From the NCBI RefSeq assembly GCF_038396675.1, contig NC_088922.1, forward strand, positions 64,471,501-64,535,500: DNA of 64,000 nucleotides, given 5' to 3'. Both the position numbers and the translations under genes were made by a program. This DNA is from Hydra vulgaris. Lineage: Eukaryota; Cnidaria; Hydrozoa; Anthoathecata; Hydridae. The notes beneath the pieces were generated by a model. That model saw nothing but the letters and a program-made list of their open reading frames with translations. It did not search any database and was not told where the DNA came from. Positions 1 through 64,000 of this stretch are shown piece by piece (the stretch's first letter is position 1; each line of letters begins with the position of its first letter).

Positions 1-716
1 TTTAAATTTCTTATTTTAATTTCATATTTTCTTATTTATATTTTCTTATTTTGGTTTTCTTATTTTAATTTATATTTTCGCATAACCCTATAACAAATTA
101 GGGTAAAGCGGGGCATATCGGGACAGTGGGGTATAGCGGGACAGTTATGTCTGAAGTCTTGTATCTCAGCTAAAAAAAATTTTTTTTTTTAAATTTTTTT
201 TTTGATAAAACATTTTAAATTATTGTGCTTTATTTTTTTTTTTTTGTTTTTTTATCTTTACAATGTTGTGATTCTATCCATATAACTGATACAAATTTAC
301 AATGTTTATAAAATATATAATGATAAGAGAAAAAATAAAATCTCACAACTTTATAGAATACAAAAAATATAACTGCAGGGTATCATTATTATTAAAAGAA
401 CGCGGGAAACTTGCAGAAGACCAGATGGTCTTGTCATCAAGAAACCGCTTGTACTAGTAATACTTTTTGTATTTTTGTTTTTACATGTTTCTAGTTTCAC
501 AAAATATAATGGTAGTTCCTTTTATATTGGATTCACATATAATAAAATGTAAGATAACAAATATTTTATAAATGCTAGATTTTGTACACATAAATATATG
601 GTTAGGCATAAATAAAGTTATTTTTGATTTAAATATTTTTTATATTAATATTTGTTATTGAAGTTTTTTGGGATTTTCGTTTCAACGTTAATTTTGGCTC
701 TAGTTTCAGTATTAGT

Positions 717-3454
717 TTAGTGTAAGTTCATATAATTGTTTATATTTAAAACGAACTTTTTTAGTAAGATTTTCAAACAATTTAGGTTATCTAATTTTGT
801 AATTATGGCATTTCCGGATATCAGTTTATTATAGAGATAGGGACCGCGATATGAAATTGTAAAACGCGATAGTTTTGTTTTTCTAAACGGTATATTAAAG
901 TTTCCTACTTCTCGAGTGTCATATCTATTTCTATTGCTTTTAAAGAAATCATTTGAGAAATGTGATGGGACAAACCCGAGTTTATATTTCAGCATAAACA
1001 ATAAGTTTTGATAAATGTTTATTCTATAGACGTTTAGTGCATTAAGGAGTTTTAACAAAGGTTCAGCATGAGTGAATTTGTCTTTTTTATAGACAATTCT
1101 AACGGCATGTTTTTGACGTCGATAAAGTGATTTCAAATTGGATTTATTGGTACTTGCTCATGCTATATTACCATATGTATAATAGGTCTGTATAAATGAG
1201 AAATAATGATGTTTTAGATTTTCTTGGGATAACATTGGTCTAGCTTTGTATAGCACGCCAATGTTTTTGATCGTTAATGTATATTAAGAACAATAAGGGA
1301 GCTAGAATGGAACCTTGGGGAACGCCACATTTAATCTTAAGCAATTTTGAACAGATATTTTCATCAGTATTAACGCATTGCTGTCTGTTTAGCAAAAAAA
1401 TTTTAAACCCGAGTAATGCAACATTTTTTACGCCATATTTTTCCAATTTTTTTAGCAGGTTAGCATGATCAACAGTATCGAATGCTTTCGATACATCTAT
1501 AAAGATTCCTAAAACAAATTCTTTATTAACAAATGAGTAGTTGATGCTATTTACAAGATCTACGATTGCATGTTCGGTTACATGTTGCTTTTGAAAGCCG
1601 AACTGTTTTGTATTTAAGATGCTGTTGTTTGTTATATATTGGTATAATTTATTATAAATTATTCGTTCGAGGAGTTTTGAGAATACAGGAAGAATTGAGA
1701 TTGGTCTATGATTGTTTAGTAAGTATGGTTCTCCAGTTTTATATATTGGTACAATTTTTGCAATTTTCAATTTCTCTGGAACGGTTCCTGTTGTAATTGA
1801 AGATTTAAATATTTCGAAGAGGGGTTTATTTATTATCGGAAAGATACTCATTACAATATTGCTACAAATTTCATCAATTCCTGGTGCTTTTTTGATTTTT
1901 AAAGAGTTTTTTTGCATTTTCGAGTTCTTCATAGCTTAATCCGTTGAACGTTAGTTCGCTATTTAGATCAGTAAAATAATTTTCAAAGGAGTTATTTGCG
2001 GTTTGAATTTTAGACGCCATGTTAGGGTCAATATTTGCGAAGAAATTGTTGAATTGTTCGGCAATAGAGTTCTTATCGTTGTGTTTTATTTCATTTATAA
2101 TAATTCTATCTGGTAAGCTGTTTGTTTTTATATACTTTTTTCCTATTATTTCTTTCATGATGTTCCATGTTTTTTTGGTATCTCCATTTGTTTTTTGAAG
2201 TAATTTAGAATAATAAACTTTTTTAGAATGTTTTCTGATTTTTTCGAAAAGATTTTTATATTGTTTATAAGTAGATAGGTTTTCTTCATTTCTGTTTTTC
2301 AAATATTTAACATATAGTCTTTGTTTAGTTTTTGAAGATTTTTTGATTCCGCTGGTGATCCATGGACAGCTCAAATGTTTTGCTTTTATTTCTTTTTCTT
2401 TGATTGGAAAATGATTATTATAGTGTTTTAGAAAAATATCTGTAAAAGTATTATATGCAGAGTTTGTGTTCCCAAGGTTACATTCTTGATACACTTTAAC
2501 CCAATCTACTGCCGATAGTGCGTCTTTAAAACATTTAATAGAATTTTTATTTATTTTTCTTTTATAAATTTTTTTTTTCGAGTTATTATTTATTTTTGTA
2601 TCATATTTTATTGTAAAGTAAATTGGAAAATGATCTGTTATATCAATTTTTATTATTCCTGCTTTTAAGGAGGTATCTAGAAATGAGTTTGTTAGTATGT
2701 TATCTATAGCAGAAATAGTATTCGAGGTTACCCGTGTGGGTTTATTAATAATTGGTAAAATACAATGTTGAAACATGTTATCAAAAAATAATTTAGTGAT
2801 CGGACACTCTTTGTATTTTAAACAATCTATGTTTAAGTCCCCGATACAGAACAACTTTTTTTGCTCTTTATTGATTTTAAGAAAAATTTCTTTTAGATAA
2901 TTAGAACATTTTTTAATATTACCTTCAGGTGGCCTATAACAGGTAGAGACTATAATATTTTTAAATTTGGAGTTGATGATCTCTATTGTAAAGACCTCAC
3001 TATCGGGGTTAGAAATGGAGTGATCTTTTCTCACTTTTATCACTTGATCATTCCGAACATTAGTTGCAATCCCTCCTCCTTTTTTGTATGCTTTCCTTTC
3101 AGAAGATAATAATTTATAATTTGGAATTTGAAAGTTAGAGTTATTTTGGATTGATTCACCAGAACACCATGTTTCTGTTAGGCAAATCATACTGAATGAA
3201 TAATTGCAATCAATTAGGAAATGTTTAAGTTTGTCAAAATTTTTATTTATGCTTCTTATATTTATGTGAATTACCGTAAAATTACTTTTATAAGCTTCAA
3301 GTTCAGTTTTGAAAGTTTCTGTTTCAAAATAACGAGAGTTAAAATTGTACTTTTGAAAAATTTGCGTATCAGCGTCATTGAGTATATTATTCGCGGTTTC
3401 AAAGACATTAAAGCGCATCGTTTCAAAATCTATTGTTTTATTTTTTATTGCCAT
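717..3454 (-). pseudogene. retrotransposon ORF2: APE endonuclease + reverse transcriptase, broken
   Basis: The first 526 residues (3454 to 1874) hold an APE-type endonuclease: HINIRSINKN, LTETWCS, GDLNID and ITDHFPI are the usual blocks. A frameshift near 1885 moves the frame to 1932-1240, which holds RT blocks APGIDEI, RPISILPVFSKLLERI, FIDVSKAFDTVDH and GVPQGSILAPLLFLIYIND. The protein then jumps near 1265 straight to the C-terminal region (KNIGVLYKARP-like, then the open frame 1136-717 with RRQKHAVRIVYKKDKFTHAEPLL). The stretch that should hold the F/YADD catalytic box is missing. The C-terminal part aligns by eye with the CR1-like copy at 28.2-28.9 kb. Confidence 0.75.
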
Positions 3455-3511
3455 TATTTTAGAATGTAAAATTTAGAACGCGTTTACTCAGTAAAACAAA
3501 AGTGTGTTGCG

Positions 3512-4234
3512 CTATTTTTTTAAATATCGTGTAAATATTTTATCGTATTTTAAAATGGCGTATTTACCTTCGCTTCTTAGTTTTTTAACTTCTTCCCAGA
3601 GCTTTCTTCGATGATATATTGTTTCTTGAGCGAAGTCTTCATTTATGTATAGGTCAGTTCCTTTAAGATACTTTACAGCATTGAGAATTTTGTTTTTGTC
3701 TTGGAAGTTTAAAAGTTTTATAACTAATGTTCTTGGTTTGTTGTCTTCAAATTGTCCGATACGATGAGCTCGTTCAACCACTACTTCGCTTTGTATTTTC
3801 AGTTTTGTTTTGAAAATTTCTTTAACAGCTTTTTCGATGGATTTTTTATATAATGAATTGATTTCTTTGTCGTAGTATTTCTTTATTTGTGATATTTTTT
3901 CCGAGATGTTATTTTCTTGAAAATTTAGGCTGTCTTTAATGTCACGTAGGTCTTTTTCTATATTTGATATTTTACATTTGTTGTTAATAATGTCATTCTC
4001 TAGCATGTCTAATCTATCTGTGATAATTTTGAGATTTGCACTGATAATTGAGGTAAATGATTTTTCCTGGTCTTTAAATAAGCGTTCCGTTTCTTTGAGA
4101 ATACTTTTTTTATGTTCTTCAAGCTTACTAGAAATCATTTTTTCGATGTTTTTCATCGTAATATCCATTTTTTTATGTAAAAACTTTTCGCTATTAAATA
4201 ACACGTCTTTCTTCCGCAAAAGCCAGAGTGCCAA
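3512..4234 (-). CDS. retrotransposon ORF1 protein (L1 ORF1p-like, coiled coil + RNA-binding domain)
   Basis: Open frame of 240 residues at the 5' end of the element. Residues of about 20-135 are rich in K, E, I and L in heptad-like spacing (coiled coil). The C-terminal half contains VERAHRIG followed by PRTLVIKLLNFQDKNKIL and a later YINEDF, which resembles the RRM-like and C-terminal domains of L1-type ORF1 proteins (Transposase_22). Such proteins bind element RNA as trimers. The frame is intact, unlike ORF2. It ends about 57 bases before the ORF2 start. Family assignment is by motif memory only. Confidence 0.65.
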   Translation of the reverse strand: MALWLLRKKDVLFNSEKFLHKKMDITMKNIEKMISSKLEEHKKSILKETERLFKDQEKSFTSIISANLKIITDRLDMLENDIINNKCKISNIEKDLRDIKDSLNFQENNISEKISQIKKYYDKEINSLYKKSIEKAVKEIFKTKLKIQSEVVVERAHRIGQFEDNKPRTLVIKLLNFQDKNKILNAVKYLKGTDLYINEDFAQETIYHRRKLWEEVKKLRSEGKYAILKYDKIFTRYLKK

Positions 4235-4809
4235 AAAAAGTTTATTATTGTAAAAAAAAAATTATTTTAGAAAAACAAAATTTGCGTATTTTTAAAAAAA
4301 TTTTTATAAAAATTTTAAAAAAATTTTTAAATTTTTTTTTTAAATTTTAAAATTTAAAAAAAAATTTATTATTGTAAAAAAAATTATTTTAGAAAAACAA
4401 AATATGCGTATTTTTTTAAGCAATACAACGACAAAAGACTATTGCGAATTTGCTTTATTTATAAAAAGTTTATATTTTTCAAACATTATTTTTTATCCTC
4501 TTTTAGAATCTGGTTTTAAAAAGATATTTGGAATTGAACTTTTTGAATAGTATTAATTTTAGTAAAATGACTTTTGTGGGGCATATCGGGACAACAAGTT
4601 ATTTATATAATTGAATATATTACTACCGTTTGGTGAGGCTGATTACAGTTTAATGACTTTGTTTTAAATCAAAAATATTATTTTTCTCATTTAAAACAAC
4701 AATTTTTTAATTTTTAATAAAGTCAAAAAAATTCTTATTTTTATAACTGAACTTTGATTGTTAATAGTTATTAATGTAAACAAAGAAGGTAAGAAATGAT
4801 TTAAGAAAA

Positions 4810-4983
4810 ATCAATCATCCAAAATGGGATGAAGTGCAGTTTTAGCTGCGAGTGGAAAAAAACTTAAATCTAGAAAAACTGCTGAAACATATGGCATATT
4901 TAAGTTTTCTCTACATTGGCATATTGCTAATAAGCCAGCTAATCAAAAATGTTGTCAAATAGTTTCAGGATATTTTTTGTGTG
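4810..4983 (+). pseudogene. pogo-type transposase N-terminal HTH fragment
   Basis: A short + strand frame reads AVLAASGKKLKSRKTAETYG then IFKFSLHWHIANKPANQ. This is the pipsqueak-type helix-turn-helix that opens many pogo-family transposases (usual form: R-K-A-A-E-x-Y-G-I-P-x-S-T-L). No start codon and no DDE domain follow in frame. It lies inside the pogo-like terminal repeats and on their outer layer, not in the retrotransposon. Confidence 0.5.
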
Positions 4984-5648
4984 ATTTATAAAATTTTTTT
5001 GTTTAATTTCAAATTTAGTAGTAGTAACCAATATAATAATGTATAGGTTAGAGTAGAACGGAGGTATTTTATAATAAAACACACACATACAAAATTATTT
5101 TAGATGTTATTTCTTTTTTGTGGTGTATGGGTGTAAGGGCGTGTAGTTTCTATGGGTATGTTAGTTTTTTGAGAGTTTAATGTCTGAACATATTTAGACG
5201 ATAGATAGCCTTCATTTTTAATTATTTTTAAAGCTTTACATGAAAAGATAACTCCTGCTTTTAAACTGTCCCGTTTAGCCCTACTCACTTGTAAAATGTA
5301 AAAGTTTTGCTCGTCTAGAGTTTTGTTACTTTGGTTGTCGTAACTTATTTAAAATCTTTTTTGTTTTTTCATTTTCTTATACCAATGATATTTAGGAAAC
5401 TTATAAAAATGAGTGTTAACGATGATTAGTTTATCTGCAACTAACATTTGTTTCTTAAATGTCACTACATGCCCCGCTCAACCCTTAAAGTCTGAAATAA
5501 GAAAAATATAAAATATAGCGAAAAAAAATTATATTTAATTCATGAATAAAATGAACAATATAAATAACTAATCAAGTAATTTACTTATTAAATAAACTCA
5601 TTCTTTGCCAACGCGTTAGGTAATAGACGAGAAGTGCTATCATAATAA

Positions 5649-5867
5649 TTAATAAAATTCCATTGCCGCCTGTTTATTAAATCTCAAACTCTGTTTTTTA
5701 TTTGTCCAGGATTTTGAGCTAATGTTTTTATAGCTGCTTTTTAAAACACCGAAAAGTTCTTCAATGGGAAGTTTATGGGAACAAGGTGGGAGAAATTTAT
5801 ACAAAATGTTGTTCTCACTTAATATTTTCAAAAAATCAGATCGATAATGAAACCGACAATTATCCAT
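5649..5867 (-). pseudogene. Tc1/IS630-type transposase C-terminal fragment
   Basis: The 72-residue frame starts MDNCRFHYRSDFLKIL and continues ILYKFLPPCSHKLPIEELFG. This matches the second aspartate block (D-N-x-x-x-H) and the L-P-P-x-S-x-x-L-x-P-I-E-x-x-F-x-x-L-K block with the catalytic acidic residue of IS630/Tc1 family DDE enzymes. The upstream half with the first aspartate was not found toward 5.9-6.5 kb. It lies outside the right end of the pogo-like element. Fragment only. Confidence 0.55.
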
Positions 5868-5936
5868 TATTAAAATACAATCTCGATTTTAAATAAAATA
5901 TGGCAATTGTGTTCTGTTTATAAAATCAATGGAACG

Positions 5937-6012
5937 ATTGAAATGGCTGCCAACAAGCTTATATTTTTTTCGCTTACAGCGAACAAGATATAAGCTTGGC
6001 AGCCATTTCAAT
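5937..6012. repeat. short-spacer inverted repeat
   Basis: Two arms containing GAAATGGCTGCCAA and its reverse complement flank a spacer of about 20 bases that includes CGCTTACAGCG. Arms match over about 24 bases with one 3-base interruption. No coding content. Confidence 0.85.
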
Positions 6013-7554
6013 TACTTCATAGAAACATATTGTAGCTTCGAAACTTGGTTACTATAAATCTATGGTTAGTTGATATCGCTTGCAAAAACGCTGAGGTGTG
6101 GTAAAAAAAACTTGGTAATCAGAAAGTTTTCTGTTTAACCATGAAGAACTTGTGAGAAAAATGTTTTAAATTTAAAAGATCCTTAAAATAAATAAAACAG
6201 AAGATCATGATAACATTAACATTTTGACATAATTTACATTAAAAGTTGAATAATAAAGACTCTATTAATTTGTTTATAAAATACCAAACAATTTTTTGAA
6301 CACCATAAAACTTATATTTGTGTTTTATTTATTTGTCTTTTATTTTATTTTTTTGAAAATCGATAATTATTTCGAAAAGTCTTTTTTAATTTTTCTTATT
6401 TGTAATGCACAATGAAAGCAAGGCAAAACGATTGCAATCGATTTCTTAACCATTGCAAACTAGTGCAAAAAATATACTACACAGTTACTTTTACTTTCAT
6501 AGTCGAAAATTTAAACCTCTAAATTGATTGCTTGTGTTGTTTTTTTAAGTAAAATGCCTTCCAAAAATTTTTATTTTCCAGTTTTATCAGGTTTCCTAGT
6601 TTATTATAATTGTTAAAAAGATCACTTTGGTTATATTTGTGATAAGATGGGTGCGATTTTGTGACATGAAATACTTTGAGGAAGTGTATAAATGATGACT
6701 TTATCAAAACTTTGACTACCTCCAAAGAAAGTGAAACTTGTGCGATATCACTAAAAACGTCCCCTATTTTGAGTTAATGTTACCAAGCATGAGATATAAA
6801 CTCAGACGTCTTTTTATAAAATGTTTCAAAAGCTCTGAGCTGCAAGTAATGTCCCAGCCCGTTTTATTTGGCATCGAAAATTTTCAACATTTTTTCTAAA
6901 CCCTCTGTAATTATCAAATTTTTTTTTTGCTAAATATAAAGTTATTTTAACATTAACAAAAATTTTAACAAAAAATAATTTAAGTCTTAAACTTGAAAAA
7001 AGTATTAAGGATTTTTGGTACTAGGTAAACTGACAAGAACGTTTATTCTACACAAAGTTTTATTCACCAAAGAATTTTACATTTTAACTTAAATCCACCA
7101 CCACTACTATTCTAATAAATTACGAGGTAGGGTTGCGGGGGTGTATTTAAAAAGCGTACGTACTATATAGGAAGGAAGGGGCAGAACACAGTGTATTGCT
7201 TTATACAAGATAAGTGGACAAAAGTTAGTTCAAGATATCTACTAAATAATGGTGTTTTTACAATTACAGTCCCGGATTTTAACAACTTAAGGTGTTAATT
7301 ATGAAAATTATAAGTTTTTCTGTTTATTCAACCATATCAGTCCACAATTTTGCGTAATTTAATTTTTTAAATCATGAACAACCCCCTCCCCCTACCACCA
7401 CCATCTTCAAATTGTTCAAACTATATATAGTCATAAGTTTTAAACGCTAAAAATTTTCTGAATTCAAAATTTATAGATGAATACAAACTAAGTTGAGAAA
7501 ATTAAAAACTAACTATTTTTTTAACTTGTCGCTCTCACGTTTGGGGGACGGGAA
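6013..7554. other. gene-poor AT-rich stretch
   Basis: No convincing coding region, RNA gene or transposon end was seen. The open frame at 6519-6725 (minus) has no recognisable motif and looks like chance. C-rich patches such as CCCCCTCCCCCTACCACC near 7383-7400 occur without clear function. Confidence 0.5.
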
Positions 7555-8020
7555 TCACAATAGTGAAATATAAATAAAAACGTTGCAACTTACCTAACGT
7601 CAAAACAAAGCTGCATTATTGAACATGATAAGTTATGACATAGGTTGTAACAGGGATTCAAAATTAATTAATTATCAATTCAAAAAATGATTTCATGAGG
7701 TAAGGTTGTAGGGGTGTATTTAAGTATAAAAATTGGTGATATAACACTTTACTCCAACTTAAAAAAGTGTAAATAAAGTACCTGTTTGAAGTCTAAATAA
7801 GTGTAATTGTGTAAGTAAGTGTAATTGTGTAAAGAAGCGTAATTGTGTAAATAAGTAAAATGTAAAAGTGTAGATAAAAAAAATTGTAAATAAACCACCT
7901 TGAAAGCTATTTTCAAATGACTAAGGAAGATAATTTACCCAAGTAAAGTACTCATTGATTATATGTAATTGAAACTTTTACTAAATATAGCTTCTTTTAA
8001 AGAAATAAAAATAAGATTTT
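7555..8020. repeat. dispersed repeat, copy related to 10975-11280
   Basis: Blocks such as GTTGCAACTTACC, AACGTCAAAACA, TAACAGGGATTCAAAATT, ACTAAGGAAGATAATTTAC and AATATAGCTTCTTTTAAAG occur here and again in the same order at about 10998-11265. The second copy lies within the TIR element at 10838-12415, so this is probably a decayed piece of the same family. Within this copy, AAGTGTAAATTGTGTAA-like words are tandemly repeated at about 7795-7875. Confidence 0.6.
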
Positions 8021-8097
8021 TTTAAAAAATGTTGTTTTTTTCTTTAATTTGTTTATTTTACATTATCAGCTACAATATAGTTAGTATAAGACATGTA

Positions 8098-9283
8098 CCA
8101 GAAAAAATCTGCGCGTGTTCTGATGTGTTCTGCGCGTGTTCTGATGTGGTGTTTGCGGAAACCGTCCATCGTTATAAATAGCTAATTGTTATAAAATGTC
8201 ATTGTATTAGTGTTATTCAAAATTTAAACAACTCTGTAATTAAAATAATTAGTTTTAGTTTAAATGCCATCAAATCAAGATAAGAAGCGAGAAAAAGCTT
8301 TGCATTTTCTCGTTGAAAATCCTGGTGTATTAAACAAAACAATTTCTAAAGAGTTGCAGATTGCTTTGAGAACAGTGCATAGCGTTGTGAAACGATTTAA
8401 GGACACTTGTACAATCAAAAGAAAATCAGGAAGTGGAAGAAAAAAATATTTTGTTTGAGGAAATCTTGTAAAAAAAAATGAAATATACCTTAGACAGAAA
8501 ACCGGAGATTTCTGTTCAAACTTTAGCGAATAAATTTAAGACAAGTGCTTCCACTATACAAAGAGTGAAGAGAAATTGTGGCTATAAATCTTATAAAAAG
8601 AAAAAGTTCCTCTTTGTAAAAAAAAGCAAGAAAATCTCGCAATTCGATGTTCAAAGCCGTTTTATAAAAAATTATGTGCCAAATAATCTTGTTTGATTAT
8701 TGACGGTGAAATTCGTTAGTTTGTCAAGCAATTTGGAATGTGGTGAAAGAAGCTCTTGTTTTGTGACTAAGGGAACAATTAACACCAAAATATACATAAA
8801 AGAATGCCTCAAGAAACGTCTTTTGCCGTTTTTAAGAACACACGGGTGACTCTTTATTTTGGCCTGATTTAGCATCATGTCACTACTCTGGGACAACTTT
8901 AAACTGGCTTAGAGAACATAAAGTAGATTTCGTTGAAAAACACTGCAATCCACCAAATTGTCCCAAACTACGTCCTATCAAAAGATATTGGGCTCTTATC
9001 AAAAGAAAACTAAGGTTCAAAGTAAAAGAAGCCAAAAACATTAAAGATTTCAAAAATAAATGGATTAAAGCTACCAAGAAAGTTCAGCCGACGACTGTGC
9101 AAAAGTTTATGTCGAGTGTAAAATGCAGAGTGCGTGTGTTCTCACGTACGAAACTTCACAAACTTTCTTAAGTGAAATTTAAAAATAATGATATATGTAC
9201 TTTCAAAATATATATAACATTCAATATCGAAATACAATAGTTAAATAAATATCCTTTAAAATATCCGCGCAGATTTTTTCTGG
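8098..9283 (+). mobile_element. Tc1/mariner-type transposon with clear ends
   Basis: The left end is CCAGAAAAAATCTGCGCG and the right end is its reverse complement, each flanked by TA, giving an element of 1186 bp, the usual length for the superfamily. The flanks also match in inverted orientation (AAGACATG just left of the TA; CATGTCTT just right), so the family terminal repeat may extend past the TA or the insertion site was palindromic. Just inside the left end, TGCGCGTGTTCTGATGTG is tandemly repeated. The transposase gene inside is broken. Confidence 0.85.
8264..9171 (+). pseudogene. Tc1/mariner-like transposase, degenerate
   Basis: The first frame (8264-8458) is an N-terminal helix-turn-helix: EKALHFLVENPGVLNKTISK then LQIALRTVHSVVKRFKDT, ending in a basic GSGRKK hook. 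A second frame (8478-8696) gives another HTH with KFKTSASTIQRV. Further downstream, in shifting frames, come FWPDLASCHYSGTTLNWL and then LRPIKRYWALIKRKLR, the second aspartate block and the last acidic block region of the DDE domain. Several frameshifts and stops interrupt it, so it cannot make an enzyme. It lies wholly between the terminal repeats of the 8098-9283 element. Confidence 0.75.
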
Positions 9284-9595
9284 TAACATGTCTTAGTTTG
9301 TAATTGTTTTATTTTACGTAAAATTTTTATTACGTAATTTATTAAGTGTTGAGATTAAGTATTAGATTAAGTATTTATTTAAGTGTTGAGATTAAGTATT
9401 TATTTATATATTTATTACATGATTAACTTTCTCAATACTAAAATTCCCTAAAGCATAAAAATGTTTAAAAAATAATCTAATAAAAAACTAATCAAGAAAA
9501 CAAATCGCAGAACAAAATATTTCTTGTCCACCTATCTTATCGTACACGATGCACTCACTGTACTCATGGCAACAGGGGAGAAAAGTACTGCACCC

Positions 9596-9859
9596 AGCAA
9601 ACATTTTTTTTTTGTGGATTTGCTGTGGACCTATATAGGCATTTTTAAGCGGTTTATTAAAGTTTTGCTCATCGGTTACTAAGTGGGCCATAAATGGCCA
9701 GCCGATAACTTTCGGGTGTGTTAATAGTGGTTAGTCATCGGCTAATCACATTTAGCCGCAGTCACTAATGGTCCACTAAGTAACCGATGAGCATAACTAC
9801 AGTAGTCCGCTCAAAATGCCTATATAGGTCCACTGAAATTCCGCTATAAAATGTTTGCT
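9596..9859. mobile_element. fold-back MITE with long inverted repeats
   Basis: Ends AGCAAACAT and ATGTTTGCT bound two arms of about 100 bp that match each other in inverted orientation. Shared words include TGGACCTATATAGGCATTTT, GCTCATCGGTTACT and TAGTGG. The central part also pairs (AGCCGAT, ATCGGCTAA). No coding frame runs through it. The transposon superfamily is unknown; target duplications are not obvious. Confidence 0.75.
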
Positions 9860-9947
9860 CGGTACGCCAAGAAACGCAGTAAGCATGGCAAGAGGGGGTC
9901 AAATTTCTAAACTTTTGGCCTATGTACGTTATAGACGACCTTAAATG

Positions 9948-10361
9948 TCAGTCGAGAACCAGGAAGTAAAACGTCCATTTTTTGTGTTTCCGAAAAAATT
10001 GAGGTTTAGATTTTAGTATGAAAAGGGTCGAAAGTTCTTCTACTTTTAAACTTTCTAATGAAATATTTTCTAAAGTTCTATTAATTTTGCTTTTAGATTT
10101 AGTCGACACATGCCCCACTGGTTGATGAACATTTATTGATAGAAAATATAAAAAACACATAATGTGGACTTTAACTGAGAACCAAGAGGCTCTATGTCTA
10201 TACAGCACCTCTTGGTTCTTAGCTGAGGATAAGTCAATAAAAAAGTTTTTTGTTGTAAACTTGCGTGATTTATGAAGATCAAATAGTGAGCTGCGTAAAT
10301 GCCGGGAAATGCGATTAAATGTGGAGTCATTTGTGTTAGACTTTAAATTCATTTTTATCAC
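9948..10361 (-). other. 137-residue open frame, unrecognised
   Basis: The frame runs MIKMNLKSNTNDSTFNRISR and onward, is basic and serine-rich, and contains no motif I recognise. Part of it overlaps an imperfect inverted repeat (GAACCAAGAGG at about 10179 and CCTCTTGGTTC at about 10208). Chance frame or a fragment of an unknown mobile element are both possible; I do not propose a function. Confidence 0.2.
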
Positions 10362-10837
10362 GATATATTTTAATAGTATATTTTAGGCGATATATTTTAA
10401 ACATTGAGTTTATTTTAGTGGAAAAAACAAGCAAACTACAACCATTAATAAAAAAAAATTAAAACAAAATAATAGGTTATGGCGAGGTATTTGTGCATTA
10501 AATTTTTTTTATTTGATTCAAGATGTTTTAGACAACATCAGTCACTATAATTTGAGATATATTTATATACAGTTAATACTGTTAATAACTGAAGTATATA
10601 TAAAGCAGAAGTTCATTTTGTTGCAACATGGAAAGTAAGTATTGGTTTATACGTTGTTATTTAAAAAAAAATTTAATTTAAACATATATTTAACTTAAAT
10701 ATATATTTTAAGTCATGTTTATAATTAATAATATAATAAGTATTTATTAATACACGAGTTTATATAAGTATTTATATTAATTATGCACTTTTATGTAAGT
10801 TATATATAAATATTAAAATAAATTCAAAAATTTATTT

Positions 10838-12416
10838 AGGGGAGATCAGGGCTAGTTGCAACACAATTTGTAAAACTATATTTATTTCTAATAATTTTAA
10901 TTTTTTCAAAAAGTTTTGCAAGGTTGATAAAAAGATCTTGGTAACATATTATTCCAGCATTGATAAGTATAATATAAAACTTAGATATAAGTAAAAATGT
11001 TGCAACTTACCCAACGTCAAAACAGTGAACATAATAAGTTGTGACACAGATTATAACAGGGATTCAAAATTTTTAAATATGAATTTAAATTATGAACAAA
11101 AATGTTTAAATTGATATAACACTTCATTCCAACTTGAAGCAAGCTGTTTAACCTTGAAATTTTTAATGACTAAGGAAGATAATTTACTCAAGATACACAT
11201 TGCTTATAGTTAAATGAAACTTCAGCTAAATATAGCTTCTTTTAAAGAAATAGAAATAAAATAGAAATAAAATAGAAAAAAAAATATATCACCCCCTCCC
11301 CAACAACAACAACAACAAATAATAACATGATTTTCAGTTCTTTTAAAAAAAAACCCTGTTTTTTTTCAACCCAGATCTCAATATATTAATAATATTTCCT
11401 GAACTTCTTTTAGTTAAACTGAATAAGTCTGTCATTCAAATTCTTTGAAGGTTTGTGGTGTAAATCATGTTCAATTGGCTTTACCAAAATCACCGATAAA
11501 AGACAGATCATGTCAAACATTTCTCTTAAAACCTACAATTGTCTAGTTCATAAAAATTTTAATAATATATATGTGTGACTTTTTGCAGCTATCTTTTAAT
11601 GTAAAACATGAACAAAAAATGATAAAATAATTATAATATAGTTAGTAAAACTCGTTCTAAAAAGTAAGAGAATTTAAAATATTTTCATATTGCTGAAAGT
11701 TTTTGACAAAGTATCTTAAACAAGTTGTGCTTTATTTTTTGTGGCTGTCACTACTGCAACTAATTCTATTTTGGCATAGTGATGCAACTATAGCATAAAA
11801 GTTATCATCAATTTTCCATATAGTAGTACTTGAACAAGATACACATAAAAATTATGTTTATTGGGTATGCATATTTTTAACTTTACATAGGGGTAATGTA
11901 ACAACCGCAACTATATGGAATGACCCAGTAGATAAATTTATCTTTATTATTATAAAATAGTTATTAGAATTTGTCTAAGGTTTTCATTGATTCATTTTCT
12001 TTTCATTTTTATAATAAAAAAGTCCATTATTTTGAAATATTTTTAGAAAAGCGTGTAAAATCAATAAAACCTGCAGTTATATTGTGATTCAACATTAGCT
12101 TTTTGTATTATTTTAGTAACATACTTCATAGCATACAGTAAAACCCAAAAAAACTTTAAAAAAATTAGAATTTTATATAGAAAAAAAATTTATAAATATC
12201 TTTTGAAATTTTTAATTTATTACTATAAGTTTTTATATTCAATGTGTTATTATTAGTTATTTGATGTAATATATATTATATATTACATAAATTTTAGTTA
12301 TTAAATTATATTTATTTAAATTTATGTAAATAAATTTAGAAATATTATATAAAACTCATCCTTTAAAGGACATTGTTGCAACTTATCCTGTTGCAATTAG
12401 CTTCAGTCTCCCCTTA
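10838..12416. mobile_element. TIR element without recognised gene
   Basis: The left end GGGGAGATCAGGGCTAGTTGC pairs with the right end, which reads GGGGAGACTGAAGCTAATTGC on the minus strand. TTA flanks both sides. A second pair of GTTGCAAC words lies just inside. No transposase frame was found in the interior, so this is a non-autonomous or decayed copy. It contains the block shared with 7555-8020 and is followed directly by a (TA)n tract. Confidence 0.55.

Positions 12417-12419
<3 letters not shown>

Positions 12420-12462
<43 letters not shown>
12420..12462. repeat. (TA)n microsatellite
   Basis: About 20 uninterrupted TA units immediately next to the end of the 10838-12416 element. Confidence 0.95.
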
Positions 12463-12464
<2 letters not shown>

Positions 12465-13620
12465 CAAACAATAATAATTTTTTACTTTTAGAAAGTTAAA
12501 CAAAAATAAAAATATTACAAACAAAATATATTACTTGTTGCAAAAAAAAAAAAAAAAAAAGTTTCAAGTTAATTACTTTACCAGCACTTTTTTGTGTGAC
12601 AAACTAAGATTTAAGTTTTTATGTACCATTTGTTAAAAAATATATACCGTTGCGCTTTCACTTGCCTTATGACAAAAAGGTTAAACATGTGCTTTATAAA
12701 CTTTTTTGATGCTGTGTTATAACATGTTTACAAGAATTTTAAATAACTTTTTTATCAAAGTTTTTCTAAATTATAAAAATATCTCTGTTTTCACTTTTTT
12801 GATATTGCTCAATCTGTAAATCATATAAAGCTGATTTAAATTTTATAAAGTTTTATTTTTCTTAACTATTATTTTTCTTATAAATGTAAACAAGAAAATA
12901 AGAATTAAAAAGACATCGCAAAGCTAAATAATTAATTAAATAAATGCTATAATTAATTAAATAAAAAACTACTATTGATATAACTCTGTTACTAATTTCT
13001 CAATACAATATCAAGGGAGTTTTGATAACCTTGTTATAATATATGAAGATAAATTATCAAGTATATTTATTCTTGATAACAAGGCATATCTAAACTCTCT
13101 CAAAATATTATTAAAAAAAAAATAATAATAGAGTTACATCCGTAGAAGTTTTTTTATTTATAAAAAAATGAACTCTTTATAAAATGTCATTCAAAGTTTG
13201 TAATAATTAATGGTTTTTCTTTTTTGTTGTTGTTGATAAAATCAATCATAACAAAACAAACAAACAAAAAATTAAAATATCAAAAGTGGCGCTAATATTA
13301 AATAAAATTTAATGTGTTCTGTTTTTTAGCTAATATTTTTTTGTTTTGTTTTTTATTTATATTTTATAAATTTTACAATTACTTTTGTTATTGTTTGTTA
13401 TGAGAAATTGTCTAAATAAATATTCTTGCACTTGCAAGATGAAAAAGAAAAGTTTTTTTATTAAATTTCTTTTATGATTTTTTTTTTTTTATGTGTCATA
13501 AAACATCTTTTTTTTTCTTTTTGTTAAACATTTTTGATGGAAAAGTTAGTTTAATAAAAATAAAAGTTTTTTTGTTTTTTCTTAACTTATTACATTTGTA
13601 TATAGTTTTTTATATAATTG
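12463..13620. other. AT-rich stretch without recognised gene
   Basis: Contains an A20 run near 12541-12560 and weak self-complementary patches at about 12980-13125, but no coding sequence or element ends were seen. If the ADISSP-like gene has an upstream exon or promoter it should be here or further left; I could not identify one. Confidence 0.4.
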
Positions 13621-13625
13621 TCGTT

Positions 13626-13800
<175 letters not shown>

Positions 13801-13938
13801 GATAAATAACATTCAAGTTTTTTCACTTAATGTAATAATATATCTAATCTCATTTTTTGATCATTATTTTCGATTTATATACACATAGTATGCATAACAT
13901 ATATTCATTTATAAACATATAGTTGTATTTTTTTTTTT

Positions 13939-14197
13939 ATGAAATATACGATTAGTTTTATATTACTTTTTTTAAATGAAGGAAGAAGAGTTAATTTTAC
14001 AGAAGATGTGAAGCCTTTAAAAACTGATTTACTTTGTTGCCAGATTAAGAATAATCATGGAGAGGTCAACTTGGGAATTCTATCTCTTAATCACTCATAC
14101 ATGTCTGAGATAGATTTACAGTTTCAGTCAGAAGGCAGTGTTTCTGTGGTGTTGGCAAATAAAAGTACTTTGAAAGTCATATCATTTAACCCGAGAG
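13939..14197 (+). CDS. ADISSP: ADISSP/C20orf27-like protein, 5' recognised exon
   Basis: Coding exon of a small protein of the UPF0687/C20orf27 family (adipose-secreted signalling protein in mammals; cellular role in cnidarians unknown). The frame gives RVNFTEDVKP then NHGEVNLGILSLNHSYMSEI, which lines up by eye with the vertebrate protein after its conserved V-x-F-x-E start. It ends at GAGAG/GTAACT, a good 5' splice site, in phase 1. The ATG at 13939 is in frame, but the T-rich run before GAAG at 13981 could instead be a 3' splice site, so the true start is open; vertebrate homologues carry about 30 more residues upstream. A stem-loop (14209-14240) follows the donor. The call is from memory of the family. 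Confidence 0.7.
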
Positions 14198-15238
14198 GTA
14201 ACTATTACTTTTTTTCAGAGCCTTATATGGCTCTGAAAAAGGTACAGTTGGAAGAGAAGAATTCTTAGTTAATTATAGCAATTTCAAAAATTAATAAAAT
14301 AACCTCATCAAATTTTTAAGGTTTAAGTTTTAACAATTTAAGTTTTAAAGAAGAAAAATGATTTTACATTCTTATTTGCTTGTTAAAAACATTTTAAAAA
14401 CTGCTAGTAATTAGTTTTATTAGACAATCGTTTTATGAAACACTACTTAAAAAATTATTAATGTTACATAAAACAAGATTTTTACAAAATATATTTATTT
14501 TTTAATAGTTCCTGTATAATGTTACTTTTATATTTATAATAATACAATCTATATATAATTCTTAAAGAAAAAAAAGTGCAAACGTGCAATTAGTAATTTT
14601 AAATTTATTTATAAATCATTCATTCATTAATTGCAGTTTGCACCAAAAACTTACAAGAAAATAAATTAAAAAATTTAGAAAAAAAAAGAGACTACTCTCG
14701 GGTGCCTAATACAAGGGAATGGGTGGTTGGTAATAAACAGGGTGTGGGGGATTTTAGTTTATATCTAATAAATGGGGAGGTCTAAATAAAAGGGTGGGTG
14801 GATATTTTTGCAGAACGCGAATAAAAAAGTTTTAATTCTAGTGTGGCTTGCTGTCAAATGCGCATTTTTTAACAGAAATTTCATCATAAATAGTAAGAGA
14901 AATAAATCTCATTATTGACAAATTGAGATTTTAAAAAAGATTGACGATTTTTAAAGCCTGATTACACTGAAAGTTTTTATTTCTATCAGTGACAATTCTA
15001 AACATTTTTTTTTTAGTTTTAAAATATATTTTTTTTTATTGATAAAAAGTAAAATTTAGTAATTAAGGAGGTCTTAATAAGCTTGGGGTGGTGGGAAAAG
15101 TTTGAGAAAGCTAATAAATGTACTTCCTCTTCAGTGTATGAAGCAGCTAAGTGTTAATGCAATTGAAAGAAAAAATGTTCTTTAGTTAAATACAGCAATT
15201 ATTATATATTACAATTACTATTTTTATGAAAGTAGTAA

Positions 15239-15280
15239 TCAAATAAGAACATTATCATTTATGATAATGTTCTTATTTGA
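15239..15280. repeat. near-perfect inverted repeat, 2-base spacer
   Basis: Twenty-base arms (TCAAATAAGAACATTATCAT and its reverse complement) separated by TT. Confidence 0.95.
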
Positions 15281-15380
15281 TTTTCACCACTAGTAAAATG
15301 AAGTAATATAAATAAGTGAAGCAAAAAATGAATAGATTTAATATCTGTAGTTTACGTCATTTATAATATTCATCAACATA

Positions 15381-15725
15381 TCATAAAACTATTTAAAAGC
15401 TTTTTCAAAATTTAATTAGTTTAATGAAATTTTAGTATACCCTCAGATGGGGTAATATGGCTACCATGGGGTAATATGCCCAGTTTAGCATATTTATCAG
15501 TTTTTTGCTAAAATATGCTATAGTTTTAAAGATGCAGTGTCCCACTCTATAAATGTAGAGTGGGACACTGCATCTTTAAAACTTTAGCATATTTTACCAA
15601 AAAACTGATAAATATGCTAAACTGGGCATATTACCCCACGGTAGCCATATTACCCCATCTGACGGTATACTAAAATTTCATTAAACTAATTAAATTTTGA
15701 AAAAGCTTTTAAAGTAGTTTTATGA
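15381..15725. repeat. 345 bp inverted repeat (hairpin) with 6-base spacer
   Basis: Arms 15381-15549 and 15556-15725 are nearly identical in inverted orientation, with only a few mismatches and single-base indels; the spacer is TAAATG. Each arm carries, about 60 bases from its outer edge, the end sequence of the surrounding pogo-like element (GATGGGGTAATATGGC). The outer 55-60 bases are therefore flanking sequence copied in inverted form. No coding content. Similar short-spacer palindromes occur elsewhere in the window. Confidence 0.9.
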
Positions 15726-16792
15726 CACTGCATCTTCTACACTCTACTTTTTATAGTAAATGTTAATCTGACATTTTAATGTCTGTTACAAAAAAATTAA
15801 AATAATTATACTCTGTTTTGCACGTCAGTTTTTAAATGTTTTCTCAGATTTAAAAAATGCTAACTATTGCTAAGCAAGTATTTAGCCAAAATTTATTCCA
15901 GACCTCTATAAGCTACTTAGGTAAATGCATTTTTAAGCTCAAAGCATTTACCTTTAAGGTAAATAGGGTAAATGGGCTTTTTTAAATTTTTGGGTAATAT
16001 TGCACTTATTGATTTGGTTGATCAATTTATCAAATTTGTCAAATTTTTTTTAAAAATCGGTTGCAAAATGCCATACACATACAAACCAAAGAAAGGTTAT
16101 GCACACAGTAACTACCCCATAGAGCGATTGTACCAGACTATTAAGGCCATTATAAAGATTGAGATGCCTTTGCAGTTTTTTAGGATTTTATTGTATTTAT
16201 ATTTTGAACTTTGTTTTAAAAAATCTAGTTTTAGGATTTAAAACATACTTCCTTTAATTTCATAAACATGTATTACAATGTTTTGTTGTTTAAATTTTAT
16301 TTTAAAATTAGGTTTTTTTGTTAAATGGCCTAACTACACTATATTCTGATTTTTCAAAACTAAATTTTACTAAATAAACTTTAGTTAAAGTTTTAAAGCC
16401 ACGTTACTGATTTTCACATATAATGTGCATCTTGTATGAGTAATTCTTAAATTTCACAAATTTATAGCTCTTATTATTTTTTTTGTATTTTATTTGATAA
16501 TCTAGTTTTTTGACTTTCATTAATTTCTTAAACAATTATTGCAATGTTTTCTTGTTCAAATTAGGTTTTTTGTTAAGTGGACAAATCACCCCATTTTTGA
16601 ATTTTTCAAAACTGATTTTTATTAATAAGTTGTGGTTAAAGTTTTAAAGCTATATTGCTGATTTTCACATATAATGTGCATCTTGTAGGAGTAATTGAAT
16701 AAAATCTATAAGTTTATAGTTCTTGTATTTTTCAAATTATTTTAAAAAAATGGTCAAAATGTGGCCATATTACCCCATCTGGCGGTGTGCAT
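15441..16792 (+). mobile_element. pogo-like DNA transposon, decayed
   Basis: Left end CCCTCAGATGGGGTAATATGGC after TA; right end near 16762-16790 reads, on the minus strand, CCGCCAGATGGGGTAATATGGCC. Inside is the fold-back segment (15381-15725 overlaps the left end) and the N-terminal part of a pogo-type transposase at about 16066-16180. Two tandem related blocks (about 16290-16450 and 16530-16700) share words such as TTTTCACATATAATGTGCATCTTGTA, a duplication inside the element. No DDE domain was found. Confidence 0.6.
15972..16241 (+). pseudogene. pogo-type transposase N-terminal fragment
   Basis: From the second methionine (about 16069) the frame reads MPYTYKPKKGYAHSNYPIER then LYQTIKAIIKIEMPLQ. 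This resembles the opening of pogo-family transposases, where a short basic lead is followed by a pipsqueak HTH that begins x-Y-x-x-x-x-L-x-x-A-I-x-x-V-x-x-G-x-M-S-L. The similarity stops after MPLQ, so the gene is truncated. It lies between pogo-like ends. Confidence 0.45.
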
Positions 16793-16801
16793 TTCCAAAT
16801 T

Positions 16802-16857
16802 ATTTGGTTTGACATGGTTTGACAAATAATTATTTGTCAAACCTTGTCAAACCAAAT
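16802..16857. repeat. short-spacer inverted repeat
   Basis: Arms with GGTTTGACA repeated twice each (ATTTGGTTTGACA, GGTTTGACAAATA) pair with their complements across a spacer of about 2 bases. Lies just outside the right end of the pogo-like element. Confidence 0.9.
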
Positions 16858-16936
16858 GTTTTTTAATTCATTTTAGGAGGTTAAAATAGCAATTTCAGTC
16901 ATTTTAAGCGTCATTGATTGGCTGGTATTTTCCACA

Positions 16937-17056
<120 letters not shown>

Positions 17057-17410
17057 TAATAATTTTGTAAAGAAATGATAATATATCATTTCCTTTGCAG
17101 AAAAGATAATAATTATCATTTTAGACTTTTCTGCTAAGGAAACAATATATTATCATTTATTTAAAAAAAATGCATAATTTGAGACTTTACTGCAAAGAAA
17201 ATGATATTTTTAACTAAATATGTAAAAAAGGAAATTCTATAAAAAATTTTGTTAAAAAAAATTTATTTTAATGTTTATTATAAAATGATTATTTTTTTTG
17301 CATTATATATATTTTGATATTATTTTAAAAAATTGACCCTTTCATTGCTGCACATACAAGTTTTGGCATAAGTTTGATTAGTTTATCTAAATAAATTGGG
17401 AAATATCTTT

Positions 17411-17493
17411 TCACACATGTTGTAAAATTGACCACAAATGAGTTGTTAATGAAGGATACTGATTATCTTCAGCCTTTAATGTTTTGTAGGGAT
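17411..17493 (-). pseudogene. Tc1-like transposase, part downstream of the hAT insertion
   Basis: Minus-strand frame reading PYKTLKAEDNQYPSLTTHLW. It continues in the same frame from the fragment at 20202-20384 once the hAT element and one copy of its 8-base target duplication are removed: GHP-Y then KTLKAEDN, the basic hook and start of the second HTH of Tc1 transposases (usual form G-R-P-R-K-T-T-x-x-E-D). It becomes unreadable beyond about 17411. Confidence 0.65.
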
Positions 17494-20201
17494 TAGGGAT
17501 GGCAAAAATCCCGGAAATTCTCAATCCCGGGATTTCGGGATTACAAATTTGTCCCCGGGAAATCCCGGGATTGAACGAAAAACTTACAATCATAGAAGAT
17601 AAAGCCTGCGAAGAACTTTTAATTATCAAACACTATTATATGAATTATTTAACTGATGAAGTAAAGTAATTTAAACTATAAATAACACCTTTAAACGATA
17701 ACACAAAATAACAATGTTTTAAAATAATATAAGTATACATTAATATAAAAGAGTTATAATTCGTTTTGAAAGCTCCACCTTAAAAAACTCAAAGCGTCCA
17801 TCATTTCATCGTTTAATCGTGTTCGATTTTTAGAGCATAAAAACCCAGCGGCTGAGAATGCTCGTTCAGACTCTACACTTGTTGGTCGTATAGATAGAAT
17901 ATAGTTATACACTTTTTGAATGTGATCACCTCTTGTGCCACCACTTTCAAATAAAAACATTTCTTTTTCAATCTTAGAAGTTATACTTTCTACCCTTATA
18001 GGTGTTGTTCGTATAGCTATCAATCCTTTTTCCATAACTTCGTTTAATTGTTCACTAATTGTTTTGACTTTCTTATCACCTTCGTCGCTTCTTAAAACCT
18101 GGTTTAGCTGAACATCACAACTGCTGTCTGCTGCTGATGCTATATCTGCGGGATGAAAACGCTTTATCATGCTTACTATAATCTTTTTATTTTGATTACT
18201 TGTATTTGGTACAAAAACATCTGTGATTTTCGTTGATGTAACCTGGCCATTATGAAGATAATAAACTAAGCTACTTAATGGTGTTCTCCTCTCTTTAATT
18301 CGGTGACTCAAAGCAGCATACAGTTTATTCCCGATTTCAGATTTTTATTGTTTTATTTTGGTCAACATAAACTCTAATGCAATGTCAGCTGTAATTAAAG
18401 TTGCGTCTCGTCGACAAAGTGCTTCCACAGTGGCTTTAACAGGAGTCAAAAGTGCTACTAAATCAGATACAATTTTATATTCATTTTCGTCCATCTTAAT
18501 TGAATCGTCAATTTTGGAATCCAATTCTAAATCTAAAAATGCCTTTTTAACACAATATTTTAATTTGTCAAATCTTTCAAGCATAAGCAATAAGCTGCTC
18601 CATCGGGTTTTACAATCCATAATCAAATGGATGACTTTTCCAAACTCAATTTTTACGTACTTTTGTAAATAATTTTCATTTTTGGTTGGGGACTTTTTAA
18701 AGATTTTTACAATTTTCCTGACCTTTGTTATAACAGGTCCAAAAACTTGGTGTTTAATAGTAACCTCAGAGGTTTCATTAAACAAAAATGAATTATTTGA
18801 ATCTTGAATATAATCTTCCTCTTCAGAAGCATAGTCATTAATACAATCATTATCTTTTTCTTCATCATTGTGGTTCTCTAAACTTGCAAAGGTAGTGTGC
18901 TCATCATCTAAAATTTCATCGATTTCCAAGTAATTGGGGTCATTTTTATAAAGAACTGATATTACTGCCAGCTGTAGAGCGTGGGCAAAGCATAGTTGTT
19001 GATCACTTTCTATAATTTTTCCAAGTTTCTTCATGACGCTTGCACCATCCGTGGTAATACCAATAATATCGTCCTCAAGTTTTATTTTAAAATTGTTGAG
19101 TCTTTCGTTTAGAAGTGAAACGCACTTTTCTGCTGGCATAGATCCTAAAATGCGAATCAAACCTAAATTCCAATAACTTTTCAACTCGTGTACGTTCACA
19201 TTCATGTATCTGCAGTTTCCAAAAGAAGTCCACTCATCAAGCGTTAAGGAAAACTTGAAGCCTCTTGATATTTGATCAATTATTTCCTTTATAACTAGTT
19301 CTTTAACCTGTTCATAGTAGTCTAACACCATTTTTCGAATAGTGTTTCGTGATTTTGGGACATTTTTAAAGCCTCGTGCAACTAACCCAGCTCGTATATC
19401 AGAAGAGTTGCAAATTGTATTAAATGATATACCATCTTTTGCTGCCATACGGGCAAATACTTCAGGTAGGCATTCATCTTTTTTCGATGTTGTTGTAAAA
19501 TAACTTGTGATTTTCGGTTTTTTATTTTTCGGTTCTAATAATTCTTTTGAAGTTGAAGGTGTCGTGGATAAACTTGATTCCTGCGATGTTAATTTAATTT
19601 TATGTATGGAAAGTAAATGGGTATGAAGACCTTTCGTTGAACCACCAGCAATTTTTAATATTTTTTTGCATGTAATTACTTTGCATAAGGCTGTTTCATC
19701 TGCTCCTTTTAAAAAATGTTTCCATATGAGATTTATGCTGTTGAATTCAGCGTAGTTAGTCATGATATTAGGCTAATTTCTATCTTATTGAAAAAAAAAA
19801 GTTATATTTTAAGCTATTTATTGACTAATTATCTTTATTCATAATTCAAAATGAACTTATGTGAAAACAATTATACTTCGAATTAATAAATAAAGTTTAT
19901 TTAATATACCTTCCGTATTTGATAACTTTTAATGTTAAAGAACTTGTGACAATCACGCCAACGTTAAGAATTTAAAAAATAAAAGGAAAACATTGCATGG
20001 AGAATAAGCAGCTCAACAAATTTTATAGCGAAAATTTAGACATTTTAAATAAATTAATTAAGTTTAATCAATTTTTGTTTTTATTTATTGTTTATTACAA
20101 TCCCGAAATCCCGGGAAATTTTAGAGACTAATCCCGGGATTTCGGGATCATGAATTTGTCTGTAATCCCAGGATTTCGGGATCCCGGGATTGCCATCCCT
20201 A
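17494..20201 (-). mobile_element. hAT transposon, almost intact
   Basis: Ends are TAGGGATGGCAA and its reverse complement TTGCCATCCCTA, with an exact 8-base target duplication GTAGGGAT at 17486-17493 and 20202-20209. Total 2708 bp. Both subterminal regions carry several copies of palindromic words such as ATCCCGGGATT and TTTCGGGAT, the type of repeat that hAT transposases often bind. The transposase fills most of the interior, with only one in-frame stop. It has inserted into a Tc1-like transposase gene inside an intron of the ADISSP-like gene. Confidence 0.93.
17754..19763 (-). pseudogene. hAT transposase (BED finger, DDE/RNase H, C-terminal dimerisation), one internal stop
   Basis: About 668 codons from the ATG at 19763 with one TAA (18345-18347) after FMLTKIKQ; the same frame then continues KSEIGNKLYAAL to the end at 17754. 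Residues of about 14-55 hold a BED-like zinc finger (C-x6-C, then H-x4-H in THLLSIHK). Then TLDEWTS (first Asp), GITTDGASVMKK (second Asp), CFAHALQL (C-H-A insertion block), and near the C-terminus SVESERAFSAAGF with the catalytic Glu, followed by RTRLNDEMMDALSFL. All catalytic residues are present. The single stop could be a true nonsense mutation or a sequence error. Alternatives within the domesticated ZBED family are less likely given the intact TIRs and target duplication. Confidence 0.9.
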
Positions 20202-20384
20202 GTAGGGATGTCCACTTTTTTTCCTATCTTTATTTGAACCAGTACATTTCAACCGACAAATAGTATTACTCACTGTTGGTTGCTGTATTTTCAACAATTT
20301 TTGAATATATCTGGTAGAATGACCATTATTTGCTAAAGTGACAATTGCAGAACATGTTTCCAGTGACAAATTGTTTTTCTTTGA
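20202..20384 (-). pseudogene. Tc1-like transposase N-terminal HTH, split by the hAT
   Basis: Starts MSKKNNLSLETCSAIVTLAN and continues RYIQKLLKIQQPTVSNTICR, the paired-like first HTH of Tc1 transposases, then GSNKDRKKSGHPY where it meets the hAT target duplication. The upstream in-frame residues back to 20426 are less likely coding. Its continuation is at 17411-17493. Confidence 0.65.
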
Positions 20385-20539
20385 CATTTTATAATATTTT
20401 CTTACTTTACATCTAAAAATAATCAAAATTAGAAAGCGAAAACTTTTTTTTTTCTAAAAATAATACAAAACTGGTCTTTAATTATACTTTCACTAAATAG
20501 ATAAATAGTTTTAAGATTTCTTGATTTAACAAGCTAACA

Positions 20540-20808
20540 AGTAACATGGATGGTCATACTTAAGTTAGTCTGCGCTATTTAAAAAATTCATTTTTTTCTG
20601 CTATTTAAATTAAAATAAAAATAGCAAAAAGAATACTTTGAATAAATACTAATTTTAGAAAAAGGCCACATTTCATAAAAGTTGAACAAATGAGCAAAAA
20701 AGGTTTGTTGCTCTTTTATTTTTTTGGCAAGCGCTTTTTTATGTGCTTGCCAAAGTTTTTGCGGGCATATAGGCGAGTGCAAAAATAGTGGTTAAACAGA
20801 GAAGACTG
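20540..20808. repeat. MITE-like dispersed repeat, copy of the one at 57168-57365
   Basis: Shares with the 57 kb copy the words CTGCTATTTAAATTAAAATA, ATAGCAAAAAGAAT and a right end of the form AAACAGAGAAGACTGG (AAACGGAGAACCCTGG in the other). The left edge is not clear here. Confidence 0.45.
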
Positions 20809-20995
20809 GATTTATAAAGCAATAATAAAAATTTGCTTTATCATAAAAAATTTGGTGTAAAACTGATTACCGTGTTTTATGATTAAAAAAACCAAAAAAT
20901 GATTTTTTGAAATTTTTCGGTTTTTGCCTGCCCTAATAAAAATTTATATTTATAAATAAGAAATTAAAAAATTATATTAAATTTGATTCATCAAT

Positions 20996-21031
20996 AAAAA
21001 AATACTAAACTTGTTTAGTATTTTTTTATCG
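20996..21031. repeat. short inverted repeat
   Basis: AAAAAAATACTAAAC is followed directly by TTGTTTAGTATTTTTTT. Small perfect-stem hairpin, no known role. Confidence 0.7.
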
Positions 21032-21690
21032 TTGATATTTGAAATTTGTTGATTCGGTTTATTATGTTATGCGTGAAAAAGTTCAATGAAACTAATATTA
21101 AATTTAATTTATCTTTGAAAAATACTAGCTCATTTATTGGTTCAATTTATTATATTACTGGTAAAAAAAAATCAATTAAATTGGATTTTTTTGAAAAATA
21201 CAAATTTTGCAATCAACTAAATTTTACAAATTTTGAGCAAATTTATACAAAGATAAGAAAAACATATTTTTCATTATTCATTTTAAAAACGCATTAGTAC
21301 ATTTTAATTGGATTATTAAATGACTTTTAAACTTTTATTATTAGACTTTTAAACAATTTTATAATTTAATATCAGTTATTATAAATGAAAAACTATTAAA
21401 ATTTAATGTGACTGCAAACTTTTGCCAGGCAATATATACACACACACACACACATACACATATATATATACACTGACACATATACGCACGTTTATAATAC
21501 CGTGAGAAACTACAAACTTTAAACTACCTAATCTGCATAAATACATGTGTCATAAATGAATATTTATGACACTTGTAGTTGTTGGTTGTCCCAAAACATG
21601 TTGGAAGTTTTTGTTTTTTCAATTATTATAGTCGTGGTCTTATGCTATTTATTGATCATTGCTTTTATTACCTTCCACTTATATTTGTAG

Positions 21691-21911
21691 TTGAAGATAG
21701 TGGACACCATCTTATAATTCAGCTAGACTGTTTGGTTTTGGGAAAGCAATGCGAAACTTTAACATTTAACACGTCAAAAAAAAGTTCAACTCTCTCCATC
21801 AAATATCAGGTGATGAAAGCTGATGATGGAAAACCTTTGCTAAAGAATGGTGTGAAATTGTTAAAAATAATTAAAAATGATGATGACGAAGATAAAATAG
21901 ATAATGAATGA
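21691..21911 (+). CDS. ADISSP: ADISSP/C20orf27-like protein, last exon
   Basis: Acceptor ATATTTGTAG ends at 21690; the exon completes the split valine codon and reads EDSGHHLIIQLDCLVLGKQC, then YQVMKADDGKPLLKNGVKLL, and ends in an acidic tail (DDDEDKIDNE) at the TGA. The segment V-x-x-x-D-G-x-P-x-L-x-x-G-V-K and the acidic end match the C-terminus of C20orf27 proteins as I remember them. An AATAAA lies about 40 bases after the stop. The CLN3 start codon is 332 bases downstream. Confidence 0.75.
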
Positions 21912-22177
21912 CTTTAATTTTTACTTATTTTAAACATTAAAAAATTCCAATAAATATAAGTGTTGTTTAAAAATGTAAAACAACATATGTGTATATAAGC
22001 AATTTTTTTGTGCATGTATATGATGGTTTTTTGTTGTTTTTTGTGAAAACATACTTTAATAAATAGAATTGTTTTTTTATATTATGTTGTCACAATATTT
22101 TGTCAAAACGAAATAGATTTAATATCCATTATAATTTCATTTAATATTTAAGGTGATTTTATCATTGAACATTCTAA

Positions 22178-22190
22178 TTTCTTTTAAAAG
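22178..22190 (+). promoter_or_regulatory. candidate trans-splice acceptor before CLN3
   Basis: TTTCTTTTAAAAG lies 53 bases before the CLN3 ATG, with a modest pyrimidine tract. In an organism with spliced-leader addition this would be the natural acceptor. Weak on its own. Confidence 0.35.
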
Positions 22191-22242
22191 GTTAAAGTAC
22201 TTGAACAAATAATACAACAAACTAAACAAAGATTTTTCAATA

Positions 22243-23499
22243 ATGGTGGATGATGCAAAAACAATCAATTCTAAAGATATTTTCCAAAATGAAGAAAACA
22301 ATGACACAGAACTACTAATTAAGAATAATGACAAAGAGTTGCTTAGAAACCTTATTGGATTCTGGTTACTGGGTCTGTGCAATAATTTTGGTTATGTTGT
22401 TATGTTGAGTGCAGCCTATGATATTTTGCAAGAGCAAACTCATACAAACACAACTAAATCATATTCTACTGATGGATTTCATTGCAATCCCATATCCACT
22501 GGTGCTGTTTTGCTTGCTGATATAATTCCATCGCTTATTATAAACTGGACTGCTCCTTTTTATATTAATCGATTTAGTTATCCTCTTCGAGTTGCAGTAG
22601 TTATAATTTTGTTAACTGCTAGCTTTCTTACTGTATCTTTTTCAACAAGTCGTTTTCTAAGTTTATTAGGCGTTGTTTTTGCCAGCATCAGTTCAGGTGC
22701 TGGAGAAATAACGTTTTTAAGTTTATCTGTTCATTTTAAGAAAACAACTGTTTCTACCTGGTCTTCTGGTACAGGAATGGCTGGCGTATGTGGTTCTTTA
22801 TCTTATGCATTTTTGAGACAGATAGGTTTATCCAGCCATGACACACTACTTGTTTTACTTGTTGTGCCAGCTTTATTTGCATTTACATTTTGGATAGTTT
22901 TGAAATTTCCATATGACATAAAAACAAAGAATGAATACATGTCACATGATAAACAACCAGGTTGTTTTGATAAAACAAAACAAATGTCATTTATTGCAAA
23001 AGTGCGTCTAATAAAGCCTTTGATTAAGTATATGGTTCCACTCTTTCTTGTGTATTTGGCAGAATATACAATTAACCAAGGTTTATTTGAATTGCTTTAT
23101 TACAAAATATGGTTAAGTCAAGCCAGCCAATACCGCTGGTTTCAAGTTGATTATCAGATTGGTGTGTTTATATCAAGATCGTCGGTAAACTTATTTCAAA
23201 TAAAAAAGGTGATTTTTCCTGCACTTTGCCAGTGGTTAGTTCTCTTGTTTTTACTCTTAGAAGTTTATTATGTTTTTATCCCATCTTTTTGGATCACATT
23301 GATTGTTATCTTATTTGAAGGTTTGTTAGGAGGTACTGTTTATGTAAATACATTTTACTTGATATTTCAAGAGGTAGAGGAAGATTACAGAGAGTTTTCT
23401 ATGAGTATGGCTAATGTTGCAAATATTAATGGAATTACAATTGCTGGTTTTCTGGCATTGCCTATTCACAATTTTTTATGCGAGCAAAAGAGATTATAA
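22243..23499 (+). CDS. CLN3: CLN3 / battenin (lysosomal membrane protein)
   Basis: Single open frame of 418 residues, close to the human length (438), with no sign of introns. After a polar N-terminus of about 30 residues (where CLN3 carries a lysosomal sorting region) comes the family signature GFWLLGLCNNFGYVVMLSAA. Further blocks are ASISSGAGEITFLSLS, TWSSGTGMAGVCGSLSYAF, YLAEYTINQGLFELLYY, YRWFQVDYQIGVFISRSS and, at the end, ITIAGFLALPIHNFLCEQ. About 10-11 hydrophobic segments fit the multi-span MFS-like topology. In mammals it acts in lysosomal glycerophosphodiester handling and is mutated in juvenile Batten disease. It follows the ADISSP-like gene closely on the same strand. The frame is undamaged, so a working gene is likely. 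Confidence 0.95.
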   Translation: MVDDAKTINSKDIFQNEENNDTELLIKNNDKELLRNLIGFWLLGLCNNFGYVVMLSAAYDILQEQTHTNTTKSYSTDGFHCNPISTGAVLLADIIPSLIINWTAPFYINRFSYPLRVAVVIILLTASFLTVSFSTSRFLSLLGVVFASISSGAGEITFLSLSVHFKKTTVSTWSSGTGMAGVCGSLSYAFLRQIGLSSHDTLLVLLVVPALFAFTFWIVLKFPYDIKTKNEYMSHDKQPGCFDKTKQMSFIAKVRLIKPLIKYMVPLFLVYLAEYTINQGLFELLYYKIWLSQASQYRWFQVDYQIGVFISRSSVNLFQIKKVIFPALCQWLVLLFLLLEVYYVFIPSFWITLIVILFEGLLGGTVYVNTFYLIFQEVEEDYREFSMSMANVANINGITIAGFLALPIHNFLCEQKRL

Positions 23500-24520
23500 A
23501 TAAGCAATGTAAGAAAATTTTTATATAAAAACAATATTAAAATATTTTATAAGTTCATGGTATTTTTGTTTTATTGGTAAATATTATTTTTTGAAAAATC
23601 TTTATTTTTGTGTAATTTATTTTTTAAATAGTATTAATAAATGATATTTTATACTTATTTTGTAAATCTAGAAAAATGATAAACTTTAAAAAAGTCTTGA
23701 TATCAGTATTTATTGTCAGTAATTGGTTCCAAAAATAATGTATAAAATATATATTTTAAATAAGTTCGATTTTTTTGAATTTTTTATATTTATTTTACTT
23801 CATATTTTAACATTATTCAAATTTCATATTCATTATATTAACAATATTTTTTATATTTTAAATTTGATTGTTTTAATGGCTATTATACTATTTGAAGTTT
23901 ATAATTTAGTTCTCTTGTTTTTTTTATTTAGTTAACTTATTTTTATATTTAAATATCTAATTTTTTTATCTTTTTTTTTTATTTGATCATTTTATTTTTT
24001 TCGTCAAAAATCTTTGGTTTTACTTCAGTTAAACTTCATACAACAGTTATTAGGGAAAAAACCGTGCTATTAGGGAAATTTCTCATCGAGTACTGCAAAT
24101 TTTTTGTAAAGTAATGTTTATATTGCACAGGTTGTGGTTATGGAAAACTCCAACAATAATTGATACGTGTACTTACAAGTACAGAAACGGTTTTGTTTTA
24201 GTGATAATTTTTGCCGTCATTGCGTATGAAAAACGTTATACACGTATAGAAATTAAAAAAAAAAAAGTTAATTTTGCAACAATGCTGTAGTTACAAAGTA
24301 TTTGCGCAGGAAAAATACTTTACAAGTCCAATTACAATACGAGTCTAATTATATTAAGTTTTAATTATATTAAAATTTTATTTGTTGTATGAAATTACAA
24401 AAACCAAGGTTTTATATAGTTTCAAACAATAATTTGATTAAAAAATGAAATATATTTCATTTTATGTTTTTATTACATTATATAAAAACATGTTACTATA
24501 AAATTTTTTAGAAGAAAATC
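23500..24520. other. AT-rich intergenic region 3' of CLN3
   Basis: Holds the probable CLN3 3' untranslated region (AATAAA-like words near 23635) and no other recognisable gene. The open frame at 23723-23935 is low-complexity. Confidence 0.5.
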
Positions 24521-24605
24521 CAATGTATTTTTATATTATATTTTTTTATATTTTAAAATGTTTTTTTATATTTTTTTATTTAATATATATGTGTGTGTGT
24601 GTGCG

Positions 24606-24704
24606 TGTGTTAAGTGATTTTCTACTAATTTATAATTGCTCTGTTCTTTTAAGAACATTGAGCACTCTATTTTGTTATTTTGTAAAATACATTTTAAAGT
24701 TGTT

Positions 24705-24715
<11 letters not shown>
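24606..24715 (+). repeat. dispersed repeat unit leading into (TA)n
   Basis: The unit reads GTTAAGTGATTTTCTACTAA, then TTGCTCTGTTC, AAGAACATTGAGCACTCTAT and AAAGTTGTTTAAATATATA. The same words in the same order occur on the minus strand at 51905-52010 and, in part, on the plus strand at 52094-52116. At 52 kb the unit lies next to a hammerhead ribozyme motif; here the ribozyme part is absent. Confidence 0.75.
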
Positions 24716-24908
<193 letters not shown>

Positions 24909-25225
24909 GGTTTCCGCACAATGTTATTATTACATTATATTAAAAAAATGTTACAATTTTACAAACACACACATATTCAGTAATTTTTTGTAATTGTGTA
25001 ATAAATTACACAAGCACAAACGTATATTTAGTAATTTTATTGTTAGTACTTATCCTTATTATTAAGTGTGTATCCTGAATCTTTGAGGTGGAGGGAAGGG
25101 TATATTTATCTCCTAACAACATAGCAATTCTTATAATTAGGGGACGTGGTTGTTTTAGGTCTTTTTTCTCCTTGGATACGCCGCTGGAGCTTTACATTTG
25201 TTATAATTATCTATTTTAGTTATGT

Positions 25226-25238
25226 TTTTTCTCTTTAG
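25226..25238 (+). promoter_or_regulatory. splice acceptor immediately before the MRPS12 start
   Basis: TTTTTTCTCTTTAG is a strong 3' splice site ending 7 bases before ATG 25246. The in-frame ATG at 25222 lies inside the tract, so it is unlikely to be translated. No upstream coding exon is needed, so this fits a spliced-leader acceptor or a 5'-UTR intron. Confidence 0.55.
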
Positions 25239-25245
25239 TTTGAAA

Positions 25246-25749
25246 ATGACAAACTTACTTAAATCTTTTTCAAGAAGCCTAATAAATTCATTCGTCTTAT
25301 TGAAACAGCCAGCATCTAAAACCTACTTTTCATTATTTCCCCCACAAAACGCGACTTTAAAGAAAAACTTACTTTTGAAAACAAACTTTGGTTTTAATTT
25401 GTTTCAGAGACGTCACTTACCTAGTTTAAATCAAATTCGTTTTCAAAAACCCCGTACAAAAAAGAAAAGACCAAAACCTAAAGTTCCAGACAGTCGACGA
25501 ATTTTGTACGGACCCCAGAGGAAAGGTATTTGTGTTAAAGTTGTTGTGAGGGCACCGAGAAAACCAAACTCTGCTCAGAGAAAGTGCGCTGTTCTTCGAC
25601 TAAATGACGGTAAGCTGATAACTGCCTACATACCTGGTGAAAAAGCAAATCTTCAAGAACATGGCGTCGTTTTGTTCCGTGGTGGTCGAGTGCAAGATTG
25701 CCCAGGGATTAAGTACAAAATAATACGCGGAGTTTACGATATGAATTAA
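25246..25749 (+). CDS. MRPS12: mitochondrial ribosomal protein uS12m
   Basis: A 167-residue protein. Residues 1-55 are basic and serine-rich with few acids, as in a mitochondrial targeting peptide. From LPSLNQIRF onward it follows the S12 family: [53 protein letters not shown] and [19 protein letters not shown]. The PRKPNSA loop reaches the decoding centre of the small subunit, and GRVQDCPG is the conserved C-terminal turn. The start at 25246 is chosen over 25222 because the latter is inside a splice-acceptor tract. It is one exon, intact and on the same strand as CLN3, 1.75 kb upstream. Confidence 0.95.
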
Positions 25750-26009
25750 TTATTTTAAATCTAATACAAATGTGTTTTTCATTTCTTTTTAATTCCAGTT
25801 CTTTAATAATCTAAAATTATTTTAATTATAATTTTATGGTGATCTTATTACCCATACAAACGTGATTTCATTTTTAGTTTTTTTATTACAGTTTATTACA
25901 ATTTTTTTTTTAATTCACTTGTTTTTAAAGAGACATTCAAAAGAACTAAAATATTTATTAGTAACATTTTGAGACTAATTAGACCGTGTTTTAATTTTAG
26001 CAAAGAAAT

Positions 26010-26090
26010 ATTTACCGCGGCGAAGTAATAAGAGTTCTGGCTTCAGAAGGTCCGTGTTTCAAAGCCGGTCTAATAGTCTCGAAAAATAAC
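26010..26090 (+). repeat. possible tRNA-derived SINE head
   Basis: The stretch GGCGAAGTAATAAGAGTTCTGG resembles a tRNA A-box region and GGTCCGTGTTTCAAAGCCGG resembles a B-box, with the spacing of a tRNA between them and TTCAGAA in the anticodon position. It has no clear acceptor stem, so a working tRNA is unlikely. It sits just upstream of the CR1-like remnant. Confidence 0.3.
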
Positions 26091-26109
26091 TTATAAATAA
26101 TGTATTAGT

Positions 26110-27840
26110 TTAAAACTGTCTCTACGAACTAATTTAGGGCTTTGAAAATTTATCTAAGATCAAACGAAAATTATATATAAATGACCTAAAAAACAAAGAG
26201 ACCTTTAAATGAAAAACTATACAAAGATTGCAAATATCTTTTTGTAAAAACTTAAAAAAGAATAACTACTCAAAATTATTCGAAAATGTTGAGAATAACT
26301 CTAAACGCACTTGGAAAATATTAGAGAAATTGGCGTAAAACAAAAACTTGTTTCCTTTCCGCAAGTGGTTAGAGTGAATAACAAAGATGTTTTTGAACCT
26401 AGATTAATGGCTCACGAGTTCAACTAATTCTTTATTGACATCGGCTCCAAACTGGCAAATATAATTCCTAATACCCAAGTTGTGTTCATTATCCTTTAAG
26501 TTATCGTTTTAATGGTTTCAAGTGTCATTCAAATCTATTAAAAAAAAAAAAAAAAGCTCCTGGAGCTGATGAAATAAACGGAAACAGTCTTAGAATGCTT
26601 TGAACAATTAAAAGATATTCTCTTTAAAGTTTTCAAAGCGTCAATACATCAGGGAGTTTTCCCTGATCAGTTAAAACTATCATATTCTACAAAAAAGGAG
26701 ACAGAACTAATATAGTAATCACCGACCTTTCTCTATTTTATTGATTTTTTTAAAAATTTAGGAATTAGGTACCATAGATACTTATTTTAAGGGAAAAATT
26801 TTTTTTATATAAAAATCAGTTTGCTTTTAAAAGAAATAGTTCTACTGAGCATGTAATCATCCATATTTCAGTGGTGTTCTAAAAAAATCAATTTTGGGTG
26901 TTTCATGTGGTGTTCCACAAGAATCAATTTTGGGCATTTCATGTGGTGTTCCACAAGAATAAATTTTGGCACCACTTCTTTTTTTAATCTTCATTAATTT
27001 GCATAAAGCTTCTAATCTTTTAAGTATTATGTTTGTGGATGATACTAATTTTTTTTTTTTTAGTCTAATAACAGTATTAAAAAACTCTTAATACTACGAA
27101 TGAAGAATTCAAAATATTTCTAGCTGATTTGAATGCAATAAACTTACCCTAAATATTAACAAGATAAAATGGATTTTTTTTCATTTGATAACTAAAAAAC
27201 GTTATTTACCCCCAGCTCTAATTGATATTTTCATTGACCAAATTGAAATTAAAAGAGGTTGCGTCACAAAACTTTTAGGTCTATTCCTTGATGAGAACAT
27301 CACATGGAAACAACATATTGATTATGTTGGTACTAAAGTTTCCAAAAATACTAAGTTTTATCCCAACTTTATTATGCATTTATTCATAGCTATATGAATT
27401 ATGCAAAAGTTTCTTGGCAAGCACAGAAAAATGTAAGTTACAATCTCTCTATCGTCATTAGGAACATGGAATATGTGTAACTAATTTTGCTGATCATTTT
27501 TCTCTAAACGACTTTTTTCTGAAATGGTAATACGAAATATTTACGAACTCAATATTTTCGATATTTTATGCTCTGTATATATATGTAAAAATATGTAAAA
27601 ATAATCTTTTTTCGTTTTTAATGATCTAATTTACCTTGAAATCTACCAATAAATACTCTCTGAGAAATACCAACCTTCTCTAAGAGCCTTTTTGTTAAAC
27701 AAAGTTTAACCAATTTTGCAGTGTTTATCGTGCACCCCATTTTTGGAATAAAAATGTTTTGTCCTATTATTTTAATTGTGATCTGCCTACTTCTTTGTAT
27801 CTTTTTTTATTGTTTTTTTTTTATTATTGCATTATAAATA
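26110..27840 (+). pseudogene. CR1-like retrotransposon relic
   Basis: Broken + strand remains of an ORF2 protein. In shifting frames one can read the endonuclease-RT linker (NKETFK, FENVENNSKRTWKILEKLA), a FNNFFxDIGSKLANIIPN-like block, APGADEIN, ESILGIS / CGVPQE, FVDDTNFF (the catalytic box, at about 27030) and the C-terminal LLGLFLDENITWKQHIDYVG. About 36 bases around GTGGTGTTCCACAAGAAT are tandemly duplicated at 26896-26965. Same family as the copies at 0.7-4.2 and 28.2-32.6 kb. Confidence 0.65.
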
Positions 27841-27886
27841 AGCATTTCGTTACAATATTTAAAATACAAATATATATAATAATAAA

Positions 27887-27890
<4 letters not shown>

Positions 27891-27977
<87 letters not shown>
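27891..27977. repeat. (TA)n microsatellite
   Basis: About 43 TA units immediately 3' of the CR1-like relic. Confidence 0.95.
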
Positions 27978-27979
<2 letters not shown>

Positions 27980-28149
27980 GGTCTTGTCGTCGTGTACTGC
28001 TAAGAAATGATCGTGTTAAAATTTATAAGATGTTTACAAGATAAAAAATAAGTTAACGAAGTAAGAAGCTTAAAATATTCCGTTACAAATACATGACACA
28101 TTATTATATATTACAGTTGTTAATGATGCATATATAATTTTTATAAATC

Positions 28150-28884
28150 AATTGTTAAATAGGGGGTAAAAAGGAAGATCACTAAAAAAAAAATCGAAAG
28201 TATATTGTTACATCTTCAATTGTAAAAATGAGTTCTTTAAGCTTTCGTTTAAAAGAAAAGTGGTTACTATAATGAATAAAATCCTTAGTAAAATTTTTAA
28301 AAACTATTTTATTCCATAAGAATGGTCCGCGATAATCAATACAAAATTTAAAAAGATTTGTTTGAAAAATGGGCTGCTTAATAAAATTATCATTCCGCAA
28401 AATATATTTATTTTTATCTTTCGATGAATACAAATTATGGAAAGAAATAGGGGATGAATTGGTTTTACATTTAAACATAAAACAAAGAATATTAAAAATG
28501 TTAAGTTCATATATATTAAAAACTTTCATTTCAAATAATAGAGGCTTGGCATGAGTATAACGGTCTTTAAAATATATGAGACGTGCTACATGCTTCTGCT
28601 GACAATAAAGAGGTTTAAGTTTAATTTTCTTTGCACTACCCCAAGCAATGTTTCCATAGTTTATGTGACAATGAATAAATGAGTGATATAATTGTACTAA
28701 AGTACGTTTATTCAAAACATTTTTTGTTTTGTACAATATTCCTATACTTTTTGAAATTTTACTTGATAAGTTTTTAATGTGACTTTTCCATGTAAGATTT
28801 TTATCTATACAAACACCTAGAAAGTTGGTTACTGTTACTTGTTTAATTTTTATATTGTCAATAATAAGATGAGGCATGTTAATT
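28150..28884 (-). pseudogene. CR1-like retrotransposon ORF2, C-terminal part (3' of the insertion)
   Basis: From the insertion site the frame continues NMPHLIIDNIKIKQV, then TNFLGVCIDKNLTWKSHI, GILYKTKNVLNKRTL, INYGNIAWGSA and QQKHVARLIYFKDRYTHAKP, the usual region after the RT domain of these elements. It stays open to the stop at 28182. The methionine at 28901 belongs to the inserted transposon, not to this gene. Its upstream half is at 31740-32600. Confidence 0.8.
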
Positions 28885-31739
28885 GAAGAGCAGTTTTCCA
28901 AAACTTGTTAAGTCCATTTTTGTAGTTTTGAGATATTTAGGTTTTTTTGTTTATGAAAAAACTAAAACTCACATGTAAATTTTTATAAGTTGAAAACATT
29001 CAAATTACTTACACTTCATTTATAATTAAGCTTTGGTAAATCTTTGTTTATTATAAGCCACTTTTTTAGCCCTTTAAAATGTGTTGATTTTTCCAAAACT
29101 GTGTAAGTCCATGTGACTTAACAAGTTTTGGTTGAACTATAAAATGTACTAGGTAAAAAACTCTTCTATAACTGTTGGTTGTTGTGTTGTAACATCTTTT
29201 AGTTTTACATAAAGTAAGTATTGTCTTTAAAAAATAACTGAACTTAGACTAAAGCCCCTAATGATAATCTTAATTGAAGATAATCACATTAAACTTTTTA
29301 TTTGTATTTATTTACAGTCATTTATTCTTCAAATGCAGTGGTTGAAAGCTTAATATGATTACAAAATACTTAACTTTAAACAACATTGTTACAGAATAAC
29401 ATTAATGACAACAATATGCAATAATTTAAATCTCCAATATATTATTTTTGGCTTTTTATTGAAAAATTTTCCAAAATACACTAAACAAGAACACTAACAG
29501 TTGCAATAAAATATAAAGTATCTACATGTAATAGTAGTTGACAAGACACACGTCTTAATAGTGAAGTGATAATATTATTATGTGGATTATGTCAAATGAA
29601 GCAAATTTAAATGATACAATGAACAGAAAATAAAAATACATTACATTTCAAAAAAATATAACAAAAAATATTGATAATAGAACATCAGTTATAGGAAACT
29701 TTTACAAAAAAGATTCAGTGATATCATCATAGAACTGAACTTCCTCTCCTTCTCCTTCAACATTCACTCCCAATACATTATTATAAAATGAAACTGCATT
29801 AGCTGGAATAGTAAAAAATGACATAAGTTTTCGCACATCATCAGCTTTAACTTTGTTTTCTGGGGTTAATTTAACAGCCTTTTCAAGCGCCTAAATTTTC
29901 TCTTACCCTTAGCCAAAACTGTTACCATTGTTGGTTCAGCATTGTAGGTTGTCTGAACAAACAGTGCAGTTTTAGTATAGGTTAACACTCGCTGTTCTCT
30001 CATTAAGAATTGTAGCTTTGATTTTAAAATATTTTTTGTTACCAACTGAAAATAAACCATTTCCCAGTTTATTCCAAATACGTGTAAAGTGCCAAATTCA
30101 GAAAAAATATCATAATATTCCTCTGGGGATAGAATATTTTCTCTTTTCCGAAGCATTTTCTCTATTCTTCCAAACACTCTATCTGGAGGCATATAGCTAT
30201 GCCCTCGAATAGGGAAAAAATGTTCAATTTTTGTAAAAACTTCAATTTTTTTAATGAAATTCATCAGAGTGCTCATTACAACAGAGTTTTTATTTTGCGA
30301 TGAGTAAGCATCTGAAAAAAAACGTATAATTTTAGGACTCACTTCATTTTGACTGCACTCATCTTCAATCTTATCTAAGTAGTTCAATAATGCAGAAGCT
30401 ACTTGATTGCTTCCGCGTCCACTTTGAGTCTCAAGCCATGTGTATATGTCCACATTTTGTTTGTCTTGTTTTGCACCCTGCCTTACAAATGTAAAACTTC
30501 ACCTACACTAAGCTTGGGAAGTTGTTGATTTTGCTGCATATCAAAGGAAAAAGTGATTGTATCAGGCTGAGTATTTCTTAACAGATCAAAAAACTTTGAA
30601 GCACGCAGTTTGTGGACTCGCAAGTCAGTTATAAGCTTTTGCTTAGCAGCTGGTGTGCTTGCACTCTTAATTTCCATTTTCGTTGTCTCACAAAAAGAGT
30701 AGACATCAGTTCTAGGATTTCCAAAGCCTAAGTTGAATTTGGAAATGCACACTCGAGTAAACTTTGATAACGAAGCTGCAGAACAACTAGTAATCGATCT
30801 AAATGATTTAGAACATACAGGCACTAGGTCACCTGCACTGTTGCGCACAGTGTAGTTAAGTATTTGCCGGCGTGTTTTAGTCTGCAATGCCTTACGATGT
30901 CTTGTTCTAGATGGCATTTTACTCGACACATGCCTTTGAATGAACTTGTCTTGCTCAATCTTTTCTCCACGTTGGTAAAATGCATCAAAAAATCCTAAAA
31001 ACAAAAGAAAATATAATTAAATATAATATAAATTATATTACAAATTTATTATATTAAATTTAAATAATAACATTAAAATATAAAACCATTTTTATAATAA
31101 ACAATAGTACTTTATTAAAAACTAATAAAATATAGCCTATATTAATAATAAAATATATAGATTTAATCCTCAAAACAAAAAGTTATTTTTTTCAATAATA
31201 ACTAGACTCGATTATATTACTATAACTATAACTATTAGACTACTGTCTAATAGTAGATCTACTAATATTAGAAGAGACCAACCTTGTAAATCTTTCAAAA
31301 CTAGGTCACCAGCCCTACACTGGCCATTACGATGTTGGCAGCTTAGTATTGGCATTTTATCGATCTTTTTATATTTTGTACTCTTATCTTTTGTTTTCTG
31401 CCATTCTTTAATTCTTTTTCGTCCTCTACCGGGTGTTACTGGGGAAGCGAATTCATCAAGGAGCTCCGATACATCTACATTGTCGTTCGACACCATTGCA
31501 ACAAAATGCTTTCACTGCGCATGCGCATGGACCTAACGAGTTTTGGAAAGAATTTGTATCATGACTTACCAAGTTTTGGAAAAATGTCAATATTTTGTAC
31601 TTACTTTATATTGCCATATAACAAGTTTTGCATGAAACGGTTTTATTCATTAAATAGACATCAGAGAGAATTTCCAGAAAAATGAGTTATCTCATTTTTT
31701 TCATTTTTTGACTGGACCAGTTTTGGAAAACTGCTCTTC
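28885..31739 (-). mobile_element. DNA transposon with DUF7869-like DDE gene, AATT target duplication
   Basis: The first 21 bases (GAAGAGCAGTTTTCCAAAAC and one more) are repeated exactly in inverted orientation at the other end, with looser matching for about 10 more. AATT flanks both ends (28881-28884, 31740-31743). Removal of the element plus one AATT makes the CR1-like frame continuous (HKLP-I-NMPHL), so AATT is a true target duplication. Words of the type CCAAAACTTGTTAAGTC recur in both orientations in the subterminal zones (about 28898, 29094, 29119, 31540, 31570, 31620). Four-base duplications are known for the Sola superfamily; I cannot confirm membership. Confidence 0.88.
29702..31496 (-). 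pseudogene. DUF7869-like DDE transposase gene, spliced, lightly damaged
   Basis: Exon 1 is 31496-31283 (MVSNDNVDVSELLDEFASPV to KDLQ), donor CAAG/GTTGGT. Exon 2 starts at 30994 after TTTGTTTTTAG and is in the same phase (Q-G-FFDAFYQRG). It reads VPVCSKSF, a block common before the catalytic domain, and TFSFDMQQNQQLPKLSVGEV with the first Asp. A frameshift at about 30480 follows. The next frame gives YTWLETQSGRGSNQVASALL, IIRFFSDAYSSQNKN (second Asp; usual form SDxCxGQNKN) and RGHSYMPPDRVFGRIEK. A second frameshift near 29880 leads to a tail ending at 29702. The region between VCSKSF and the first Asp is shorter than in insect homologues as I recall them. Family named from memory. Confidence 0.7.
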
Positions 31740-32600
31740 AATTGGCAGTTTATGTTTTTTGATAAGAGAATGGAAAAGAACCCATTTAGTTTTATCAATG
31801 TTAAGAGATAATTTGTTAGTCTTAAACCAGTCAGATATTTTGATTAACTCGATGTTCAAGCAACTAAAAAAGAAGGAATGCTTTTGTGTGACGTAAATAA
31901 ATTGGTGTCATCAACAAAAATAATTGTTATTAAATCCGAGGCTTTGTATAAATCATTAATATAAATAAGGAAAAGAAGAGGTCCTAACATGGATCCTAGA
32001 GGTAATATCTACATGTAATATTTAACAAATTTGATGATAATGTTTCATTGGCGTAAACAAATTGTTTGCGATTAGTTAAATAACATTTTAACAATTTTAA
32101 AACATTGTCTGTTATACCACAACATTTTAATTTTTTAGCAATAATTTTATGATTAATGGTATCAAACTCTTTCGCTAAATCAATAAATACTCCCCATGTG
32201 AATTTAGAATTATTAAATGAGTCTGATATACTTCTTGTAAGCTGAATAATTGCATGCTCTGTTGAATTTTTTTTTTTAAATCCATATTGCATGTTATATA
32301 ATAATTTGTTTGAAAGAAGGTGATTGTATATTCTGTTGTACAAAATTCTTTCAAAAATTTTAGAAAAAACAGAGAGGATAGAAACTGGACGATAGTGTTT
32401 AACATTAGTTTTTTCTCCTTCTTTAAAAATAGGAATAATTTTTGCTATTTTTAAATCATCAGGAAAAACTCCCTGATTAATAGAGCATTTAAAAATTTGG
32501 AAAAGTATGTCTTTTAAAACGTCAAAACAGTTTATAATAACATTCCCATTGACATCATCTGGACCAACTGCTTTATTTTTTAAAATTAGGCTGAAAAATC
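31740..32600 (-). pseudogene. CR1-like retrotransposon ORF2, RT part (5' of the insertion)
   Basis: Read on the minus strand in slightly shifting frames: AVGPDDVNGNVI, RPVSILSVFSKIFERILYNR, LYNMQYGFKKKNSTEHAI, FIDLAKEFDTINHKI, then (after a frameshift near 32005) GSMLGPLLFLIYINDLYKAS and a IIFVDDTN-like catalytic box. It runs up to the site of the AATT insertion and continues at 28884. The copy is 5'-truncated near 32600, with no endonuclease, as is usual for this group. Confidence 0.75.
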
Positions 32601-32639
32601 TTTTACTCTCTCATATTATAAAAACTTGAAAATACTATT

Positions 32640-33230
32640 TATGTAAGGGATTATTACTATTTGTCTAAGGGAAATAATTATTAAACTTTATCACCTATGT
32701 TTAAAAGTAATACGTGCATGCATATATTATTTTATTTTATGCATATATTATTTTATTATGTTATACTTATAGTTACTTTATAACCTATCATTTTGTTTAC
32801 ACTAGTATATGATTCTGACATCAAGATCCAGTGCCAACAACACCAGAGGAAGGGGACCAGGGGGGCACTGGCTCTACCGCTTTTTTACTTAAGAGCCTTT
32901 TTTTTATTAAGAAACTTCTAGATATAGAGGACCTTTTTTATAATATGACGATGTGCCCCTCCACTTCAAAACCCGTGTTGTCATCCATAAAGATCTAACT
33001 GATCTACTTTCAGGTACCTAGTTTTTCAAATGTTAGTAGTATTTGTTAGCTTTATAAACTGTATTAACTTTTATTTATGAAAATTATATTGTAAAAACGA
33101 ACTAAAAATAATATATTATAAGCATTTATTCAAGACGTTCTTGAAACAATATCTTAATTTTAACTTACATTTTTTAAATTATTTTTCAAAGCTTCTAAAA
33201 GAAGTTCATATTATGATCTTCTTCCAGAAG
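32640..33230. other. region without recognised gene; possible hAT end
   Basis: Contains GGGGGGCACTGGCTCTACCGC-like sequence near 32860-32880 of the kind found at hAT ends, which might be the left edge of the hAT at 33.6-40.5 kb, but the matching right end was not found. Confidence 0.3.
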
Positions 33231-33234
33231 CTTT

Positions 33235-33309
33235 AAACTTGCAAAAGGTTCTGATGACAAGATCATTATGATTCATAATGATCTTATCATCAGAACCTTT
33301 TGCAAGTTT
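33235..33309. repeat. short-spacer inverted repeat
   Basis: Arms of about 36 bases (AAACTTGCAAAAGGTTCTGA and on) pair with one unpaired base each side and a spacer of about 2 bases. Confidence 0.92.
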
Positions 33310-33950
33310 GAAACTTTTATACATCAAAATATAAACAAGACAATAAATAAATTTTTTTCTAGGTCTTACTCGGCAAAAAACAGACTTTTTTATTAGGCTT
33401 TTTAAGTTTGTTATCAAATTTAAATATTTAATGTTTTTTATCATTAAATTATTTTATATAAGTATATCAATATACCTCAACAAAAAGCAAGCTAGAAAGA
33501 AACTTTTTTTGGAAGTCTACATACTTCAAACACCACCATACTTTCTGAGGATTGTCAAGCAAAATGTCAGGTCAACTGTTCAACTTAAATTTGATCAATC
33601 GATAATCAAATACGTAATCTTGCCTATAACCATGTCAATGAGACAGCAATGAGGCAAGGTTCCACGTGAAGTCCGTCAGAGCTATGGTTAGAGCAAAAGT
33701 TCCTTTTTTCAACCTAGTGGTCAAAAAAGCAGTGACGAACAAAATTGTAACAGATCTAAAAGAAAATGCCGTTGGAGTGGCTTTCACAACTGATTTTAGG
33801 TCATCAAAGTAAGTCATTTGAAAAAAACTATTAATACGTTATAAAACAGGATTTTGGTAACTTTTTCAATATTTTTTTTCATTATATATTTTTTTGTGCG
33901 TCCTCTTAGGAATGAATTTAAACATAAAACTACAATTTTTTTATTTTACA

Positions 33951-34123
33951 GGGCCGTAGGAACAAAAATTATTCTGGGGGGTAGTACTACCCCGAAATAG
34001 TTTTAAGGACCTTTTTTTTTTTAAGTCATTTTTTCAGTCAATTTCTTCAAAATTATTTAGTTGAGAAATTATTAGGGGGGGGGGGGGCAAATGACCCTGG
34101 TGCCACCCGGTTGCTACGGGCCT
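33951..34123. mobile_element. hAT-type MITE
   Basis: Ends CAGGGCCGTAG and, inverted, CAGGCCCGTAGCAACC bound a 173 bp segment with GGGGGG and GTAGTACTACCCC runs. The flanks are T-rich and give no exact 8-base duplication. Lies within an intron of the hAT relic. Confidence 0.5.
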
Positions 34124-35229
34124 GTTTTATTAACTTGAATTATTTTTATTTTAAATAGTAATTAAATTTTTTTAAATTTATTTAGATATGTTTTGATTTA
34201 TTAAACATACAATAGTTTTGATAACTTTGTATATAAAACGAGAAATGACAATATCTTGAAATTCGTGGAGGCCGCGGCATAGTCAGACTGTAGATAAATC
34301 TGGCCTTGTGATTAACATAGTATGACCTGTTAGTAATAAAATTTGATATAAAATAAATTTATTTTCTTGTTTAGAAACTTTAATCCATTCCTTGGATCGA
34401 CATTTTACTATATCTCAAAGAACTAGACCCTAGAGAAGCTGCTGGTTTATTGTGGAAATGCAGAGGGTAAACATACATCTTAAAACATTGCTTAACTTCT
34501 TGACAAGGAAATTAGTGAGATTGGTGACCTTCCTTAAAATGTCCATAAGACCAGCAATAGTGATAATGGTGCTAATATGCTAGCAGACATCCCAAATATA
34601 CTTAATCTTGTGGTGACTGAAGATCCCGGCATCCTCAAAGTAAAGAATGCTGTTAATGCATTTAGGAAATTGTCATACAGAACTCACAAAAGCAGCATTG
34701 ACCAACAGAGAATCAAGAAAGAGTGTGTCAGGATAATCAATGTAAGGATAATTCAAACATTGAAACTGGTAATTCATTTCTTAAAACTTTTAAAACTTTT
34801 CAATATTATGTTTGGATTATACATATATTATATATATATATATTATTATATTATATATCATTTATTTATGCTTGTATTTAGTTATTATATGAAAATTGGA
34901 TGTAACATGCCGGAATAAGACTTTTGTTGTTGGTCCGGAGCTATTTTAAAAAAGTGGCTCTTTTTATGGCAAAGTTGCACTCTTTGAAAACTAAAAAATT
35001 CTATTAAAAAAAAGCGCAGCTAAAAAGGTTAGGGTCTCTAAATGTGCGGAGCTTTGGGCTTTACCCCCATGGCCCCCTTAATCCAGCGCTGATATTATTG
35101 TATATTGTATAGTATAAGACTATTAATTTCACTGTTTTAAAGAAGTTGCGTTTGGTATAACCTAGTTTGACTAGTTTTAAACCATATTTTTCCAGTATTT
35201 CTTTTAGTTGAATTTGTCAAAATCATTGC

Positions 35230-38200
35230 ACTTTTTTTTTTTTTTAATATCTTTGCTTCCAACAAGGCTGCAAACAACCACTAAATAAAGTTGGAAGTTA
35301 CTGGAAACGAAAAGATGAAGATTGTAGAGCAAGATAGCGATTGTCGGACGACTTAAAGAATTGCATATTATATGAATCAGGAAAGCAAGATGAAAGAAGC
35401 GAAGTCCAAAGAACTGATGTTCGAAGAAAAAAACTAGAGGAATAAGAGTTTTTGGAGCACTTAGGAACAGTCACAGAAAAAAGATGAGACTTAATTAAAT
35501 GACGAGTTACACGAGAACGAATTTTAGTAGATGGCACCAGAGACGCTAGCTTTTTAGAGCAGTGCCCATTATAATATTTGTAGAAAAGAGAAAGAGAAGC
35601 AACATTACGATGTGATAGTGGTTAGAGGTTGGCTGCAAAAGCAGGTCCAACTATGTTTAAAATGCGTTTTTGCACTTTGTCTAAAAGAGAAAGGCCATCA
35701 TTTAAAGATCCGCCCCAGATATGGCAACAGTATTCCATACAAGGCCGGAGGTGAGATTTATAGAATAGAATCCAGAGTAAAAAAGTGTCGAGCTCAATAA
35801 AGAGATGCAACTTTAGCAGATGCTAACTTTGCAACTGATTTGATAAATGGGTTTCAAAAAAGATCAAAAGTAAGAGTTAATCCTAGAAGATGGAGGGTAA
35901 ATGACTCATCGAGTACATCACCGTCATAAACATAGGAAGATCTAAATTATTGCGACAACAATTGGCTGAAAAAAGTTGAGTTTTATCTGAATTAAAGTTC
36001 ACTAGCCACTGTGAGCCCCATGCTATAGCAGAAGTGAGATCCTTTTCAAGCTCAAAGGCCCCCTCCAAGCAATCAGAGAGTGTTGCTTTCTTATCACGAC
36101 AAGAATAAATGGTATCATCAGCAAACAATGCCACCTTAGATGTGAGAAAATCTGGAAGATTGTTAATGTATATCAAAAAGAGTATAGGGCCAAGGATAGA
36201 ACTTTGAGGAACCCCTGAAGTAACGGAATAAGAAGAAGAGTGCTGTCCATCGAGGACAATTTTTATACTACGATTGGAAAGGATAGATGCAATAATCTTA
36301 AAGATGTTGCCAGATACACTATGAGAAGAAAGCTTATGGAGAAGACCAGCATGCCAAACTTTATCAAAAGCTTTTGAAATGTCAAGAGTGATGACCTTAA
36401 CCTCTTTACCTTTATCTAATGTACGATAAAACCTATTGGTTATTACTGTTAGCAAATCAGCTGTAGAATGAGAAGATTGAAATCCATATTGATGGTCAGA
36501 AAGTAAGTTATTAAATTCAAGATGAGAGATTAAGTGTTTGCTAATTAAAGATTCAAAAACCTTGCTTATGATAGGAAGACTAATGGGACGGTAGTTATAC
36601 GAATCAGATCGTTCTCCAGAATTTTTGAAAATCGGGATAACAGATGCCGCTTTCCAGCAGGCTGGAAAACAAGACTCTGATAAGCACTTGTTGAATAGTT
36701 TTGAGAGTATAGATGACAGCTCCGGAGAACACTTCTGCAAGACAATAAAAGGTATGTTGTCCGGGCCACAAGCTGTAAAAGAGTCTAGGCAGGAAATCAC
36801 TTTCGATACAGAAGCTAGAGTGATACGAATGTCAAGCAATGGATCAAAATGTTTGTTGGCAATAAATGGTAGAAAGCAACTAGTGGAATCAAGAGATTAT
36901 ATTGATGAAAAGTTTTTAGTAAACAAATCAGCTTTGTCTTTAGGTGAGGTGACAAAGTCTAAACCATACAAGAGAGGTGGAATTACAGATTTTCCCTTAT
37001 TATTAATACTATTAAAGATTCTCCAGAATTCACGAGAGCCTAATTTTCAAGATGAGATACGAGATTTCATGACCTGAGAATAGCGGGCTTTGGCGTTAGA
37101 CAAAACTTTTTTAAAATGGTTTCTGGCAGTAATAAACAGACGTCTGTTTTCTGGAGAATTGTTTTGCTGATAGATATGGAGATAACGGTTTCAATTGGCA
37201 ATCACAGCAGCACAATGTGAGGAAAACCATGGAGGAGAGTGAGGCTTGATCTGGAATCGTCGAGAGGAAATAAAAGATTCCATGCCAGCCTGTTAAGTAA
37301 GAAGTTATGTAATAAGCACATTTGTTGATAGGAAGACGAAAGATTTCTACCCAAGGGCCATCACGAAGAAAATCACGGATAGAGTCTCAGTCAGCTTTAA
37401 GGTAGTTGTAAGAGGTACGATAATAGGGGGATTCAGGTGATGAAGAAGAATGAGATAATAGTTTTAGAGAGAGATTAAGCTGTGATCAGAAGCATCTAAG
37501 GGTGAATGTGGAGAAACTGAGCACTGACTAGGATCAAAAACAAGACATAAGTCGAGTAGAGAAGGTAAATGATTCGGTTTGTCTGGAAAGCGAGTTGGAA
37601 AGTTGACTATTTGAGTTAGGGATTGAGAAAGGCAAAAGTTGTAGGCAGAGTCACTGACACTAGAGCCAAGCCATTCAGAGTGGTGAGCATTAACGTCACC
37701 AACAACCACAATATTGGCAGATAGATAAAGAGAGAGGGCTTGGTCAATTTGATCAGAAATAATATCGAGAAGAGTGCAGAAATAATATCGAGAAGAGTGC
37801 AGAGATGAAGGAGAGCTATATAAAACAAAGAGAAAGGCAGTAGAGTAAAGCGGTGCTAAACGAAACCACATAAAAAAATAGTCTGCGGATTCAAACCTAG
37901 TTTCACGACAAATGGGTGAATTCTTACGAATGTAAATGCCCAGGCCAAACATTTGACTATTGGAGTCTTTATTAATTAGAGGAAGATAACCATCAACACT
38001 AAGATTGCAAGATGAGACAGCTGAACTCAAATTAGTCTCACAAAGAGCAAGTAGGTCTGGTGAACTTTGCAAGAGATAAGACTCAACAGAAGAGAAGTTA
38101 CTTCGAAGACCACGAATATTAGTGAATGATAGGTTTAGAGAACTTGGTGATGATGATGGTTTTTTGTGTGATATAGTTTTTGGTACTTTATTCATTTTAA

Positions 38201-38935
38201 AATTAGATTGAAGAACTTGACTTAAAGCATAGATAGTACTCAGAACACTGTTTAATAGCCCAAGCAATTGCCTCATTACAATTAATAAACCCTAAGCCGT
38301 AACAAAGGGCTTCAAATGTGGCCTCCGCAATGCACACCAAAAGTACAAACAGGGACACCATCCATACGCAACATGGCATTGTTAATACTTTGATATTTTT
38401 TAGCTGCTGATGGAATTAATCTCTCTGAGAGCTAACACAGAGTTCGGGAAACCTGACTATCAGCCGGCCTCAGAACCATAAAACTGAGTTTTAGAGCTGT
38501 ACCCTCATTAGGAGATAATAGAATGAGTTGCCTAGTCATAAAAACAAAGACACAAGCAAAACTTATGCATTGAGTCAAGAAGATCCAGCATTCAACATCC
38601 TAAACTGGAAACAATGTATTATAAATACATCTGCGCCAGCCTAATAGATGAAGAAGGGGTGCGAGGCTGGTCCACAGATAGAATCTGTTTACCCCTCAAG
38701 TCTTTGCTTAGGAGGCTTTCTATAAGACAGCCGGATACATTTAATATTTGCCCAAGATGAGTATTTTTATCGAGACACCATCTCCAGCCTTTACTCAACC
38801 AAAGGACCCCAGGCAGGGGGTGTTTTAAGTCGGAGTTAGCATCTCCTAGCCTTTACCTAAAAAAGCGTATCCTACAAGGGAGCAGGACATGAAGCTGATT
38901 GTACTGAGTTACATGTTACCAGTAGCATAACATAA
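35230..38935 (-). mobile_element. jockey-like non-LTR retrotransposon with poly-A tail
   Basis: The 3' end is at the left: on the minus strand GCAGCCTTGTTGGAAGCAAA is followed by an A-run of about 15 (T-run at 35230-35245 on the plus strand). Endonuclease and RT coding lie in the order expected for the minus strand. The 5' side (38280-38930) has no clear ORF1. Two partial copies are at 56056-56553 (+) and 57080-58170 (-). No target duplication was identified. It has inserted in an intron of a hAT relic. Confidence 0.75.
35600..38276 (-). pseudogene. jockey-like endonuclease-reverse transcriptase, broken
   Basis: Endonuclease frame 38276-37464: SFTNIRGLRSNFSSVESYLL, LLALCETNLSS, VVVGDVNAHHSEWLG and LDASDHSLISL (the last two contain the N/H and SDH catalytic blocks). 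The middle (37460-36840) is shifted and has stops. RT frame 36839-35883: DNIPFIVLQKC, FKNSGERSDSYNYRPISLPI, VITLDISKAFDKVWHAGLL, SGVPQSSILGPILFLIYINN and VALFADDTIYSC with the FADD box intact. The tail 35810-35622 has LRPCMEYCCHIWGG. Damage in the linker makes it non-functional as it stands. Confidence 0.8.
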
Positions 38936-38937
38936 GT

Positions 38938-39022
38938 AGGATAACCTGACCTGACATTAAGGATAACCTGATGAAACCGCTGGTTTCGTCAGGTTATCCG
39001 TAATGTCAGGTCAGGTTATCCT
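38938..39022. repeat. short-spacer inverted repeat
   Basis: Arms AGGATAACCTGACCTGACAT and on, pairing over about 40 bases with two single mismatches; GGATAACCTGA occurs twice per arm. Located at the 5' edge of the jockey-like retroelement. Confidence 0.92.
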
Positions 39023-40919
39023 GCTTGATGATGGTGGAATCCATTCTAAAGTTAAGGCCAACTGCAAGGGAACTGATTCCCAGATAAGAGAAAAAATCCC
39101 TAGATCAGAGATTTAAACAGGTGAATGAGTCTGATTTTTTTCCGAGTTATTAAAATTCGTCATTACCGATAATTTCGAACATTGAAAATGTTTCTTAAAT
39201 TAGTTTTTCTTTGAGTATTTAGTTATTGAGGTTTAGATCCTATCTCAGAGATAAAGAGGACTTTTTGGGTTTGGTAGGCATTAAAACTGGACTTCACATT
39301 GAAATTGAGAGCCTTTTTTTAGTCCCAAAGCGCCTCAAAATTTAAATATTGCCTACACAATTTTTAGGAGGAATAGGGGCCTGGTTAATAATTGTCAATA
39401 ACTGTAATAATTTTCTATTTTCAGATTTTTGCCATCATTGACTCACCAAGATTGAAGAGATGTCTTTATTCTTTTCTTCTGACCAAAAACCAACCATCTG
39501 CTATGTGGTATCAAAAATTTATTTTATCAATGATTATCTAAATTCTTAACTCAATAAACCAACAATCAACGAGGAGACCAAAGTATTCTGCAAAATCCCA
39601 CAGTCAAAGTTGGATAAGAGATTCTCTGTGTGTGGGACCAAACACAAGCTCGATACTTACGGAGCCATGCTCCACTAATTTTACAAAGGATTCACACTTG
39701 TGCAACATAAAATTTTAAATTACAGGAAAATTATTGAGTCGATGATCAAGGAGAATGAAGTTGAGCTAGTACATGACTTGAATCACGGAGTTTGAGGAAG
39801 TAGACGAGGAAGACTATAGCCTTAAAGAAAAGATTAGTTAGTCAAATTTAAAATTCGAATATTTTAAGTTAAAAATTCTTTTTTTAATTTTTTTTGTTTT
39901 CAGAGCTAAGATGAGGTCTTCTTAGCCGGTCACTGGTCAAGCTCACCCGGTCACTGTTAGAGACAGCCATTAGCCCCATGCAGTTAAAAAAGAACAGTTA
40001 CCGCAACTTAACAGATCCTCCTCTAACCGATGTTGATGTACTACAAGGGTGGAGAAATCATCATTGGGAGTATCCTCTTATTGCCAAGTGTACCAGAAAA
40101 TACCTTTGTATTCAGGTAAAATAAAAACTATTTTGAAGATATATTTTTTATAAATAAAACAAGTTTTACTTTGAAATACTTTGATTTTTTAAAACCGTAT
40201 TTTTAAACTTTGGTTAATCAAATTTAAATTTGAACTTTAGCCGTTCGAAAATTTTTCCCAGTCCATTTTTATTTAATTTGTTTGAACATTTGAGAAAATA
40301 TTAAATTTGTTTCATTTTTCAGACATCGTCTGCTAGTCTGAGCGAGTGTTCTCATATGGAAGTGCAATTATAACCTACAGAAGGACAAAGCTTGATATAG
40401 AAAATGTCCAAATGCTAGTATACTATAAAGACAACTTGCTAAAGGTTAAAATTTCCGCAATGTTTTACGAGGGTGAAGCAAAGAGGAATGCTAAGGAACT
40501 TCTTTAGGATAAAACAACTGATGTCTTGGTTGTAGAATAAGTCAAAATTCATTTTGGTGAGGTAGCGGGTAAAGGAAATAAAAGAAAGTTGGTTGTCAGT
40601 CCTCAAAGTCTATCCAACCTTCAAACTACAGTATTTTCAAGCATATGAGCCGGAACCTCTTTAAGCAACAGAGATAGAAATTCATCAACTATTATTATAC
40701 AATGCGCTGACAGTGATTGGTTTTATATAAAAAATGTGGAAAATTTTCCATTTTTGTTCCTTTTGTCAAATTTATATGTAAAAATATTGTTTAAAATCAG
40801 AAATAACTTTTTTAACTTGTTTAAACCGTCCATCGACGTTTTTTTCAATCTATTCCCATATAAGTTTTATTTTCTCACTCGTTATTTCATAAATCTTCGA
40901 TCTCAAAGTTGTATTGTTT

Positions 40920-43200
40920 AAAGATATAAATGCTTGCAATTCACTTAGAAAGAATGACGACCATTAAAAAATAATGATTTAAAGCCCTTAGATTATATTT
41001 GCGCTTGCAAATATATTAAAAATTAAACAAATTAAAAAACTTTTTTCCAGTCTTTGAAACCTATTCTACATCCCCCCCCCCCGTTCTGTATTTCGATTTT
41101 AAAGGTTTGTAAATTCGTCTCATCTTTTTCCGTATTAACCTAAAAAAAAAAAAAATTTAAATTTTTTATGAGTGAATCTTCAGATTCGGTGCGCATATGC
41201 TGAATCGCACTTATGCCTGTTTTTAAAACTGTTTTGCAGATATGCAAGTTCACACTTATGTCAGTCTTTGCAAACTCGACTCACTTATGTCATTTCACAC
41301 TGATGCCAATTTGCACTTATGTCTGTTTTTGCAATTGATTTCCACTTAGGCCAAAGTTAACAAACTACTTAAAGGCACTTATACCAGTTTGCATTTATGC
41401 CACTTTACACTTATACAGTGTTTGCAAGTGCTTTACTCTTACGTAGATTCGTCAGTTCGCAGTTACAACATTCGCCTTTATGTAGATTTGCAAGTATAAA
41501 ATTTGCACTTGTTCAGTCGCCTCTTCTGTTAGACCTTCCCACCCCCACTCTTTGCAAGTCATAAAATCCACCCTTAACCTATACTGGGTAGTTTACCTAA
41601 AAAAAAAAATTTCGAGTATTTTCGTTAATAATTTGAAAAAATTTGAAAAAACCAAATTAAAATTTGAAAAAATGTGAGTAATTTGAATTTAAATTTGAAT
41701 TTGAAAAAGTTTGATTACTTTGAGTTTGATTACACAAATTCGATATTGGGACAAATTTGAATGAATTCAACCGAGCTTAATAAATAAAGCTCTCACGTGA
41801 TGCTTTCGACTTCAAGTTCGAATAACTTGACGACTAACGTCGATAGTCCTTACAAGGAAATGTTTCTCTCTTCAAGCATTCCGTTTACAACTTTACAACT
41901 TCCTTATATACAATTTCACAATATCATATGTATTTGAACTAAAGTTTTAATATAGAATCTTTGAAAAGTATTGGAACGCGAGTAACTAAACTGATTTTTG
42001 TTACGTAACATCTATGGTGTTTTAAAACAAATCTTTTGTGGGATAAGTACAAATGATCGTAAATTAATACATTTTGTATAATTATTCCTTAGTGATTAAT
42101 AAAGACACTGTACAAACTCCACTGACAAACAATAATTATAATATGTAAAAATGTTGTTCAACATTTGCGCAAATTTGTTTACTTGAACTTCCAATGTTGT
42201 ACGGGGGATCTAAAAATTGTTCTACGAGGTTGTCCATAAGTTCTGTCACTCAACTTTCGGTAGTTTTTGATACTCCCCCTCCCCCTTCCCTTCTTGTCAT
42301 AACTTTGTAACTCTTTAGTAACAAGTCCCGTATGAGTCTTCGCTAAACACCGCCTCACCCCCCCTTCCTCCTCCATAGCGTGTCGTAGTTTATGGACGTT
42401 CATAACTTTTATGTTATTGAGTTATGGAGTTCATAGCTTATGGAGTTATGGAGTTATGGATTTCATAACTTTTGGTATTTAGCGTTTTTAAATCAAATAT
42501 TATCACTGGTTAAGACCCCCGTTTCTCTTTTTAAAATTATATTATCAATTAAAAGGTCCGGCTTGATATGGGGATATTTCTATCTTTTTGTAAATGGAAA
42601 GATGAGTGCTCATTAGGTTTTTTATATATTTAAAATTTTGAATTGGTTTAAACTAATTCAAAGAAACTTCTTTAATTTCCTTTATCTTATTTGTAATAAA
42701 CATATTAAAAGTTTATTAGATTAAAGTAAATTTGTGTCATCTGCTAAATTTATTGTAGTTAAGATGATTTATGAAGTTCCTTTATTAGTGTACCAATTTT
42801 ATAAATCGGTATTCTAATAAATTGTCTAGTTTAACAATTGACGTAGTTTATTGAGACTGACTTGTCTGAATTTTGACGTATTTTATGCCATTTTTTTACA
42901 ATTACCCTTTAAATTCATTTTTTTTTAGAGGCTGACACCACGTGATTTGCTAATTGGAATCAAATAAATGCACCATTATGCACTTCATAAAAACCAAAAA
43001 TCTTCGTCTAAAAAAAAAAGTAGATTAAGCGATCTTATTACAATCTCGTCTATCAACACTTTTATCCCATAACCTGAAACGCAAACAGATACGGCTGTAT
43101 ACAAATATTTTCTAAAAATAGTGCATTTAAAAAAATTATAAATGGCATAAGGCTATCGTTAATCTCTATGCATTTTTAAATCTAGTTAATACTGCTTACT
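40920..43200. other. intergenic region upstream of the SYAP1-like gene
   Basis: No gene recognised. About 41190-41520 is a degenerate tandem region built on CACTTATGCC and TTTGCA words; 42405-42470 repeats GAGTTATGGAGTTATGGA words. The open frame 42179-42403 (minus) is not recognisable. Any SYAP1 promoter would be here, but no clear element can be pointed to. Confidence 0.45.
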
Positions 43201-43216
43201 ACAATATGACATAATT

Positions 43217-43367
43217 ATGTGGAAGTGGCTAGGAGTTCATGATGGCAGTAATAATGATGAAAAAGAGAATACCAGTTCTGTGGATCAAATAGAATCAGAG
43301 GAACCTAGAAATGAAACTGAAAAAAAGAAAGAAAATAAAATAAAAGACGTTGCATCAAATTTTGGAA
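43217..43367 (+). CDS. SYAP1: SYAP1-like protein, exon 1
   Basis: Starts MWKWLGVHDGSNNDEKENTS, then a polar, acidic stretch, and ends KIKDVASNFG plus one base at the donor A/GTATGC (phase 1). Synapse-associated protein 1 (a BSD-domain protein) has the same plan: a short N-terminal motif with W-L-G, an acidic low-complexity segment, then A-K-D-F-G-N-Y-L-F-x-F-A-x-A-A. The next exon, 12.2 kb away, restores this motif exactly in phase. The BSD domain itself is not in the window. Role in cnidarians unknown; vertebrate and fly homologues are linked to Akt signalling and synaptic function. Confidence 0.72.
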
Positions 43368-45059
43368 GTATGCTTTTATATATTCATTAAGTATGCTTTT
43401 ATGTGTGTTAATATAGTAGATACTGTTTATATATAATGGTAATATATAATAATAGTTAACATTATTTTGTGTGTGTCAAAACTCATAAGTCTTTTATTCA
43501 AAGTTTATACTTGGCAAACATTCTAGTGTCTTGTATGAGATCTTTTACCTCATTTTTTCTTTAGTTAAATCTATTTCTGGTTGACTGGTAGTTTTTAGCA
43601 AGGCATATAAACATTTTGGTAGTACCCAAATTGTTAAAATTATTTTTCTTTTTAAAAATAATATCATTATTTCCTTACTATTTGAGCAGGATTTGCTTCC
43701 TCTTTGCTCTAATGCTTTTTAAAATCAAATTATTTGAGAAAAACAATAAATGTTATTCTCAAAATTGCATTTAAATAGTTGTTTTTAATTTTTCAGCTTT
43801 AAATGTCTTTAAAGTATAAATTTTATATCTGATTGCAAATTTTAAGAGAGTTTTCATTTTTTTTAATAGTCAGGGAGAATTAGAAACATATATTTCTTAG
43901 AGTTTAACTAAACAAATAAATAGAATATTTAGCAAGTAGCCTAATTAAGAATTATCAAAAGAATTTTTGGATGTAACAAAATATAATAGGTATTTGTAAA
44001 AATTTCTTGAACCTTGACCCAACAGTTGTTTTAACATTTTTACTAAAATAAATATGATCTATAAATATTATTTTCAAGTTTAATAAAATAATAAAAATAA
44101 GTCCTTTATAAATTTAGCGTCTTTTTATTTAGGTATGTGAATTAAAACTTTTAGATTGATCAAAATCTAGGTTGTTATATATCATTAGAAAGAGCATAAA
44201 TTCAATATTTCAAAATTGAAAAAATTATAAAAATCAAACTATTCTAAAAAAAGTTATGACGTTTTAAGTACCCATTTTTGATACTTTGTATCAAAAGATA
44301 GATATAACAATGGGCTAGAAATTTGCAATAATCTCTACCCACCAGGCATATCAAGGGGGCTAGAGGGGGTGCTAAACTACAATCTTAACCACAAAAATTG
44401 CATATTTTTTTCTATAGAAGAGCGCTTTTTTTTTTTTTTGACAAATTAGTAATTTTTATATAGAAACAGCTATTGTAATTTTCTTTCAGACCACTGCCAA
44501 TTAAAAGGTGGCTTTTTATGGTATAGTGGATATGGAGGTGGTAGTTTAACACACCCTATTATCAAAAATATTTCATTGTATTTAAGAAAATAAATCTACC
44601 ATAAAAAATAAAAATTATATTGACTACTTTACAATGTATACTAAAAGCACACAGTCAACTTGAAAAGGGGAGAAAAGGGTGTGTTCTCTCCTCTCCCCCT
44701 CCCTCCCAACCTTAAAAAAAATTAAGTTTATAACTAGATTTAAAAAAAGATTTAAAATGATATTATATTTAAAATGATCGATTTTAATTTAACAACACTT
44801 TTTACAACTTTACAAGATGCATCATAGTCATCCATTTTTCAGAGGAATGAGCTTGTGACCCCCTCCAACCTGAAATTTTTTTTTTTAACTTTTTTTAAAA
44901 TAACATTTTAATCAATTTGTGTCTTGGCTTTTATTTAATGATTAAGATATAAAAATCTATTAATAAAACTATATAATAATCATTATTAATGATAGACACG
45001 ACATGAAGATAAGCCAGAGCTATCTGTCTATCAAAAAAATTGTTTCAATACTTCTTGTG

Positions 45060-45402
45060 CCTTATTGCAAGTCTCACAACTTACAGTACTTTTTTCTGCA
45101 AGTTTCACCAGTACTTTTTTTGCAAGCCCTAACCTTTGCAGTACCTTAGTTTGCAAGTTCCACCTCTTGCTATACCTTTTTGCAAGTCCCACTGCATGCA
45201 GTACCTTTCTTTGCAAGTTCCACCACTTGCTGTACCTTTTTGCAAGATTCACTGCACGCGGTACCTTCTTTGCAAGTTCCACTACTTGCTGTACCGTTTT
45301 GCAAGTCCCACTGCTTACGGTACCTTTCTTTGCAAGTTCAACTACTTGTTGTACCTTTGTTGCAAGTCCCACTGCCTATGGTACCTTTTTTTTACAAGTT
45401 AT
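45060..45402. repeat. minisatellite, about 30 bp unit in a 60 bp higher-order dimer
   Basis: About 11 units alternate between TTGCAAGTTCCACCACTTGC-type and TTGCAAGTCCCACTGCATGC-type, each followed by a GTACCTTT(C/T) linker. Because 60 is a multiple of 3, several frames stay open on both strands; these frames are not genes. Confidence 0.92.
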
Positions 45403-46180
45403 AACACGTAACATAATAGAGGTGATATCATATTGTAAATTCTCTTATTTTAAAAAGTGTCATATACTTTAAACCCCTCTAAACATTAGCATATCAAAGC
45501 AGAATACATATCAAAGCAGAATAAAAATGTAAAACACATTCACGAATTAACAGTTATATCATTTAATAGTATATTTTAAGAAAATTCTGGTTAGTTGTTT
45601 TCTGTAAAAAATTAATGGAAATTTGTTTTCAATATCCAGTATTGCAATATATTACTAATTTTTATGTATATTGTTGATTATATTAATAATATATTTAAAA
45701 AAGTAAAATAATAATGAAAACTAAAAAAGATTACTGACCCATTCCCATTCTACTGCCATCTGCATCTAAACAAAGTTAATAAAGATTAAGTTTTTTAAAA
45801 CTATGACATATAGCAAGTCACTAGTTTAACATATATCTTGGCTGTTTATATCTTTTATAAAGAGTTAATAAAAAGTAAAGAATATCTAATTAATAAAGTA
45901 ACTAATTGTTCTAGCACTCTTTTTAACATTTAAAAGTTGTTTAAAAAATGTAAATATAATTAGTATTGTTTTTATTATTTAGTATATTAATAATATAACT
46001 ATTTAGAGTAATATTAAGAAATACTTATTTTAATGTGTACCACTTAAGCATTACAATTAATAATGCGTAGGGGATATATTATATTAAAATACAAGCTAAA
46101 AGTTTCAAATCCTTACTGTAACCAACAACAAAACTTTCAATTTTTTCATTTGTGGAACTCATTTTATCTAAATCGTATGC

Positions 46181-46454
<274 letters not shown>

Positions 46455-47694
46455 TAGTGATCGACCGAAACCGAAATTTGAGCTGAAACCGAAAGTACCG
46501 AAATTTCGGTTCAGTGAAGCCGCAGCCGAAATTTGTAGAAGAATGTATAAAATCCTTAACCTTTTATGATCACCAAATTAAAGCAAAAAAAGCTATTTTA
46601 CATATATCTAAGCAATCACCATGAAACATAGTTTAAATTTATAATATGTCAAGACATTTCAATAATTAAAGGTAATAATTAAAGTATTTTCTCTGTGGAA
46701 TACATTTTTTTTCCTGTTTTCTGGCAAAAGTTTGTTTCTTTCATTTGAAAGAATGTCTCCAGCAGTTAAAAACAACCTTTTTACTTTGGTAGGTGTTGGT
46801 GGAGGTCTAAAGAATCTCTTTGCTACTTTTGCCAAACCAAACTTTGCTTTTAATGTTGTTTTCTAATATAAATCTATGAAACTTCAGACCTTCTTTGGAG
46901 TTTGAATCAATTTTTGAGATATTGTCAACCCAACCAGGCATTGCAAATTGCAACATTTCAGCCCTCTGCCGTTTTGTTCTGGTGTCAAATAAGGGTATTG
47001 TTCTTTTTTTAATTGTAATAGACTCAACTTGATCTGAAGTTGGTATATTTTCAGGACTGCCGGTAGTTATGAGTATTGCTTTTTCAGTTTTTTCAGTTTT
47101 GATGAGTATTGCTTTTTTTCAGTTTTTATGAGTATTGCTTTTTCAGTTTTTTCAGCTTTTTCAGACTTCTTAAATGTGATGAAAGTCCGCTTAGTGATTG
47201 AAGTTTTGGATTGTGCGATCCACAAGATATTTTCAAATTGCAGTTGTTGCAAGTTCCGTATTTGAAATCACTAGATGCCACGGTAAAATGATTTCATAAA
47301 CCAGTTTTTTATCGATTATTTTCTATTGTAAAATTTTAGTACTGAGAAACTTTTGATGAAACTATTGGTTTGGGTTGCCTTACTTAAATGTTAATTCATT
47401 TTAAGAATGATTTGAGATTAGTAACTTAAAACTATTATGTAACGTGATTTCAATTAAAATTTCTACAATTGTTATAAATAAAAATTGGTTTACTAACAAA
47501 CGATCACAATTAGGAAATCGTCATGATCCCACTCTAAATTAAAACTTAAAAAAAATCTTATAAAAGTTTCGGTTCATTTTAGTTGCAGTTTGAACCGAAA
47601 TTTCGGCCGAAATAGGAAAAGTAAAAAAATTGTTGAAGCAGTAATTTTGGTTTCGGCCGAAATTTGGGCCGAAGCTGAAAGTTTTCGTTCACTA
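46455..47694 (-). mobile_element. hAT transposon, internally deleted, inserted in (TA)n
   Basis: Left end TAGTGATCGACCGAAACCGA; right end on the minus strand TAGTGAACGAAAACTTTCAG. Both ends are rich in CGAAATTTCGG-type palindromic words. TATATATA on the left and CATATATA on the right are consistent with an 8-base duplication in a TA array. Length 1240 bp, too short for a full transposase. Confidence 0.75.
46690..46860 (-). pseudogene. hAT transposase C-terminal fragment
   Basis: Minus strand reads GLAKVAKRFFRPPPTPTKVK, then RLFLTAGDILSNERNKLLPE, matching the hAT dimerisation block (usual form L-A-x-x-Y-L-x-x-P-x-T-S-x-x-S-E-R-x-F-S-x-A-G-x-I); the catalytic Glu position is lost. A tandem run of TGAGTATTGCTTTTTCAGTT words follows at 47070-47165. 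Confidence 0.6.
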
Positions 47695-47920
<226 letters not shown>

Positions 47921-48639
47921 CTTTAGTTACTAAAAGTGTGGGTAAAAATAGAGATTGTATGTAAATTTTTCAATAAAATTTAGTAGGCGCATAGAAAATG
48001 TGTAAACTTAAGATAATGTAGAGTTTAAAAAAATAAATCATTTCTAAAAAAATAAATCATTTCTAACTTTTGTTAGTATAATCGAAAACTATACATTAGG
48101 CAAGTGCAACTATTCTAGTTCTCAAAAAGGTCTAATAATTAATATAAAATTCTTTAAAAAAAGAGTACAAAAGACTTCGCTGGCAACTACAACTTCTTAC
48201 AACTACTACTTACTACTTCGCTGGCAAAAAGCCAACTTCAAAAATTGTGGCACAGAATTTTAGCACAATATCGGTTCCGTAAAATTCGGGTTTCCGCATA
48301 CCTACTTTATTTCTAAAGAGAAAATTAAAGAAAAAAAAAAATGCATTGATGTTTTAACTCACAACTAAGTAGCATTTGACTGTTATCATTTAAAAAGTTA
48401 TTTTAGTTGTTTTAAAAGTTACTAGTAAATGATCAAAATGATGATAATGCATCATTAAAGAATATTTCAATATAGTTATATTAAAATTACTCAATATAGA
48501 TAAATATTTTCTTTTTATTGTTATAATTTAAGTATAAAAAAAGAAAATGATTATATATTGCATACCTGTGTTAAAAAATTGTTTTTTGAAAAACTTTAAA
48601 ATAATTTATGCAATGACCAATTACAGTTGAAAATAGATA

Positions 48640-48686
48640 AAATGAATGATACTTTGATCAAAAATAGATCAAAGTATTATTCATTT
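48640..48686. repeat. short-spacer inverted repeat
   Basis: Twenty-base arms (AAATGAATGATACTTTGATC and its near-complement) around a 7-base spacer, with one mismatch. Confidence 0.9.
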
Positions 48687-49652
48687 AAACTTAAGTCACA
48701 AGCATGCTCTTTTTTTCTCTTATTCACAGAGATAAATATAAAAATTTTTTCTCTTATTCAAAGATATAAATATAAAGGTATTTTGAATTCAATCTTTTGG
48801 TACAACTGGTTTTCTTGTTATAATATTTTTTTTTTGTAATTTACAAAAAAATTTTACCAAATTTTTGCATTAAAATTGAAGTATATTTTTATAGTATTGA
48901 TTTAGTAATCGATTGGTGTATTCTTATCATATTTTTTTAATCACTAAGTTTTCTCTTACTTGAATAAAAATTTAATTTATTTTGAAAATGTTAAAAATCT
49001 TTCTGAAATAACTCCAAGCAAGAGAGACAAACTATTATTTGAAATTTTTTTGAACATAAACTTGAACGAGCTTGATACTTTTAGAATTGTTTTTTAATTG
49101 CTCAAATGTCACATAACTCAAATTTTAACAAAATAAGTCATAACTTTTTACAATAAATAAAGTTTATTTAAGTATTATCACATCTATTATTTGAAATTTT
49201 TTGTATTTATATAAATAATACTTTGTATTTATATAATAATGCTATAGTGTCTAATAATCAATCAAGTTGCTTGGATTGCTCTTTATTACATTATCAAGAT
49301 CTTTATTAGTAACATCCTAATTTTATAAAAGTTTTCTTTCATATTTCCAGCAATCACAAAAAGAAGAAATAATTTAATAACCTCAACAAAAAAGCATAAT
49401 GATTTTTTACTGCCTTAGTCTATTTAATATGCAATTGTTGTTTTTTGCCAGGCACTAAAATTAACAAAAATAGTTTTTTTTGTACCATGGTCCTAAAATC
49501 AAAGTTTGTGCTCAATGTAGTTGTTTTTAAAATAATTTTAACAATAATATATATTGATTTAACTAAATTTTTATTTTTTTTGGACTTACTACGCTAATTT
49601 TCACTTTTTTAAATAAGATACTGATTATATTCTGTTTGATAAATTTATTTAA

Positions 49653-49720
49653 AATGCTCTAAATTTAAGCTTAAATTTAGAGCATTGTATTTTTAAGCTT
49701 AAATTTAGAGCATTGTATTT
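49653..49720. repeat. palindrome plus tandem copy
   Basis: AATGCTCTAAATTTAAGC joins its own reverse complement with no spacer (34 bases), and its right half is repeated in tandem (TTTTTAAGCTTAAATTTAGA) at 49690-49715. Confidence 0.9.
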
Positions 49721-51237
49721 GACTTGTATTTTTGCATTTTATATCACAATTTATACCCAAATTTTAAATAAATTTTTATTTAAATAAGGTATAATTAACA
49801 TTAAAATTTAAGAAGTACAGAAATGCAATTTAGAATGGATCATCCTTTCAATGATATTAGGATGTAAAAAAAAGAGTGGGTATGGGTGTCATCAAACCAA
49901 GTTTCTCAACTGCAGCTAGAAGAATGAAAAAAGAACATTGCACAAGATGGTATTAAAATAGTCCATTTATCTACATTCTGATGTTAAGTTATTTTGATTG
50001 GAAAACTATATTTAAGACAATTAAAGTAAAAAAATAAAATGTGAACAACTGGTAAGTATCGCATTTGTTGTTTAGGCCTTCTTGACTCTCTTTTCCTAGT
50101 AACAATCAATATAAAGAAATATTGCAATTGATTGATTAATATGATATTAAATCAAATGTTGATGGGTTATGCTTTGGCTCAACAGGGATTAAAAAGCTTA
50201 AAAACTGTTAACTGAATCATTATCGATTTAGTAAATATATTATCCAGCTTGTTTGCAGGACTATCTGATGAGACTAATAACCATATACAAAGACTGTTAC
50301 GCCATGAAAAATAATGGAGAAAACTTCAGCAAAATGATAAAAAGAAATATAGAAATTAGTTTATATAACATTAATTTCAAGAAATACAAAAGTGATCAGA
50401 AAACTTTGTTTCTTTTGTAGTCTTTTTTGTAAGATAACTAAGAAACCCAGTTTCGATTTTTATTTGCAAGAAAAATTTAGTAAATTTTTAAAAAGGGAAA
50501 AAGATGTGTGTAAAGAATAGGTTTAGGAATCTTCAACTAATTAACTAATTAAGTAACTAATTAATGTAACAAGCATTGTATCACATTTTTAACCATTTTT
50601 GATTTACCAGAATAAATGCATTTGAATACAAGTGTTTTTAATATTACAACACAGGCCTTGTTAAGAAGTTTACACAACTCACATTTTATGTACGAAATGG
50701 CGATTTGCGTATGCCTTCAACAGTTTAACGTTAAGCAAAAACTGTTTTATTTTTGAATATTTAAATTATTTTTTTTATATAGTTTATGTGACATTTATTC
50801 AAAAAATATTAAGTTATAAAAAAAAGCATTTAACCACAACTTTAGATTATTTTAAATAACTGTGATTGTTTTTAACGATTTTTTTTAAAGATTTTTAATT
50901 AAATATGATTTTGAAAATGTAAATTTAGCTTTAAAGGAATTTAAAATAGTAAAATGTAAAATGTAAAATTTAGTTTTAAAGGAATGCAAAACAGTCTTGC
51001 AATGTTTGTTAGAGAAGAAATTAAATAAATTGTCATCCAACATTTCTGTGTTGTCAGAAAGTTAAAACCATTAATTTAATTACAAATAAATTGTTTTTTT
51101 ATAAAAAACCCAAAAACGCAAATTTAATTGACCAGAATGTTTTTAAAAACGTTCTGAATGTTTTTAAAACACTCTGAATGTTTTTAATAATATAAACAAT
51201 GTTTTTATTTTTATTTTTTTACTGTAAATCATGCGCG

Positions 51238-51392
51238 GAGTGTTGCTACATCGACTATCTTATAGCCTGACTTGCAAAGGAGTGCTGCTACATCGACTGA
51301 CAAATAGCCTGACTTGCAACAGAGTGCTGCTACATGGACTATCTTATAGCCTGACTCGCAAGGAAGTGCTGCTACATCTACTGAGGATTTGG
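51238..51392. repeat. 42 bp tandem repeat, about 3.6 copies
   Basis: Unit GAGTGCTGCTACATCGACTG with a variable middle and ATAGCCTGACTTGCAA. One related unit, including GACAAATAGCCTGACTCGC and AGTGCTGCTACAT, occurs at 61045-61095, both times followed by GGTT(T/C)GG-GGGGCAG. The open frame through it is a by-product of the 42-base period. Confidence 0.85.
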
Positions 51393-51488
51393 TTGGGGCA
51401 GGCAGTCTATCAAGTAATAAAAAAAAAATTCTGGTCTTGCATTTTAATTTTTTTTTTATGTCAACAAAATACGGAAAAACTTTCTGAC

Positions 51489-51544
51489 AACCAGTTAGGA
51501 GTTATATGCTAAAATTAATTTTAGCATATAACTCCTAACTGGTT
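51489..51544. repeat. perfect 56-base palindrome
   Basis: AACCAGTTAGGAGTTATATG and the following 8 bases join their exact reverse complement with no spacer. A further partial copy (TTAGCATATAACTCATAACTGG) follows at 51549-51570. Confidence 0.97.
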
Positions 51545-51812
51545 ATAATTAGCATATAACTCATAACTGGTATTAATTTTAAAATTAATTAGTTATAAAA
51601 ATATTTTCTCTAAAAGCATTGTTTTTAATGCTGTTTGTATTTGAAACTTTTTCAAAAACATTGTTTTTATACATTAAAATGCATGAAAAATTAGCTTTCC
51701 TCAAAAAACTAAGCAGTTATACAAAAATTCCTCTAAGTGATATTTTAATTTGCAGTAATACACCTGTCTCTACCAGTCCAATAACTCAATTTCAAAATCG
51801 ACCTGCCTTAAT

Positions 51813-51823
51813 ATATATATGTG

Positions 51824-51908
<85 letters not shown>
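51813..51908. repeat. (TA)n microsatellite
   Basis: About 45 TA units with a GTGTATG variant at the left edge; adjoins the dispersed repeat unit at 51905. Confidence 0.95.
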
Positions 51909-52530
<622 letters not shown>

Positions 52531-52531
<1 letters not shown>

Positions 52532-54180
52532 CAGTGAACTCTCGATATCTCGAACCTCCAAGGGACCTAAAATGTTTGAGTTATAAGAACATTCTATTAC
52601 ACAAACTTTTGCTAATAATTAAAAGCAATTTGAGTTATCAAAAGTTTTGATCTTAAAGGTAAAAAAAATACATTAAAAATTAAAAAATGTTCTAATGTCA
52701 CTCTGTCTTAGTTTTGAAGAAACGTCTCTATCGAATATAGTTGAGACTGCATTGAACTTTTGTTGAAAATCTTCACCTGTAAGACTGAAGGTCATATAGT
52801 CATACAACATTTGCAATGCCTCCCGAATATCACTAACATTTGGGCACTGGATCGATTGCATTATCATCCTTATCTTCCTCGTCATTAGCATCATGTTCAT
52901 TCGCTGCATCTTTAACTTCTTCTATCAACTGTTTATCTGTAAGTAAAGGTTCTGTGCTAATTAAGTTTTGATTTGCAAAAAAAACATCTTCAGCTTTTTT
53001 ACTTGGAGGGTAAAAATTATCAAATTTTTCTATCTGATTTTAAACCTCTTTAAAGGGGTTGTCGCCTTCATCCTAATGGGCAAATTTATCTGATCTTTGG
53101 AAATTCCTACTTTTGCAAAACAGTTAATTATGGTGAACGTTTTTACTTTTTGCCATGCAAAATCAAGCATTTTCATAGCATCTAAAATCAAAAGAACAGG
53201 AAGATATTTTCTTTTATTGGTAGCTACGACCAGCCTTAGCAATGCCAAAGATCTGTAATAAACTTTCAAAGAGCTTATGACTCTCTGATCCATTGGTTGA
53301 AGTTGTTTAGATATGGTATTTGGTGGTAAAAAAATGAGCTTAATAGATTTTAGATTATCAACTGTCGAGTGTGCTTACCAGTTATCTATTATGAATGCTA
53401 TTTTATTCTTTTTGTTTGTAAACTTTGTATCAATTTCTCGTATCCACTCTTCAAACAGTACGGTATCCACCCAGCTTTTATTTTGATTTCTGTATCTGCA
53501 AGGTAAGTGCTTAACTGCTTTGAAGCAGCGAGGTGATTTTGATTTTCCTATTACTGCTGTGCATATATATGTCTCAGATTGAAGATTTAGTGACTTATTA
53601 AGTTGCATACGAAATAACAATCCAATTCATCTGCATTATAAATTTCATCAATTTTATACCTGGATAAAATTGTAGGGAAAGTTGTTTCCTTCCATGGTGT
53701 GGTCATTTCAGCTGTACAAGAGTTACATTCTCCACGCACTGTCTTGAAAGAAACATTATATCTGTTTTTCCAATGATCAAGCCAACCATCAGACACTTGA
53801 AATCCATTTATATTAATTTTTTCAGCAAGCTCTCTGACTTTCGTTTTAAGAATTGTTGCTGATACTGCCACGTTTCTACTCCTTACATTTAAAAGCCATT
53901 TAAAAACAAGATTATCTAAATTTGAAAATGTTCCTTCTTTAATTCTAATATGTTTTGACTTGTTCCCTTGCGTCTTCATATATTTGAAAATTTTTTCTTT
54001 ATTTTTGATCCATGTTGACAGCGTATTTTTCGGAATGCTATATTTCATAGCAACCTGAGACTTTGACAATCCTTCTCCAATTTCCCTTAAAGCAGCATAC
54101 TTTTCTTTAATTAATTTAAATTGTGTTCATTTTTCTCTTTACAGCGACAGTAGCCATAATAAAATGTAACCACAACTTTT
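52531..54180 (-). mobile_element. Tigger/pogo-type transposon
   Basis: The end at 52531 is CAGTGAACTCTCGATATCTC after TA, close to the canonical Tigger end (CAGTNNAACCTCGATAACTC). The transposase is on the minus strand and begins near 54155. A clear matching right end was not found by eye near 54180-54440, so that limit is approximate. It has inserted at the edge of a (TA)n array. Confidence 0.7.
52660..54155 (-). pseudogene. Tigger-like transposase (HTH_psq, CENP-B HTH, DDE), broken
   Basis: Start MATVAVKRK; then, after a shift near 54125, KYAALREIGEGLSKSQVAMK and YSIPKNTLSTWIKNK (pipsqueak HTH); LDNLVFKWLLNVRSRNVAVS and FQVSDGWLDHWKNRYNVSFK (CENP-B-type DNA-binding domain); then IYNADELDCYF (first Asp), a frameshift near 53600, KIAFIIDNW (second Asp) and an in-frame stop near 53375. 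The following frame gives LIFLPPNTISKQLQPMDQRV and VYYRSL. At least three lesions; dead. Confidence 0.78.
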
Positions 54181-54661
54181 TTTTTTCATAATATTGCAAC
54201 GCATGTTAGTATAACTTATGCTATAAACTAAATTATCAAACTATTATTATCAATAACATTGCAATATAAGGGCTTCATTGCGATTTTTTTATTATTGTTC
54301 TAAAGTTCAACCTGGTCTAACTTTTTCCAAAAAAGTACCAGGTTTAAATTAAATGTGTAGCCTTTGTAAAGTTAGAAAAAAATTTATTAGCAGTAATGTT
54401 TCACTTTCTTTAAAGGGATCCCAGACCTCCGAGACATGTTGTGTTCATATTAAAGAGAATGATAAAAAAATATTTAGACAGCATTTTTTTGCTTAATACT
54501 AAAGTCAGCATAATATAGTCTCAATCTACTGACTTAATAATTTATTCAAGTGTGTTTTATTCTGAAGAGTTTTAGTAGATGACATCATCGACTTTTTGTT
54601 TTTCATTAATACTTAAAACAAAAATAATTATTAGTAGTTTGTGACTTTGTTTAAATTTTTA

Positions 54662-54718
54662 ATCTTAACTAATGTTTTTATATTAGTGTTTCGCTAATAT
54701 AAAAACATTAGTTAAGAT
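54662..54718. repeat. perfect inverted repeat, 7-base spacer
   Basis: Twenty-five-base arms (ATCTTAACTAATGTTTTTAT and on) around TGTTTCG. Confidence 0.97.
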
Positions 54719-54857
54719 AAAAGTTTTGATTTTATTTATTTATGAAAATTTTTTTATATTCAGAGCGTTTTTGAAATGTTAAACATTGTGGTCAAATTGT
54801 CAAAATAAAATATTATTTGCGTGGTCATAAAGTGGCTTACTTCTGTATAAGTCTGTA

Positions 54858-54868
54858 TATATATTATA

Positions 54869-54921
<53 letters not shown>

Positions 54922-54932
54922 TATATATATAA

Positions 54933-54963
<31 letters not shown>

Positions 54964-54970
54964 TATATAC
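54858..54970. repeat. (TA)n array
   Basis: TA with AATATAT and GTATAT variants. About 190 bp separate it from the next array; that spacer contains GCCGCC and GGGACGGGG words resembling a MITE. Confidence 0.9.
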
Positions 54971-55152
54971 ACACAGGGGTTGTTTTAGATCATTTTCGGC
55001 AGCGCTAACCGTATTTGGGTGCCGCCTAAATTAAAAATTGGTGACCTTTTTTTTTTCTTTTTTTTACACTTTTTATGATAAATATTGTTTTTTTCACAAA
55101 AAAACACTGATTTTCGGCAATATTACCACTAAATTTTGCCGGGACGGGGTTT

Positions 55153-55158
<6 letters not shown>

Positions 55159-55240
<82 letters not shown>
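55159..55240. repeat. (TA)n microsatellite
   Basis: About 41 uninterrupted TA units. Confidence 0.95.
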
Positions 55241-55246
<6 letters not shown>

Positions 55247-55421
55247 TGCATATTTTTTTCTGGTTTTATGTCCATGGTTTCACCCTGTGTAGTTTAGGTT
55301 TCTATAATGTTGTTTTTAGAATTTTCTTTTTTCTAGGTAAAATGCCTAACCAATACTAAACAACCTTACCTGACCCAATACTGGATCAGTTTAATGTTTA
55401 GACTAGCAAGGTTGGACATAT

Positions 55422-55496
55422 GAATCAGTGTTTTTTAAAAGGGGGATTTGCTCAAAACATTTTGAGCAAATACACACTTTTAAAAAACACTGATTC
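55422..55496. repeat. short-spacer inverted repeat
   Basis: Arms GAATCAGTGTTTTTTAAAAG and TTTGCTCAAAA pair with their complements, with a 6-7 base unpaired bulge between the two blocks and no central spacer. Confidence 0.9.
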
Positions 55497-55568
55497 TTAT
55501 ATGTATTATTAAAATCTAGTTCAATAAATTAATTTATATAATATTTGAAACAATATTTATTTTTCCAG

Positions 55569-55648
55569 GTTATCTTTATACATTTGCAGATGCTGCTGCA
55601 AAAACAGCAGTTAAATTGAAAGAAACAGTAGATAGCAAGTTGGAAGAG
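55569..55648 (+). CDS. SYAP1: SYAP1-like protein, exon 2
   Basis: Acceptor TTTTTCCAG; the first two bases complete the serine codon of exon 1 and the frame reads YLYTFADAAAKTAVKLKETV then DSKLEE up to GAG/GTGATT. This is the amphipathic segment following N-F-G-x-Y-L in SYAP1 (vertebrate form G-N-Y-L-F-N-F-A-S-A-A-T-K-K-I-x-E-S-V). Phase, motif and order agree with exon 1. No next exon was found before the end of the window. Confidence 0.75.
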
Positions 55649-56055
55649 GTGATTTTTTAGAATTTTTAAAGTTTTTATATATCACATTTAATGTAAAAAA
55701 AAATTTGATAATAATCAATTTTTTTACTTCCAATCAACTAATCAATCTATTAACTGATAAATCAACTAATTTACTTCCAAAAAAGCAGGAATCACCATTT
55801 AAGTTGGGAGTCACTAGAAAACAAAAAATATTATTAAAGAGCATCAAAATGGTTGACAAAAAACTTAAATCAATATCACAAATTTTAATTTTTCAATATT
55901 AAATATCAGAAGTAAATTGAATTAAATAGGGAACATAACTTTAGTAAAAATATTGTTAATTCAAAAATTTTAACATTATTTAGTCTGTGTTTGCGGTGCA
56001 CAATGTGACTGTATTGAGTATTTGGTCATAGTATTTGAATCATAAAGTTTGACAT

Positions 56056-56553
56056 GCTAGTCTTCTTCATAAGCTTGCTTCATAAAAGTTTTTGAAATTA
56101 CCAAATCTTTTCTTTCTAACCGCTTTAATAAAGTCATCCTTGAAGGCCATTACTCTTTTTTATTAACTTCTGTGATACCTCAAGGTTCTAACCTTGGTCC
56201 TGTTTTGTTTCTTTTTTACATTAATGATCTTTTTGACAACCTTACATCTAAAGTGGCCCTATTTGCTGATGACTCAACTTTATACTCCTGTCTTGACAAA
56301 AAATCTTTTCTTTTCGATCGCTCAGAATTTAGAACAAGCTCAAATCTGATCTCACTTTTGTAACAGATTAGGGCTTGCAGTGACTTGTAAATTTCAACTC
56401 CAACAAAACTAAGATATTTACAACTTTCTACAACTTTCCAAGTCTTCTATTAACCATTTCCTTGCTCTTTAGCTTTATTCTTTATTTTCTAGTAACTCCC
56501 AACTTAATAGTGGTTGCTTGCAGCCTTGTTAGGAGTGAATCTGAATTAAAAAA
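56056..56553 (+). pseudogene. jockey-like retroelement fragment (RT C-terminus and 3' end)
   Basis: The frame 56172-56363 reads IPQGSNLGPVLFLFYINDLF and SKVALFADDSTLYSCLDKKS, with the FADD box; upstream residues (FNKVILEG) are also recognisable. It ends with TGCAGCCTTGTTAGGAGTGA and an A-run, matching the 3' end of the 35.2-38.9 kb element. 5'-truncated, opposite orientation to that copy. Confidence 0.7.
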
Positions 56554-57077
56554 AATTTTTTTGTGATTATTTTTATTTTTAATTTTTTTATTGATTAAAG
56601 TTGGCATTTTAAAACTTAAAGTGAGCAGAATAGATTTAATACCATTGAATTATGAAATTATGAAAGAATTTTTAACTAGCTTTTTCTGCTCTTATCCACA
56701 GTTAATTTATGGAATGTTATAGCAAAGTCTTCCTACTCCTAGTTTCCTTCACTGCTGTTAACTCAAGTAATATGTTTTGACAGGTATTATTGTTTTATTC
56801 ACAGAAAATCTTTATGCTATGTCCTTGGCTTTATCTATTCTTGCTCACTTCTTGCTCATTTTATAATTTGTTTCACTTTTTTCTTTGAATCTTTTTTGCA
56901 AATTCTTTATTTTTCCCATTGAGCTTATTGTCTGGTACTCTAAAAATAAATCTGAAAGTAATTATTTTTAGAGTATGGAATTATTCTGCATCAATGTGTA
57001 AAATGTCCTTACACTTAAGTTTGTATTTTGCTACATTTTTTTGTTTGTTTGTATTTTGCTACATTTTTTAGTGGTCT

Positions 57078-57105
57078 TGTAGCGTCTCTTGTAGCACAAG
57101 AGACG
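57078..57105. repeat. short inverted repeat at the retroelement edge
   Basis: TAGCGTCTCTTGT and ACAAGAGACGCTA around AGC. The right arm is the first recognisable retroelement sequence of the 57-58 kb copy, so the left arm is an inverted copy of its end. Confidence 0.9.
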
Positions 57106-58170
57106 CTAGCACTTTAGAGCAGTGCCCATTGTAGAATTTATAGAAAAGAGAAGTAACATGATGATCTAATACAGTCTTCTCCATTTGAAATTTAATGTCA
57201 GCACACAAAAAAGTGCTGGCAGCATGGTCATTTTTAAATTAACCTGCGCGATTTAAAAAATTCTTTTTTTCCTGCTATTTAAATTAAAATAGCAAAAAGA
57301 ATGCTTTAATACTAGTTAAAATAGTTTTAAAAAAAACATGGGCAAAAGTGCTGACTAAACGGAGAACCCTGGTGATAATGGTTGGAGGTTGGCTGCAAGA
57401 GGAGGTCTAACTATGTTTACAATGCGTTTTTGCACCTTATCTAAAAGAGAAAGAGAATGATTCAAATATTCTCTCCAGATGTGGCAACAATATTCCATAC
57501 AAAGAATTTAAAGAGATAAAGAGTCTGGAGTAAGAAAGTGGTGAGCACAATAAAGAGATGCAACCTTTGTTGATGCTAATTTTGCAATGGATTCGAAGTA
57601 TGGTTTCCAAGAAAGATCGGAAGTAAGAGTTAATCCTAGAAGGTGAAGGGTAGATAACTCCTTAAGTGCATTACTGTTCATAACTATAGGAAGATCTAGA
57701 TTGTTGCAATAATGATTAGCTGAATAAAATTGAAACTGAAAAATGAAACTGAAAAACTGAAAAAAAAAAAAGAGTTTTCTTTGAGTTTAAGTTTACCCGC
57801 CACTGAGAATTTTGCAATGGGTAAGACTCAACAGAAGAAAAGATACTTTGAAGATCTCGAATATTAGTGAATGATAGAGAACTTGGTGATGACAATGGTT
57901 TTTTGTGTTTTATAGTTTTTGGTACTTTAGTAATTTTTGAATTTGTTACAGAACTTGACTCAAAGCACAGATAGTTCTCAGTGCACTATCTAACAGTCCA
58001 AGCAATTGCCTGTTTACTATTTATAAACTCTGAGCTGTTACAAATGGCTTCAAATGTTGCCTAGAACTATTAAACTATGTTTTAGAACTGTACCCTCATT
58101 AGGAGATAATGAATGATTTGCCTAGTAATATAAAAGAGACAAAACAAAAACCATGCAACAAGTTAAGAAG
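57090..58170 (-). mobile_element. jockey-like retroelement copy with the enzyme genes deleted
   Basis: The left part (57090-57815) aligns with 35535-36015 of the large copy (AGACGCTAGC, AGAGCAGTGCCCATT, GGTTGGCTGCAA, GTGGCAACA-TATTCCATACA). At about 57815 it jumps to the equivalent of 38080-38590 (AGACTCAACAGAAGA, ATATTAGTGAATGATAG, GTACCCTCATTAGGAGATAA). So about 2 kb coding for RT and endonuclease is missing, giving a compact non-autonomous form. A MITE interrupts it at 57168-57365. Confidence 0.75.
57168..57365. mobile_element. hAT-like MITE in the retroelement copy
   Basis: Ends CAGTCTTCTCCATTT and, inverted, CAGGGTTCTCCGTTTAGTC, with CAGCAC just inside both. It interrupts sequence that is continuous at the matching place in the 35 kb copy. 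A related copy is at 20540-20808. Confidence 0.55.
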
Positions 58171-58199
58171 ATCCGATAAAATCTAAATCTAAAATGTGA

Positions 58200-58432
58200 T
58201 TGGAATTTTAACAAACCGGACCGGATAACCGGTTTTGGGTTAGAACTTTCAACTATGGTTGAGCAAAAAGCTCACCCATAGTTAGCAAAACCATAGTCAC
58301 CCATAATCACCCATAGTTAGCAAAACCACAGTCACCCATAGTTAGCAAAACCGGATATCTGGTCCGGTTTTTGCTAAAATCCGAATCCAAATTTATCAGG
58401 ATATCCGGTTTTGGTCACCCCTACTCAAAATA
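58200..58432. repeat. MITE-like repeat with CACCCATAGTTAGCAAAACC units
   Basis: The right end, TTTTGGTCACCCCTA, resembles a hAT end (TAGGGGTGACCAAAACCGGA on the minus strand); ACCGGACCGGATAACCGGTT is at the left. About four tandem copies of a 20-27 base CACCCATAGTTAGCAAAAC unit fill the middle. Confidence 0.6.
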
Positions 58433-59185
58433 GTCTCAAGACTATTTAGAGTTCTTCACCTTAGATACGATGATAACCTTTTTTTATTGACTATTTTAAT
58501 TATCATTGTTAAATTCAGAGTTTTAACACTATCATTAGAGTGACAATGTTAAGAATTTCATGAGCCAAGGTACCACTACCATAATTTAAAAGTCATTAAC
58601 AAAATTAAAATGTGAGCTTTTTACTTTTGAATTAGCAAACAAAAGAGAGCTCTGGATATTTTAAATGTTTTTATTCTTAATTATTTATATCAAACTAAAT
58701 AAATTTTTATTTAGCTTTATGGTATACTTAAACTATACAGTTTATATACTAAACTATACTAAACTATACTTAAACTATACAACTAATTAATTTTTGTTTT
58801 TTAAACATAAAAATAATCTCAATCACTACAAATGAAAGTAACAAGTTACCAAATAAAAGTTACCATATTCTGTAATCAATCAATCAATATATCCCAATCT
58901 GATGTCATTTTGTAAGTAATGCTTACTGAATGTAGTTGTAGTTTTTAAGAATAAACTCAAAGTTCAACATGTTTAAAAAATTTAAAAAATTGTATAATTT
59001 ATGTTTTAAGTTGGTAAAAATTGTTTGTTATACAGTGTGGCCTTTATAACTTTCACAAATATAAAAACTTTGTTGACTCCTAGTAAAATTTACAAATGTT
59101 TATATATTCAAAATCAGAATAAAACTACTCATTTTATATGTGTTTTAAATTTGTACCAAATAAAAAATGTGTTCTTAAGTATATT

Positions 59186-59187
<2 letters not shown>

Positions 59188-59278
<91 letters not shown>
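59188..59278. repeat. (TA)n microsatellite
   Basis: About 45 TA units just outside the 3' end of the Penelope-like element. Confidence 0.95.
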
Positions 59279-59281
<3 letters not shown>

Positions 59282-59318
59282 AAAAAAACTAAATAATTAT
59301 AACACTCGATTTATTTAA

Positions 59319-59361
59319 AACATTACTCAGAGTTTCACGCAAATAGCGATCATCAGATGTT
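59319..59361 (-). ncRNA. hammerhead ribozyme motif (type I, short stem III)
   Basis: On the minus strand: stem I AACAT (59361-59357), CTGATGA (59356-59350), stem II CGC/GCG with loop TATTT and a T-T pair at its base (59349-59337), GAAA (59336-59333), stem III CTC-T-GAG (59332-59326), TA at the cleavage position (GTA), stem I return ATGTT (59323-59319). Every invariant core base is present. It is on the coding strand, just after the GIY-YIG gene, where Penelope-like elements are known to carry hammerheads. Cleavage would be expected after the A at 59324. Fold by eye only. Confidence 0.78.
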
Positions 59362-59396
59362 ACATATCTCAAAAAAACAACGTCAAAAAAAATATA

Positions 59397-60478
59397 TTAA
59401 AAATACAGAGGAGTGTCTTCTTTGATGACATTAAAGTTATTCATCATATATTTGTTTTCATGGCGACACTTAGACGCAAGTTCGTTTGGCTTATTTAGTA
59501 AAGGCAATGGGGATGAAATTATATGATATTTTTCCATCAAGCATAAATTACATGACTTACCACCAGGTTTAAACGGTTCAGCCTGGTCTAAAATTTTCCA
59601 CAAAAGGACAGGATTTAAACCTTTCTTTTTAACACTCCACACAAATTTAGAAAGTTCAGTAGAGTTTGACCCACTTTCATAACGAAAGGAATTATTGTGC
59701 TTGTAAAGGCGATCTTTAAAAGTTTTTTCTGTAACCCCAATATAATATCTGCCTTCATCTTGCGGATTTGTCTTAACATTACATAAATAGATGACATTTT
59801 TAGTTAAACATTTTTCATTAAGTGGACATAAATTAATCTGTCAGCAGTTGCACGTTGGAGCATTAAGGTTTGAAGAATTTGATAAAATTTTATTGTTATG
59901 TGAAGTGATGATGTTACAAATATTGGGAAGACAGCTATAGATAACCTTCAGGTTGTTTCGATTAAACAGCTTATGGAATTTATGAGATTTTAAGAAGTTT
60001 CTATCGATTAAATTTAAGAAAAGTTTGGCTACGTTTGTCTTGACATTAATTGAAAACGGAGGGTTAAACCAAATAATATTTCGTGCACGTGATTTTGCAA
60101 CTTTTATAGAATCATTGGCAAATGCAGTAATGTTTTCTTTAAATTCACTAGACTTGAGGGCACTGTTGTAAAAAGTAGCGGCTCGATTAAAAACTTCATT
60201 ACTTGAAGATATACTTCTTATACAATTAGATATCATTGAGGGAATAGCTTAAAGAATGTTTGGAGGATGGTTCGAATTAACATTGATATATAATGGGATG
60301 TCGCCTGCTTTTCTATATGGCTGATAAGAATTGTCAGACAAGTTGAGCAAAATGTCAGGAAAGTTAACAATTTTTAAATTGAATTTATTGTTATATTTAG
60401 TTTGAATTTTTCTTTAAAAAGAATGATAAGGTTTTTCTTTATTATTTCCGATTGCGGTCCACTAATACTATTGAAACA
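59397..60478 (-). pseudogene. Penelope-like RT C-terminus + GIY-YIG endonuclease, two stops
   Basis: Reads SNHPPNIL-stop-AIPSMISNCIRSISSS, then NIIWFNPPFSINVKTNVAKL and SCLPNICNIITSHNNKILS (usual RT thumb region of cnidarian Penelope-like proteins), TCNC-stop-QINLCPLNEKC, VIYLCNV, GRYYIGVTEKTF (the GIY-YIG core, Y-I-G at about 59750) and SGSNSTELSKFVWSVKKKGL, with CNLCLMEKYHI near the end at 59397. The frame is the same across both stops, so damage is light; a further shift lies near 60375. The GIY-YIG nuclease cuts target DNA in active relatives. Confidence 0.8.
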
Positions 60479-60796
<318 letters not shown>

Positions 60797-61359
60797 TAAT
60801 GTACCAATGAATAAGGCCAATTGTAATAATAAGGTTTAACGTATGTATATTTAATGGTAATATTTTAGTATTAGGTATGTAATTTGCATTTATAAGCTGC
60901 CCCTATGCACAAGTAGTGGCTTGGCCTATAAGCTAATTTCTAAAATGCCAACATCAGTTAAACCTTATCTTTTACTGCTGACTTAGATGAGCAGTGTGAA
61001 GTCATACTGAATTAGCCTGCTGCCGGGCCCTTTTATACATTCATTGGCTGACAAATAGCCTGACTCGCTTCAGAGTGCTGCTACATTGACTGAGGGTTCG
61101 GCATGGGGCAGCAATCTTTTTATTTATTATTCTTCGTTTTTTCTTCTTTTTCTAAAAAAGCTGTATCAATTTTGATAAGCACAAAAAGTGAGCAAATGCT
61201 TACATAAATAATAGTAGATATATATTTATATTATTATTTTATAAACATCAATAAATACGAGTTTGTCTCAATTTATTTTTTAAAAGAAATTTTTGCTGGA
61301 TTGTTGTGTCCAGCGTCTTCAAAAGATTTTTTTTTTTGTTTACTTTTCTTCAACATCTT

Positions 61360-62222
61360 GAAAAAAGAGCACTTAATACAGCACTGAAAACCAACCCAGT
61401 TATTGATTTAAAGTTATTTTATAGATACATAGATGGCAGTTATGCTAGAGTCCCAGGCTGATCAATTTATGACAATACTTAATCAACAGCATCCAAAAAT
61501 ACAATATACTATCAAATTTGAAAATGACAAAAAAAACTCTAAATTTCCTAGACATATGCATAATAAGTAACAAAAAAGGTAAATATGAATTTAAAATGCA
61601 CAGAAAAAACGCAATTACTAACATTCAAGTTAAGGCAACATCAAACTATGACCCACAAATTTTGAATGAAATATTCAAGGGTTTCGTAAATAGAGCATTT
61701 AATGTATGCAGTCCAAAACATATAGAAAACGAACTGAAATTCCTTATTCAAGTATTTGTCGAAAATAGCTACAAACAGTCTAATCTCATAAAAATCATAA
61801 AAGAAATAAAACGAAAGAACAAAAAATCACATGTGACTACTAAAAACATCGAAAACATCACCAGTACATATCTAATGATTTCATTACCTTGGGTACCAAT
61901 ATTGTCTCCCAAATTACGTAAGGTGTTTAGGAAGGCAGGATATAAAACGGTCTTAAAATCAAACCTAAACCTTGAGGCAATATTAACATCAAAAAATAAA
62001 TCCAAACTACAACTGAACAGCCACCCAGGAGTCTACCTTATTAAATGTCATTGTAGCAAAAAGTATATAGGTGAAAAAAAAATGCGAATAAAAACATGCA
62101 TGCAACAACACAAAAATAGTACAATAGGAAATAAAACAGAACAATCTGCATTAGTCACATACATGAGACATTGTACACAACAAATTAACTGGGACAGTTG
62201 CAGAACTCTAAAAGTTATATAA
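61360..62222 (+). pseudogene. Penelope-like RT C-terminus + GIY-YIG endonuclease (second copy)
   Basis: Before 61518 shifted frames read RYIDGSYA and MTILNQQHPKIQYTIKFEND. The main frame (61518-62222, 234 residues) reads TLNFLDICIISNKKGKYEFK, HRKNAITN, SLPWVPILSPKLRKVFRKAG and LNSHPGVYLIKCHCSKKYIG, the last being a GIY-YIG core with the two cysteines found in many Penelope proteins. The RT palm is missing. It ends inside the palindrome at 62187-62257, so its last residues may not be original. It belongs to a different lineage from the minus-strand copy at 59.4 kb. Confidence 0.7.
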
Positions 62223-62257
62223 TTTATAACTTTTAGAGTTCTGCAACTGTCCCAGTT
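62187..62257. repeat. near-perfect inverted repeat, followed by tandem copies
   Basis: Arms of 33 bases (AACTGGGACAGTTGCAGAAC and on) around a 5-base spacer. CAACTGTCCCAGTTGCA words then repeat to 62313. The left arm is the end of the Penelope-like gene. Confidence 0.96.
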
Positions 62258-62319
62258 GCAAGTTGCAACTGTCCCAGTTGCAGTTGCGTTTAGAGTTCTG
62301 CAACTGTCCCAGTCCCTAT

Positions 62320-62940
62320 AATAACAGGCCTTGACATCACACAAAACACCATAAAAACTTAAGGCTGATTAAACTTTCATTACTTTTATTGATATATTTT
62401 CATATGAGGTAAGGTGTAATGGTAATCTATGTTTTCTAATAAAAATCCCTAATAAAAATATAAATATAAAAAGAAAACCAAAAAACTGTTAAAAAATAAT
62501 TACATTTTTTGTATTTTAAATTTCATCAATAATATCAATGTGTTTAATTATATATTACAAAGATAGCTGTATTTTTTTTGCTTATAGAACATAACTAAAA
62601 AAAAAAGATTACAATGAAAATCACCAACAATGAAAAACACCTACAAAAATCGATTCGCACAAAAAAAAGTTTTATCAATATATCTCAAGAGGGTGAATAT
62701 TTAAAAACTCAAATATATTGAGAGACATAAAGGCTACAAAGGAAAATAAAATATATAACAAGGAAGTAGCATAATAAATTACAAAACTAATTTTCACATA
62801 AATTACGATAGCTTTAGTATTTTTGTTTTAGATTCTTTGCTACTGCTGGGAGTGATAATAAGTGTGTAGTTCTTTAGCAAAATATTAGAATATATTCTGT
62901 ATTGTTTTTTTATGATTTTAAATTTATATTTCGCTGCTAT
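62320..62940. other. AT-rich stretch without recognised gene
   Basis: No coding signal, element end or RNA gene was seen. Confidence 0.45.
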
Positions 62941-63079
62941 GAACTAAAACTGAGTAACACAAAATGTTCTGCATAAAGAGCCAGTAGCACTTTGAAAAAA
63001 ATAAGCAAAATATTGACAATTGGACAAGAGTATCAGAAAGAATTTCTGCCTCTGTTTAGGCTATTCAGATAACTTGCAT

Positions 63080-63985
63080 ATTTATTATAATAATAAATAT
63101 GGCTGCATCATCATAAATTTTTATTTTGCTTTTTTGCCCATAGCTGGCTATGTAAACTAGAGCCACTAATATAGATTTATTAACTGAGCTTTCAAGATCA
63201 ATAAATACAGCAGTACCTTCAAATGCTTTATTTTGAATCTCTGGATGCGTTCTTATGACAGCTACTGTTTTTTCTCAAAAAATAGATAAACAAAACTTTG
63301 CAGATCATTTTTCTATTGGTTTTGGATAAATTTAGCTGTAAGATAAGAGTAAGTTTAAAAAGACGCATTCATTTTTATATAATTTTTTTTTGCATTCATT
63401 TTTATATAAAGTTTCCAAATCACTCCACTTAGCCAAAGCCAGTTCTCCATTGTGAAAAAATTGAAGCTCACCAGTCTTTTCTATAAATCAATTGTTCTAT
63501 ATAGATTTTAAGAGACGTACATAATCATATAATAAATATATACCTGATGTTGTTAACCATGGTTTACTATTAACTGTTTTAAACATTTTAAAATATGGTT
63601 GATTTACATGGTTACCATCAGTAATTATTGCTAGTGTCTTACTAATATCAATATTATTTATCAACAGTTTTTGACATTGAATAAATTGAAATTCATAGGA
63701 AAGATTTGCAACAGGTTAAGCTCTACATATAAATTCCAGGCCTCTTAAAAGATAAATCATAAATAATAATATAGTTTTAGCAAATTTTTAAGGGTAGTTT
63801 ATTGCATGTCCAAACAAAGCACCTCTTTGGTATAGTAATGAAGTTTTGACATGAACTTCATCAATTAAAACTATTTTAATTCTTTTCAATGGATCTTAAT
63901 TCATAAAAATACTATTTATGAAATTTAGGTCCTCCATTATTTATATAGCTTATTTTTGAAGTCAATCATGCTAAAGTCTGTATAC
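63080..63985 (-). pseudogene. P-element-like (THAP9-type) transposase relic
   Basis: Minus strand in slightly shifting frames: KRIKIVLIDEVHVKTSLLYQ, RGALFGHAINYPLKFAKTIL, FICRAYPVANLS, KTLAIITDGNHVNQPYFKMF, KTVNSKPWLTT, GIYLLYDYVRLLKSI and TGELQFFHNGELALAKWSDL. The order (a D-E start block, an A-I-x-D-G-x-x-x-N block and a Y-D-x-x-H-L-x-K-x-I-x-N-N block) is that of the RNase H region of P-type transposases. Several stops interrupt it. The N-terminal THAP finger, if any, lies beyond the window. Confidence 0.55.
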
Positions 63986-64000
63986 TTGGCAATATGTAGT

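Follow-up and report, generated by a model that had tools for sequence, protein, structure and literature searches.

Sola is a transposon superfamily whose founding paper is reportedly that of Bao et al. 2009, and Repbase contains Sola families from Hydra. According to the excerpted description in PMC10741241, Sola elements encode a DDD transposase, create 4-bp target duplications, are mostly 2-9 kb long, carry terminal inverted repeats (TIRs) of 11 to 1124 bp, and are found in both bacteria and metazoans. In an excerpt from a second source, Sola-2 appears in a list of DNA elements that are enriched in AEP, Hydra vulgaris (PMC12220107). Here we describe a 2855-bp element located at 28885-31739 of the window, a term that refers throughout to the whole 64,000-nucleotide stretch of Hydra vulgaris DNA under analysis. 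The element belongs to a group of families, labelled F1-F5 in this report (F1 being the family of the window element), which resemble Sola as it is characterized in those excerpts. DUF7869 proteins contain conserved acids of the DDD type as a sequence motif; 4-bp duplications are matched in 27/28 copies of F1, 6/6 of F2 and 4/4 of F5, with ATAT/AAAT flanking a bacterial element; TIRs are at least 11 bp (21 bp here); lengths of ~2.8-3.6 kb lie within the 2-9 kb range; and the distribution includes animal elements as well as one bacterial case. By comparison with the published description, the element is most likely a member of the Sola superfamily, whichever of Sola1, Sola2 and Sola3 it may belong to. 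More specifically, we favor, at a probability of roughly 0.85, a cut-and-paste DDD transposon, most likely of the Sola kind, for which PF25273 (DUF7869) would supply the catalytic domain.

It is also conceivable, albeit unlikely, that these elements constitute a superfamily apart from Sola1/2/3, the resemblance being confined to the DDD triad and a 4-bp duplication. The likeness to Sola is drawn from descriptions rather than from TIR or protein sequences, and within the literature searched there was no mention of DUF7869 or PF25273. On the other hand, the Sola traits given in the excerpted description (a DDD transposase, duplications of 4 bp, lengths mostly of 2-9 kb, TIRs that vary, occurrence in bacteria and metazoans) all fit (PMC10741241), and the excerpt of the second source names Sola-2 as one of the DNA elements showing enrichment in a Hydra genome (PMC12220107). 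A search of the same literature for a new superfamily with AATT gave no result. Other known transposons also come into comparison. The piggyBac and Kolobok elements likewise have TIRs and a 4-bp target composed only of A and T, which is TTAA in the excerpts consulted (PMC5199201; PMC9587614), whereas the targets here are AATT, ATAT, ATTT and AAAT, and 0/28 F1 copies are flanked by TTAA. None of the piggyBac or Kolobok Pfam families was among the Pfam matches listed. The C/DxxH group, comprising hAT, P, MuDR, Kolobok and Dada, would be similar in its expected RNase H-type transposases.

The window element and its insertion site

The outer boundaries of the element are formed by exact 21-bp TIRs, located at 28885-28905 on the forward strand and at 31719-31739 on the reverse strand, which have the sequence GAAGAGCAGTTTTCCAAAACT. 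They were recognized by repeat comparison together with a genome pattern search, in which the TIR pattern yielded 55 matches at no more than 1 mismatch vs 0 for a reversed-pattern control. Directly outside of the TIRs are the two copies of the target duplication, AATT at 28881-28884 and at 31740-31743, as previously described in the earlier note. Near both ends, the motif TTTTCCAAAACTTGTTAAGTCC recurs with up to 6 mismatches: three left copies occur within 28894-29138, the first of which overlaps the TIR and one of which is inverted, and three right copies occur within 31529-31733, the outermost of which overlaps the TIR. It is possible that these motif copies are candidate transposase-binding sites.

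The window copy is inserted into another repeat. Once the element is removed along with one AATT, a 288-aa open frame spans the site, so the host frame that was said to cross the insertion site after excision does exist and runs uninterrupted for 288 codons. An RVT_1 reverse-transcriptase ORF adjoins the restored host frame (E 8.1e-16), and the host repeat may be CR1-like, as it was labelled in the earlier note. The empty sites that had been proposed as a further check were also found. When the joined flanks were used as a query, 40/40 of the places scored (from 3151 first-look candidates) matched across the junction with 97% identity, 39 of them beginning at query base 1 and the remaining one at base 7. 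Of these loci, six were read letter by letter, and 6/6 were gap-free over 120 nt with a single AATT. These empty sites are direct evidence of an insertion accompanied by a 4-bp duplication. Elsewhere in the vicinity, a TA-type simple repeat is present at 27807-28022 of the window and is visible as IYIY frames.

The gene of the window copy is predicted to lie on the reverse strand. Splice prediction and the ORF list suggest a first exon at 31283-31496, having its start codon at 31496-31494, followed by a putative GT..AG intron at 30995-31282 (288 nt in the window copy). The predicted second exon at 29702-30994, which is supported by ORFs, Pfam and the alignment of copies, ends with a stop codon at 29704-29702 and encodes the DUF7869 portion. 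PF25273 matched the window ORF with an E-value of 1.4e-9 and 38.2 bits, above the curated cut-off of 26 bits, as the earlier assignment of the gene to DUF7869 would predict, and no other family exceeded its cut-off in either this ORF or the copy L012. Compared with 11 of the 21 other long copies fetched, the window copy is missing 246, 31, 12, 9, 9 and 4 nt, counting losses of at least 3 nt that are absent from at least 9 of the 11 comparison copies. The reading frame of exon 2 is shifted due to the 31-nt loss. Consequently, the description of this transposon as complete holds for its ends but not for its gene, which is broken by the 246- and 31-nt losses. We regard the window element as a DNA transposon copy that has undergone internal deletion and is non-autonomous.

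Copies of the element in the Hydra genome

The genome searched comprises 911.5 Mb in 15 contigs, and a DNA search with the element returned 90 matches within it. We fetched 33 F1 places, of which 22 hold long copies (the window copy included) and 11 hold short derivatives. For 28/33 it was possible to read both ends, the other five being L012, L018, L024, L027 and L038; the readable set includes 18 of the 22 long copies as well as 10 short forms of 189-247 bp, which retain both ends without the gene. Identical 4-bp flanks are present in 27/28 of these copies (25 with AATT, one with ATTT and one with ATAT), while the chance of equal 4-mers expected from the window composition is 0.008. The sole unequal copy is L037, with GCTT/AATT. 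Leaving the window copy aside, 24/27 have AATT on both sides, two have another matched 4-mer and one is unequal, which agrees with the prediction that other copies of the ends would be flanked by AATT. Long copies are mostly ~3.1 kb and code for one DUF7869 protein, and pieces of the gene were present in 22/22 of them in a protein search (80 of 2613 candidates scored). The proposed tie between DUF7869 and a mobile element therefore withstood the test that had been set for it, as matched flanks occur in other copies and the gene resides inside the ends. Among 12 copies (the window copy and 11 others), mean pairwise identity is 96.9% at aligned bases. Exon 2 is open in some of the others, extending for 542 codons in L012, where PF25273 scores 45.4 bits, and for 531 codons in L016.

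Since AATT is palindromic and flanks 25/28 copies, one might suppose that it belongs to the element ends rather than to the target duplication. We reject this reading as having almost no chance of being correct. Copies flanked by ATTT/ATTT and ATAT/ATAT exist, and therefore AATT is the target, not the element; the 6 empty sites read each retain one AATT; and two further families, F2 and F5, show the matched non-palindromic 4-mers ATTT and AAAT. What the F1 copies exhibit is a target duplication with a preference for AATT. Two copies have unusual features of their own. L010, flanked by ATTT/ATTT, has 5199 bp between its ends, ~2 kb above most long copies, and given this extra length another element may be nested inside it. 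L017 is located at the center of a perfect palindrome, TCAATGCC AATT GGCATTGA, at positions about 322-334 and 3498-3510.

Other DUF7869 families and a bacterial relative

The DUF7869 profile produced 865 first-look candidates in the Hydra genome, of which 150 were scored and 150/150 matched, and 0/14 control genomes were positive. PF25273 scores reach 75 bits for F2, 72.9 for F3 and 52 for F4, and the F5 protein is 36-37% identical to that of F1. The association of gene and ends was read in three Hydra families, F1, F2 and F5. In F5, which is ~2.8 kb long (one copy, by coordinate subtraction), the TIR begins GAAGAGCTTATTTTCAAAAC and the far end is its near-complement; GAAGAGC and TTTTCAAAAC or TTTTCCAAAAC are common to the F5 and F1 ends. 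Flanks are matched in 4/4 F5 copies fetched, one with ATTT and three with ATAT, although two of the copies (L085 and L087) sit in TA runs, where an ATAT match is weak evidence. In F2, with a length of ~3.6 kb (likewise one copy, by coordinate subtraction), the TIR is GAGGC[A/G]CCTCACAGGA, and the element starts with GAGGCACCTCACAGGATAAGG and ends with the inverse of GAGGCGCCTCACAGGA. The F2 left-end pattern has 49 genome matches at no more than 2 mismatches vs 0 for the reversed control. Seven far ends of F2 were fetched and six could be paired with near ends; 4-mers are matched in 6/6 of the readable cases (ATAT four times, ATTT and AAAT once each), one of the ATAT pairs, L059/L079, being located in a TA run. 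The gene is accordingly joined to TIR ends and a 4-bp duplication in three Hydra families, and the link between DUF7869 and a mobile element gains support from the repetition of the same anatomy in F2 and F5. At F3 loci (L049, L065 and L069), the motif TGTGACCCATCTGACCAAAACCAGT has 207 genome matches at no more than 3 mismatches vs 0 for the reversed control, and may be either a subterminal repeat or an end that has short derivatives. Some TGTGACCCATCTGACCAAAACCAGT matches are near each other in opposite orientation.

A scan of bacterial and archaeal contigs recovered 21 stretches with the pattern, one of which codes for a relative. This stretch, L089, is a 3889-bp contig labelled as a Nitrospirales MAG. 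Its DUF7869 frame is uninterrupted over 661 aa, scores 52.8 bits with PF25273 (above the cut-off), and is 42% identical to Hydra F3 over 231 aligned residues. The gene lies in an element at 201-3739, between inverted repeats starting GAGGCGCC and GAGGAGCC, which are alike at 28/31 bases as counted by eye and closely resemble the ends of the Hydra family F2; the 4-bp flanks differ, reading ATAT vs AAAT. The final portion of the gene is occupied, at 2281-3621, by an insertion sequence of the ISL3 type (PF01610, E 1.8e-61), which has an 8-bp insertion duplication, CCCCATGT. Joining the ISL3 flanks at offset 8 lets the L089 frame run on into DLICPK, which is also found in the F2 proteins L043 and L063. 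That the gene carries an ISL3 element favors a bacterial host for L089 over eukaryotic contamination. Nonetheless, it is a single case: DUF7869 occurs in 1/395 genomes searched of its phylum, namely the genome of L089 itself. Relatives were absent from viral contigs (queries A2 and L089), phages (query P0001) and plasmids (query L089).

The DUF7869 protein and its proposed role

In an alignment of one sequence per family (L089, F1, F2, F3 and F5, five sequences in all), only three acidic residues are invariant, and all three are aspartates: the D in FD, the D in DxCxxQNKN and the D in GHxxxxxDxxFG. In the window copy, their codons are found on the reverse strand at 30540-30542 (FSFDMQ), 30310-30312 (SDAYSSQN) and 30181-30183 (HSYMPPD). 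Column 569 is also acidic in all five sequences, as D or E, and the partial sixth sequence, from F4, carries the last two invariant aspartates. The earlier suggestion that D, D and E/D residues would be retained is thereby borne out by a DDD triad at the level of a sequence motif, and these residues would presumably be the ones that perform catalysis. Solved structures compared with a profile of the five family sequences gave nothing at E <=10, and the NCBIfam and PHROGs searches gave nothing better than E 0.04. The phmmer matches of the 210-aa window ORF to Bcs3 (E 1.2e-5) and to gamma-tubulin complex chains (E 0.012) were judged to be spurious, because the five-sequence profile matched nothing at E <=10.

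Presumably, the DUF7869 protein, most likely a DDD transposase, would bind the TIRs and subterminal repeats and excise the element, which would then be joined to AT-rich sites cut with a 4-bp stagger, and repair of these cuts would yield the 4-bp duplication. Catalysis by the aspartates, an RNase H fold, binding of the ends, and cut-and-paste rather than copy-out transposition are all features that we infer for this system. An alternative scenario, which we consider highly improbable, is that the elements carry DUF7869 as a passenger or accessory protein and are moved by another transposase. It would be compatible with the fact that the function of DUF7869 is proposed here from sequence, and the single-sequence fold model of the L089 protein, with a mean pLDDT of 33.8, was discarded. 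However, the largest other frames inside L016 and L086, for which both strands were listed, are just 146 and 118 aa (the frames of L012 were listed on the gene strand), the gene is present in three families having different ends but equal duplication length, and the three invariant acidic residues are all aspartates.

Regarding the history of the family, a more tentative proposal, and one we consider less likely than not, is that DUF7869 constitutes an old transposase lineage of bacteria and animals whose ends are recognizable across domains, being either its own superfamily or a branch of Sola that has yet to be linked to PF25273. The end sequence in question begins GA[AG]G, with GAGGC[A/G]CC or GAGGAGCC at the ends of the bacterial element and of one Hydra family. 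If this proposal is true, uncharacterized DUF7869 genes of animals would be live, dead or domesticated transposases. The L089 element provides a compact system from which biochemistry could start, and a Pfam domain of unknown function now has a proposed function, together with defined ends and a target rule. If, as the earlier note states, insects and cnidarians commonly have such genes and these are listed as uncharacterized, each should be examined as a possible transposon gene or domesticated transposase.
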